Assembly (NCBI GenBank): GCA_022695795.1
Contig: MU404118.1
Coordinates: 62,001-126,000, forward strand
Direction: 5' to 3'
Source of the DNA: Biscogniauxia marginata
Lineage: Eukaryota > Ascomycota > Sordariomycetes > Xylariales > Xylariaceae
Length of the DNA: 64,000 nucleotides
Below, piece by piece: positions 1-64,000 of the stretch. Below the pieces are notes generated by a model. The model saw only the letters and a program-made list of their open reading frames with translations. It was not told the DNA's origin and did no database searches. A program made the translations under genes and the position numbers. Every line of letters begins with the position of its first letter. Position 1 is the first letter of the stretch.

Positions 1-1
1 A

Positions 2-304
2 TCAGAAAATAGTGACCCGTCCGAGCTGTATTGTGGTACCTTCTCTCGCCTCGAGAATGCTAATGAGAAGGTCATGCAGGTTTTCGGGCGCGATCCCTTT
101 GATTTGATGAGTGAGAGATACACGGATATGCTGTTTAAAGAGGCGGACGAACCAGGACAGGGAAAAAACGAAGCGAATCAAGAGAGCCCACAGAACCATC
201 CCTGGACAGCTTTCGGTTTCGATAGCACGTGTCCTACATTGAGGATCTGGGCCAAGGATGATGAGCAAAACTGGAGCTTCCGAGTGGAAGCTGTTAAGGT
301 CTGA
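2..304 (+). CDS. 3' end of an unrecognised protein-coding gene (partial)
   Basis: An open frame enters from the left edge and runs to a TGA at 302-304, giving the last 100 residues of a protein that begins outside the window. The sequence is acidic and hydrophilic, ends in WSFRVEAVKV, and shows no membrane segment or motif I can name. The balanced amino-acid composition and the lack of stops right from the edge suggest a real C-terminal exon rather than chance. I do not recognise the family. The first in-frame ATG (74) is unlikely to be the start because the frame is open upstream of it. Confidence 0.5.
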   Translation, partial: SENSDPSELYCGTFSRLENANEKVMQVFGRDPFDLMSERYTDMLFKEADEPGQGKNEANQESPQNHPWTAFGFDSTCPTLRIWAKDDEQNWSFRVEAVKV

Positions 305-889
305 TCTGACCCTCAATTTCGCTCTCTTTTGCATCAATCGGTATCTGTCACCATGGACTTGCATTTTGAATGCCGCTTGGATATTTGCTTGTGGGCGCGG
401 GACGTTAGAGGAAACGTTCCACGTCTCCCTTGCCTTAATATTCCTTTACAGGTTCATTCCTAATAGCCGGACTTTCATCATCGACTTTCTGTAGTTTTAG
501 GGGTTTCGGATGTCGACAGTACAATGGAGTCAGGCCTTAAATGTACGAAGTATTGACTACAGGGGCTTGGTCTAGGAGAATCTAGCCTGTAGGTGTATAT
601 AATATTCTCAACCCAACCCGTGGATATTGCGTCCTCTTTGACGAGGATTTTATTGTTCACAAGCACAGATTAGATCTTCTAGGAATATACGCAAGTCCCT
701 GTTCACAATTTCAATAAGAAGGTCTACTCTAGTGGTTTATATGCTGTCCTACAAGACGACGAAGGATATATTTCCCATATTACAACACTATTGACGTTAA
801 TTTCATTTCATGCTGGAAATGAATAAATATATATATATACGTTCAAGCTCTATTCTTGAGATCCGCCAAGGCTTAGCTCAGGTTCTGCC
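305..889. other. Intergenic, no gene seen
   Basis: Downstream of the partial gene. The short ORFs on both strands have no recognisable protein character. A short TA repeat lies at about 825-840. Confidence 0.5.
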
Positions 890-1023
890 TGTTGAATAAG
901 GGGCTATACGACCCCTGTCACCTGTATCTATCTACATATATAGGAGGGCGAAGCCCTCCTATCCAGACTCACCTTGAACCGATACACTTGATCCCATCCT
1001 CACATCTTCGTTTCATCTCAACA
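890..1023. repeat. Small inverted-repeat element, copy A (134 bp)
   Basis: Begins TGTTGA and ends TCAACA, with a conserved interior (CTATACGACCCCTGT near the left, CTCACCTTGAACC and ATCCTCACATCTTCG near the right). The same unit recurs at 1260-1383 and 13983-14119. Flanks CTGCC (885-889) and CAGCC (1024-1028) match at 4 of 5 bases, as expected of an old target-site duplication. There is no coding capacity, so it is MITE-like. The parent transposon is unknown. Confidence 0.7.
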
Positions 1024-1259
1024 CAGCCTTTTCCACACCAACAACTGTCCTTTACAATCTGAGGAACACCCAACTCCGTAACCTAGCCAAAGGTCAGCAA
1101 ATAAACAAGCCACTTAATCAAGCTCACGTGAATCCAGAATCTCAAGTAATCTCGTGGCCCACCCGGATACCCTGTGCTAGGTTTGAGGTAGGACACAGGG
1201 TGAAAGGAGTAATATATTAGGTCTAGTACGTATAGGGGGGGAGGGTAAGATACAGTCTG

Positions 1260-1383
1260 TGTTGAGATATGGGGTATACGACCCCTGGTGTCCTGTATAT
1301 ATAGATGTACTTCGCCCACCTACGTAGACTCGCCTTGAACTAATACACTGGATCGTATCCTCATATCTTGTCCCATCTCAACA
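1260..1383. repeat. Small inverted-repeat element, copy B (124 bp)
   Basis: Same family and orientation as copy A, with TGTTGAGAT/ATCTCAACA termini and the internal GTATACGACCCCTG and CGCCTTGAAC blocks. It is about 10 bp shorter because the segment around the TATATAGG/AGCCCTCC region of copy A is reduced. Flanks GTCTG (1255-1259) and ATCTG (1384-1388) agree at 4 of 5 positions. Confidence 0.7.
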
Positions 1384-1919
1384 ATCTGAAGCCTGCCCTC
1401 CCACTTCAAGGGGGATGGATCTATGAGGCCCTATATACATATACACCTATACGATGACGGTCTAGTGACTATCTGGGGCCCAACCTTCCGACCCTTTTGA
1501 TCCTAGTGTTATCTTTATTATTCCTATGCTGTTAACCGTTATACCCCCTCATTTTAATGCTTTTCTTAATACTTTCCTCGGTGCCGCTTTTAATACTTCT
1601 TTCTGTGTTTTTTTATAATGACTAAATATTTAAAGATAATAATAAAGTTATATTTAATAAAAAATTTTTTTTTCATTTAATACATTATTTTTAACTTTAT
1701 AATATAAATTTATAAAAAAAAATTTTAATTACAAAGCTTTTTTATATTTAAATTACTTTTTATATAAATATAATTTTAATAATATTTATATAAAATTTCA
1801 AAATTTAAATATTATTCAAGCACTGACATAAGCTCGTGACAAGCTTGACACTTCGATGTAAATTACTTAAATTCCATGTAAAATATCTTCTTTCATTCGT
1901 ACCCATTCGTGTTTACTAT
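1384..1919. other. Intergenic with a short AT-rich tract
   Basis: No gene is seen. About 1610-1830 is almost pure A/T, resembling the RIP-decayed DNA at 5-9.6 kb, and is probably a small remnant of a decayed repeat. The stretch lies just downstream of the 3' end of the GH3 gene. Confidence 0.5.
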
Positions 1920-4355
1920 CTACGCAACTATGATCTCGCCAGTCTGCCGAATATCACGGCTGCTTGATCCCACGTTGAAGGTAAATGTGCCGGTCGGCAA
2001 GACCCAGTTCTGCTGTACCGTGTCCCAAATACTCAGATCACGCCTCTTTATGTTGAACACAACGTTATCCGAGGCGCCAGCGTCGAGAGAAATCTTCTCA
2101 AACCCACGGAGTTGTTTCGGTGGTGCTGCAGCGGACTCCGGGAATCCAATATAGAGCTGCGCAACCTCGGCACCCGGAACGCTGCCCGAGTTGGCGATTG
2201 TAACCGTGACGGTCATTACCGTCTCCCAGAGGTCCGCAAGGCCACCAGGGATTATATCTCCAGTTGCAGGGCCCGATACAGGTTGTCCATCCACGAAGAT
2301 GTCGGAGTAAGTGAAGTTGGTGTACGCTTAGCACTGTCAGAAAGTCTCGCTGATAGAGTATCGCGTGGATAGAATCTTGGAAACTTACACAAGCCATAAC
2401 CAAATTCGTAACGCGGCTCAATATCCTCCTGGTCAAAGTGGCGATAGTCGACGAAAAGACCTTCTACAAAGTTGTCGTTACTACTACTAACTCTCGTTCC
2501 GTAGTCTGCCTCAGCCTTGGCAATGGTGTAGGGCAGCTTGCCAGAAGGGCTGGTATCTCCATAAAGGATGTCGACGAGGGCATTCCCATTCTCTTGGGAC
2601 GGGAGTCCAGCCCAAACAATGGCCTTAACATTAGGCTCTGCCAGGATTGTCTCTAGGATGACGGGCCCGACCGCGTGCACGACAACGATAACATTCTCAT
2701 GTGCTGCTGCGACGGCCTGTACTAATTGGTTTCCATTGTGCCATGGATTGAGGTCGTTGCGGTCACCGGCGTGGCCCTCTACCGTGATGTACCCCTCTCC
2801 ACTGTCAGACGTAATAAACACGATAGCGGCGTCAGCACCGTTAACTGTGGATCCGACCGAGCCGGTACTATCAGATGCGGATGTGCTGACTTGGGTACCA
2901 TCCTCCTGAGCGCGAGCCTTTATAGCATCGTCTGGAGCTACAAAATAGGGGTATGATGCGGTTCCAGATCCCCAGCCCATTCCCAAGGCACCATCATTAC
3001 AGCCTTGGTCTGCACAGGCATTAATACCTGATGGGTTCACGGCAACTGAAGAACCAACGAGTGCAAGTTTAGTAGGCTTCTGCAGTGGGAGGGTACTATT
3101 ATCGTTCTTCAGCAGAACGATCCCATCTCTTGCTACCGCACGGATGTTGGATTTGTGAGTCCCCTTAACGTCGGCGTCGAGATTGATGCGGGGGTAATCA
3201 GTGTCCTGTCCAAGAATGTATGAAGCTGCTAGGATCCGACGGACCATGTCATCGACGCGGGACTCCTCAACTTGACCGCCGCTGATTGCCTGGTTCAGCA
3301 ACGACCCCCAAAGCACATTGTTGCCATCGTAGTCGGAACCCGGCATTGTCATGTCTAATCCGGCATTAGCCGCTGGTGATGTCGAATGCTGGGCATTCCA
3401 GTCTGTCATCACATATCCTTTGAATCCCAACTCGTCCTTTAGGAGTTTATTCATGACCTCGGGGTTCTCACAAGCCCAGGTACCGTTGATTTTATTGTAG
3501 CTGCACATCACCGACACTACGTTTGCGTGCACGGCATCGGCAAACGGCCATAGGTATAATTCATGCATCACACGGTCGTCCACAGTGGAGCTGATTGTCT
3601 CGCGGTTTAACTCTTGCTCGTTGAGAATGTAGTGTTTGGCATTGGCTTGTACTCCAACAGCCTGCATAGCCTCGATCGTTTCTGCCATCGCAATGCCTTG
3701 TAGGTACGGATCGGCTCCAAAGCCTTCCCAGTTTCGTCCACCATGGGGTATCTTGCCAAGGGGACCAGAAACCGGGCCCAGAAGGACGTGAACACCGGTT
3801 CCTTTTGCCTCTTCGGCCATAAACTGCCCTCGTTCCCTTATGAGAGCACGATCCCATGTTGAAGCTGCGTGGATACCAGGGGTGAAGGCGTTCACGTTCG
3901 TGGCGTAACGAACACCAAGAGGCCCACTTGGATGTAAACGTGAGTTAGAAATCACCCTTTCTGGTAAATAAAATGGGGGTTAAACGCATGTCTCGGCAGC
4001 AAAACGTTCTCAAATTGTCCAGATAAGGAAATTATAGCTCCCGAGAAATGACAAAATGCGAAATAATAAACTCTTCAAGTACATACTCTTGCAAACAAAG
4101 CTGAGGATAATTAATGGAGCTTATTGCTGGCGTGTTCCCGACGCAAGGCCCTTTATTCCAGCCTACACCTGTGACGATATTGATCTTGTCGGACAGGGAC
4201 AAGCCTTCGAGTGCTGTATCTGCTTTATCATAAGCTGCCACCCAGTCAAGCGCTGCAGTTGCAGTCAACGTGCTGTTAGCTGAGGAAGCATCAGCGGGAG
4301 CTGCCCGAGCCACTGAGACCGCAGATAGCAGGGCAACAAAGATATGAGAACGCAT
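1920..4355 (-). CDS. Secreted GH3 family beta-glucosidase
   Basis: Three exons on the minus strand: 4355-4087, 3926-2389, 2326-1920. Introns are 160 bp (GTATGT..AAG) and 62 bp (GTAAGT..AAG). The product is 737 residues. It should hydrolyse terminal non-reducing beta-D-glucosyl residues outside the cell, for example from cellobiose. The start MRSHIFVALLSAVSVARAAP reads as a signal peptide. The (beta/alpha)8 domain holds NAKHYILNEQE and the nucleophile motif GYVMTDW, with Asp about residue 265. The alpha/beta sandwich domain follows (GIVLLKND, EGHAGDRNDL), then a C-terminal fibronectin III-like domain (GYGLSYTNFTYSDI onward, PPKQLRGFEK). Splicing into exon 3 restores the family motif GYGLSYT, which fixes the last intron. 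Its length is usual for fungal GH3 enzymes, and no defect was seen. Confidence 0.93.
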
Positions 4356-5000
4356 AATGGGCTTTAGAGAAGGAGTTGTGAGTGCTGGGAAATCTTGAAG
4401 CTCACTCCAGTCGCAATCCTCCAGGGTTTCCCCCCATCTTATATCGAGTGCCTACCTAAGGTACTCACTACGGAGGGCACATAGTCAATATTTCGCTTTC
4501 AATGTCCAACAGCCGAACTACTGTAGGGTTCTACCAGATCCGGCAAATGGACGGAACAGCGATCACGGGATTGAGGGAACTCATCCTGGCGGGAATCCTT
4601 GATGAGAAGTAGATTGGCCTTCTTGCCCCATCTTGGCTAGCGATGAATTGGACTCTCGATGTGTCAAGAGCCTGCCCCATTGGCTGATTTGAACAATCGC
4701 CTTTTGCGGGTAGTGGAGGATCTCCGGGGAGAAACACTCAGTAAGCTCTACTTCCGGACCGCATTTGCGAAATTAATTACCAAGCTTGTTCTGCAGGGGC
4801 ACCGAGTCCCTTATTGGTGGCTCTCCCGCCTAAATCTGAGATCCGAGTTTTAATTATAGCCAAGCTTAAGCCAAGAGGCTACACTGAGACCCTGTTTCTT
4901 CCATGAATCACTTTACCTCAAACAGCTTACCCTGATCAAAATTGAAACCCTCAGAACATACTTCTCCTGCCTGGTCCTATATAAACGTATTGCAATATAT
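4356..5000. other. Upstream region of the GH3 gene, no gene seen
   Basis: Normal base composition until about 5000. The short ORFs lack protein character. It presumably holds the promoter of the beta-glucosidase gene. Confidence 0.45.
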
Positions 5001-5308
5001 TAGTTTTCTTGATGTTCTTTCCTGGTATTACTTCAATTAAGTGCCTAGCTTTCTTAAAATTACATCGAATCTTTTAAAATAATATCTCATTTGAATTATT
5101 ATAAACCTTTTCGGCTTTTTAATTAATATAAAACTAAATTATAACATATTAACAATATATTTTAAAGAAATTTATTTACTTTCTAAAATTTTAAATTTTA
5201 GGTTTAAATAAATAAAAACTTTTTAATAATTTAATTTATTCAATTATAAAGTAAATAACGATTTTATCTTTAATAAAATGTTATATTTTATTTAATTAAA
5301 TATTTATT

Positions 5309-5360
5309 AATGTATTATATAAACAAGTAAATAAAACAAGCTTATAAATGAAATTTCATA
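5309..5360 (+). repeat. Left terminal-repeat fragment of the long-TIR family
   Basis: About 50 bp including AAGTAAATAAAACAAGCTTA. It matches the termini of the element at 6029-6359 in RIP-decayed form. It faces an inverted partner at 9586-9634, so the two could be the ends of one decayed DNA transposon of about 4.3 kb, or two independent relics. Confidence 0.5.
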
Positions 5361-6028
5361 ATTATTACATTTTTAATTATTAAAAATTATTTACGTTATA
5401 TTGAAATTAATTAATGATTATCATTATTTAAACCGTTTTATTTAACTTTATATTTTAAAAACCAAATACCTTTTTTATATTAAATATTTAGTTTTTTAAC
5501 GTGTAATTATATCGATTAATTAATTATATTTTCCGAGTTAAAACCTTTTAAAATTAAAATAAAAAATTAATAATAAATAAAATTAATTAAATACTTATAT
5601 ATATTATATAGTTTTTATTTAGTTATTACGTTTTTTCAAGATTTCCTTTTTATTATTATTAATAATAATAATTTTTTAATTTATAAAGTTGCTTTTTTAT
5701 TATATTAAATAATATTTTTATTTATAAATACTTATTTTTAGTTTTATATTGTTTATAAAAAATGTAGTTTATTTCTCGAAAATAAGTAATTTTATTTTTA
5801 ATATAAAATGATAAAAAGTATAACGGCATATATAAATAAGTCTATATAAAGAAGCCTTAATAAAGCTTTAAAGCTAAGCTTTTTTTAATAATTCATTATT
5901 TTTTTCCTTACTTTATATATATTCGTATTAATTTTATAATAAAAATAATTTATATATTAATATTAAAATAAATTTTATAAGTTAATTATAAATATTTATA
6001 ATACTTATAAAAACTTTTTAAAAAAACT

Positions 6029-6359
6029 TAATATAACATACTATATAAGCGAGTAGACGAAACAAGCTCGCGAACGAAATGGTTTCTTATACAAAATCGA
6101 CTTTTTCGAAAATTCATAACTTTACACCTAAAATTATAACAAAACGCACGGACCTTTTTTTCTAGTTATATAACTATATAGTTTAATTAAAATAAAATTC
6201 AAAAAAATTAATATTAATAAAGAAATATATAAAAAGGTCCGTGCGTTTTGTTATAATTTTAGGTGTAAAGTTATGAATTTTCGAAAAAGTCGATTTTATA
6301 TAAGAAACCATTTCGTTCGCGAGCTTGTTTTGTCTACTTACTTATATGGTACGTTATAT
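6029..6359. mobile_element. MITE-like element with ~135-bp terminal inverted repeats
   Basis: The left arm (6029 to about 6163) and right arm (about 6232-6359) are near-perfect reverse complements. They share the segments ACAAGCTCGCGAACGAAATG, AAATCGACTTTTTCGAAAAT and AAAACGCACGGACC. Only about 70 bp of A/T-rich spacer separates them, so it can fold into one long hairpin. It has no coding capacity. The arms keep CpG-containing words inside an otherwise RIP-saturated island, so this copy may be younger than its surroundings. The superfamily is not identified. Confidence 0.8.
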
Positions 6360-6689
6360 TAAAATTAAATATATATAAATATATTATTTATATTTATATA
6401 AACAATATAATAATAATTCTTTTAAAATTAAAAAATATATAATATTATAATAACGTAAAAAGGTTTAAAACGAGGCTTAATTTCCTAATTTATTAACGAA
6501 AATATTAAAAATAAAGAAAAAAGAAAAATTAAAATAGTTATTAAAGCCATTTTAATAATTAAATACATTTTAAGTTTTTGTTTTAACCTTATTATAAAAT
6601 AATAAATATAATAACGAGGTGTTTTATTTATTATTTTATTATTAAGCTTAGTATTAATTATTAAGCCGTGATATATAGTTTTTTTTCGT

Positions 6690-6985
6690 TTTTTATATAT
6701 TTTATTAAAAGGTTATATAATAAAATCATAAAATTATATAATTATAAATAAACTAATAAAGATTTTCTTTTTCTTTTTTTTAATTAATAATTATATATAT
6801 ATATAAAGTTAACTTTAAAATTAGCTAGTGAAGATCTTAATAACTAGTTAATTTTAAAGTTAACTTTATATATATATAATTATTAATTAAAAAAGGAGAG
6901 AGAGAAACTCTTTATTAGTTTATTTATAATTATGTAGTCTTGTGATCTTATCACGTGACCTCCTAGCACTCTCTAGTAGAAAGAA
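6690..6985. repeat. Imperfect palindrome: two inverted copies, one RIP-decayed
   Basis: The centre (about 6782-6893) is a near-perfect inverted repeat containing TATATAAAGTTAACTTTAAA on both sides. Outward from it, the right arm (GTGATCTTATCACGTGACCT) corresponds base for base to the reverse complement of the left arm except that the left arm carries C-to-T and G-to-A type changes. These are therefore two copies of one repeat in inverted orientation with unequal mutation load. Confidence 0.65.
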
Positions 6986-7740
6986 ATAGACAGCTAGACA
7001 GACCTTTATCCCTAACGAAGCCGAACAGAAAAGCTTCGCAATTCTTCAAGATCAACTTACGAGACCAAGCTATCTCACACATTGGAACCATGCCAAAGTT
7101 ACCTATATCAAGCTAGACGCCTCTCGAAAATCACAAAGCAAGTTTCTTCACATTTCGTCATTGAGAAGTTTAATTTGGTTATCAAGGTTGTCAAGGAATG
7201 TTGTTGTTGTATTGTGGATAGAGAACTAAGTTCTAGGTACCAATAGTGGAGAATAGCCTATGCGGGGCTGCAAGCCCTGTCATGTGACAAAGGTTGTTTA
7301 TCAAGGTTGCCATCAGAGGCATAGCAGTCAGCAAGGTTCGACAACGTGGATCCATCGTACAAGCAAAAGATTCAGCACGAAGCTAGAAGAATGATGGAAG
7401 AAGACTGCCAATAGATATATTAAAAGATCATGACGATAAGTCTAGGAAGATAGTTAAGCCACAAGTGACTTTCGCCACGCCTTTGAAGGACACGACAAAA
7501 GACGCATTTGCGAAGACAGAGATACCTTTAGCAAAAAAAACATCTTTACGGAAAAAGATTTTCTAGACATCGAAGCGAAAATATTCACTTACAAAGATTA
7601 TAAAGTCTTCGAAAAAAAAACCTAATCTTTAAAGGCACTTAAAGACGTTTTAAAGAGGTTTAAGAAACGAAAGATTAATTTAGAGACCGCGACACTATTT
7701 AAAGTAAAAACAAAAAAACTTAAAAAAGGTAATAAACATA
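6940..7740. other. Transposon-derived stretch of near-normal composition
   Basis: The interior of the AT island regains mixed base composition between about 6940 and 7560, then decays again. It contains no intact ORF. Beyond 7560 the text reads like G/C-depleted coding sequence (many AAA and TTT codons). It is probably a retroelement relic, but I cannot assign a family. Confidence 0.35.
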
Positions 7741-7989
7741 TATTTTAAACTTATAAGTTACGCGATATCGTCTTTTAAAATTAAATATTTTTAAATTTAT
7801 AAGATATATATATTATTTTATAAAGAATATATATGTATTATTCTTTTTTAAATATATATAAAACTTAAAATTTTTTATAAAATATAAATATTATAAAGGT
7901 TATATATATATTGTTTTATAAATATTTATAAAATGTAAAAAATGTTATATAAATATAAATAAAAAGTAATTAAGTAATATTAATTTTTA

Positions 7990-8412
7990 TAATATAACGT
8001 GCTTTATAAGTAAGTGAACCATATAAATAAATAAGCCACTTAATTTCTTATATAAAATCGACTTTTTTAGAAATTTATAACTTCGTACTTAAAAATCGTA
8101 AAAATGTTAAACCTTTTTTTAGTTATATAATTATATGAAATAATTAAATATAAAATTAAAACAAATTAAAAAATAAATCCTTAATAAAAAGGTTCGTACG
8201 TTTTGTGTTGATTTTTGTTTTTCACGTTTTCTTTTTATATATATTAATTTTAATTTTCTTAATTTTATATTTAGTTATGTTATATAACTTTATAATTAGA
8301 AAAAAAGGTCCGAGATTTTTACGACTTTTACGCGCGAAGTTATAAATTTTTTAAAAAAAAGTCGATTTTTTATAAGAAATTAAGTGGCCTATTCATATAT
8401 AAGGCACGTTAA
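7990..8412. mobile_element. Second, RIP-decayed element with long inverted repeats
   Basis: The left arm (about 7990-8140) and right arm (about 8262-8412) are reverse complements, sharing CACTTAATTTCTTAT, AAAATCGACTTTTTT and AAAAATCGTAAAAAT-like segments. They resemble the arms of the 6029-6359 element but are more decayed and have a longer spacer. It has the same long-hairpin architecture and no coding capacity. Confidence 0.65.
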
Positions 8413-8624
8413 TTATTTCTTTATAAAACGTAAATTTTCAAAAGTTTTAATATAATAATTAATCATATAAACATATCTTTAAATCGTTGTCGTAATATAA
8501 TATAAAAAATATTATAAATTTTTAATAATTTATAAAAATGATAAGAGACAATAAAAGGTATAACGTTATATAAAGATAAGTTTATATATAGGAGTTTTAA
8601 TAAGGCTTTAAAAATCAGGCTTTT

Positions 8625-8821
8625 TGTTGGTAGGTGTACGTACGTGTGAAAAGCAAATAACGAATAACAGTATGAAAGATAGGGGTGAGACTGGTAGTAA
8701 TATTGATGTCTAAGGAGGGAAAAAACTACCTGAGTGGTGCTGCTGAAGGCAGCCTATTTATACTAAAAGAATGTACTTGTTTCTGTGCGGGGACACAGCC
8801 CCCTGGTTTGTCAACCAACCA
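8625..8821 (+). repeat. Possible solo LTR of a Copia-type element
   Basis: An island of normal composition that begins TGTTGGTAGG and ends CAACCAACCA, i.e. with the short inverted TGTTGG..CCAACA-like ends usual for fungal Copia LTRs. It has a TATA-like TATTTATACTAAAAG at about 8756 and a GGGG..CCCC hairpin near 8789-8802. I see no clear target duplication, so the call is tentative. Confidence 0.35.
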
Positions 8822-9030
8822 TCACTTTTTATTATTAATATATCACTTTTTTTATATTATTATATATTTACATTAAAAAATTAATATTTAAATAGAGTTA
8901 TTTATATATAATAACATAATTAATTTAAATCTTAAATAATATTCTTAATTATTAAATTAAATTAATTAATATAAAAAAACCAATATATATATAATTATAA
9001 TTTTATACGTTTTAAAAATAATAATAAGAA

Positions 9031-9463
9031 TGTGACGAACCTCTTTGTATGTTCCTAGTTAACTGACTTCACAAGTAAGTACGTACTAGGTTTTCTTAAT
9101 TTAAAGGTAATAATAGATTAAAATTAATTCAAGAAATTTATAATGTCTTGTTCATCAAAGAGATTTTAAGGTATTCTCATTATAATATTAAAGAGTAATT
9201 ATAGTTTTAAATTAATAATTAAAAAACTAAAATAAATAACTAAATATAAAAGAAATTCCAGGTTATTTATATAATTCTTTTTTAAAAACTAAGTTTATTA
9301 TTCTTTTTAATTATTCCATATAAATTTATCGTGATTTAGTCATACTTAAATCACAATAGATCTTATCTTTGGTCATTAGAAGTGATTACTCGAAGTTACT
9401 TTGTTATTAATTCACGGACCCCTCATTAAAAGTCCCCCTTTTAGTCTTAAATAGGTCGTAACA
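9031..9463 (-). repeat. RIP-decayed solo LTR of the 14.8-22.2 kb Gypsy element family
   Basis: Starts TGTGACGAACCTC. It follows the reverse complement of the Gypsy LTR at 21823-22231 closely to about 9290 (TAGTTAACTGACTTCACAAG, TAAAGAGTAATTATAGTTTT), diverges, then ends GGTCGTAACA, matching the LTR's other end. Flanks AAGAA (9026-9030) and AAGTA (9464-9468) are 4 of 5 identical. This is a reverse-oriented solo LTR left by recombination. Confidence 0.75.
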
Positions 9464-9585
9464 AAGTAGATTAATTTTTAATTAAATAATATAAATCACG
9501 TATTAAAAAAATTAAATACTTAATATAAAAAATGAATTTAATTTTTAAAATATAAAATTAAATAAAATAATAATAATTATAAAAA

Positions 9586-9634
9586 TTCGTTTATAAGCTT
9601 GTTTTATTTACTTATTTATATAACATATTAACGC
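9586..9634 (-). repeat. Right terminal-repeat fragment of the long-TIR family
   Basis: The reverse complement of this stretch contains AAGTAAATAAAACAAGCTTA, the same 20-mer as at 5309-5360. It is the inverted partner of that fragment and marks the right limit of the RIP island. Confidence 0.5.
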
Positions 9635-9650
9635 GAAAAAAAGATTAAAA

Positions 9651-10560
9651 GTGTATAATAAAAGCTTAGTAAAGCGATTTAATATAAGTAATATATAAAT
9701 CTAAAAATGATGTTAATAATAATTAGCTTCCTGCTTTATATCACCATCTCAAAATACGTGTTAGGCAAGTCTAATGTGAGTTGTGTATTTAACTTGTAAC
9801 TACTGTTCTAGAATCCTTACATCAGTCTATCCAGACACGTACAAAGAAATAGTCTAGGTAATCTATATTTTAGCATCCCATTGTGCATCCTGCTTAGGGT
9901 TAGAGAGTTTTAGAGTGACTAATTCTTAGCTAGGTAAATCACAAGACATTGGTAAGGTAATATTACTGGCTTACTATCTTATATGTCGCGCGAGCTATGA
10001 ATTGGAGCGACAAGCGACACGCTATTCCCGTAGTAACATGCCATCCAGTATTTTTACCTTTCCGACACCTAGAAATTATCGTATAGGAGTCCGTAACGTG
10101 TGATCCTCGACTGAACAGTATCATACCTAGTGAGTATCTAACTAATAGTGACAAACCAGCTTTGACCTTAGCCCTTGACATTCAGACGCCAGTCTCTTGT
10201 GTTGCTTACAGGTAGGTAACCACTACCAGTGTTATAGTATGTCTTTCAAGAAAACGGATAGGCAATTGTTAACTTGAGCAAGAAAATTTCATAGAATACA
10301 TATATTTGAAAATATGTTATTACCAACACTTCCATTTGCTATCCAACATTATGCTGGTATCAGCTATTTTTATTTGCATTATTTCAAACATGACCCCCCG
10401 CCACTCACCCATATTAGTCAAGGTCTCGTGTCTTACTTAGCCAATACTCAGATTCTGGTAAGTAGAAGGGTGACTTTGACTACTTACTGTCTGGTAAGCC
10501 TCCGTCGTTCGACTTGACACAACGTTGGTTGGTAATCTTAAATCAGAATAGAGCAAACCC
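9651..10560. other. Gap between RIP island and pseudogene, no gene seen
   Basis: Composition returns to normal. The short ORFs (for example around 9963-10181 and 10314-10517) have no recognisable motif. The missing 5' part of the pseudogene at about 10590 may lie here in unrecognisable form. Confidence 0.4.
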
Positions 10561-10589
10561 CGAAACCGATACTTCAAACTTGGACGCAA

Positions 10590-11555
10590 CTATTTTACAC
10601 CCCTGTACAATCTACCTAAGAGCCAGAGGTGAATGCAGCATGATCGTGGCTGCGACCAATTCCCTCCTGATGAAGGAGATTCGTTGGCGCTTCCGGCTGA
10701 TGGTTCATTCACGGTCGAATTAGCCCACAACAAAGGTCAGGCAACTCTTAGTGGTGGCTCCGTATCTGAGTGGCCGGATGGACATGATCACTTGGATGAT
10801 TGGCATAGCCCATCGGCTGATACCTGTCTGGACGCTAATATTAATCACCTAGGCGGTACGATGCACACCCACAATGAGTCGACTATTGCCGGCGTTTTGC
10901 GATCTCATAAAGTGAGCCCTCCCAAGTTACCTTAGATAACCTAGTTGTCTTCACGTTACTAGAACAGTCAGTAATCCTTCAAGGAAACAAATGGGACCCG
11001 AGCACTGACCGCGATGCATAGCACGCCTTGGAAACGCGTAGCGAGTTAAGACGTTCCGTCTAACTTAGCTCTGTGCCCCGAGGGTGGTTACTACTATGCA
11101 TGGCTATGAGTTCCCGATGGATGTGAGTAAACTACATCATATGTTGGTTGACTGTGCTGATTTGTCGCCTAGGTGGTAAACCAAACATGTAAATGAACAC
11201 AATAAATCTCTCTCGTCTAATAGCACTAACTTCCGAGAAGGTACATGCAGAACTTGAAGTGTCACGTCACTGGCTCTACATCGACGAAGAAGGCGGCTGC
11301 CGCCAAAGCTCCCGTATACTGCGGCGACGGTAAGACACCATGTATCACTAGTGCAAATCATATCATTGCCTAGAACCGTACGTAGAAGCTCCGATCGCTA
11401 ATAACTTTAAAATGTATCATTTAACGTTCAATTTTAGAGGCGAATAGCAATAACAACAGGACGCCGGCTGGTGGCTCGTCTGGCTACAACGAGAAGATGG
11501 GCTGGACCCGGTGCCCAAAACGACAAAATTGCCCAAGTTATGATCTAGGTTAGGA
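10590..11555 (+). pseudogene. Broken gene for a secreted cysteine-containing fungal protein
   Basis: Consecutive pieces in different plus-strand frames read as one protein. GCDQFPPDEGDSLALP and GSFTVELAHNKGQ (10633-10935) are followed by a frame change. Then come LDNLVVFTLLEQ (about 10932-10967), CPEGGYYYAWL-stop-VPDGCE (about 11076-11128), KAPVYCGDGKTPC (about 11308-11346) and GGSSGYNEKMGW (about 11469-11504). Internal stops and shifts rule out a working product. TGG-to-TGA and apparent TGT-to-TAT changes fit leaky RIP spreading from the neighbouring repeats. From memory the blocks resemble a conserved family of secreted ascomycete proteins, possibly carbohydrate-active, but I cannot name it with confidence. 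A signal peptide exon was not found. Confidence 0.65.
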
Positions 11556-12092
11556 AAGTTCTGGTTAAATTTAGGAGGAAAACATCCAGTTCCCTAGCAC
11601 CTTAAGTTTAGTTCCGTTGTAGGAGAGATTCAGTCGTCATTTATAAGAACATGCGTAGATCCCTTTCACAAATGTGTGTGCGTATTGATCTTCGTGAATA
11701 GTAAGTCTTGGCGATAGTCCTACTTATTTTCGGCTCTTATCTAGGCCGGCTATACCCGGTAAATAATTTATAAACCCGTTCGATATCGGATGCATGAAGC
11801 AGCACCTCACTTGCGCCCTTCGGCTCCAGTGGTAGTATAGCGCAGCCGGTGCGGAGATCCGAGTCATCTACCCAGATCATATGCAAATAGTTAGCGCCAA
11901 GTAGAATGGTGAGTCAAATAGATAGGGTAGCCGATGGACGGAAAACAATCTGTCAATTCGATTCATATCCATTCCATGAACACTGCTCGACCATTTTTAT
12001 AAGACAGGAACACGCCTAAAAGTTTGGACCAAGGCCTTAGCTATTCGGAGCGAAGCAGAAACGCGATTGTACTAATCTTCCTGAAGCTGAAA
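11556..12092. other. Upstream region of the aminotransferase gene
   Basis: No gene is seen. It presumably holds the promoter and 5' leader of the gene starting at 12093. An in-frame open stretch extends upstream to 12024, but the first good ATG is at 12093. Confidence 0.4.
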
Positions 12093-13659
12093 ATGAGTTC
12101 GACTGGACAACCTCCTCTCCCGACAGGGGAGAATCAGTCGAGCGTCAATGTAACTGATGACAAGATTTCCATTTTTGGTCCAAGAATGCTGCAGCACTTT
12201 GATTTCGAACCAACCTATCGTAATCTGAACCACGGTAAACTTGCTTCTTTCTGTTAGCTACTTAATCCTAACATATCATATTAGGATCCTTTGGAGCCGC
12301 TCCACGAGAAGTAAGAAATTATTTGCGTCAATATCAAGATCTCACGGAAGCAAAGCCGGACAGCTTCATTCGGTATGATTCGCCTAGCATATTAGATGAG
12401 TCTCGGGAGGCCGTTGCGAAACTTCTCAACGCTCCAACTGACGCTGTGGTATTTGTTTCAAATGCCACGACTGGTGTTAACACCATCTTCCGAAACATGG
12501 TGTGGAATGAAGACGGCAACGACGTAATCCTGTACTTCGGGACTATTTACGGCGCGTGTGGGAAGACCATTGATTATGTCGTCGACACGGGACTTGGCAG
12601 AGTCTCGTCTCGGGAAATCCCCATTCGATACCCTTGCGAAGATGCTGATATCGTGAACGGCTTCAAGTCTGCTGTGAAAGGATGTGCCAATGAAGGTAAA
12701 CGAGCGAGGATCTGTATATTCGATACAGTATCCAGTCTACCCGGTGGTGAGTTAATTTTGGAGTTCTTCATTACCTCTTATAGACGGTCTCAGGAGTAGA
12801 ACCTGCCTATCTGACTCGTTGTATGAGCTTTTGCTCCCGATATATGTTTCACGGGTTAAAAAGAGTCAAAATATGGCAATTACTGACCCCTTTTTCTGCA
12901 GTCCGATTTCCGTTCGAAGAAATGACTCGAGCCTGCCAAGAAGCGGGTGTTCTAAGCCTAATCGATGGAGCTCAAGGAATTGGCATGATTGACATTGATC
13001 TGCGTGGGCTAAATCCAGACTTCTTCGTTTCTAACTGTCACAAGTGGCTCCATGTTCCAAGAGGTTGCGCCGTTCTCTACGTCCCCTTCCGGAACCAGGA
13101 GATGATAACGTCTACACTGCCCACATCGCATGGGTACATATCGAAATCTAAACAACGAGTCAACCCTCTGCCCGAAAGCAGCAAGTCGGCCTTCGTTAAC
13201 AATTTCGAATTCGTTGGTACCGTTGATAATAGCCCCTTTCTTTGCGTCAAGAATGCTATTCAATGGCGAAAGGAAGTTCTCGGCGGTGAAGCTAGGATAT
13301 CGGAGTACATCATCGCACTTGCCAAAGAAGGAGGCAAGGAGGTAGCCAGAATCCTTGGCACGGAAGTCTTGGATAATAAGACGGGGACAATGTCTAACTG
13401 TTCGATGACCAATATCGCCTTGCCGTTAAGCATCACGGAGGCATCCGCTGCTACAGAGTGGATATTGAAGACGATGATGAAGGACTACAAGACGTTTCTG
13501 CCATTGTTCATAATCGAAGATCGCTTCTGGGTAAGGATAAGTGCGCAGGTCTACTTAGACATCGATGACTTCAAGTGGGCGGGACACACACTTCTTGAAC
13601 TGTGTACGAGGGTTAAAAAGGGAGAGCATCAGAGTGAGCGAGTCGATCCTCATGCTTAA
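12093..13659 (+). CDS. Class V (NifS/isopenicillin-N-epimerase-like) PLP enzyme
   Basis: Three exons: 12093-12234, 12285-12746, 12902-13659, giving 453 residues. It belongs to the fold-type I PLP aminotransferase class V group, near fungal LolT/isopenicillin-N-epimerase-like proteins, which act on amino-acid substrates in secondary metabolism. The N-terminal signature is NLNHGSFGAAP, restored by splicing intron 1. Further motifs are FVSNATTGVNT, LIDGAQGIGMIDI (Asp contacting the PLP ring nitrogen) and the lysine motif CHKWLHVPRG, with the Schiff-base Lys about residue 249. Family knowledge predicts cysteine/amino-acid lyase or epimerase chemistry, and the true substrate is unknown. Intron 2 (155 bp) is homologous to the intron of the FAD monooxygenase gene at 44 kb. 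The gene sits beside transposons but is intact, and its link to the PKS cluster is inferred only from proximity. Confidence 0.85.
12747..12901 (+). other. Intron 2 of the aminotransferase gene: introner-like, copy 1
   Basis: GTGAGT..GCAG, 155 bp, phase 1, with a branch-site-like ACTGAC near 12883. End to end it aligns with the reverse-strand intron at 44195-44030. Both begin GTGAGTTAAT, and share CTTATAG, GAGTAGAACCTGCCTAT, TTTTGCTCCC, ATGTTTCACGGGTTA and CAATTACTGAC in the same order and spacing. Roughly 80% of aligned bases agree by eye. Both are followed by TCC in the downstream exon. Confidence 0.85.
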
Positions 13660-13982
13660 TAAATAACATGTTTTAGAGTAGCTTCCAGGGGCTAGGGCTT
13701 CATCACTATGCAATTTCTAGACTGCGGATTTCACACTCAACGGGGAAGGTCTCGAAAGTCTGTAAACCTGATTTTCAATATATTGAAGTACATCCTAATC
13801 TTATTTCAACTCATCTATCAATGATGAAATCAATTATATCCCCTCCCATATAAGCCCTCAATTGATGAGAAAGCTGGACATACATTACATAGCTTTATAA
13901 CTTTTCACTCCAGCCTCAACTTCCAACCAGCAATCATAGCATCCTTCATCATAGTATTATGCGATATTATTAGTATCAAAAT
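13660..13982. other. Short intergenic gap, no gene seen
   Basis: Lies between two convergent genes: the 3' end of the aminotransferase gene (+) and the 3' end of the ankyrin gene (-). Confidence 0.5.
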
Positions 13983-14119
13983 TATTGAAATATAGGGCTA
14001 TACGACCCTTGTCACTTATATCTAGGTACATATATAAGATAGGCTTCGTCCATTCCATCTAGGCTCACCTTGAACTAATACACTTAGTCTTATCCTCACA
14101 TCTTCGTCTTATCTCAATA
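13983..14119. repeat. Small inverted-repeat element, copy C (137 bp)
   Basis: TATTGA..TCAATA ends with the family interior (GGGCTATACGACCCTTGTCA, CTCACCTTGAAC, ATCCTCACATCTTCGTC). Flanks AAAAT (13978-13982) and AAACT (14120-14124) agree at 4 of 5 bases. The last six bases of the element overlap the stop codon of the minus-strand ankyrin ORF. Confidence 0.7.
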
Positions 14120-14707
14120 AAACTCGCCTCTCATACGATCCTCAATGCCTCGTTCCAGGAGAAACCTTGCCATATCCGCATTTTTTTCTTGCCGGGCGAT
14201 GCTGAGTGCATTCGGACAATTGAAGATGTCCGACTTGCAGTTCTCGTGTGCTAAAGAATAGCAATCCTCCCATTGTCCTAACCATCGGATATTTATTGGG
14301 CAGCCAAACTTTAACAGGAGATCCACGACGTCGAAACGGTTCATCTTAGCCGCTAGATGTAAAGGCGGCTCCCAGAATGTTCCCGACAGCGGCCCCTCGA
14401 TGAGGCACGGGGCTACTGAGCTATACGCTCTTAATATGACTTCAATAGCCATTAGTGAATAACCGTTCCGAATCGCAGTGTCGAGAGTGCTAGGTCTCTG
14501 GGGCCATCCGCAAATTTGAAATTCGGCGTCAATACTGGAACGCTGGTAGAGAAGCAGCCACCAGATATCCTTGTTCACGCGGGAGAGTCGAAAAACGTCT
14601 CCCGCTGAACAGCTCGCTTGGCTTATTATCCACCATAGGTCCAAAGGAAGTTTAGCACTGCCTTTCGATAGAGTAGATGAGGGTGTCAAAACTTCCGAGC
14701 CGGACAT
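14114..14707 (-). CDS. F-box-like / ankyrin repeat protein
   Basis: A single uninterrupted ORF of 197 residues. Residues about 19-55 (LPLDLWWIISQASCSAGDVF..) resemble an F-box-like helix that recruits Skp1. Residues about 112-140 form an ankyrin unit (EPPLHLAAKMNRFDVVDLLL), followed by a weaker one (NALSIARQEKNADMARFLL). Such proteins are usually much longer with many ankyrin units, so this may be a truncated family member. The stop codon TGA (14116-14114) lies inside the small repeat copy C. Without that insertion the frame would also end within a residue or two, so the element replaced rather than created the end. The role is unknown, perhaps substrate recognition for ubiquitin ligases. Confidence 0.65.
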   Translation of the reverse strand: MSGSEVLTPSSTLSKGSAKLPLDLWWIISQASCSAGDVFRLSRVNKDIWWLLLYQRSSIDAEFQICGWPQRPSTLDTAIRNGYSLMAIEVILRAYSSVAPCLIEGPLSGTFWEPPLHLAAKMNRFDVVDLLLKFGCPINIRWLGQWEDCYSLAHENCKSDIFNCPNALSIARQEKNADMARFLLERGIEDRMRGEFY

Positions 14708-14757
14708 CTTGCTGTATAGTGAGGAAATATTGCTGGTAACTTCTGCTTAGGGATAAG

Positions 14758-15120
14758 TGTTACGGACCCCAGAATGGAACTACGTACTGGTCACGTGGTT
14801 TAACGAGAGAATCAGTGAATCGCTCCTCTTAGCGGAGCGATTTAATAACTTACTTATTTTAAGGAAAAGAGAAATAAGTATAAGTAAATTGGAATTTCCT
14901 TATGTATTTAGTTATTTTTTCTAGTTTTTTAGCTATTAATTTAAGACTATAGTCACTTTTTGATATTATAATAAGAGTACTTTAAAACCTCTCTAACGAA
15001 CATAATATTCTAAATTAATTAAACTAATTTTAACCCATTATTACCTTTAAATCAAGAAAACCTAATACGTACTTACTTATGAAGTTAGTTAACTAGAAAC
15101 ACATAAGGAGGTTCGTTATA
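14758..15120 (+). repeat. 5' LTR of the Gypsy element
   Basis: 363 bp, TGTTACGG..GTTCGTTATA, whose last bases correspond to TTCGTCACA in the 3' LTR. It contains one hairpin, AATCGCTCC..GGAGCGATT (about 14819-14843). It differs from the 3' LTR mostly by transitions and lacks one 46-bp unit present there. Confidence 0.9.
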
Positions 15121-15196
15121 TTTTAATAACTCCTTAATTAGTGCTTGACATTAATTTAAGAGAAAGGATTTTTAATTGAACAATCCCAGGACAAGT

Positions 15197-17690
15197 ATGC
15201 CCCTTAAAACCAAAAAGCAACAAAAAAAGAAACAAATAAAAAAATAACAATTAATAAGCTCTCAAACGAAAACTTTAAGTCCTTTTACGGTATAACTAAA
15301 AAGTTTAAAGGAATTAACACAAGAGTTCATTATAATTGCAGCTAAAAAAGAGTCCCAAGAGGACATCTCGAAAGCTTAACAAGAAAAATCATTTAAAAAA
15401 AAAGAAAAAGAAGAAAAAGAAATACCTAAAAAAAAAAATAAATAAATAAAATAACCCCTACCTCCTAAAGACAAGTAACCACCTTTAAACGATAATAACC
15501 CTAACAACTTAAGCGATAAAAACAATATAATAACTCTCGACGTAAAGAGTTTTAAACTAATTACACCTAATAAATATAATAAGTTAAACAATTTAAAGGA
15601 ATTTTTAATCTAAGCTAGAACCTATTTACGGTTTTATTATAAAACGATTACCACTAAAAAACAAAAAGTTCTCACGGTATCCCAGCTCCTCGCTAAAACA
15701 GCCTTAACCTGGTTTTAACCAGTGTTAAAAGATCACCTAAAAAACGGATTAAACGCTTAAAAAGACACGAAAAAAATCTTCAAGAATTATAAAGAATTTA
15801 AAAAACAACTTAAATCTATATTCGGTAATTTAATTCTTAAGTAATAAACCAAAGCTCGACTTCACAAATTATAATAAAATAAAAAGGCTTTAAATTACGT
15901 TATTAAGTTTAAGAAACTCGTAAACCAATCATAACTACCTATTAAAAGCCTATATTACTTATTTTATTAAGGATTAAAAAACTATATAAAAAATAAATTA
16001 TATAAAATAAATCTATATAAAAAAAAGAACTTAGAAAAGTTTAATAATTACGTTATAATGGCAATTACCATTAATAACAAGAACTTTAAACGGTACCTTA
16101 AAAAGAAAAAGACGGTATAACGAAGGAATAGCGATTAATTGAAAAAAGGAAATCACAAAAACGGTACCGAAACCAAGAAAAGCACTAGAACCAAGTTAAA
16201 CCTCATTAAAATCAACGTTATTTAAAAGAAACAAAAAAAACGAGACAAATTAATTATTAAGTGTTTTAACTACAAAAAAAAAAACATTATAAAAACGAGT
16301 GCCGAAATCTTAAGAAATAAAAACTAAAAACAAGAGGGATTCCTTAACCCGAAAAAAAGTCGCCGAGGCAAGGGTTTAATTCGAAAATAACAAAAAAATA
16401 AACTAAGTATTTATTATTAACATTATTAAGGCAAAAAAGATTAAAAAGACCTTTATAAAAAGAGTTTATAAATCTTATTAAGTTAACTGTAAAAACTGTT
16501 TAAAGGATAACCACTCGTATTTAAAATATCTCACATTAAAACAAGTTAAATAAAGATATAACAAGGGCGAATTACTATATATATGCGATAACTACAAATT
16601 AAAATACGACTTAAGAATTAAGTTAAACCATAATAATCTATATTAAAGCCATTATAAAAACGACAAATACAAAACCTATTAAGGAAAAAGCCAACATAAC
16701 AGCTTAAACTAGAGGTTTTACATAAATAATAACTATAATGTTTATTAAAGCTCAAGAAAACATATATCGTTACATTAAAGCTTTTATACTAATAACGTTT
16801 ATTAAGTATATAAAAGTTCTAAGAATAAAGCCGGTTACTATTCTCAAGAACTAAAAAGTAATAACACGGAAAAAAATAAATATATCTATAATAACACCCC
16901 ACGTTAGCCGAATTTTCCTTAAACATGTTATCTTCACCCTAATTCCGAAAAAAATAATAAAACAATTACCAAAGGTTACATATATTACACCTCGGTACTA
17001 TACGACATACACGACTTACTCGAAACAGGTTTCGAAAAAGACGAAATGAAAGAAGAATTATAGGAATTATAAAAGAAATTACATCTTCCATAATAGCTCG
17101 AAGAACGAACTAAATACGATACCGGTTTATTCGGCTCTATAAAAAAATACTTAACAAAGCAACAAACAAAAACACGTGCGACTAAATAAAGCTATAAACA
17201 AATCATTAAAATATACCTCAAAAAAAAAGGAAAACTTCTAGAAATTAATATAAACCTAAAAAGAAACATCGAAATACCCCTAATAAATAAACTCAAGAAT
17301 TATTCCTTTTATTTAAGGATAATCTAGAACTTCAAAAAATTCCGAGTTAATAAAACAAATTTAAGTTATAAAAAGGCTCTCGAAAAAGAATTAAAGTTTT
17401 AATATACAAGGTTTTATATAAAGAATAAACTTTTTACTCCTTATTACGTAAAAAGTAATTAAAGAAATTATTTAAGTAATAATTACTAGAAACACGCTCC
17501 TATAAAAGCCCAAGAATGGAAAGACATCCGGGTTACAACAACTAAAAAAAAACTAAAGAAAAAGGAACGTGAAAAACCAAAAAACGGCAAAAGCTCTCGC
17601 TAGTAAGGCAGCGAGAAGCTATAAATAACAAATCCTTATATAAAATCCAATCGGGACTTAATAACACTATTATAACTAGAGTTAGGTATA
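15197..17690 (+). pseudogene. gag region of the Gypsy element (RIP-disrupted)
   Basis: The first ATG after the 5' LTR is at 15197, followed by a lysine-rich stretch (MPLKTKKQQKKKQ). Around 15615-15960 a retrotransposon capsid-like segment is readable through stops (YLRFYYKTITTKKQKVLTV, TALTWF, KEFKKQLKSIFG, NYVIKFKKLV). A degenerate CCHC zinc knuckle (KCFNYKKK..) lies at about 16260-16302 and is one base short of the normal spacing. About 16400-17690 stays unassigned. All frames contain many stops. Confidence 0.7.
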
Positions 17691-20600
17691 ATAAAAGGAA
17701 GTATAAAGCCTTAATAAATTTAAGAATAAATAAAAGCTATATCTTAATAAAAGTAGCTTAAAAAAACAAAATACTATAAGTATATAAATAAAGTCCATAT
17801 AAGTTATAAAACTTTAAAGGAAGCATATTTAATTACGAGAATAATAAGGTGTTAAGAAAAACAATTCCTTTTTTAGTAACTATTTAAGAACATTCTAAAT
17901 AAGTTATCCTTAACATTATATACATATTAAATCACAATATAATCTTAGAAATAAATTGGCTTAAAAGAAATAATCCACAAATAAATTTCGAGATAAACAC
18001 GCTTCATTAAAATTAAAAACAAAAGGAATTAATTATTACGGGTTACGAGATGAGTATTGTAAGTGACTCTAGAGAAATAGATATAAAAACGAAACATATC
18101 GTTTATATAATTTAAGTAACCAAGCCTGAAAATCTAACGAAGAGAGTACCGCGTAAGTACCTCCGTTTTCATAAATTATTTAAAAATAAAATAAAGAAAG
18201 AATTACTAAAATATAACCAGTAAAATCACTAAATTTACTTCAAAAAAGGAAAACAGCTAAAATTATTCTTAATATATCTTATAAATCAAGAAAAACAAAG
18301 AGCACTATAAAAGAGAATCTAAAAGGATCTTAATAAAGGATATATTCGAGAATTCAAATCCTCGTTAAAATACCCGGTAATCATAGTACCCAAAGTTAAT
18401 AAAAACGGGAAGTAACGTATCAATAAAAAAAAAAACCTAATATAGCGACAAATGATTAATTACCGACACCTTAATAAAATAACCAAAAAAAACGGGTATT
18501 TATTACTATTAATAAAACTTATAAAAAGACAAATTAATAAGGCTTAAATCTTTATAACACTAAACCTTCGCGATAACTATTACATAATTAAAATAATTAA
18601 GGGATACGAACAATATATAGCTTTCCGAATAATATATAGATATTATAAGTATAAAGTTATATCATTTAGACTTATTAACGCACTTGTTACATTTTAATAT
18701 ATAATTATAATAGTTCTTCGCAAGTTTCTAGACAAATTTATATTCGTCTACTTAAACGATATACTAATTTACTCGGAAAACGAGAAGAAGCATAAAAAAC
18801 ATATAAAGCAAGTGTTAAAAGCCTTGGAAAAAGTAAACCTATTTATTCATCCGACTAAAAGTAAATAGCATGTCAAAAAACTAAACTATCTAGGGTTTAT
18901 AATAAATCCAAGGGAAATTCGCATTTAAAAGGGAAAAATAGTAGTAATCAAGAATTAGCTAAAACCCAAAAATGTCACAAATATACGCGTATTTCTTGGC
19001 TTTATTAACTATATTAAATAACTTATTAAAGATTTCGGGCGTATCACTAAACCATTAATAGAACTAACTACCTTAATAAAAACAAAAGAGGCTTTCCATT
19101 TCACTAAAAAAGCTAAACAAGCTTTTCGGCAGCTAAAAAAAATTATAACTAATAAGGTTATATATAAACTTCTAAACGAAAATAAAAAAAAACGACTAAA
19201 GATAAACGCTTTAAATTTCGCTATTAAAACAGTCTTAAAGCAATTAAAAGATAATAAGAAATAATATCTAATCGCGTACCTATTTAAAGCACTATATAGT
19301 GCTAAACTAAACTATTAAATTTATAACAAGGAATTATTAGTAGTTATTAAAGCACTAAAGGAATAAGAACCATGGCTTAGTAGAACTAAAAAACCTATTA
19401 ATATCTACTTAAACTATAAGAACCTCACGCGATTTATAACAACATAAACGCTTAATTAAAGATATAAGCGTTAAATAATTTTCTTGTTCAAATTTAATTT
19501 TAAAATCTAGCATATTAAGGGAAAAAAAAATATCTAAGTAGATCTTCTTAATAAAAAGGGAAATTATAAATCAAAAATCAACAAAAGAAATGTCTAAATA
19601 TTTAAACAACAAAATAACAAATCAATTATATTAACTTACATACGAATCAATATAAAAAACTAGAAATAACAGTTTAAAGAAAATTACAATTAAAAGGAAA
19701 AATAATTACAGTTTTAATAAGGATCCAGCGACGAACTTCTCTCGTATAAAGAAAAAGTATACATACTAAAATGAATATAAGACGAATTTGTTAAAGAATT
19801 TCATAAACATCCTCTACACGGTCATCAAGGGATTTTCAAAATAATAAAACGACTTTAAGAAAAATTTAACTTTCTAGAAATACGATAAATAATTAAAAGA
19901 ATTATAAAGAATTATAATATTTATAATAAGGTTAAAGCATCACGACATAAACCATACAAACTATTACAACCAACCTAAATACCTAACAAAACATAAAATA
20001 TAATTATATAAAACTTCGTAGTAAAACTTTTAAAGTCAAAGGATCTTACCACAAAAATACACTATAACAGCATATAAATAATCGTTAATAAACTCACTAA
20101 ATATACCTACTTTTTATTATTCAACGAATTAAGCATAATAAAACAATTAGTTTTCAGCTTCTTAAGAGAATACGTTAATAAATATAGGCTACTAAAACGC
20201 GTTGTTTTAAATAAAAACAAGTTATTTATATTAAAATTTTAGACCAGCTTAATAAAATAAATAAGAATTAAACAAAAGTTGTTTACAACGTATTACCTCT
20301 AAATAAACAAGTAAATAAAAAAACTAAACTAAATAATGAAATAATATCTACGAAGCTATATTAACTAAAAAATAAATAACTAAGTAAAATTACTACTAAT
20401 AACCCAAATAGCATACAATATTTCGATTAACGAAAACATAAAAATATCACTACACAAGGCAATGTACGAACAAAAAGCGGAAGCTCAAAAACAACTAATT
20501 AAACTCACGAAAGCACCAAAAATCGAAACAAAGGCCCCGAAAACAAAAGTACTATCCGAAAAGATTTAAGTAGTATAATAACGGCTACAAAAAGAATTAT

Positions 20601-21060
20601 AATTCATTTAAAACAAAATAACAAAGTATTATAATAAAAAAAGAATTAAGGGACCAATTCTTAAAAAAGGAAATATAGTTTACTTACTCCACTAATAATA
20701 AGACGCAACATTAAAAACACCCTAAATTAAAATAAAACGACCTAATAAAAAACTTAAATTCAAGAAATTAAGACTATATAAAATTAAAAAAGTTATTTCG
20801 AAAGTTAATTATAAGTTAGCACTACTAAAAAGATCTAAAATATATCTTATATTTCATGTTTCGCTTTTAAAACCAGCACTAAATAACGCTATACCAAAAA
20901 ATCAACTAGAATTTAAAAAAAACCCTAATAAATACGAAATAAAAAAATACTAAATTTAAAACAAGTTAAAGATTAATTATAATATTTTATTAAATAAAAA
21001 GGCTACCCACCGGAAAAAAACACTTAAAAACCACTTAAGCATTTAAAAAACCTAACAAAT
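17691..21060 (+). pseudogene. pol region (PR-RT-RH-IN-chromodomain), RIP-disrupted
   Basis: Remnants in order: an aspartic-protease-like segment at about 17695-18010 (NHNIILEINWLKRNNP); reverse transcriptase at about 18340-18960, whose active-site box reads VYLNDILIYSE (18746-18778) where YLDD is expected, a G-to-A change; RNase H at about 19120-19570; an integrase zinc region at about 19795-19960 (EFHKHPLHGHQG, then YNIYNK where CxxC is expected); the integrase core and C-terminus to about 20870; and a chromodomain remnant at about 20925-21060. The chromodomain marks it as a chromovirus. Numerous stops show it is dead. Confidence 0.8.
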
Positions 21061-21202
21061 AAAATTAAGGATTTCCACCACCAAAATCCAAACCGGCTAA
21101 GAAGGCCTAAATATCGAAGTCTTAATCCTACTAGAAACGATCGAGGAAAAAAAAAGAGTAGGCCTTAAAAGTAAGCAAACCCTACGAAGATTTAAACTAA
21201 CG

Positions 21203-21720
21203 TTATAATCCCTCTATACATTACGATTCTTCAATAAAACGTTTCTATTTTTCTTCCTCGCGCTTAACGCGCTCCAATTCCTCGAGGGAATTAAAACCTC
21301 GAGCAACTATTTTACGTAACTTACTCGACTATAACCGACGTTCGGTACGTAGACGGCGTACGTAATTCATTTCTTCCTTAGTAACCAGTTATATAACTTA
21401 ATAACGAGACTCCGCCGCTTCCAACTTAACCTCAACTTTTTAAAACTATTCTAAAATTTCAGCTATACCCTTACACGTAATTCCAAATACGTCATAACGA
21501 GTTCGATTTAGCTAAATATACTTAATATAACAGTCGAAATCATTAAAAACCATACACTCCTTCCTAAAACGTTCATAATGAAAACAAGCCATCTCCTTTT
21601 TTCCGTTTAAGGAAATAGCTTTTAAAAGAGTAACCTTATTTTCTGCTTATCTCTCGGCACGCCGTAAATAATTAAGAACTTCCTTTTAAGCCTTAGTTAT
21701 ACGATAAGATATAATAAAGA
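21203..21720 (-). pseudogene. Antisense ORF relic upstream of the 3' LTR
   Basis: Read on the minus strand, one frame gives a charged, probably coiled-coil protein broken only by RIP-type stops: EVLNYLRRAER, AENKVTLLKAIS, MACFHYERFRKEC, GITCKGIAEILE, VEVKLEAAESRY, EEMNYVRRLRTERR, LRKIVARGFNSLEELERV. The frame is consistent for about 170 codons, and the stops are at former CAG/CAA/TGG-like codons. Antisense ORFs of this kind are known in some fungal Gypsy elements. The function is unknown, and both ends are uncertain. Confidence 0.6.
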
Positions 21721-21822
21721 AAAAAAAAGTAAAGCAACTTAAAAAAAGTAATAAATAAAAAAGAAAAACAGTAAAGCCCTCTTTTTATCTTTAGGATAAA
21801 AATCCTCGAAAAGGAAAAATAA

Positions 21823-22231
21823 TATTACGAACCCCAAAATAAAACTACGTACTAGTCACGTGATTTAACAAGAAAATCAGTAAATCGCTCCCCTTAACAA
21901 AGCGATTTAATGATTTAATAACTTAGTAAATCGCTCCTCTTAGCGGAGCGATTTAACGACTCACTTATTTTAAGGAAAAAAGAAATAAATATAAGTAAAT
22001 TAGAATTTCCTTATATATCTAGTCATTCTTTTTAGTTTTTTAGTTATTAATCTAAAACTATAATTACTCTTTAATACTATAATGAGAGTACCTTAAAACC
22101 TCTCTAACGAACATAACATTTTAAATTAATTGAACTAATCTTAACCCACTATTACCTTTAAATCAAGAAAACCTAGTATGTACTTACCTGTGAAGTCAGC
22201 TGACTAGGAACACATAGGGAGGTTCGTCACA
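21823..22231 (+). repeat. 3' LTR of the Gypsy element, with a duplicated hairpin unit
   Basis: 409 bp, TATTACGAACCCC..GGTTCGTCACA. It holds two tandem copies of an AAATCGCTCC..GGAGCGATTT hairpin unit (about 21885-21960), one more decayed than the other. The 5' LTR has only one, which accounts for the 46-bp length difference. Confidence 0.88.
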
Positions 22232-23648
22232 ATAGGTAGTTATTGAGCGTGAGTAAATTCTGGTAAATGAAAGTCTTGTCCTCAAGTGCATGGAGATGGG
22301 AAATATATATATATATATTTTTAAAAAAAACCTTTGCTAAGCCAGGGGCCCTTCAAGAAACCCAATTTACTTTCATGTCCATGCGAAAGGTAACCTCACA
22401 GGCATGGCCTGATCTCTCAGATTGGTCCCAGTGAATGAAACCTTATCAACTGGAGACGGGAAATAGAGCATTCTTATTCACAAAGTGACCTATAGTGTAT
22501 GGTCCCAAGCCGTTCGGAGCCAATAAGTGAATAGTATTGAACAAACTTCCACCACCTTTCTTGAAGGTGGAGAAGACTATCAACTAGCGATACTCACAAA
22601 CATCGAAAGTTTGTGATTCCATAACCTCAAACATTACCCACTCAGAGTTTGGTTATTTCATGAGGGCAATTAACTCAATTGTTTGAGAGCGGGAGCATAA
22701 CCTTTTTAAACTTTGGAAATTTTCTGACAAATTCTTTCTTAATTATAGGAATGAAAAAAAAAAAAAAAAAAAAAAAAGAACCGGCGGAGCCATGATTAGT
22801 TTGTGTGGGTTGCTCCTAGGTCTTATGGGTAATGAATTTCGGAAAAGAGATATCGGTGATTCATACTGATCAAACAGTATTAACATGAAACTTTAGGTGA
22901 GTATTTAAATATTGATAAATCTACCTACTTTGGACAATTCTGTACAGGACTCTAAGATACTACACAGAAAGGGTAAATCTATATCATTGGCTAGTCCTTG
23001 CAAACAATTTTAGGAAATATTGATAATAATCTAGGGGAAGATACATGTCCATGGGTGAAATAAGTATATATTATCTTTGCTGATAGGCTTGTATCTGTGA
23101 ACAAACAAATCGTTTACCTGTGTTGTGTAACTGGTATTTCATTTCTCTCTCCAACTCAAATTGCGATGGGTAATGTGGTACAGCATATTTATCTGTGATA
23201 TCTAGCAGAGAATAGCTACCAAGATACCGGGTTTGTGTGTAAATAATGCCGGACTAGACTGTTAACAGGAGCATATGAAATAAGGTGTAAATGAGATTGC
23301 CCCCTAAGGTGGGTGGGATGCTCACTACTGTATATATAAGCGCTCACTATCCATACCAAGGTAAGTATAGGTCCCATGACCTCCCTTACGGGGAGATATG
23401 CGACAACTGTGAATACCATCATCCGCGACAATCTCTACATAATAGATCAACTTGATCAATGCTCAGGTACTTATCTAGACACGTATATAGCATACACAGA
23501 CTTTGACCTTTGACAGGTGAAAGACGGGACTTCGGCGGGAGTTGTCAACTACAATATGTACCGGTAATTCGATTATAACCTCGCACCAGTACCCCCTAGT
23601 AGTACAAATTATGAGACTTGTATACATGTACGCACAGACGGCTTTGGT
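22232..23648. other. Non-coding gap with hairpins and a poly(A) tract
   Basis: No gene is recognised. A group of short stem-loops sits at about 22549-22690 (CCACCTT..AAGGTGG, CACAAAC..GTTTGTG, ATAACC..GGTTAT, CTCAA..TTGAG). A run of 24 A residues is at 22754-22777. A (TA)n run lies at about 22305-22320. Short ORFs lack protein character. Confidence 0.5.
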
Positions 23649-25457
23649 TTATTTGGCCGCCAACTCATGGCAGAAAACTCCACGGGGCTGAAACACTAGG
23701 TTCGGTCCGTAGTGGTGGGAAGCGAAAATATCATACATCTGGTACTCGCCCGGGCGATGTCTCCCCATCTTGTCACCGATTTTACCGCTGCCAACCTGTC
23801 CCAACTCTCCCGATGCGCTTTCAAAATCAAAATACCAGAGCACCTTTGCGAAGACGAGAGACATTTCTAGGTAGGCCATGGGCTTACCTGCACAGCCGCG
23901 GTACCCAATCTGGAAGGGCGCGAAGGCGTCTCTCATCCGCTTCTTCTCGTCCTCGTCTCCCTCAAGCCAGCGCTCAGGCTTAAAGATATAAGGATTGGGG
24001 AAATACTCAGGGTTATGGTGAAGAGTGTAGATGTTAACGCCGACCTGTGTTCCCTTGGGGATGACGTGCCCGTCGACAATGAAGGGCCTACTTCCGTCAT
24101 CGTCGGCTGCGAGTTCTCGCCATAGTGTTCCGTTTACGGGAGGGGATATCCGCAGAGCCTCGTCGATACATGCTCGAAGATATTGGCAACCAGAAAGTTT
24201 AGGGCCCCCATGGATGTCGCCACCACTCGAAAATGTTGCGCGGATCTCGTCAGCAAGTTTGCAGTACCGTTCAGGATCGCGGGACAAATAGAAGAACAAG
24301 GCGCTCATAGCTGCAGCCGTTGTATCACCACCTATCGACACGGTTATTAGTACGTGACACATTCTTGGGCCGAGCTAAGGTGGCAGACCTGCTGGGATCA
24401 AAAAGAGTGCCTCAGACCAGATATCGCTCTGTCGGAACTCCGGCGTACCTTCCATCTGCTCAGAGACCTGAGCAAGGAGGTCGCGCTTAGCATCGTGAGC
24501 TTCTGAAAGGCGAGTCTTAATCATGTTCTCTATCAAAGCGAAGGCCTCCCTCTGGGCTTTTATGGTCATCCAATGCAGGGGGTAGGCAATCATACGTGAT
24601 TGTAGTCGTGGGAACTGCATCAGGATGTTGTTGTGGGCATTGCTAGCACCAATGCCATCATGGAGGGTTCGATAACGCTGCTCAGTTTGCGTCTTCATGG
24701 GATAACCAAAGGCAAGCAGGCCAATCACGTCCATAGTAAGATGCTTGCATCGGTCCGACATGTTAACTGGGAGGGAGGCCTGAGAAGACTCTAGTATGAG
24801 CTTCAGAAAGATATCGATCTGCTCCACCATAGTAGGTTCGAATTCTCGCATAGCACGCTCAGAGACGGCAGCACCAATGAGCTTCCGCTTTGATCGGTGG
24901 ACTGTCTTGTCAATAGCGCTGAAAATATTAATAGTCCCCGTGAAACCCAGGGTGACCAGGTAGACGTGCGATTTGACAATCCTTTCATTATCATAGATAT
25001 CTACTCCCGGTTAGCTTGGATGGTAGGTCAATGACATCGGCGTGATTCACCATGCAGTGCCTTCACTGAATTGAAGACGAGCCGGTTAGGACCAATCCGT
25101 ACGGCAGGGCCTGCGTGTCATCAGTTGAAGCCAGTGATAAGCTACCATCGTATATCATACCGTATTTCTGATGGTCCTTCTGGGTAACTAGGTGATATCT
25201 TTGGGCACCAGCATAGTAACCGGCATAGGCGCCGGTCAGTTTCGCGAAAAGGGGGCCTGGATAGTTCCTTAACGGGTGAAGTAGGAGGCGATATGCGAAA
25301 ACAGCAAGCCACTTTGAATGCGTACGTCAACAGCCACACGACGAAAATTCCCATATTGTTGAAGTATATTATGCGTAGTAAATGAATGGCTTACATATGT
25401 TACGATAACACCGGTGCCGTATTGCGCAGTGAGGGCTATAGTCTCGGTGAAAGACAT
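23649..25457 (-). CDS. Cytochrome P450 monooxygenase
   Basis: Five exons on the minus strand: 25457-25395, 25311-25161, 25110-25051, 25000-24389, 24331-23649, giving 522 residues. Introns are 83, 50, 50 and 57 bp. It is a haem-thiolate oxygenase, probably ER-anchored: the N-terminal hydrophobic segment is followed by HPLRNYPGP, the usual hinge. Other family marks are GPAVRIGPNRLVF, the I-helix AGGDTTA (across the last intron), ExxR in DEALRISPP, the PERW motif FKPERW, and the haem loop FQIGYRGCAG with Cys about residue 442. All key residues are present. Splicing intron 1 joins VIVTY to WLAVFAYRLLL and completes the membrane anchor, supporting the 21-residue first exon. As a neighbour of the PKS it likely hydroxylates or desaturates the polyketide. 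The substrate is not readable from the sequence. Confidence 0.92.
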
Positions 25458-26994
25458 ATCTAACAATCCTTTAAGGACTTATTGTTAGAGTGTTGATGGA
25501 TGCAAACCAACACCCTGGGAAATTCTAATGGGGATTTTCTGCCCTAGTTAATTGTGAACGAATGCCCGGTAGCCTCTTGCTTCATATGGGACCAAGAAGA
25601 AATTCATCGTCGTTGGTCCTCATTTCGCTACTCACAACGTTGTATGCAATTAGTCTCTTGCATATATTTATTTTGTTTCAACAACACACGACTTTCCTCG
25701 GTGGCTTTACTACTATCACTACTGGTAGAAATTGTAAGATAACATATTCTCTAGAGAAGTTTGGCCGAGCATACGGCCGATGTTACCAGCGTCTATAAGG
25801 ACATGTTTTCCTCTTGATAACCCCTAAGGTGCCACCCCGGCCCCGGGAACTTTTGCCCGAGGTTGCAACCTAGCTGTAGCAACGTGCTATGGCAGAGATT
25901 CCGTGAGTTGATAGTAAGTAAACATTAACAAATTTTTGTATATGATATATGTGGCTTTGTTAGCTACGTGTCACGCAGTACCCCTCATGGAATTATGTAG
26001 GGGGTTAATTTCAAAGGCCTGGCCGGCGCCCCGGCAGTGTTTCCGCATTTTCATTAATTGCGGAATACATATCCGTGATGGAAGCGACCAGGGTCCGTAA
26101 ATGCATGTTGTTTCTGCACGCCAAGTAAGGAAGAGATGGACAAAGTGAAAAGGCAAGAAGTGTGAACCAAAGGAACCAATCAGTAGTTTTTGTTTCTTTC
26201 CGATAACCCCCTGCCCCCTCCGGTCAACGACCCTATTTCATTCATCCTACCCAGTCCTCGTCGCAGCCGTACACGGGTTTGTTGGACTGATTATTAGAAG
26301 AGACTGAAGACTCTGATAGGATCGGTCGTGGTACTAATACTACACTGCTTTACTTAGTCACTAATCTGCATACCCTGACGTAGGATACATGCAAGTCACT
26401 CGGTTCATACATCCTTCTAATTTTCTTTTTATGATATGTCCGTTTAAGGGGCAATCCCAGTCAAATGGGCCTGTAACCCCATAAACATGACGAGTGGCTT
26501 TTATACTACCACATACCTCTCTAGGTGGGCGTTCGGGAACGGGAACGGAAACAGGAGAATAGAGCCAAGGGCACATTTGCTCCTACCCTACAACAAAGTT
26601 TTCGTAATCCTCTGCCACACTGAATACAATACCAGGTGTTGAGGCTCATGTCTGATTCTAAGGGACCGAATATGGACTTCGATGTTACCTTCTTTGGTCC
26701 ATGCACGACTTATGGTGTTACAGAAAATCTTCACATAAAAGGGGAAGTTTGCATGTAATAAAATACACGTTATATTCGAATCTCGCACATTAACTCGACT
26801 CGCAAAGACCATACTACCTAAACATAGGATACTACTTAGGAGAGCAGAAGTTGACAGTATATACATAATGAAAATGCGGGCATAGAGCTTTTCCAATCCT
26901 AGCTAATTAGACCGAACCCATTTTCTAAATCGAGTTATTCTTTTCGTACTGTACAGTTTTCGTTCCTAATTATGTCATCGTTATACATATAATT
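25458..26994. other. Intergenic, 1.5 kb, no gene seen
   Basis: Upstream region of the P450 gene and downstream region of the rhodopsin-domain gene. Only short unconvincing ORFs are found on either strand. Confidence 0.45.
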
Positions 26995-28499
26995 TCACTT
27001 TTTGGCACGCCATGGGTGCTGACGTTGAAATTGTTCATGTCCAACCTCGCCGTCATAGTCGTAGTCTTCCCTGGTACTAACTTGAGTCGTTCGGATGATA
27101 GCCGCGCTTGGCTTTTGCTTACATTCTCGAAGATGTTCTGTCGACTCTGAGGGGGGCGAGTGTTTGAGGCTTCGGAGGGGAACACCGTTCTCGTCTAACT
27201 TTTGATACAGGCTACTCGGGTTGGGCGACTTGGGCGTGTAGGAGAAGTTGCTCAGGCTGGATGAGCTCTTCGTGTTGTTCGTCTTACCCGTCCACGACTT
27301 CAGTGATGCTTTGATCCTGGTAGCTATACCTGTCTCGAAGAAGGCCTTTGGTGCTGTGGGCATGCCAACGACTATGAAGCCACAGGTCATCTCGGCAAGG
27401 GCCCACAGAATAACGGAGGACACGGAGTAGATGACATCGTTAGCGGTTGAATACTGTACTGTGACAGCTAATCGGAAGGCCGCAGAGACACAGGCCCTAA
27501 ATGTCTCTAGTATCAGCACATAGTATATAACCTAGAGATACCTTGCATCATAACTTACAGCACACCTAAGGAGAATATGACCGAGACACCAAGCTTCTGC
27601 TTGATGGACATCTGCAAATTCCAGATGACCTTTTGTGGGAGGCTTAGGATAACAATATCTGAAGCAAGATGGACTGCAGCTGTTGTGATCTCGACCTTTG
27701 ACTTCTCTATACATTTTCCTGGAACCGTAATATCCCAGATTTTCTCGTAGGGGATGCAAGTTAGGCATAGAGAAAGCACCGACCCGACCATTAGTGAAAG
27801 CTGAATAGTAATCAGGGCCGCACAAATCCACCAGAAAGCGTTCCTGGTGCCCATGGGGACAAAAATTCGAGCCCACTCTAGAAGGATTGCTGATTTCAAC
27901 ATCGGTAGGGTGATTGAGTAGAGTACGCCACCAATATGAAGAATCTGGCTCTAGTTAGCTACCTTGTCTTAAGTCCCAACACCGAACATCAGTCACAAGG
28001 CCCACTCACATACGAAATCTCAATCAAGTCTCGAACACGAATATCCCACTGGTGAATAAAATAGCCATACTCGACCATCAGGCGGTAGGCACAGTAGATG
28101 AAGCCTATGTAACATCCCTAGTCAAGACATGTCAGAAGCGGCACATAAAAACGTCAGCGCGCATAGGAAAGGGGGAGAGGCTGGCTGATAACTTACATAG
28201 GCTACTATAGTAAAGACTATGTGGGGTGATTAGCTTTGGCTTTGCTCGAGCGTAGATAGCCACGGAGAATACATACAGTCTTCAATCCTGAGCTTTCTCG
28301 TGCGAATAGCTCTGACGTAGATCCGAACGAAGAAACTGAAAGTCGCGAAAACTAGGCACACGGCGAAGACGCCGTGTGCAAGGCCATTGTTGTTGGGCGG
28401 GTTGTCAAAGTTGGAAGAAGTACCAGTAGGTGGCGCGAGAGCAGGGCCGCTTAGAATAAGCTCTTGTTGCTCTTTAGGAAGATAGGGAATTAGGTCCAT
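26995..28499 (-). CDS. Rhodopsin-domain (PTH11-like) seven-helix membrane protein
   Basis: Five exons on the minus strand: 28499-28277, 28216-28197, 28117-28010, 27944-27559, 27496-26995, giving 412 residues. It has the fungal rhodopsin-domain architecture: seven hydrophobic segments, the helix-1/2 linker RIYVRAIRTRKLRIED, the loop GYFIHQWDIRVRD, helix-3 SITLPMLKSAILLEWARIF, a disulfide-type loop PGKCIE, then LPQKVIWNLQMSIKQKLGV. A Ser/Lys-rich cytoplasmic tail of about 120 residues follows. Such proteins are putative receptors or transporters, often beside metabolite clusters, with unproven roles. Exon 2 is only 20 nt, and including it restores both frame and hydrophobicity. The start at 28499 is chosen because homologue-like text begins there, although the frame is open upstream. 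Confidence 0.85.
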
Positions 28500-30679
28500 C
28501 GCGAGGTTGACTCTGATGTTTCTGCTGGCAGTGGTCGTGTGGCACTTGCGGCTGGCAGATGGTGGGTGGGGGGGGCCATTCTGTTCTATACCCAAGTACT
28601 CTATGGAAAGACTCTCCCCTTGGGACGATCAGGGGTTGAACATGTGTGTAGCAGAAGAGTAGTGTGTCATCACGAGATTGCATCGAAGAGTAGCTAATGC
28701 TGACAGGTCCGCTGCAAATGTCCCTTACGGCACAAGCCCGATGTCACCCTACAAAACTGCTCAGTGTGATCTGCAGGAACGACACGATTCGCCATCAGAC
28801 TGACCGGTGAGCCGGCTAGGCTAACCCCATGGGGATGACTACCCACGATCTGATCGGACCGTTCCACTAGTAGGGAAATCGATTCCACGAGGCAGGCCCG
28901 TCGGTTGTACTACTCAGGCAAATATTGGCCTCCATGAACTGCAGGTCTTTCCAGAACATACGCAAACATCTGCGTGATAAGGGGTCCTGCTGCACGTATA
29001 CCCCAAGTCCCCAAATATGCTCCTGCAAGCATGGTTTAGGCATTATCAAATCCTTCCTTTAACCGGCGGTATATGGATTGTCATTTCCTAGACTCTTACA
29101 AATGTCACACCCTGGTTTTCAATCGACATGCAAGGTGAGCTTAGTCGGCTTGGCTCTATTGTCTTACGGAAGAAGCACATGCCACATGGAAAGTAAACCT
29201 ATATACCCATGCGTTATTGTGCTTTTCGGCAGAGCAGATACGTGACATGTGTCTGTGCACGTAGGAGGTATAAGGATCTGGATATTATAGCATCCATCTA
29301 CGGATTAGCATCTTAGCATATATCTTATACCTACCTGTCTCATATGTGATGCTACCACTTAGTAGATCATTATGACCATAACCGTTCAGAAGATCCACCC
29401 GACCACCCCCATGGGTCGACCCTAGTAATCGGCCCTGTCGGTTCATTGAAAGAACGTCTGATATGCCGTAAGACTCGGTTTAGGTAAGGTTGTTGTTAGT
29501 TTCTAGACTAAGAAAGGTCCTTGCCAACCATACCCGCAACACGAGCCTGGTGTTATTCAGTTACTTCTTCCTTCAGAGAAGTATCGAAATGAATGTCCTG
29601 GTCGACTAATACTCATCTGAGTTCTCAAACTCCCACCCTCCTGACGGCAATGCAAAAGTCCTGTTTGAGTCTTTCATTGTCCGTCGTGAAATCATTTGAA
29701 ATCCATTTCTTATATCTGAGTAAATGGAGAATATTAAGCGGCAGGTGGGGGAACGGCTCATTGGACGTTTTACAATTTACACGGTGTGATATATACGTGT
29801 GCGCCCTTATTGAATGTGTAGTATCACAATCCCAGGTTACTAAAAGGGGGAGAGGGTATACACGGGAAAATTAAAATCCTGACTGCGAGGACCGCAAGCT
29901 GTACCAATTAGGCAGTTCCATAGTGTTGGATGAACCATTCCCGCCCTGCCTACTGTTTCACCCCATCTTACAGATATTTCTAAACTGTTCTTACCATCCG
30001 GTGTATTCTTCGAGCGACAAAACCGCTGAGTGTCTATTGTGACGCAGTCTTACAAGCGAGTCTACTATCTCTGACTAATGGATTCTTCGAGTCTGACAAC
30101 TGGTGTCAGCACGGTGTGAGGTTTTGGTATTGTAGTAATAGGTTTTAACACCGTGCCGCATCGTGCAGAAATACCCCTAATCATGAGCTCGCTTAATATG
30201 CAGGCCGTAGATTCGCATTTATCCAGTTTGGCAACCGTACGTGAGGGGGCGGGGAGGGGGAGGAAAGAATCTCTTCATTTCAGTATCTCACCATTCGTAT
30301 ATGTTCAGAACGAAAAACGGAACAAGGTATCCTTTGTTGTTAGTAAGGGGTTACATATCTGTGTTCAGTATATACTATTAGTATACGCTTACTGCGGCTT
30401 GAAACAGTTCTGACTCAAGTACACGTGACTGTGTCTTCCAACCCCAGTCGAGCTTAGAAAAGAGAGCCACGAGTTGAAGGGTCCGAGGGTTGACTGACGC
30501 AGGTACAAGCGGCAAGCGTGCCAGGTAGGTAGTAATTTGGAAGCGAGTCTTGAACTACGTCCCATCTACCCCACAACACTCATGTACAATAACTTAGGGA
30601 ACTGAGCCATTCGTATTCATATCTCTGCATTAATCAACTGTTTTAACTTAAAGTCTACGATTTGACCAGCACACTTTCC
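28500..30679. other. Intergenic, 2.2 kb, no gene seen
   Basis: Normal composition. Many short ORFs, none with recognisable motifs, splice structure or repeats. Confidence 0.45.
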
Positions 30680-31529
30680 TTAAGACAGTTCCCGACTTTT
30701 CGCGTTCTCAACGGCGTGCTCAATGGCTCGAAGAGCCCCGGACAGACCTTCATCCGACTTCGAACCAGGAACATTATGGCCTAGGTTATGAATGAACTCT
30801 TCCCTTACAGTTTTATCGCAAAGTTGAGCCAATGCCTGGGCGCGTTCCGCATTGACATCCCCAGTCTTAGACCAGGTGTGGGCAGTGGGGATGTTAATCG
30901 ATACACCATCGGTGGCTGAATCGACTATTCTAACGATTCCGGTTCGAACCACGTCTGGGTCGAAAGGCAAAGCAGCACTAAAGAAGATAGCGCACTTGAA
31001 CACACCAAACGTAAAGGGGTGCCTTGAATTTTCGAGAAGCATCCAAGCTGCCACGGCGCCGCCTTCAGAGAAGCCCATGAGACCATCGAATGGGCCTTCG
31101 GTATTTACCAAGTCCAACAGGTCGTTGTAGAGTTCTTGATACTGGCTGACGCTGTCCCCTACAAACCCGTAGAATTCATCGGAGACAGCAGCAGCACCTG
31201 TACCAAATTAGATTTCGAGTTAGTTGGTGATGCATCTCGGAATCACATACCAGCGTCGGGCTCCGTGAGTACTGTCCCGTTGGCAAATACGAATTCATGA
31301 TCTCGTCCAAGAGCTTGACGGATCCTAGCTAGCTAAGCGTTAGCAGAAATGAACAAAAGGAGAATGCCCTTTCTTGAGGTGGGGTCGGCCCTGCCTGTCT
31401 GCATCTCAAAAATCTAAGGTTGTGCCCATTAGTTTGTTAGTTCTCACAGCTTACAAGACTATGGCATGGCTATATGAGCCTGACCTTTCCACTTGTTCCC
31501 CTTCCGTGCAAGCAAAGGAATCTCATCAT
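30680..31529 (-). CDS. FSH1-family serine hydrolase, probable trans-acting PKS release enzyme
   Basis: Four exons on the minus strand: 31529-31485, 31413-31395, 31328-31251, 31197-30680, giving 219 residues. This is the alpha/beta-hydrolase family FSH1 (serine hydrolase): MMRFLCLHGRGTSGK at the N-terminus with the oxyanion region, the nucleophile elbow GFSEGG with Ser about residue 91, and the C-terminal catalytic histidine in HNLGHNVPGS. LovG, the thioesterase that releases the product of the HR-PKS LovB, belongs to this family. Here the gene is divergent from an HR-PKS that lacks a release domain, so the same job is inferred. Exon 2 is a 19-nt microexon, and the intron after it uses a GC donor (AG/GCAGGG) if the model is right. 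Both are needed to obtain IFEMQTARIRQAL in frame. Confidence 0.82.
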
Positions 31530-32888
31530 GTGGCCCTCTTATGTTAATGCGTTTTAGAGCATTGTCAAAGTAGTTAGATGTGAAATCGAAAGGCCATTGC
31601 GCTTATCAAGTGTCGAGTTTCATAATAGGTCCTTCACGGACAGCAACCTTGGATGAACCGGGTCACTGGTCTTGCCCGGGGCCTTGGCATTCTGAATTTT
31701 TGGTGATGAAGTAAGATGAACCCATTGTCACCTGCCCTCCGAGTCTAAGGTGGCTGCTATCATCAGGGCCGACTACGGCGCCGATGTTACGCTAGATTGG
31801 GACAGTCATGCTCGCTCGGGATCTATCAACGTATCCTATAGATGGCTTATGTTTCGCGTTGCTAGCAAAGTATTCAAACCTCCAACTTTACTACATGGTA
31901 TCACATGTTGCTTCGACGTGAAAATTTCTTTCAGTAACACAGTAACGGAATGTTCTGATTGCTGGGGTTAAGCATCACTAGTAGACGCGTAATGCAGTCA
32001 GACGGCCCCTCTTCTCACAAGATGCAGGGTTCGTAATCCCGGCTCGTCCTGGTTGGATTTCGGCCAAAGAATCTAGAACCGTATATCAACCTCCTAACTA
32101 GAGGAAGAAAAAAATCCGTACGTACAAATTCCTCTCTCAGGCGATTGATTCCCGGACGAGCTAGAACTACCTTGGAGGCTTGGATTTATCCCTCACCTGG
32201 ACAATGCTTACTTCTTACTCAAATAGGATTGTGTAGTCCGAAGTCTCATCTAGCTACGGGCTGTCGTGGAGCCTGCAAGTCCCCGTCACATTCAATATTG
32301 CCGCGCGACCGGCATAGTCGGAACTCTATAGCCGTCAGAGGTACCATCGTTCCGTGAAGGATACCTTTATTGCCGTCTGATTTGCACCTCCATATTCACC
32401 ATTTGGTTCGTAGTGATACCACCGTCCCGTGGAGGATGTTTCTGACGCTGCCTAATTTGTCGCTCCATAGAGGTGTACTTTTCTCGCCTCCTAATATATA
32501 GCGTTATAGCTGCCATGTAGTTCTCAGAATATTCTACAGATGGGATTGTGGGTCATACATGGATATTCATTCTTGTTCGCCAAGAGTTTATACGATGAAT
32601 TACAATCTCCAATCTCACGGTTCTTGTAACTCCTATTCTGTAGGATAAGTCGTGGGCATCAAGAACAACTCTTCTCAAAAGTTGATTATTACATATATTT
32701 TTCTAGCATGAGATAACCTGTCATTGCTTCTAAAGCAAATCTTGGCATAAGCGTGCCTCGCAATGCCCCCAATCCTTCTTGTGTCTCCGAATATCAAATA
32801 TCTTATCATCACTTATCATCACTTTCCATCGCAAGTCATCTGAGTCAACGCATATTATCGGAGTCGTTTCCGGATCGTTCAAGAAACC
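31530..32888. promoter_or_regulatory. Divergent promoter region of FSH hydrolase and PKS
   Basis: 1.36 kb between two divergently transcribed cluster genes, with no gene inside. It contains a CCG-N7-CGG inverted site (32309-32321), the pattern bound by Zn2Cys6 regulators. It also has two imperfect direct repeats, 32341-32392 and 32415-32468, about 70% alike, each holding a TCCGTG/CCCGTG..AAGGAT/GAGGAT block. No regulator gene was found in the window. The regulatory role is inference. Confidence 0.4.
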
Positions 32889-35800
32889 ATGGAGGACATT
32901 GCAGTTGTCGGATTTTCCTTCAAACTTCCCCAGGATAATGACAACATCTCCAGATTTTGGGATACTCTTCAGAATCGAAGAAACTTGATGACTGAGTGGC
33001 CCGCGTCGCGAATTAACGTTGATTCTTTCAGCAATGCCTCATTGAGAATAAGGAATAAGGTATACAAATTGTTTTCAGACCAAAACTGGCGCAAATAGGG
33101 CTCACGCGAAAATAGTTATATTCTAGAGGGGCATATTTCATAAATGAAGACCCAGGTGCTTTTGACGCGCCGTTCTTTTCTGTCACGGCAGCCGAGGCGG
33201 CATCCATGGACCCTATGCAAAGATGGACACTTGAAGCTGCCTACCGGGCCTTTGAGAACTGTAAGGTCACCTAGAACGTAGCAAATCCAATAAGCTTATA
33301 TGTATGATTATAGCCGGTATTCCAGTTGAAAACCTGAAAGGATCGCGTATGGCAGTATTCAGTGCTTCTATGACAGACGACTATTCAAGAATGGCTGCCA
33401 GAGACCCCGAGAATGCAGCACGTACCGCCATTACAGGTACATTTCCTTCTATTTTACCTAACCGTCTAAGCTGGTACTTCGACTTGCTTGGACCAAGCGT
33501 CCATGTGGATACTGCCTGCTCTGGCAGTTTAGTGGCGATAGATCTCGCATGCCAATCTATTCGAAGTGGTGATGCCTCATCAGTGAGTAAATATCCCCCC
33601 AACTTGATGGTCTGATCCCCATTAATCACCCTATATTTGCTGATCCCTATACGTAGGCATTAGTCACTGGATCGAATTTGATACTCGGACCGGATGGATT
33701 CTTGTTATTGTCAAGCCTAAATTTTCTATCTCCGGACAGCAAGTGTTATAGTTTCGACCATCGTGCCAACGGGTACGCTAGAGGTGAAGGAGTCGTTGCT
33801 ATAGTACTAAAGCGTCTATCAGATGCTGTAAGAGATGGTGACATGATCCGTTCGGTCATTCGCTCCACTGGAACCAACCAGGACGGACACACACCAGGGC
33901 TCACACAACCTAGCCCTGAAGCGCAAGAAAGTTTAATACGACACGTCTACAAGAAAGCGAACCTATCTTTCGAATATACACGCTATGTCGAGGCACATGG
34001 TCAGTACAAAACTCTAAATGGCGGCCCGGGCATCACTAACAAACAAGAGTACAGGTACTGGTACGCCAGTTGGTGACCCAATCGAAATGAAGGCTATAGG
34101 CAGGGTTTTCAGAGCGCATCGATCAGCAGAAGAGCCACTTTTTGTGTAGGTATTGAATTAGATTCATTCGAGAAACATTGGCTGACTAAATATTAGGGGG
34201 TCCGTAAAAGCAAATATCGGACATCTTGAAGGGTGTAGTGGCCTAGCAGGGATCATCAAGTCTATCTGTAGGTCTCTGGGCTCTATTTCTCCTCATCTCT
34301 CTTTCATACAGTGTCTATATTTTGGGGCTTTCCTACATATTGCGTATATTTTCCTCAATTCCCCATCCATTATCAAGCCAAGTATAAAGATCTTTTTATG
34401 ACCAGGGGTTGCAACTATATACCAGGGGCTAAATAGTTATAGTGATTCTTGAAAAAGGTATTATTCCACCTAACGCGCTTTTCGAAAAGATCAATTCAGA
34501 TATCGATATAGACTTCTACCACACTGTGGTACGTCCCCAAAGCTCCAGAATTCAAGAATGAATTAACTAATAGGTGGCAAGGTCCCTGTTGAGAGTATTT
34601 CATGGCCAAGTGATGGTCTGCGCCGGATATCGGTGAATTCGTTTGGATTTGGAGGCACTAATACTCATGTTGTCCTGGACGATGCATATCATTACCTTCA
34701 AGATAAGGGCGTTGCCGGAAACCATTCTACCGTCAAAAGTGCCGCCAAAAACCATATTCCTACAACCAACGGATCTGTTCACACCAATGGGACCAGTCAT
34801 TATGCCAATGGAATAGGAACCAACGGCATCAAGATTTCTGATGCAACTAATGGCTATGCCGTCAATGGGACCAACGGAAATTCTGGTATTCATTACAGTA
34901 ATGGTATTAATGGTACAGATGGAATCAGGAGGCTCAACGTTGCTAAGAATAATGGGGTGAATGTTTCTCATCATTCTACGAAACGCTGCAGATTGCTCGT
35001 TTGGAGTGCTGCCGACGAGAAAGCTCTCGAGCGTACAATCCAAGGGCACAAGACTTACTACAAACAACATATCATGGGCAATATAGAGAATGTGGATCGA
35101 CTGTCCTACACGTTAGCTGCGCGGAGAAGCCGTATGCTCTGGCGAACATTTGCTGTGATAGACGAGGAGAGTCACAGCAAAGGCGTAGAACTGTCGACTG
35201 CCAAGCTAATACGTACATCGGCCGAAGCAGCACTCGCCTTCGTATTCACTGGCCAGGGAGCGCAGTATGCCGATATGGGCGTGGAGCTTCTTCAGTATCC
35301 AGTTTTTCACAGGACACTCCAACAGATAGATGAGGTCTACAGCAGCTTAGGATGTGAATGGTCGATATTCGGTAAGTTACATGCCCTTCAATACGACGAT
35401 GTGAATTGACTCTCGCCTAGATGAGTTGCGAAACCCTGATAATATCGATAAACCCGAATACAGCCAACCGCTATCTACTGCCATTCAAATAGGTTTGGTC
35501 GAGCTTTTGAGAACATTTCGTGTCATTCCTAAGGCGGTGGTTGGACACTCGTCGGGCGAAATTGCCGCGGCGTAAGTCAAGCCTGTAACACAACTACCGT
35601 GGAGCTTTTACTGACATTAATATAAAAGTTATGCCATCGGTGCATTATCGCTTCATTCAGCCTGTAAAATTTCTTACTATAGAGGGCAAATGGCTGGAAA
35701 ACTTAGAACTCTATCGAGCTCTTCAGGCACAATGATGTCTGTGAATCTAGCTCAAGATGAAGTCCAGAGTTATCTTAACAAACAGGGTTCAGAGTACACC

Positions 35801-38800
35801 AAGTATATTAACGTGGCTTGTGTCAACAGTCTAGTGAACTGCACGCTTTCCGGCTGCGAATTCGCGATTGATGTCCTGAAGAAGCAGCTCGACAAAGATG
35901 GGATATTCGCACAGAAGCTTAAAACAGGGGTTGCGTATCACTCTCCATATATGTTGAGAATTGCCAGAGAGTACTTGCTGGAGATGGGGATTTTGGAATG
36001 TGGTAATAGCAAATTAAAGGGAGTCAGGTCATCGATCCCTATGGTGTCGTCGGTAACAGGGCGTACTATTCGCCCATCCTTACTGACGACTGCCCAGTAT
36101 TGGGTGGACAACATGGTATCACCAGTTCAATTCGCCGATGCGATGCAGCTCTTATGTAAGAGCTCGTTGACACTAAAAGTCGGGACGGGATGTATAACAG
36201 ATATTGCTGAAATTGGGTCCCATTGTGCACTCCGTCGGCCGATCCAAGATACTCTCGGGAGAGACGGGAACCACAAGAAAGTCCGTTATATGTCGGTGCT
36301 ACATCGGTCGAAGTCTGCGGTCCAAAGCACTCTTGAATTCGTTGGATACTTATTCTGCCACGGACACACAGTATCGATTACTACAGCAAACCAGCAATTA
36401 TCCACTCAGAGGCCTCTCCCAACCTTTTTAGTTGACTGTCCTGAGTATCCATTTGACCATTCTCGTATATACTGGGCCGAATCACGACTAAGTAAGGATT
36501 TTAGGCTACGCGAGCCCGTATCAGGGGACACACTGGGGTCGCGCTTTTACGACTGGAATCCGCTTGAGCCAAGATGGAGAAATTTCTGGAGTGTAGAAAC
36601 TACTCCATGGATTGGAGATCACGTTGTATGCTGTCTTTTATACCAGTATATTCAAGTGTACACGCTAACCAGGGCAAAAGGTTAGCGATACTATCATATT
36701 TCCTGCCGCAGGTATGCTGGTGATGGCAATGGAAGCGGTACAGCAAACAGCGACTGTCAATCGTCTAGTATCGGGTTACTACGTCAAGGAGGCACATTTC
36801 CTTAGTCCCATTTTTGTGGAAAAGACGTGGGACAGCAAGACAGAGACTCTCCTTCATCTCCGCCCGGTTCGGAGACCTTACGAGAAGGAATCGGTCTGGT
36901 CAGACATCAAGATTTTCGCTTATGTCGGTAATCAGTGGACTGAGTGTTTTCAAGCCACTGTACAGATCCAGTACGCGGAGTCTAATGTTAATATCGACGG
37001 CGGGCTTGAAGGGAGAATGGTGGAAGAGAGTGTTCTACACCAATATCAGGTGGCGACAACAGTTTGCACAAGGCCAATCGAGTCTCAGAGATTCTATAAA
37101 GACTCCGCAAAGCATGGGATTAGGTATGGAGGGTGGTTTGAGCTGTTAGAGGATATTCGCTGGGATGGGAAATCTAACGTCCTAACGCGCGTCAACGTTT
37201 CCACGCCCAGGTATCAGACCACTAGCCTTGTCCACCCTGCTATCCTGGATGCAGCATTTCAAGCGCTAAGAGTAGGTACTACGAAAGGACTATCCGCGTC
37301 GTCGCCCACACATGTCCCCATGCGATTGCATGACGCATGGTTTGCTGCCTCCGGCTGGCAGCCTCCACTAACAGCTTCCATTAGATATATGGTGACCACG
37401 AGAAGCGACCCTGGCCGAGAGGGAAAGGAGGGTTCCATCTATGCTCTAGCAGACGACGGATCGACGTTGTGTACGATGCGTCGAATGATAACGGCTCCAG
37501 TGTCTAAGAACGATGAGCCTGACCATGTCACAAAGAAGTTACTGTATGGTGTCGAGTGGAAGCCTCAGCTTAGCTTACTTGACTCGAAGAAGCTATTGCG
37601 TATGTGGGATGCCAGCACAGTCAAGGATGAGACTACCATGATCACATACTACCAGAAGCTCGGTTCCCTATTAGACAAGGTCGTATGTAGGATCTTGAAG
37701 CAAATGTCTAACAAGGAACGTGAGAGTGTTCCCAGTTCCTTAAAGAGGCACTTGGCGTGGATGGAGCATCATGCAAAACAGCTGATTGGCTCCCCGGCTC
37801 ACGACGAAATCAGCGATGCAGAGTTGGAGTCTTTGATGCAGGAAGTTGAGCCCTTGAATCCGCCCTGGAATTTAAATTTGGTGGTTGCACGCCAACTGAA
37901 GCGGATTCTCGTCGGCGAGATAGACCCGCTGTCGGTCATCTTCGATTCGAACATGGCAGAAATATTTTACGAAGACATGTTCAAAACAATCTGCGACCGT
38001 CGTCTCGCTCAATATATAGAGCTTGCTTCTCACGAGAACCCAAGATTACGTATACTGGAAGTCGGAGCCGGTACGGGGGGTATGACAACGCATATACTGT
38101 CCACATTACAGGACCTGGAAAAGCAAAGCGGTGGACGTAGGTTTGCGAATTACACATATACCGATTTGTCGCCCACGTTTTTCGAGAAGGCAAGCATCAA
38201 GTGGCAAGACCTCGAGGAGCGGATGACTTTCAAGATACTTAATCTTGAACATAATGTCGTGGATCAAGGGATAGACCCCGGTGCTTATGACTTGGTTATC
38301 GCCGGGAGCGTATTACACGCAACGGCGGATTTAGAGGCAACGATTCGAAATGTACGCCAGACACTCAGGCCTGGTGGACGTCTTGTTCTTCTCGAGGCTG
38401 TCGCACCGGAGAAAGTCATTACGAATTTTGTCTTTGGACTCGCGCCAGGATGGTGGAACTGCGTAGAAGACTGGCGAGCCTGGTCACCAGCCATTGTTGA
38501 AGAGAAGTGGGATGAGTGTCTCCGGGCCAATGGATTTTCTGGCAACGATCTCTGTATTAGGGATTATGAAAGCGATATAAGTCATATCTTTAATATCATC
38601 ATGACCACTGCCGAAGAGCAGGCAAAAGAGCCAAGTGCAGCTTCGAACGAGCTTTTCCTGGTGATCAAGGACGATTCAGATCAACAGGTCGCTCATGCTG
38701 GGTCAGTCTACCAGGCTCTTCAAACTTCTACTCGGCGAATACGAATCCTTTCTCTGGACCGGTTCCGGTCCGCAGAGCTGCGAAGCGATGATGTCGTTGT

Positions 38801-41471
38801 TTTCCTCGTCGAGTTACACGAGCCTTTTCTTTCTACAATATCTGAAAGAGGCTTTAGTGCGCTGCAAGATTTGATCAGGAGGACGCAGAATCTGTTATGG
38901 GTCACATGTTCAAGGATTAACGACGCCCGGTATTTAGAGTATAGTATCGTGCAAGGTTTCCTTCGATCGATTCGAACCGAAGCTATCGAGAAGAACGTCA
39001 TCACTTTAGCAATCGAATCACGGCCAGATGATAGCGACGCTACCTATGCGCAATACATTGCCAAGACTTTCAAAGCGGCGTTTGAATCGTCCTCGCTATC
39101 CGGGGAAGTGGATTACGTGGTCAGGGATGGCCAGATTGGCACAGCCCGAGCCGCTGAGGAGATACTCCTGAACCAGACCTTGAAATCCCTCCTGTACCCG
39201 CCACTCAAACACAAAGCCTGGTTATCAGGTCCAGCCCTTAAACTTACGGTGGGTACGCCTGGGATTCTCGATACGCTGCAGTTCGTGGAGGACCATAGGT
39301 ACGCCGAAGAGCTGGGCCCCCGCGAAGTGGAAATCGAGGCCAAAGCCTGGGGGTTAAACTTCCGAGACGTATATGTAGCTCTAGGCCGTCTAGATGACGG
39401 CGCTCTGGGAGGCGACTGCGCCGGCATCGTCACCAGGGTCGGCCCTAGCTGCACATCGGGGCTCCAGCTAGGAGACCGAGTCTGCATGCTCGTGCCGGGT
39501 TGCATGCGAACATACCCGCGCGCCCTTGAGTCGTGTGTCCTCAAGATCCCTAATAGCCTCTCTTTCGAGGCTGCGGCCTCCATCACAGCCCCCGGCGTCA
39601 CGGCTTACTACTCTCTATTAGACGTCGCACGACTCCGCAAGGGTCAGAAAATACTTATCCACTCCGCCGCGGGCAGCACAGGCCAAATGGCTATATGGAT
39701 CGCCAAGACGAAGGGGGCCGAGATCTTCGCGACCGTCGGCTTCGACGAGAAAAAACAGTTCCTTATGGATAGATTTGGTATCTCGGAGGACCACATATTT
39801 TACTCTCGGAACACAACATTCGCGCAGGGCATCATGCGCGTGACGAAAGGTTACGGAGTAGATGTGGTGCTGAACTCTCTCTCCGGAGATGCCCTCCGTG
39901 CGTCGTGGGAGTGTGTTGCTCCGTATGGGAGATTCGTGGAAATCGGCAAGGCTGACATCATGGCTAACTCGTCTCTCCCCATGGCATGCTTCGCGAAGAA
40001 TGTCAGCTTCTCGGCTGTTGATTTAGTTCACTTGATAGAGTCGGACGAGGAGCTTACGGCTGCTTTGCTTAAGAGTACGGTGGGCCTTCTTAGACAGGGG
40101 GTCGAGCATCCGAGTCCACTACATATCTATCCCGTGTCAAAAATCGAACAGGCATTCAGGTATCTCCAGAGCGGGAAAAATATAGGACGTATTGTAATCG
40201 GCATCGATCGTTCGGACGTAGTCCCGGTAAGTGCCCTAACCCATATGGAATCATGAGAAGTCTGGTAGCTAACGTACTTTTAAACACAGCAACGAGTCCT
40301 GGAACGTCGCTGTTGGAAGTTTGACGCAAATTCGTCGTACCTGGTTGCAGGGGGCTCGGGAGGCCTGGGTCGGGCTATCATGAAGTGGATGGCTAGTCGT
40401 GGCGTGAAGCACTTAATCGTGCCCTCAAGATCAGGGCCCACGGCTAAAGCAGCAGAAGTAGTCGCGGAATTAACACGGCAAGGGATCGAAATTGTGGCAC
40501 CAAAGTGTGACGTCTCTTCGGCCGAGTCGCTCGCTGCCGTACTCGAAGACTGCGCGCGCTTTATGCCTCCTATCAAAGGCTGTATCAACGCAGCTATGGT
40601 CCTTCAAGACGCCATATTCGATAACATGACGCACGCGCAGTGGGCACTCACTATTAGCTCTAAAATGAAAACGTCATGGAACCTACACCATCTGCTACCC
40701 AAGGACCTAGACTTCTTCGTTCTCCTGTCTTCGCTCGCCGGCGTTTGTGGCACAGTTGCACAATCAAACTACGCGGGCGGCTGCTCGGCGCAAGACGCGA
40801 TCGCACGTTACCGCGTTGCGCAAGGCCAGAAGGCGGTATCATTCGACGTCGGCTGGATGCGCAACATCGGCATTATCGCCGAGAAGGAGTCGTACCAACG
40901 GCATCGCCAAAACGCAGCTGACATGCAGCAAATTGACGACACAGAGCTTATGGCGTTGTTGAGCATATACTGCGACCCCGAACTGCCGCTTCTCTCTGTT
41001 CCTAAAAGCCAGATCCTTATAGGCTTGCTCACGCCTACCGACTTCATTGAGAAGGGGCAGGCAGTCCCAGAGATGCACGACCGTCCACTGTACGGACCCT
41101 TCTCGTACGTGGTTGGCGAGGCGACTAGTACTACCGCGAATGGCGCCGCCGAGGACCCGGCAGAGCTCTTCAGGAAGGCAGCAGAAACTGATGAGCGCAT
41201 ACAGATTGTTATACGTGCACTATCTGTGAAGCTCGCGCGCGCTATGGCCATCTCGCCTGAAGACGTGGAGCCGAGCAAGCCACTTTCGAGCTATGGCGTG
41301 GACTCGCTGATGGCGGTGGAGCTGCGAAACTACATTGGCAGAGAGTTCCAGGCTACGGTTGCAGTGTTCGACATCATGGGCGGTGTACCGATCGCTGCTA
41401 TCGGAGATCTAGTTGTGGAGAGGAGCAGCGTGGGGAAGAGCAAGGGAGTACCGCCGAATGGACAGGAATAG
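32889..41471 (+). CDS. Highly reducing type I iterative polyketide synthase
   Basis: Twelve exons: 32889-33059, 33116-33260, 33314-33582, 33657-33999, 34055-34145, 34197-34267, 34437-34528, 34582-35371, 35421-35571, 35629-36625, 36681-40226, 40290-41471. The product is 2615 residues. KS (about 3-430) has DTACSGSL with Cys174, EAHGTGT and [10 protein letters not shown] (about 610-930) has [12 protein letters not shown] and GHSSGE with Ser701. DH (about 1000-1310) has GDHVV with His1039 and LDAAFQ with Asp1230. C-methyltransferase has [11 protein letters not shown] (about 1500). ER (about 1895-2210) has GLNFRDV and [11 protein letters not shown] (about 2240-2420) has AGGSGGLG and QSNYAGG. ACP has [11 protein letters not shown] with Ser2561. 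All catalytic residues are present, so a reduced, C-methylated chain is expected. There is no thioesterase, reductase or condensation domain, so release must occur in trans. The KS-AT linker is rich in Asn-Gly. Ten of the eleven introns fall in the first 3.8 kb. Exon 7's 3' border is the least certain. Confidence 0.93.
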
Positions 41472-42450
41472 GATAGGGTGATATGTGTACAAAGTGTTTG
41501 TGATGAAGTTTATCCGGAGAATCATGTGTGTTGTTCGTTTCTAGATTTTAAAATGATGACTATTAAGCTCTTCGTTGTCTTCTGTGTATTGATCAACGAA
41601 CCTTTTCGTGGGTTCTAAATACAGGTCTTTTCTAACCATGTAATCTAAGGGGGAGATAATATCATCTTAATCGGGCTCCGAAGTGTCAGCATCTACATTA
41701 ATCAAGGCCTCGCTATTTGATAACGAGCCATCTGTAACCGCAAAAACTAGCGAGTAAGTACATTTTTAGATAGACTTCTATGGACAATAAAAGGAGAAGC
41801 AATCAAGGTTGAAATGTCATAAGGTAAGGACTATATACTAGTATGCCCCGTTTCCTAGATCGGTCTTGTAAGGAATGAGGGAGTAAGGTCACGGTTATAC
41901 ATACGCAGTAATGCCCAGTAAAGGGGCGTAATATCCCACGAGTCCCTAAAGTGTGGAGCTGCGAAACTCCTAGTTGATCGTACCCTCTAATGGTCGTGAA
42001 ACTTAACGAATCAAACGTGGTTTCTTCCCAGCAACGGTATTCGCAATTTTCCGAATGAATGCACTCAGGATGGAACTCACGAATTAAGTCGTATAGGCGG
42101 GGAAGCGAGTTGGGAGAGGATGGAAGTATATCTGCCCGTCCTAGTCCAAGAGGTAGTTTACCCTATGCTATGAACTATGCCTTGCTCTCTCCAGGGAAAC
42201 CCCATTCTTCCACCGAGAACAGGTGATTTAACAGTAGTCGCCTATTTGAAATAATGAACTAGTGTCGTGGGAAGCAGCCGTGTCCTATTTTCATGATATC
42301 TCTAGTTTATCTGCGCACTAATCACCACCAGAAGGCGGATGATAGAATGTATCAAATTTAATAATACAATCAGCAACGACAACAATTTATTCTCCAAAAT
42401 ATGCCACAATCTCCAACACTCTGCCCCTGTCAAGACCATAATAGCTTGCT
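41472..42450. other. Intergenic between convergent PKS and monooxygenase genes
   Basis: 979 bp holding the 3' ends of both genes. No ORF of note and no repeat seen. Confidence 0.5.
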
Positions 42451-44680
42451 TTAATGTCCGTGAATTCTGGTAGGTCTTTGGCAGTTCTGTCTTGGTCCAG
42501 GTCTTTGGATGCGTGCTCTCATGGCTATGCCTCCCTCTAGTATATTATCATTTTTTCGTGGGGGTTGAACCTCCTCTCCGGGCATGTTCGGCCACGGGCC
42601 AGAACACGCCATTTCCGTTCTTGTGCGCGGACTGAGCTGTCCCAGTATCTCGAAGAATTCGAGGAATAAGCGATCCCTCGACGGGAAGACCCATCCTCCC
42701 CTATTCTTAACTCGAGGAGGAATTACTTCCATCTTCTGGAGCAAGTTACTCGTCACGGAGCCATTGCTGTAGAGCGGGTTATTTTCGACCAACCCTGTAG
42801 CATTCGATGCGTTTAGGTTACCTCCCCTGGCTGTCTGCAAAACTATTGGCATGCTCCTCAGGTCGATCTCCCGGTGTCTCAGTCGTCCCAAAAAATCATT
42901 GTAGGCTTTAAATGACTCCGGCTGTAGGCCGATCAGTTGCTTTTGCCGGAGCAGGTGGACGACTTCATCCGCCCACGCGACAGCAGACTTGATGCCGCTG
43001 TTCATTCCCCTGCCAGGCCAGAAATGAACTTGCATCGCAGCATCACCTGCCAGGGACACCAAGCCATGGGTACGATGTGTCTTGTTTTCACACCTTGGTC
43101 TCTTGCTTTCGCTTTTGGTGACCGGTAACAATTTGACCCCCGTCTTTACCCCTCGTACGGTGACCGGGATCCGGACTATGTCTGTGACATCCTGGGTCCT
43201 CAGTCCAAAGAGTTTTAGCCCGTCCAAGATGGCTATCCATAGAGGGTTTTCCGGGTCTAGGGACGGAGCAAAGATCTGACTGTCTGTAAACCCCTGGGGC
43301 AGACAGCCATTGACCCGGAGGCAGCTAGGGTGCGTGAAGTCGCAGTACTTGCCGTCCACCCTTCGCATTTGATCCCATTCAGACCTCGTAAGCTGCATAT
43401 TAAGGTAGCCTCTCCCACCGATGTTGCTTGCGTTTAGAAGATATCGTGTCTGGACTAGTGTCAGGAAGATATTAAGATCCTGCTGGCGAGGCAATCCATC
43501 CGGGCAATTGATTCCAATTCCCAGCGCAAAACCGGTCGCGTACTGCTCGTCGTCATCTCGGAAATACGTTTCCCGTACCCAAGACCCGCCGCCATCCGCA
43601 CCAAGTAACAGGTGGAAATCGTTACAGTGTGACAGTCCCTCGCTCGTCATTTCTTCGGAGTGGAGGTATATGATGTCCTTAAACTCAGTATCTTGGGCAC
43701 GGTGGAGCAGCCGATCCTCGACCTTGCTTATCTGGATATTACTTGAGTTGGGCCAAACCCGCTCCGGGTGCCCCTGGAGCAGTGCTCTTCGTGTCGTGGT
43801 CGAAAATAGGTCAGTAACGTCGTCCTGCAGCGTCACTACTTGGCCGCGGCGTCGCTCGGTGGACGGATGGGAGACAAACGATAAGGCGCCGTCGCTACTG
43901 CGGCAACGCTTTTCGTAGACATGTACTTCAACTTTACTCCCTACTTTTTCTGCTAAGGTAATAGCTGCAGTGAGGCTGGTTGGCCCACCCCCGACGATGA
44001 CAACCTTGAGTCGGGCCACCGGATAGGGACTGCAAAAAAAAAAAAAAGTTGAGTCAGTAATTGTTATATTTGGACTGTTTGTTAACCCGTGAAACATGTC
44101 TTGGGAGCAAAAACTCATACGACAAGCCAGAATAGGCAGGTTCTACTCCTCACACAGACTATAAGACGCAATGAATAATTCCAAGATTAACTCACTAAAC
44201 CACAGGTTTCTCTGGTGGCTTCCAGAAATTGCGACACATAGTCGGGTCGAAGTAGAAATCCCGAATCTCTTTCGTATCCTTACAAGGGGTTTCCCTCAAG
44301 GTTTTAATAAGGATGAAACGTACGAGTTGTAGAAGTGGAGTTGTACAGAAAGTTGCGTGTTTATTTTGAAAAATACCCCTTTTGATCTCGGTAGCTAGTA
44401 GCGACACTTTCTTTCCCGGGTACCCAGTTATGAGGAATCGTTCTAGCTGTTTCGATGTGGCACTATCAAGTGCTCCTCGTCCAGCCAATTTCAAAAGAAG
44501 AGTCCAAACTTTCTCCTCGGCTGTGCTTCCGGCCTCCATCCAGTCATCTTCCAAAGATGGCGGAAACAGTATATTATCCGAAACGGAGTCTGAAGCCCTA
44601 GTGACAATCGGTGCCACTCGTGTGAGCGTAGCAAACGATAACGCTAGCTTGAATGCAGAGAGGAGTTTGTCCATGTCCAA
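42451..44680 (-). CDS. Class A FAD-dependent monooxygenase with an N-terminal extension
   Basis: Two exons on the minus strand, 44680-44196 and 44029-42451, giving 687 residues. The Rossmann FAD-binding motif KVVIVGGGPTS begins only at about residue 170. The second FAD/NADPH motif is LLLGADGGGSWVRE (DG motif) and the third is VSLAGDAAMQVHFWPGRGMN (GD motif). These place it among single-component aromatic/polyketide hydroxylases or epoxidases of the PHBH fold. The 160 residues before the FAD motif are mostly helical and unassigned. A similar helical leader occurs in some fungal flavoenzymes, and it could instead be a separate short ORF joined only by the model. The intron between the two parts is the introner-like copy 2. 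As neighbour of the PKS it likely oxidises the product. Confidence 0.82.
44030..44195 (-). other. Intron of the FAD monooxygenase gene: introner-like, copy 2
   Basis: GTGAGT..GCAG, 166 bp, phase 2. It is homologous throughout to the plus-strand intron at 12747-12901. The length difference is almost entirely a run of 14 T before the 3' splice site (A run at 44034-44047 on the plus strand). Excising it joins CCTGTGGTTTA to TCCCTATCCGG in frame and produces VYPYPVARLKVVIVGGG. Confidence 0.85.
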
Positions 44681-45048
44681 AAATTATTCTTTCCGAAGCC
44701 TTGGGAATGTCTTCAAATATTGTCCTTGAATGATGCTATGAACTATTGAAGTATTGATCTATGAATTATTGCGAGAAACCCGTTGGGTATTACTATATAT
44801 TACTTCACACCAATGATTACAAGTATATCCAAGTTTTCCTTTCGCGATACTTTGAATACGAGATTCGAGATATCTAGAAAGTGATGAGAATGGTCCAGTT
44901 GAGATGTAGCCTGCGCACTTAGAAGATTAGAGATCAGCTAATACCTTTTGATTAAACGAGGGCATTTTGAAGACATTGTCTCAATCCTTCAATCCTCGGT
45001 ACTCAAGTATCTTCAGTCTTCCACTTGATTCTGATCCGAGTTATCACG
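44681..45048. other. Short intergenic gap
   Basis: Upstream of the monooxygenase gene and downstream of the next minus-strand gene. Nothing recognised. Confidence 0.5.
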
Positions 45049-46649
45049 CTATGGTCCCCTTTCTTCCTCTCCATTCTGGTTTCGTGCCTCAGACTCCGCA
45101 GACTTCTGATTCAGCTTTTCTTTCGAGCCCACCAGTTTCGAGTCCCCTCCACGATTTTCCCCTTCCTCCTCTTCATCATCGCCCTCGTCTCCATACCATT
45201 CCGGGATTAGCTCGTTATCTGCCTCTCCATCCTCTTCGTCATCAAAGCCCCGAACCATCCGTCGTGCTGCCTCCCGTCCAACCACAGGTAACCTCTTGAC
45301 ACCTCTCTGACTTGCCTTCTGTGGCACCAACTTCTGATCCAACAGGCCTATCTGCACCAGTACACTGGCTTGATCCCAGTAGATGTGCTCATGAAACAGC
45401 TTACCTCCCTTCAGGGTGACGATGCTGACGACCATAACCTCGACCCGCTTGTTAGTTGGTGGAAGGCCTGGTAAAATCCAGGGCATCTCTTGTGTATGTT
45501 TAAAGGCAACGTGTAGTTCGTCTACGGCTCGGTCTGCGCCAATGGTGCGAGAAATCAAGGTGAGTTTCAGTGAAGGGGGATTCTTGTCGATAAAGAACTG
45601 AGAGTAGAAAGTCTGGAGCTCTTGTAAACCGATACCACCTGTTAACGTGGGAATATGTGTCACGTGGGGTGACGTCTGAGTTGTATAGGTCGACATGGTT
45701 TGGCCCAAGTGGCGAGAGTAGAATTTTCCTTTGTTGTGTCAGCGATCTAACGTTTCCCCTACAATCAATAATGCTGCTACGAATATAAAGAGAACAAACA
45801 AAAATTACCTTCTGCATTCTGCTCTAGTACCCCTTCAACATCCACATCCCACCGGAACGCTTTCCTTACCGCAGCGAGACTCCGACTCCAGGCCAGCTCT
45901 GCGCTGACCTTTTCGTATTCGTCAAGATCATGCTCGGCAAATCCAGGCTCGACATCGTAACTGTAGCATGGGTACGCCATTTTCAGTGTGCGACCCGGGC
46001 CAAGGCCCCTGTCGAGCTGCCTTCTGGTAACCCGTCTCTTCCCCTGGATTCCGATCATCTGGCTGTGGCTTACGACATCGATCTCATCCCCTCCCTTGCT
46101 GGCGAGGTGTACTAGCACGCGGATTGCGGAGGGAAAACTGCCTCGCGGGTCCGGGATACGCGTCGGGTAGTAAGCTACAAGGCAGCCCAGCTTGAACCCA
46201 GGGTTATTGTCAAGGATGTGGAAGTGCTCGAGGCAGAAGCTCGCAGCGTCTCCAAAGGCCACGATCCCATACGTCTCGCAGGGACCCAAGTCGGCTTTCC
46301 CTAGAGATGCCAACTTGGCCTCGTACGCCTTGTCCCCATCGCCGAGGGCAAAGTACTCGACGTTGAACCCCTCGTCCCGCCACTCACGGAGGGTCAGCTC
46401 GTCGAAATCGTCGCTCTCGGCCGTCACGTACAGCTTGGGGGCGGAGCGGGGAAAATCGCTCGACAGAAAGCCCGGGTCGTTGTGGTTCAACCCGCCGTTG
46501 CTGGAGAGGATCATCACGTTCCGACTCCCGTCTCCCCGGTTCGGCATGGCTGCGTTGACGATGCCGGGGATGTTGAATTCCATTTCGGGTGGAGTTATAC
46601 TACCTTGGTTGTTAATGAGGCCGATGTCTTCTTCTCGTGCTACGTGCAC
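45049..46649 (-). CDS. Dienelactone-hydrolase-like / SnoaL-like two-part protein
   Basis: Two exons on the minus strand, 46649-45809 and 45728-45049 (80-bp intron), giving 506 residues. The N-terminal half (about 1-265) resembles an alpha/beta hydrolase of the dienelactone-hydrolase type (VMILSSNGGLNHND, YGIVAFGDAASFCLEHFH, GCLVAYYPTRIP). The usual GxCxGG nucleophile elbow reads AFGDAA, without the Cys, so that activity is doubtful. The C-terminal half (about 285-415) reads like an NTF2/SnoaL fold (LQTFYSQFFIDKNPPSLKL, DELHVAFKHTQEMPW, GGKLFHEHIYWDQASVLVQI), then an acidic, disordered tail. SnoaL-type domains can act as polyketide cyclases, so a role with the nearby PKS is possible. Many fungi also carry such fusions outside clusters. 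Its function is not established. Confidence 0.7.
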
Positions 46650-47102
46650 TGAGTTTACCCAAGCTACGGAGGAGGAAGATATAATTTATATTACGGAGGA
46701 CGTAAGACTAATAATGAATGAAACCAGATATGTAGGTACATAAAATTGGGTTCGCACATGAATTTGATGTTTTGAAATCGATGTTGTCTCAACTTGCTGC
46801 ATAATGTGGAAATCAAGGCCCAATGCCCCCAAGGATGACGTCAATGTGACACCCCTTCCACCAGATTACGGTACAGTATATGTACGTACATATATGTATG
46901 TACATATGAGGTAGGTAGGTACCTAGGTATTTACAAGGTACCTAACTGAATAATACGGCCACTGCAGCCTCTTATAAGCCGAATCAACGCCAACAGGTCA
47001 CGAGCTCTACCTTTGTCCGTACGGTTTAGTTTACATCGCTCATCATCCGTCAATAACTATCAGAAGTGCCATATTTATTTACTCGGATCTATACAGCTCC
47101 GT
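46650..47102. other. Intergenic with simple repeats
   Basis: Upstream of the DLH/SnoaL gene. It includes the near-palindromic simple repeat GTACGTACATATATGTATGTAC (about 46881-46902) and a GGTA/TACC run (about 46910-46943). The same GGTA-type runs recur at about 50091, 51274 and 58770. Confidence 0.5.
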
Positions 47103-49152
47103 TCACAATAGGCTCTCATCTTCCTCCCCAGTCCTACTATTGGAGTTCTTTCCCAAGTCCTCCAAAAGTGCCTTTAGTTTGTCCACCTCGACTCTCAACT
47201 TCTTGATCTCAACTACCGCCGGGTCATCCTCTACATTAGGCTTACATTCTGCCACCTTCTTAGCCCAGCCTTCGCCTTCAAAGTCCACTTCGCCCACCAT
47301 CTGCTCCCATTCTTCCTCCGTGTCATCATCTTCCTCTCCCCGTTTCCTGTTCTGGCGAATGTCCTTGGCAGTGCCGACCTCGAACAATGCGGCGCAGAAG
47401 AGTAACGGGGAGTATAGAATCGCCATTATGATATCGTTAAGACGCTCGTACTGACGTTTGGGCATCCACCATTCAAACGGGATGATCAGTAAGAAAACCT
47501 CAATTAGGTTGAATGGGGCAATGAAGACGTTCTCATCAGGAGCCCGGACGAATTGCATAGTCTTCTGGGAGAACAGGGCCAAATACTCGTCGTCGGCATT
47601 CTCGTATATGTCCTCGTATGCACTGTTGTACAAGGCAATGAGAATGTTTAGAAGGATAACCTAAGCAAGCAAGCAAATTCGTTAGCATTACATACCATAG
47701 GTTTCATTATGGCCACCCGGAAGAGCTAGAAGACTTTGAACATACCATGACCACAAAGGTGAAGAGGTAGTATAAGATGATGCCAAAAGGTGGGCTGAAC
47801 CGTTCAAATCCATTAAAGTCTGGGCTCTGCATGATAGCGTTGGCCATAGCTTGCAGAATGAACGCAGTATCCTCGCCAGTCATGTCATCCGCATAATCCA
47901 TGCCGATGAAAGCTTGCAAGAAGCCAATGATCATGACAACAAGCAAGGCAAAGAAGATGATGCTCTCCTTCATCATCACCTTAAGAACAACGAGCATTGC
48001 CCCAAAGAAACGGAAAGTATCCAGATAGAGTAACAGACGAGCCCAGAACATAGGGGCGGTGAAGGCAAGAAAATTATAGCTCAGCTGGTTATAATTTTTG
48101 CGCGTCTCGCCATCATCCGACGGATGGGATAGGGCAACAATGCGCATAGCAAGCGAGACCATCAACAGTGAGTACATGACGTTATTGAAGGCATTCCAAA
48201 AACTCAATATTTGGTAGCCGGCCTTGTAGAGCTTGGTTAGCTCGTCGAATATAAAGCCAAATGTAAAGACATAAAGGAGAATTTCCACAAAGTCTAGATC
48301 GCCACTGGGATTGATGGTATTAATAGCACCCGTGTATAATGCCAGGTAAATTATAGAGATAAGCAGCTGGAAGGCGTTCTGATACATGGGCGCTCGCATT
48401 CGGTCCGGGTCAAGGTGCGGCCAGAAGGCCGTGTTGTCGCGGTCCTTGTAATCGACAAAGCTGGAGGGGTCGTCTTCATCCTGGATCAACCACCCTTTCC
48501 AGAGATAGCTGATACATTTTTGGTAACCCGAGGAACCGATGACGCGCAATGAATGTAGATCCACGGCCTTCTCAATTACATTGACGGGTGGGGTGGCATC
48601 GCCATCTATGAGGATCGAGTAGCGCTTCAGCAAGACCGAGTGCAGCAAGTAAGCCATGTCATCTTCAGCCTCGATGCTGGAGTTGGCAGATTAGTATATA
48701 TTTGAGCTCCAACAAGAGGTTTATAGAAGGCTTACATGCGCTTGGCAATGACCTCGCAGGCAACGGCACGGAGTTGGTGGAGATCGGCATCCCAGAGTTC
48801 GACTATGGACTGGTGTTTGAACCAACGCTTGACGACCAGAAGGCAGAATACCACACAAGAGCGATTTTGTGGCCCGCCAGCCTCCATAGCGGCCTTGACG
48901 ACATGATGTGTGATAATCTTGCTATGGGGCCTCGTGATCTCATGCTCTTCAAGTTCACATGGCACGCTTTCTTCGATCAGATACCGCAGACGAAGAGCGA
49001 CTTTGGTGACATCGGCGGCAGGGATTGCGGATTCCATGGGCTCATCGCGATGAATGGGGAGAACTTCATCAATGTCAAAACTCGCATGTCATTGCAAGTT
49101 GGAAAGGTAGATATGTAACTCACACCGTCGTCGCGTCTCGTAGAGAGTCCAT
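47103..49152 (-). CDS. YVC1: YVC1-like vacuolar TRP-type cation channel
   Basis: Four exons on the minus strand: 49152-49124, 49080-48736, 48676-47746, 47660-47103, giving 620 residues. It is homologous to yeast Yvc1, the TRP-family channel that releases Ca2+ from the vacuole. The cytosolic N-terminal helical domain has LRLRYLIEESVPCELEE and VELWDADLHQLRAVACEVIA. Six membrane segments follow, with a pore region after FIGMDYADD and the last helix VVMVVILLNILIALYNSAY, restored across the last intron. The C-terminal tail is acidic and contains a coiled coil (VEIKKLRVEVDKLKALLEDL). The 29-nt first exon and its 43-bp intron are the weakest part. The alternative is a start at 49037 inside exon 2. 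This looks like ordinary core genome bordering the cluster. Confidence 0.88.
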
Positions 49153-52100
49153 TGGTGATGCTGGTTAGACGGATGACGATCCCATCCCAGAAGCTTTCTC
49201 CAGCTAAATGTCGGCATTGTTTATCTCCTCTGTAGACAGCAGAGGTTGTCGGAGTACCGTATCGCAAATATGATGCCTGGTCTACCAGAGGGCTTCGAGG
49301 ATAAGAGGTTATGAATTCGGGATACGGACGGGAAACCAGGGGTGAATTGTCAAAGTCGCGACAGGAATTGAGGGGAGACAAAAGACGGGACGAGATGTCG
49401 TAATGGAATGCTGCGGCGATTAACAACTACTACCTAGTCCCAACTCAGGTAGGTACCCAATCCGCGAAGCCGGAACATCGAAACATCGGGATCCATCCTT
49501 GTTTTTGCTCGAGTTTTTCTTATTTCAGTTGGTGCAGTTGGGGACGAGCTAAGATTCCACGGTTGTTGTTCCCTGCTCTAGTGTAGACTTGCCGCCATGA
49601 CGTTATGTGCCAAGCTCTTATCCGATATTTAGTGGGGTTAGATAAGATACCTTAGCGTGCCTACCTCCAAGTAGCGAATGTGGTTGTAATAATGATGGTG
49701 GACAAATCTACGGTACCTGTGTACATAGGTACCTACATTATGTACGCCTATTCCTGCCCCTCCAAACCCCAAGCTTCAGACAACCCGGCGTCCAACCCCG
49801 ACATTATCAATTCCATCCTCCAAGTAAGCTCACCTGTCCCATTCCACACAGCAACACCACCTCCCAGATAAACTTCTGCTTCCCACGATAATCTAATCCA
49901 GTCAGTATTACCCGATTATCGTAGACCTTCAATGCCAACCCTCGGATTATGCCGGCCTGCTCTTAGAACGGCAAATTGCACGGCTGGAACCAACATACCT
50001 AGACATACGTGTACCTAACATGATGATTCGGGTTCTATTCATGCTGATTGACTCGCTATGCTTTAGTCAAGCTCACTTATACGTAGGTAGGTATGCCTAC
50101 ACAAGCCTGGCCCTAGGTACATGACGCCTGAGAGATAGGTGATCGGGGCCATGTATATATGAGCTGAGGCTCTCAAACTGATTGGATGCGGATAATTCTG
50201 ATACTCAGCGAGGCACAGGAATGGTCATCTTGACCTGGACTTTATGGTACATACATATATATATCAAGCAGCGCTGCAACCTCTCGATGGAACATCCCAG
50301 TGCAACCTCCAGCGATTGGCAGCAGGCCGCCAACCTGGGCGTAGTCCAAAATCTCTCACGAGATGGAAGACTCCGACTCGCTTCCGTGGCGTCGACAAGC
50401 ATGTCCCATTATGGGCCACCTAGCAGCCTTGGAGGCATGGTGCATCGTCTATCAGCGGCTCTAGGTCCATCTAGTCTGAGTGCTTGCATACGCTGGGTCT
50501 CGGTCGACGTAGGGTTAATAACTCCACCGGGCGAGGCTGCACAACAGAGGGTCTCATCTATTCGATGGCAATGGCGCCATAACTGCATTGCCGAAACCTA
50601 CGGCAGTCCTCGGATCGTCAGCCCTGTATCTAAGGGCCCATCCAATACCTCTGCTCCCGTTGGAGCTTGGGGCCGAAAACGGGTTGACATGACACAGCAT
50701 CATCTACGTCCGCCCGTTCGGTGTGGGTAAAACGTGTGCAACACCAGCTGTCAATCTTGCGTGTCTATTCGATACCTGCGTGCATAAGAGACAGGTTCGT
50801 CTCGGCCACCGTACCTTTGGAGGTGGCTGCGGGACAACCCAGTGAGGATAATTCACCTCTCAGCCAGACCGCCATCCGTATTTCAACTTGACCGGCCAGG
50901 TCTTGCCCATGTGGTCAGTCAGCGTTAGCCTTGGCTCTAGCCTTGATAGCATCCAATCTAAGTGCAGGCTGCCTACGAGGCGTTCTCGGGATTCGCTCGA
51001 AGGCATGACACGAGCTAGTTGTCGTGGGTGTATGACCGGAATGATGCCTGCCAGGCTGCCAGTGGCGCAGCTGTCAATTGCTCTCGCATTGCATATGACC
51101 CCTGCGATAGAGTCATCGCGCGATATTGGCTCGTAGTCCAATAGGGGAAATTTATATGTGCAGAGAATACACGCATCGACTGCCGAGTCGGAGAAGGCTA
51201 CGTTGATACTTAGATGCCCGGAATCTATACCTACGACCCTATAGCATAAATGGTGTAGATGATAGGTAGCTACAGGTAGGTAATCGAGAGGCGGAATGCG
51301 ACAAATTATCATCTCGGTAATACATCATCTAAGGATATATATTAGGTACATATAGCTTTTATAGGTCACTAACAGGTAGTTAGTTATATCATGAATTATA
51401 GGGCTGCTCGGAGAGCCGCATGCCTACCCATACAAGACTATAAAATATTAGATGCGGGCAGAATAGCGGGTTGCCAATCCAGCATATCCACTGGCCGAGG
51501 CTTGCGAGAGTCACAAATGCATCGTTATTGCAAGCAATGCTTGACTGGAACGTGGGGTTGGCTTGTTGGCCAGACCCCTGACCGTTGCATCCCATTGTCG
51601 TCCGTCGTAGTGTTGTGCAGAGACTAACAAGAGATGGCTTCTTTTAGGAGCTCAGCGCTTAATTCGTCTCTATCCTGTATGCTGCACTTCATGTCGTAAG
51701 GCTATTACTGCCTCCGGCCGCTCGTAGGCATATTGTGGCTGGGCTTGTGCACTTCGTGGGCCTCATGCAATACGGCCTGCAACTGTTACTCGCCAGTGCC
51801 GAGCTCCTTATGTAGGTACCTATGTATCATCGTCTTTGTCTGCAATTGGAACTGGTATCTCTGCCTTATTACATACATATCCCCGGAACGAACTCTTTAG
51901 CTAGCTTATGTTGACCTGGGCTGTGAATTTGTTACCTTATAAATCCTGTTTGCCTCTGTTGCTGTAGTTTTTTCCCTCCTCTGTCTTCAGTCTTTATTTC
52001 CATCACACGTTCTGTCATGTGAAATTTACCTACTAACAGAAATATTCCAATTTGCGCACAACACCGAATGAAGTACAATACGCGACATCTCTCCACCATA

Positions 52101-52655
52101 AATACCAATCAGTCTTCTACTCCCTCAACGCAAGTCAGAGTTGCATTTCTTATTATCACTCCGCACTGTAAAGAGAGGACAATCACTACAAGGTAAGTTG
52201 GCTAACTTTTCCATTATCGGTCTGCAATTAAGAAAACCCCGTGTCGTTCGGATACGCAACGTTCCCGCGCTTTCTAATTTTTCCCTCTGCTCGAAGCATT
52301 GGTCCATAGAAGTTCTCCCGATATATGACAACTGACTTGTTCATATTAATATTTTGTCCTGCTGACACAGGCACCTTTACATTTAGTGGAAGAAGTACGC
52401 TGGACCAACCATACGCGTTTACGCACTTTCCAACAAGACTGTGCATGCAAAAGAACTCAGTGTTTGGCTGGTGAGGGAAGAGATTTCCCAGCCTTTCTAC
52501 TTCACACCCATAGTCGGCGCCATTACGTGCATACACATGCTACGTTACCTGTAGTCATTTGACCCTTCCACATCTTCTCTTCTGCCAAATATTCGTCAGT
52601 CGCGAAGATCGTCACCTGTCTCATCTCTGGTTGGCCCGATCGATCTTCGATCAAT
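49153..52655. other. Intergenic, 3.5 kb, no convincing gene
   Basis: Contains many scattered GGTA/TACC runs (about 49450, 49722, 50088, 51272, 51816). The longest ORF (50182-50730, +) has no recognisable domain. About 52000-52655 is the leader and promoter side of the AAA ATPase gene. Confidence 0.4.
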
Positions 52656-55600
52656 ATGGCTTCCAATATCGAGTTGAAGATGGAACCTCAGGAAGCTCAG
52701 ACCGCTCCCTCTGGCGATCGCCTCGAGGGTAACATCTCCCACACCGAGGATGCCAAGCCCTCTCGCTCGGAGAGTGACCCTTTAGCGCTTTCAACTGAGC
52801 CAACTAAGCAGCAGCATGCCAAGGGGGGCAAGAAGGCTTCTCGAAAGAGCAACAAGAAGACGAAGAAGGCGAAGAAGGCGAAGTCCGGTAAGACCAAGCC
52901 TGTTTCTAGCGATAGCTCGTCTAGCGAAAGCGAAGATGATGAGGATACCAGCTCGTCGTCAGACGAGTCCACCGAGTCCGAGTCGGATTCCGAGGAGTAC
53001 TTGAAAAAGAAACGCGTTCAGAAGAAACGACAAGACGCCCGGGCGACTACCAAGAAATCGTCACCAAAGCTGAAGAAGGCCAAGAAGCAGTCAAAGTCCG
53101 TAGTCACTTTTGAGGAAGCCGACACCACGGATTCGGACGACGATGACGACTCTGATTTGGACGAGGACAAGGCAATTTCAAGTCCCAAGAAATCAGAACT
53201 TGAGCTACTCAAACTCCAAGTTCAGGATATGAAGCGCCAAATGGTCTCTCTTATTAGCAATACCGGGTCGCTCAATAACGTTGCCGGACTTGGCAACAAT
53301 GCTTTGAGTTCAGGACATTTGACCTCCAACGGCTTCGGCCTTGGTGGCAATGGTAACGTTTACCCCATACTCAATAGCTCGGGCTTGGGCTCCCTGAACA
53401 CCAACGGCATAGACTTTGGTAAATTTGTTGCTAGCCGTGATACTGGGCTTGGTGATCGAGGGGGCATTCGGCGTCCCGCGTCCCGCCGCGGCGATCTCGC
53501 CTTCAATACGGGACGTTTGCAATCGGATGAGAGACGTGACGGTGGCCTGCGCCAAACCACGAATAAGGGACGACATGGCAAGAAGGTGGTCGTTCAGCGC
53601 CTAGATTTCAAGAGGGTCGACCATGTCTGGGACTCGCAGCTCCATAACTACAAACTGCAGGACACGGCTGAGGCCAGTCACAACTCACAGTATGACGAAT
53701 ATCTATTCCACGTGCGGCGTACTTTTGATTGGGAAGGAAAGTACAAGACAACCGTCGTCGACATCAAGTGCAAGAAGCTTCGGGAGGCGCTTCAGGATGT
53801 GATTGGTAATATCAAAGGTGTCAGTCTTGTAGACGAGACCCCGAAGTTAGACCCTAACATTCTTTTCCTGTAAGTCGACGGGCCCCTATAATACATAACT
53901 CTCGAACACCTCCAAGGCTCACTTCTATTATAGCTACCTTGAGGACTTGAGATCGTATATGGGCCACCTCAAAAAGCTTGATCTCAAAGGGGAGACGCAT
54001 AAGGAGCGCAAGAAAGCCCAGAAGTGGACCAACGACAAACGTCGCCATCTCAAGGTTCTCATCAAGTACCTAGACAAGGACTATGCTCAGACCAAGAAAT
54101 CGTACGTACTCGTGTTCTTTTATTCATTTATTTTCAGTGTCTGCTATAATTAATTGTATGGCTTACCGATCCTCTTATAGGCTCTATCCTATGCTGGAGA
54201 ATGGTTTGATTACCTTCGACCTCTTGTGGGCTCTATGGAAACCGAACACACTTGTGTATACCACCATGTATAGCTCCGTCGACCAACCGCGAGTTTTCAA
54301 GGTTGAAGTCGCCGAAAAACAATATAGCGTTCTTCGGGGGGAATTCTACTATGTGGAGGGCAAGGTAAGTATTGAAAGTTATTCGTCGCTTAAATATATG
54401 ACCAGAAAGCTAACCGAATCATGATAGTACCTGGAATACGATGGAAAGCAGTTCGGATATGGTAGTACATCGTATGAGATCCCCGAATTCCGAGGAGCCC
54501 GAAAGATTACAAGTCTAGGTTGCTATCCTCTCAAGTATCATAAGAACGAAGCACAGCTGCGCAAGGATCTTATCGAGCGCGGCAAGAAGTTTGTCAGCTT
54601 GGGAGGTGTGCACTATAAGAGTCACCACGGAATGGCGTATTACAAGAAAAAGAAATCGATCATCAAAGTCAACATCAACGGCCGAATCATGGTTGATCCC
54701 GCAATACATCGTCGCATCAACCCCAACTATCCCGTCTCGCTTGTTCGACCGAAGGACCACGACGTAATCAGTGACGATGAGGATGACAGTGGTGGCGAGG
54801 CCGGTTGCTGTTGTAGTGACTCAGACGAAGGTGACGATGGGAACAACCAGGATCTACAAGGTGACGACGAGGATGATGACAAGGTGAAGTTCGTGACCAA
54901 AGTATTCCAGGATCCCAAAGGCAAAGTCCACAAGGCTCGTGTTCCCAAGAGTTTGATCGATACAGACAACCCGAAAGAAAAGCTTGATAAGGTCGACAGC
55001 AAGGGGGAGAATGATGACGAGAAGGTGACGCCTGAGAATGACGAGGTCGATGAAGAGGTCCACGAAAGCAAGGCCACACTCCCAGCCTTTGCGGACGAGG
55101 AATACTTGATCGCCTCTCCTGTTGTCTTAGGTTTCGCTTTCCCTGAGAAATTGTGGCTCGAATTCACTGTTTCCGGTGTCAAGGAGATTTCGTGGAATGA
55201 AGGAGCGTACGATTCACTTGTCTTGGAGCCTAAGACTAAGGACATAGTTAAGGTAAGTCGCCGTGGAATCAAACAGCCATCAGGAAAAAAGAATCAGAAG
55301 AACTATCCTTCTATATGGTACCCTGCTGCAAATTACTTAGCTGTACACATTGCTGACTGGCGTCCCAGGCTTTGGTTGAGTCTCATAAGTACCATGCTGC
55401 TGAGAGCATCGACGATGTCATTCAGGGCAAAGGAAAAGGTCTCGTCGCCGTCCTCCATGGACCCCCTGGAACTGGCAAAACATTGACAGCTGAGGGTATA
55501 AGCGAGTTGCTCAAGTGTCCTCTGTATATGGTGTCTGCAGGTGATCTTGGCACAGATCCACGCTATCTGGAGGCGGAACTTCAGAAGATCCTTGACATCT

Positions 55601-56201
55601 GCCATGCTTGGGGTGCCATCTTGCTACTAGACGAGGCCGATGTCTTCCTCGAGAAGCGTAACATGCAGGATATCCACAGAAATGCTCTAGTCAGCATATT
55701 TTTACGGCAACTCGAGTATTTCCAAGGTATCTTGTTCCTCACGACAAACCGTGTTCAGGTAATACCACCCTTTTCTCAACCCCCCTTCAGCTTGATAGAT
55801 CGAACAACAATTACTAACGACCAACCTTCAACTCACGCCAGACCTTTGACGACGCGTTCCAGTCGCGGATACACATCGCACTACCGTACAATTCACTCGA
55901 CACCAAGGCCAAGAAGGCTGTATTCCGGATCTTCATCGAGCGCGCGCGGCAGGTGGCAGCCAACACGACGAACCTCCACGTGTCCACGTTTACCGAGGCC
56001 GACTACAATGACCTCGCACGCAATGATCTCAACGGTCGCCAGATAAAGAACACGGTAGGAACCGCACAGGCCCTCGCCGTCCAGCAAGGAGAACCACTCA
56101 GCATGCGTCATATCCGCCAGGTCCTCGACGTCCAACAGAAATTCGAGCGCGACCTGCGTGGTGGCCCCGGATACCAGGATGCCATGCGTAACTACTATTG
56201 A
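52656..56201 (+). CDS. Fungal AAA-family ATPase with low-complexity N-terminus
   Basis: Six exons: 52656-53869, 53934-54101, 54181-54364, 54428-55252, 55369-55758, 55842-56201, giving 1046 residues. The first about 190 residues are Lys/Ser/Asp-rich with acidic and basic blocks, then a Gly/Asn-rich stretch. A conserved fungal middle domain follows (DHVWDSQLHNYKLQDT, ILFLYLEDLRSYMG, LITFDLLWALWKPNTLVYTT). A second acidic insert lies at about residues 710-790. The C-terminal AAA module has Walker A GPPGTGKT (about 827), Walker B AILLLDEADVFLE (about 880), sensor 1 TTNRV and an arginine-finger region FQSRIHIAL. It belongs to the large, mostly uncharacterised fungal AAA ATPases with an N-terminal DUF7025-type domain. 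The substrate is unknown, and the low-complexity tails suggest nuclear localisation. All intron phases agree. Confidence 0.88.
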
Positions 56202-57489
56202 TCATAGGTCGATGACGGGCCTTTATATCCTGGCACCATCGTCCGTCTCTACATCTCTCCACTTTACGTCGCGAGGTGGTCATCACTCTTCCTTTTCCTT
56301 TGTTAACTACCCCCAAAGCATAAATGCATAAAAAAAAAAACACGGACACGGAAAAGAACATGAGTACATATATCTACACCTAGGGGTCACCGACACATAT
56401 TCATCTTCTTTCCCTCGTCTTTGTCATTGGCACAGTCTTGCCATTTCACATGTCTCCACGAGAAAGAAAGACAGAGAATACCGGTCTACTTGAAACCCTC
56501 TAGGCTACGGGGTTCTGTTGTCAACCGAACTGGTACATGCGAGTAAAGAGAGAAGAAATAGAAAAGGAGGGGAAATGAATGGTAACCAGGGAAGAAGACC
56601 GTGAGTTGGGATACGGTGAAGTTCATTGGTGGAATAGGGGGGGGAGAGGAATGGGAGGGGGAAGGGGTGCGTAAAAAGGCGTAAGATAGAGCAGGCCAGG
56701 CTCCGGTTGGTTTTTCTTTTCGTCTTCGATCTCCTTGGTCGTTTCCTTTTCTTTTCTTTTTCCTTTCCCGTCAACCCCTCTCTTCGACATTCTGAACCGG
56801 AGGAGAGTTGAGTCGATATCAGATAGGATGCGATGAACGGGTGAGGTGTAGCATAAAAAAACATCCTTACCTCACCTCGTGCGTGCGCTATCAGGTACCT
56901 CCTCAATAACCTAATCAGACTTCTGTTACTTCTATAAAAAGTCTTGCCTTTCTGCCTCGTTGGCTTAGTATACTTAGTTCTATTATCTGATATGCGGTTT
57001 TTTTCTCCCCGTGAATGTCATATTGTACACGTAATTTCGAAAACCATAGTGTCTGATGCTTGTCTATTTATCTATGCTCTATCTTAGCCTACCTAGTCTT
57101 TTGAGTTATGAGGGCTCTACAAGGGGTAATGTAGTTATTTGGGGGATTCATCCAATATGTTTGATTGATAATCAATTGTTCTCTATGTGCTAAGAATATT
57201 TGCTGGTACACGCACATACAAAACACCACCAACCTCAGAACTCTACGTCTTACCACTGATTTCTAGATAGTTGACGATGTTGCGTATAGAGACAACACAG
57301 AAGAAATCCAGGGCGGGGGGAGCGGACAAAGAATATAATCATCTTAACATCATATATTATAGCCGCATGGCAAAATGTGTGCCGTATTGTTAGGCTTGTG
57401 TACAGAAGATACCTAGATACTCGTTTTAGACGCCGTTCGGATGTCGATCAAGACAATCAATACCACAATTCCGATATTTAGACCAAGTA
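56202..57489. other. Intergenic between convergent genes
   Basis: 3' regions of the AAA ATPase gene (+) and the Rpc31 gene (-). There are short A runs (56331-56341) and a CTTTTC-rich tract (about 56740-56765). No gene seen. Confidence 0.45.
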
Positions 57490-58427
57490 TTAGAAATCCA
57501 TCGCACTCTCGCCGACACCTTCATCATCACCAAAGTCATCGTCATCGCCACCATCGAAATACGCCTCGGCATCGTAGTCACCGCCGTCTTCATCGTCCTC
57601 GTAATCGTCATCTTCCTGAGATAGCTCCTCCTCCTCGTCTTCCAGGTCTTCGCCACCCTCTACGTCTTCAATTTCGCCGTCCTTTCCGGCTCCCTCTATC
57701 CGGGCGTTGCGCTGTTCCTCGGTCTCGTTCTTCGGGCGCTTATGCGAGCCGGATTCTCCATCACCGTCGTCAACGAACAAATCATCGTCATCCCTATCGA
57801 CTAGAGACTTGCGCTTCGTGTTCTTCTTTTCATTGACCTTGACTGGGTACCCGCCCTTCGGACCGCCCGAGTCCTTGCCGTCCAACGTGGCCCAGAGCTC
57901 CTCGGGGAATAGGTCCTTCACGTAGGCGCGGCTACCCTTGAGTTCGGGCAATGTCCGCGACGCGTCGACGAACTGGTGACTGTACATGGGCACGGCGAGG
58001 AAGGGATCCATGGTGGCGCGGTTCTTTATGCCGTACCGCGCGTTGATCTGGGACTGGCCATACAGGCGCAACCCGGGGTCCGTAGCGGACACGGACTCGG
58101 CGTTTAGGTGACGATGGGTGTAGAACGGTGTGTTATGGTAGGCTCGGCGGAAGGCGACGAAGCAGGCGACAGAGCGCTCCTCGCGGGTGGTGAGCGGAGG
58201 GGCGCCCGGGGGCTTGTAGAAGCTCTGTACGGAGTGGTCAGCCCAGCTAAGCATCCCAACCAACGGCGCAAAGCCTAGAGTATTACCGGATACGTCTCTG
58301 ACGGCTGAGAGTGTGCTACCAGGGTTGGATCGTCGCCAAAAGGCATCCCCGGCGGCGCGGCTTTCCCTCGACCTGCGGCGGCACCGCGACCCCCGCCGCG
58401 ACCGCCTCTACCGCCACGACCTGACAT
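57490..58427 (-). CDS. RPC31: RNA polymerase III subunit Rpc31 (C31)
   Basis: Two exons on the minus strand, 58427-58287 and 58224-57490 (62-bp intron), giving 291 residues. It opens with an RGG-like stretch (MSGRGGRGGRGGGRG). The family core follows (SETYPSFYKPPGAPPLTTRE, spliced; ARYGIKNRATMDPFLAVPMY; FPEELWATLDG). A long Asp/Glu tail ends in GVGESAMDF, as is typical of Rpc31. In yeast, C31 forms with C82 and C34 the trimer that helps Pol III bind TFIIIB and initiate at tRNA and 5S genes. Its length is normal, and the start is chosen at the MSGRGG methionine because upstream text is not conserved-looking. It is nuclear and housekeeping, with no cluster connection. Confidence 0.85.
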
Positions 58428-59040
58428 TCCGATACATGGGCGTACTATCCTGGATGCTTCCTTGCCGTATACGATAGCACGGTTTCTTATATGGAAGATA
58501 AAAAATGCCGGAGGCAGGCTTTCGAGAGGTAGTAGCAGCTGATGAGGGAAGAAAAGTTGGCTAGCTGAAGACTGATAGAAGAAGCTTACCACTCAAAAAT
58601 ATAGCGGGGCGCTTGGTGGGGTCCATCATCCACCGACCCTCCCTCCAACAGGTACCAGGTAAGTATTACCATACACACCTACAAGCCACAAAATACCCCG
58701 CATAGGTTTAGGTACCTAGTTCTAATTGCTTAGAGCGTTCAGCCACAGTTAGACCCCCTCTGTTCCATAGGTAGGTAGGTACCTACCCTAGGTACGTAAG
58801 GTAGGTAGATAGGCACCTATGGAGAGCTTACCTAGCTTACGGATCTCAAATGTTCAACTTCAGACCACCCCCCATCCCTGAAATCATCCTCCTTGAGTGT
58901 ACGCTCAAGTCCGTTCTTACGACGCCGCTTGTCTGCCTGTGATGATCAACTACAACCATCCATCTCTCTACCTGATTGCCCTATACCCTCGTTCCTCTGC
59001 ACATCACTTTTGATCTCTTGTAAAGCACCCGTCTTCACCC
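58428..59040. other. Divergent intergenic region
   Basis: Lies between divergently transcribed Rpc31 (-) and Hsm3-like (+) genes, so it must contain both promoters. It contains GGTAGGTAGGTACCTACC-type runs (about 58770-58815). No gene seen. Confidence 0.5.
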
Positions 59041-60218
59041 ATGAGTCGCGTTGCCGTCAAGATGAATACGGATACAATTCCCGTTTCCGGTGTAGATGAG
59101 CTATACAAGCACCTGGACGAACTCGTAGCCGACCCGACGCTGAAACCGAACGTCAAGTTGTTTGACGACGTTGAGTTGCAGCTGACAGGTAGGCCTCACG
59201 GGAACCCTTGTTGCAGGAACCCTTGGAAGTTCCGGCGTGCTTCACACCGGGCTAACCTTGGTTTGTTGCAGATTCGAACATTCTACCCCTGATTCCACAG
59301 CTTCTGCCCAAGATAACCGACATTCTGAAGCAATACCAGCAAGACCCAGCCATCCTATGTAGCTTGGCCATCAAGCTCCTGGGCCCTCTCAACTTCACCC
59401 AGATATTGTCTCTGGCCTCCGAAGAGACCATTATACAGGCTATGCGCTCGCCCGCACCATCTGCCAATATCCTAGCCATGACCGTCCTCGAGAAGGCCGC
59501 CAGATCGCCAAGTGATGCCGCTATTTTGGCTATGATGAACAGCGTGGTCACCAGCTTCCTGACACAGTGGCTGAGTGCCCCTCAAGTTGAGGTTGGCGAG
59601 AAGGGTTCTAGAATCTTGGGCGATCTTCTCGACGTCGACTGTGATACTCGGCCACCAGATGGCTTATCCCTCAACGGAGTGGAGATCGCCATCAGAAAAC
59701 CCCCGGGGCAAGGACTCATGTGGCGACGGATATTTCACGATCGTGACATATATGCCTTGTTGCTATCCCTATGTAGCAGCGGCTCGCATCAAAACTCCCA
59801 AAGTGGTCTGAGTACCCAACAACTTTCCCTTGCGCAAGGCCGTTTACTGCGCATACTTCCTCGCCTAGCAGCACTCAACTTTTCTGCTGTGACTAGGACA
59901 GATTTCCCTGAGCTGAACCAGCGATATGCGAGCTTCGACGGAAACGGCGGGCTCTTGCACTTTGCTGCCTTGCACATGATAGATCGAGAGGATACATTAA
60001 TGCACCTGAGCCTAATCGATTTCTTTGAAACCCTCCTGAGCATTCAACGGGTCACGCCCTTCTCTACGTACAAGATGGACACACTCAGAAGACTCATGCG
60101 AGATGCAACTGCTCACGATGTTCCTCTTAAAGCAGCTATTCTGAGTTTACCCGAACGCACAATACCTGAAGAGGCTGACGAACTGAAGCAATTCATTCGC
60201 GAAGTCATGGTGTCCTAG
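59041..60218 (+). CDS. Hsm3/PSMD5-like proteasome assembly chaperone
   Basis: Two exons, 59041-59188 and 59272-60218 (83-bp intron), giving 364 residues. The protein is helical and repeat-like (LFDDVELQLTDSNILPLIPQ, QQDPAILCSLAIKLL, MTVLEKAARSPSDAA, GEKGSRILGDLLDVDCD), matching the fungal Hsm3 N-terminal-domain family as I remember it. Yeast Hsm3 and mammalian PSMD5/S5b chaperone assembly of the 19S regulatory particle base, and Hsm3 was first noted for a mismatch-repair phenotype. The ARM/HEAT-like fold is inferred. A second in-frame Met at 59062 could be the actual start. The assignment is moderately sure, and the gene itself is clear. Confidence 0.7.
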
Positions 60219-61969
60219 GCGCGGCTAGCCATGCAGTATTGCTCTTCTACCTTGATATACACCTCTTAAAACCATCATATATCATGAGTTCGGCTAGGCA
60301 TCTTTCAATAGTAGCCTTTCCGTAAAGGGTATGCTTTTTCGTGAGATTTCCAATCTTCCCATGCTCCTGCAAGAACCATGCTAAGCCTGTTCAGCAAATA
60401 TATGGCGCCCTATTCAATACTTGTTCATAATAAATCATGTGCTCTTGTCATAGGAGCAGCTGGTACCTCTAGTAGCTATCATTTAGAAGAGTGATTGAGT
60501 ACATATTTTTCTGTATGTCCATGCCTTACAGAATGCTGGCTCTCGGCCGCTATCGAGTTTTCAACTGTTGTGCTTACAGTTGGGCCTCTTCTGGTCATTT
60601 GGAACCGTCGCACATGTTCCGGTTAACACTCTGCATCTGCAACCTATTCCTTGAAGATCGACATTTATGTCTTGGCTCCTAACGAATTGAGCCCGGCCGC
60701 TGTATCCCTTTACGTTAGCCATAATGGTTGCATCGATCCATTGCCCGATGGGAGGTTGTCGTCGGAAACATTCCATATCCCCCAGGCTTTCAATACAGAA
60801 TTGACATTCTGCGCTGTTTCCTGGCTCGTAAGATGGCGTTGGCGGGCCTGTGAAATCGACAGCGAGAGGTCTCTGGGTCTTCACCCAAGCGTGGGACATC
60901 CAAATTCGCTTACTCAACTTCCTGCATCCCCTTTCCGGGGTCGGATCATCCTGGGCTAGGGAATTGGTTGCTTGTTGCAGAGCTCGACAGTAAATGATTT
61001 CCGAATAGAGAATGGAAGGTAAAGAGCTTCGCCTTATCGTAGTCGGAGAGCTCGTGGCAAGTTGAGAATAGGTCAGAACGCAATGTGTTCTCTACCCCTA
61101 CGGTGTTACCAGGCTCTTTCAACGAATCTATGGTTGTAGAATCTTCGTTGTATAAGTAGTCGATCAACGAACTTACCAGCAGGAAGAGTTCTAAGTCCGT
61201 CATTGTCGCGTGGGCAGTGGCAAAGGAGAGCGAACCAGTTGGACTAATGTTGGCCAATGAGTCATTTTAACCCATAGGCGACGCATGCTTTTGAGAATAT
61301 GTCTGTCGTGTTGTTCTCGTGCCAATAGCCTTTTCAAATGCGGATATCCACTCGTGCGTCATGAATTCGCTTTCCCGACCTAGTCGGATGTCTTCTTGCA
61401 ACTGTGGTTCTTGTGAGTATTGCAAACTCGTATCTGGGAGGAACCCTCTCGACATATCGGCGTGGCGGAAGGAATGGAATAAAATAAGGCAAAGGAACGT
61501 AGAACTTGCTCACCATACATGTTAGTAGAATCTGATCCGAATCAAGAATAAAATATTGGTTATTATGTCATTCATTACTTTAGGTAGTATATACACATCG
61601 AAAACGTGGAAGGGAAATAAAACTGCTAAGACACCACTATCGACTAGTAAACGACTTAGACTAAATAGCTACTCCTGAACAGTGATTGAAAAAAAAATTT
61701 TCTGTCTTGAGAAAAAGGGAGATACTTTTCTTGTTTTGCTCGTATTTCTCCTACTCATCCATCCCGGCCTCTTGATACATGACATAAAAAATGGAATAAT
61801 AATAATACAATTCCTTAAAAATGATGAAAAGATGATGGTTACTATAGAACATCCGGAAGAGCACTAAACTATTGATTCTATTTTTGGGTCCAAACACAGG
61901 GAACAACATCACATGTACAGCCACAAGCCACCATGTTCGGTACCAATTAAACTTCATGGCATCGTTTTG
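60219..61969. other. Intergenic with a possible gene remnant
   Basis: 3' flanks of the Hsm3-like (+) and SEC7 (-) genes, which converge. It contains the stop-interrupted minus-strand frame at 60946-61455 listed separately. Otherwise nothing recognised. Confidence 0.45.
60946..61455 (-). pseudogene. Stop-interrupted ORF pair of unknown nature
   Basis: Two minus-strand ORFs (61455-61267 and 61257-60946) lie in the same frame, separated by a single TAA at 61269-61267. Both have protein-like composition (MTHEWISAFEKAIGTR; MTDLELFLLVSSLIDYLYNE; ELSDYDKAKLFTFHSLFGNH). They may be one gene with a nonsense mutation, or chance. The family is not recognised, and no homologous motif supports it. Confidence 0.25.
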
Positions 61970-64000
61970 TCAACCCTTCATCGCTCTCGTACCTACCTCC
62001 CCTTCCTCTTCTGTGATGGTATCCAGGTCTGTCATAGTCATTGGCGGCTCTATCATAGTCGTTGGCGTCTCTGTAGGAGCCTCACTGGCGTTGCTCTCTC
62101 TGCGTCCACCAGACATGCCTTGGATTCCTAGTCCAACCTCACCGACCCTCCGCAAGACAGCTAGCAACGCGCCCCGAAGATCGGAACTGACTTCCTTGCC
62201 AAGGAGCTCGACCACTAGGGGGTAGAATGCTCGGACGTGCTTACCAAATTCATTCTCTGGCCACGTTGCATAACCTTCTAGCACATCAACGACGACGGGG
62301 CGCCACGCCACAATGTTTCGCTGCTGTGAATCCTCCTCAAGAGCGAGATAGCCCTTTATAACATCCTTGCATAAGGGGATGAGGGCCTTCTCTACTTCAG
62401 GCCGACTCTCGGCACGCGATGGCGATGTATCCCCGAACATCCGGAAAAGGATTTGGATGTATGTCGCCGCGGATCCGCTCTCCTGCTTGAGAAGGTTTGG
62501 TGGTTGCTTCATGAATCCCTCTCGCCACAACCGCATCCGCAAGTCCTTATCCTCGTTGAACCGCCTAGCGAATAGGAACGACTTCTTGAGTAGCGCCATC
62601 AAACGCAGAAGTTCCATCGACGGAATCTGAGCATATACCGCATCGTTGGAGAACAGTTCGCTAACTGTCTCGATCATGAGTAATTGCAAGACACAGCGAG
62701 AGATGATGCGGTTGAAGAAGCGTCGTCGAGCCGTTGTTACTACAACGGGCTGCTGCTGAAGCGAAGACGCGGGCTTGTAGTCTTCTAGGGGAGCTATAGA
62801 AGCGGTTGTCGGAGTGCGAAGAGTGTCATCGATACTGGGAGTCTGAGGTGATGTAATCGAAGATGAATCAGCCCCCGAGGCATCGTCGTGCTTTTCTGTA
62901 CCGTTCACATGCAGTGACTTCTCATCCTTTCCATCGTCGCTCGTGGGCGTGAGAGGGACTTCAAACCCCAACCCGTTCGGGTTTAGCGATAGAGCTGCTG
63001 GTGCATTGATTGTGGCAGCCGAGAATAGTTGGTATGCTGTAGTCCTCTCGAATAGCTCACAGAAAGCGCCCACAATCTTTTCCCAGTGGCCTTCATTGAA
63101 TTTGGTCACATTCTGCAGGATTAGCTGTTGCAAGCAGTTACTACCAATCCTTGCTATCGTATCGTTCTCTTGACATATACAAAGAGCTAAAAGTTCGAGG
63201 AAGCGATCTAGCATGTATTCAAGCGAATCGAAATAATGCGTAAAAAGCACGATCATGTTACGAAGAGCTTGGATCATGGTGGTAGATAGCCACACAGAAA
63301 GTTCCTCGTGGTTGAGGGCGTTGGTCATTTCTGGCCTCGACCGCAGGACCATGAAGATTGGGTATAGTTGCTGCCTCCATAATATGTCCCAGAAGTCGGA
63401 CGGGAAGTCGCCGCCATATCGAAGAAGGGCTTCGAAGAAGTAGTTTAAGGCGTTGGATCGTACCTCGAGGTCCTCGCCAGTCATTAGAACATCATGGAAA
63501 GCAAAGAGTATTGGGAACCAAAAGCCCTCTTCGACCGATGTACCACCCTGTTGTCTCGGAAACGTGTTTTGGGATTTTGACGCCGCACCGTTTGGATTAG
63601 GCGCCAAGGGACACTCTGGCGTCTTAAGCATGCGAGGTATTATCGACTTCAAAGTCTCCATTGCCTGTAAGCTCTTCTTTTGGAATTTGATGTTCTTCGA
63701 GAATTCGGTGAGGCAGACTATCAAATCTGTAAATGCACCCTGCGATATGACAACACCAAAATGCATTTTGTAGACTAGGGTGACGTTCTCGTATGCTAAA
63801 TTTACGATAGTCTCATTCGGATCTCGAGCTGCGACAGTGAAGACACCGAACATTGTTCGCCACCCCGACCGTATGTTTTCACCTCGAGCTTGGATCATTT
63901 GCACCAAGCATCTTAGAGCCATGTCCTTGACGGTCAAGTTGTTCGAGTTCGACATGACGTGCTCAAAGGGCTTCAAGAAGTCTTTCTGAAACTTGAAACC
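61970..64000 (-). CDS. SEC7: Sec7 (BIG-type Arf guanine-nucleotide exchange factor), C-terminal part
   Basis: The minus-strand frame is open from the right edge to the stop at 61970-61972, about 676 residues of the C-terminal region. The rest, including the Sec7 catalytic domain, lies beyond the window. Recognisable HDS-type helical repeats follow the catalytic domain in BIG/Sec7 proteins: FLKPFEHVM, VKDMALRCLVQMIQARGENI, RSGWRTMFGVFTVAARDPNE, FWDILWRQQLYPIF, ARIGSNCLQQLILQNVTKF. A low-complexity Ser/Thr linker sits at about 62780-62950, then the terminal helical block (FNRIISRCVLQLLMIETVSE, LMALLKKSFLFARRFN). The product activates Arf GTPases at the trans-Golgi. It is housekeeping, and no intron was seen in this part. 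The apparent start at 63976 is a TTG inside the frame, not the real start. Confidence 0.88.
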   Translation of the reverse strand, partial: GFKFQKDFLKPFEHVMSNSNNLTVKDMALRCLVQMIQARGENIRSGWRTMFGVFTVAARDPNETIVNLAYENVTLVYKMHFGVVISQGAFTDLIVCLTEFSKNIKFQKKSLQAMETLKSIIPRMLKTPECPLAPNPNGAASKSQNTFPRQQGGTSVEEGFWFPILFAFHDVLMTGEDLEVRSNALNYFFEALLRYGGDFPSDFWDILWRQQLYPIFMVLRSRPEMTNALNHEELSVWLSTTMIQALRNMIVLFTHYFDSLEYMLDRFLELLALCICQENDTIARIGSNCLQQLILQNVTKFNEGHWEKIVGAFCELFERTTAYQLFSAATINAPAALSLNPNGLGFEVPLTPTSDDGKDEKSLHVNGTEKHDDASGADSSSITSPQTPSIDDTLRTPTTASIAPLEDYKPASSLQQQPVVVTTARRRFFNRIISRCVLQLLMIETVSELFSNDAVYAQIPSMELLRLMALLKKSFLFARRFNEDKDLRMRLWREGFMKQPPNLLKQESGSAATYIQILFRMFGDTSPSRAESRPEVEKALIPLCKDVIKGYLALEEDSQQRNIVAWRPVVVDVLEGYATWPENEFGKHVRAFYPLVVELLGKEVSSDLRGALLAVLRRVGEVGLGIQGMSGGRRESNASEAPTETPTTMIEPPMTMTDLDTITEEEGEVGTRAMKG

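Follow-up and report, generated by a model that had tools for sequence, protein, structure and literature searches.

Introner-like elements have been described in Dothideomycetes (van der Burgt 2012 and Torriani 2011, as cited in PMC8469720 and PMC3443670; see also PMC4457414). In the available text of these sources, the elements are co-linear with transcription and have a predicted stable fold (PMC3443670), and those of van der Burgt and colleagues show an AG/GY insertion preference (PMC8469720). In Hypoxylaceae and Xylariaceae, sister stwintrons and cropped sister introns occupy new gene positions, according to the available parts of PMC8469720, PMC9024468, and PMC12403724. The same portions of PMC8469720 and PMC12403724 describe these symmetric twin and canonical introns as seamless and without flank bias, and propose that they were captured at breaks. 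Other introners derive from DNA transposons. As presented in the accessible part of PMC9860276, with the algal cases cited there, they are often marked by duplications of 3-9 bp or by terminal inverted repeats, and one of their splice sites may be taken from the target; ascomycete introners are the outliers there, lacking both duplications and terminal repeats, and fungal introners are described as biased toward genes.

Here, we analyzed two introns of Biscogniauxia marginata, a fungus listed by NCBI in Xylariales, Xylariaceae, and whose genus is placed in Graphostromataceae by a 2026 paper. These introns are likely members of an introner-like family, whose elements insert copies of themselves in coding exons. 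Since this family bears the main marks of fungal introner-like elements, its kind is already known. Like the elements of Dothideomycetes, it consists of many similar canonical introns in unrelated genes, on the sense strand, without target duplication, with a predicted fold or symmetry and with decay with age. By published description, it differs from them by the fungal order and by the insertion site, which is YA^T[CG] here versus AG/GY there. The original prediction, made from the sequence of the locus, had turned to Dothideomycetes for comparison; this was the right kind of element, but the genome belongs to Xylariales, for which sister stwintrons and cropped sister introns have been published. 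With the latter, the present family has in common the order, the seamless insertion, the internal symmetry, and the lack of duplication. Judged by their description, however, sister stwintrons are mostly twin introns with a G|GT start and no flank bias, whereas the present family is made of single canonical introns, mostly preceded by A and with a strong flank bias. As for DNA-transposon introners, introns would here be born from copied elements, and the lack of duplication is in line with the ascomycete outliers in the accessible part of PMC9860276.

Two window introns and their relatives in the genome

The window, that is, the whole stretch of 64,000 nucleotides that was analyzed, contains the two introns in unrelated genes. 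Copy 1 (12747..12901, + strand, 155 nt) reads GTGAGT...TTACTGAC...CTGCAG and interrupts a class-V aminotransferase gene in phase 1. It is preceded by an in-frame open stretch (12272..12745, + strand) and followed by another open stretch (12904..13656, + strand), and Pfam Aminotran_5 was found on each of these exons when they were scanned apart. Copy 2 (44030..44195, - strand, 166 nt) lies in phase 2 in a FAD monooxygenase gene. The downstream FAD-binding monooxygenase exon (42454..44028, - strand) matches the B. marginata protein P0121 at 100%, and the end of the upstream exon, an open stretch at 44198..44683 on the - strand, forms part of the same protein; on its own, this upstream exon had no Pfam match. 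Both introns start with GTGAGT and end with GCAG. Thus, the positions of the two introns and their GT...AG ends were as originally claimed, and so were the phases, 1 versus 2. The identity, which had been put at about 80%, was 83% in an end-to-end alignment (BLAST E 3.1e-37). The two copies had also been said to flank a polyketide cluster, and indeed a polyketide synthase with dehydratase, methyltransferase, and zinc-binding dehydrogenase domains is found between them (36714-40253).

An Rfam scan of the window gave no match. The window also contains dispersed repeats at 9031-9255, 14814-15127, and 21925-22231, which are 225-300 nt long, 82-88% alike, and present in both orientations. At 6028-6362, there is an inverted repeat with arms of 152 nt, 91% complementary and 31 nt apart, which is foldback- or MITE-like.

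The original prediction was that, if further copies existed, the two introns would represent a mobile family. A BLAST search of the genome (45.3 Mb, 229 contigs) with copy 1 gave matches for 40 of the 40 candidates scored, out of 59, and an nhmmer search over the fetched loci returned 73 copies above 80 bits, or 87 at E<=1e-3 when weak copies and fragments were included. Both figures are lower bounds, and the genome holds at least 73 strong copies. Loci were gathered by pattern scans for three blocks (one scan found 111 places, of which the first part was used) and from short fetched stretches. This yielded 143 merged anchor places; the 64 with at least two anchors or a BLAST match were all taken in, as were the 26 having just one end anchor, 5' or 3'. 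Among the 49 places having only the middle anchor, with two mismatches, 15 were examined (L109-L123) and none of the 15 gave an nhmmer hit.

The 73 copies were 130-196 nt long, and all had GT at their 5' end; a clear acceptor was present in 71, of which 56 measured 155-159 nt. Mean pairwise identity was 83% over 71 copies, with 95.5% for the best pair, and identity to the consensus ranged from 82 to 96%. Seven pairs of copies were located within 10 kb of each other versus 1.2 expected under uniform placement. A possibility was that this reflected local hopping; we rejected it, as the seven pairs had identities of 0.76-0.87 and were no closer to each other than the mean of 0.83.

Contig C3 contains three copies within 9.6 kb. 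At one locus (L058, 2992-3150 and 3442-3596, - strand), two introners sit 450 bp apart with a common exon between them, apparently in one OPT transporter gene. At another (L024, 755-910 and ~1464-1615, - strand), two introners are separated by 709 bp, apparently in one polyketide synthase gene.

Placement in coding exons and splicing

The copies reside in genes as different as those for aminotransferase, monooxygenase, transporters, glycosidases, polyketide synthase, amidase, glutamine synthetase-like protein, and GNAT acetyltransferase, among others. For 44 of the 73 copies, pieces of the exons were scanned with Pfam; 28 of the 44 gave a match at E<=1e-3, a few of these falling below the curated cut-off. 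The exon flanks had been described as unrelated for the two window introns; throughout the 73 copies, the sole similar pair corresponded to two copies in one gene, with the exon they share. One could imagine ordinary repeats landed in older introns, or introns copied along with duplicated genes. Nothing beyond the similarity itself speaks for this, and that similarity extends right up to the splice borders, while the host genes differ and their flanks are unrelated save for the one pair within a gene. The border and flank tests thus refute this explanation, to which we give practically no credence.

We then scored coding potential around each copy with codon scores, for which 12 long open frames in the window served as the training set; the best frame of each flanking exon was sought separately. 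The exon frames found in this way agreed across the splice for 65 of the 73 copies, as compared with about 1 in 3 by chance and with 36 copies if the element was retained; for the remaining 8, the exon frames did not join. The sense codon score exceeded the antisense score for 67 copies. Had the hits been mostly intergenic, the original prediction would have failed. Instead, the sense score was both positive and above the antisense score for 62 of the 73 copies versus 22% of random places, and 11 copies failed this stricter test. Among the 6 copies whose antisense score equaled or exceeded the sense score, 2 joined in frame anyway, and the other 4 could be in non-coding or short-exon surroundings. 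Joint open frames with 99 nt or more on each side were found for 66 of the 73 copies in sense and 31 in antisense, and at 27-31% of random places. Antisense or intergenic placement was demonstrated by codon scores and open frames for none of the 73 copies.

Protein relatives showed no indel at the junction in all six host genes checked, namely, the window aminotransferase, the window monooxygenase, a sugar porter, and three genes aligned to solved structures. For the aminotransferase (n=11 relatives), 10 of the 11 continued without indel (SSLP, then G/A/S, V/I, R/C, F/L, and P), the 11th not being displayed at the junction; for the sugar porter, this was the case of 17 of 17 aligned relatives. 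For the monooxygenase, the Camillea protein P0122 and the Anthostomella protein P0123 continued without indel. Splicing at the predicted borders found support for the copy 2 gene only, in the database protein P0121 (100% identical along the query exon), which reads KPVVY|PYPVARLK, that is, spliced exactly at the borders of copy 2; this support comes from database annotation, not from RNA.

We also asked whether the element might be a [D1,2] stwintron. This was rejected on two grounds: the G|GT start was not found, with a G before the element in only 15 of 71 copies, and P0121 has the entire GT..AG segment spliced out, preceded by an A.

A donor, a branch site, and an acceptor are present in the copies themselves, which are predicted to be complete, self-sufficient spliceosomal introns of ~156 nt, and the annotation of P0121 agrees with the predicted splicing. 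These observations support the reading of the introns as introner-like elements, with the element's own ends acting as the splice sites.

A preferred target site

Flanking bases were counted for 71 of the 73 copies, two being dropped as their AG was not found. The base after the intron (+1) was T in 68 of the 71 and the next one (+2) was C or G in 69, while the base before the intron (-1) was A in 47 and G in 15, and the -2 base was a pyrimidine in 59. Copy 1, at TG^TC, is among those with G at -1; the target of copy 2 is TA^TC. The full motif, YA|T[CG], was observed at 39 of the 71 copies versus an expectation of 1.3 computed on the same exons (p below 1e-40). The bias held after removal of copies at least 90% alike, since T[CG] then followed 56 of 59. 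At ordinary introns predicted within these loci, T[CG] was found in 5 of 37; these ordinary introns are predictions, of which a strict set contained 9, too few for use, and a relaxed set 37 or 85. No target duplication above background was found in the 71 copies, a check that had been called for at the outset.

Two published models of insertion can be confronted with these counts. AG preceded the intron in 1 of the 71 copies and G followed in none, so the AG/GY preference is absent and the classical proto-splice site is avoided; this is a point against a plain reverse-splicing model. The other model, put forward for Hypoxylon sister introns in the available parts of PMC8469720 and PMC12403724, has intron RNA captured at random breaks in DNA. 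Seamless insertion, lack of duplication, and a symmetric consensus fold, all in a fungus of the same order, agree with it. Random breaks, however, should leave no flank motif, whereas T[CG] followed 66 of the 71 copies versus 9.0 expected from the same exons. These counts speak against the random-break model, which would be tenable only if the breaks themselves were sequence-specific and which we regard as improbable. From the motif, target choice is sequence-specific; neither AG/GY proto-splice insertion nor random breaks predict such a motif.

Whether the motif belonged to the target or to the element was evaluated from the junction codons. In the sugar porter, the junction codon is ATC (Ile), and Ile is found in 16 of 17 relatives, with Leu in 1; in the monooxygenase, it is TAT (Tyr), and Tyr is found in both relatives. 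Because the junction residues are kept in the relatives of both proteins, the motif most likely predates the intron and would not be part of the element. The site may also bear on intron phase. Phase 1 was in excess (39 of 71 copies), and 49% of the A|T[CG] motifs in flanking coding sequence were in phase 1; at A|T[CG] sites, 28 of 44 copies were in phase 1, a difference that was not significant (p 0.06). The position of A|T[CG] within codons may account for the excess, and therefore site choice, rather than selection on phase, may shape intron phase.

A strong preference for Y-A^T-[C/G] is, as far as we found in the literature, new for introners. In the literature searched, we found no published description of this B. 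marginata family; the search did not extend to supplements, which may list it under another name.

A sub-family of diverged members, 138-146 nt long, was recovered by exact or one-mismatch matches to the 3' block (L084, L088, L097, L099, and L107), and BLAST with one member added two more (L124 and L125, borders set by eye). It has the branch-site block and the architecture in common with the main family. In the seven members read, which are part of the places matched, T was at +1 in 7 of 7, followed by C or G in 6 of 7, and A came before the intron in 4 of 7. The window itself contains a probable third, degenerate relative (3927..4086, - strand), a 160-nt intron in a GH3 glycosidase gene reading GTATGT...TTCTAAC...AAG, with flanks GA^TG. 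It scored 19.2 bits with nhmmer (E 3.6e-5 for the window), the joined exon reads LCLQ-D-GPLGVRYA with borders set by eye, and GH3 domains are located downstream. By these sequence features, it may be a degenerate member of the family. Because the older sub-family and the GH3 relative both have T at +1, this preference may predate the recent burst.

The fold and a proposed route of copying

Conserved folding had been proposed as a further check. The consensus folds stably, but RNAalifold on 43 copies gave no usable consensus fold and covariation was weak. The consensus alone adopted an end-to-end fold of -41.0 kcal/mol (z -3.6; 0 of 500 shuffles as stable), in which positions 1-16 pair with 121-138, that is, the donor region with the branch-site region. 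At least five pairs between the first 22 and the last 48 nt were predicted in 61 of 71 copies versus 22 in one shuffle each. Over the 71 copies, mean fold z was -1.64, with 23 below -2, and ordinary predicted introns had a mean of 0.10 (60 of 85 folded). For window copy 1 alone, the best fold lacked the end-to-end stem. In the consensus fold, 91.1% of cells were paired versus 90.8% in column shuffles (44 of 500 as high) and 30-48% in slid versions, and 10 pairs had both sides changed versus 5.8 in shuffles (22 of 500 as high). Terminal repeats had a mean local match score of 8.3 versus 6.8 in shuffles, and the near-terminal inverted repeat had a 3' arm that stops 18 nt before the border. The terminal stem may be partly due to the natural complementarity of the donor and branch-site motifs.

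The 43 resident copies had a mean z of -1.89 versus -1.74 for a consensus randomly mutated to the same degree. Because resident copies thus resemble a randomly mutated consensus, the fold seems to decay after insertion. Fold stability showed no correlation with closeness to the consensus (Spearman 0.06, 43 copies). Our own reading of these models is that the copied ancestor would have been symmetric and that resident copies drift.

Near-terminal inverted repeats in the consensus, together with a cut between A and T without duplication, are also what a non-autonomous DNA transposon could show, if it inserted between A and T without target duplication and had gained splice sites at both ends. 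This is the main rival explanation. Helitrons and Spy elements insert between A and T without target duplication, and Helitron termini are TC..CTRR. We considered Helitron membership on account of the A^T cut and ruled it out by the termini, the ends of the present element being GT..AG in sense and CT..AC in reverse. Moreover, the inverted repeat does not reach the 3' end, falling 18 nt short of it. No long partner was found by pairing of 5'-end and 3'-end anchors, nor by reading ~0.76 kb at 18 single-anchor places, a search that was not exhaustive, and the copies measure 130-196 nt. Last, a DNA transposon should be tolerated in antisense or between genes, yet no copy was demonstrated there. 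We consider a DNA transposon with an A^T target rather unlikely.

We favor RNA-mediated copying, because placement is mostly in sense within coding sequence, the GT..AG borders are precise, duplications are lacking, and the consensus is symmetric. The intron RNA, once spliced out, would fold on itself, with the near-terminal stem pairing the donor region and the branch-site region. It would then be re-inserted into the coding strand of transcribed genes, by reverse splicing or by ligation into an opened strand, and would subsequently be turned into DNA. The A^T[C/G] preference would reflect the enzyme or RNP that opens the target rather than splicing, and resident copies would afterwards decay as neutral introns. 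In its most specific form, this proposal is a tentative one, possible without being probable: insertion would be guided by a sequence-specific step, a YA^T[C/G] cut on the coding strand unrelated to splice-site rules, in a retrohoming-like process involving a spliceosomal intron RNA and a putative target-opening enzyme, maintained in one Xylariales lineage over two waves or more (families A and B).

The origin of new spliceosomal introns is an old open question. The leading fungal models, that is, reverse splicing, with AG/GY in some families, and capture at random breaks, predict different insertion sites. A sharp motif that fits neither model makes it possible to predict the landing sites of copies, and it can be set against the cleavage preferences of nucleases, topoisomerases, and reverse transcriptases. 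The target preference of the B. marginata family could thus reveal how new introns are made.
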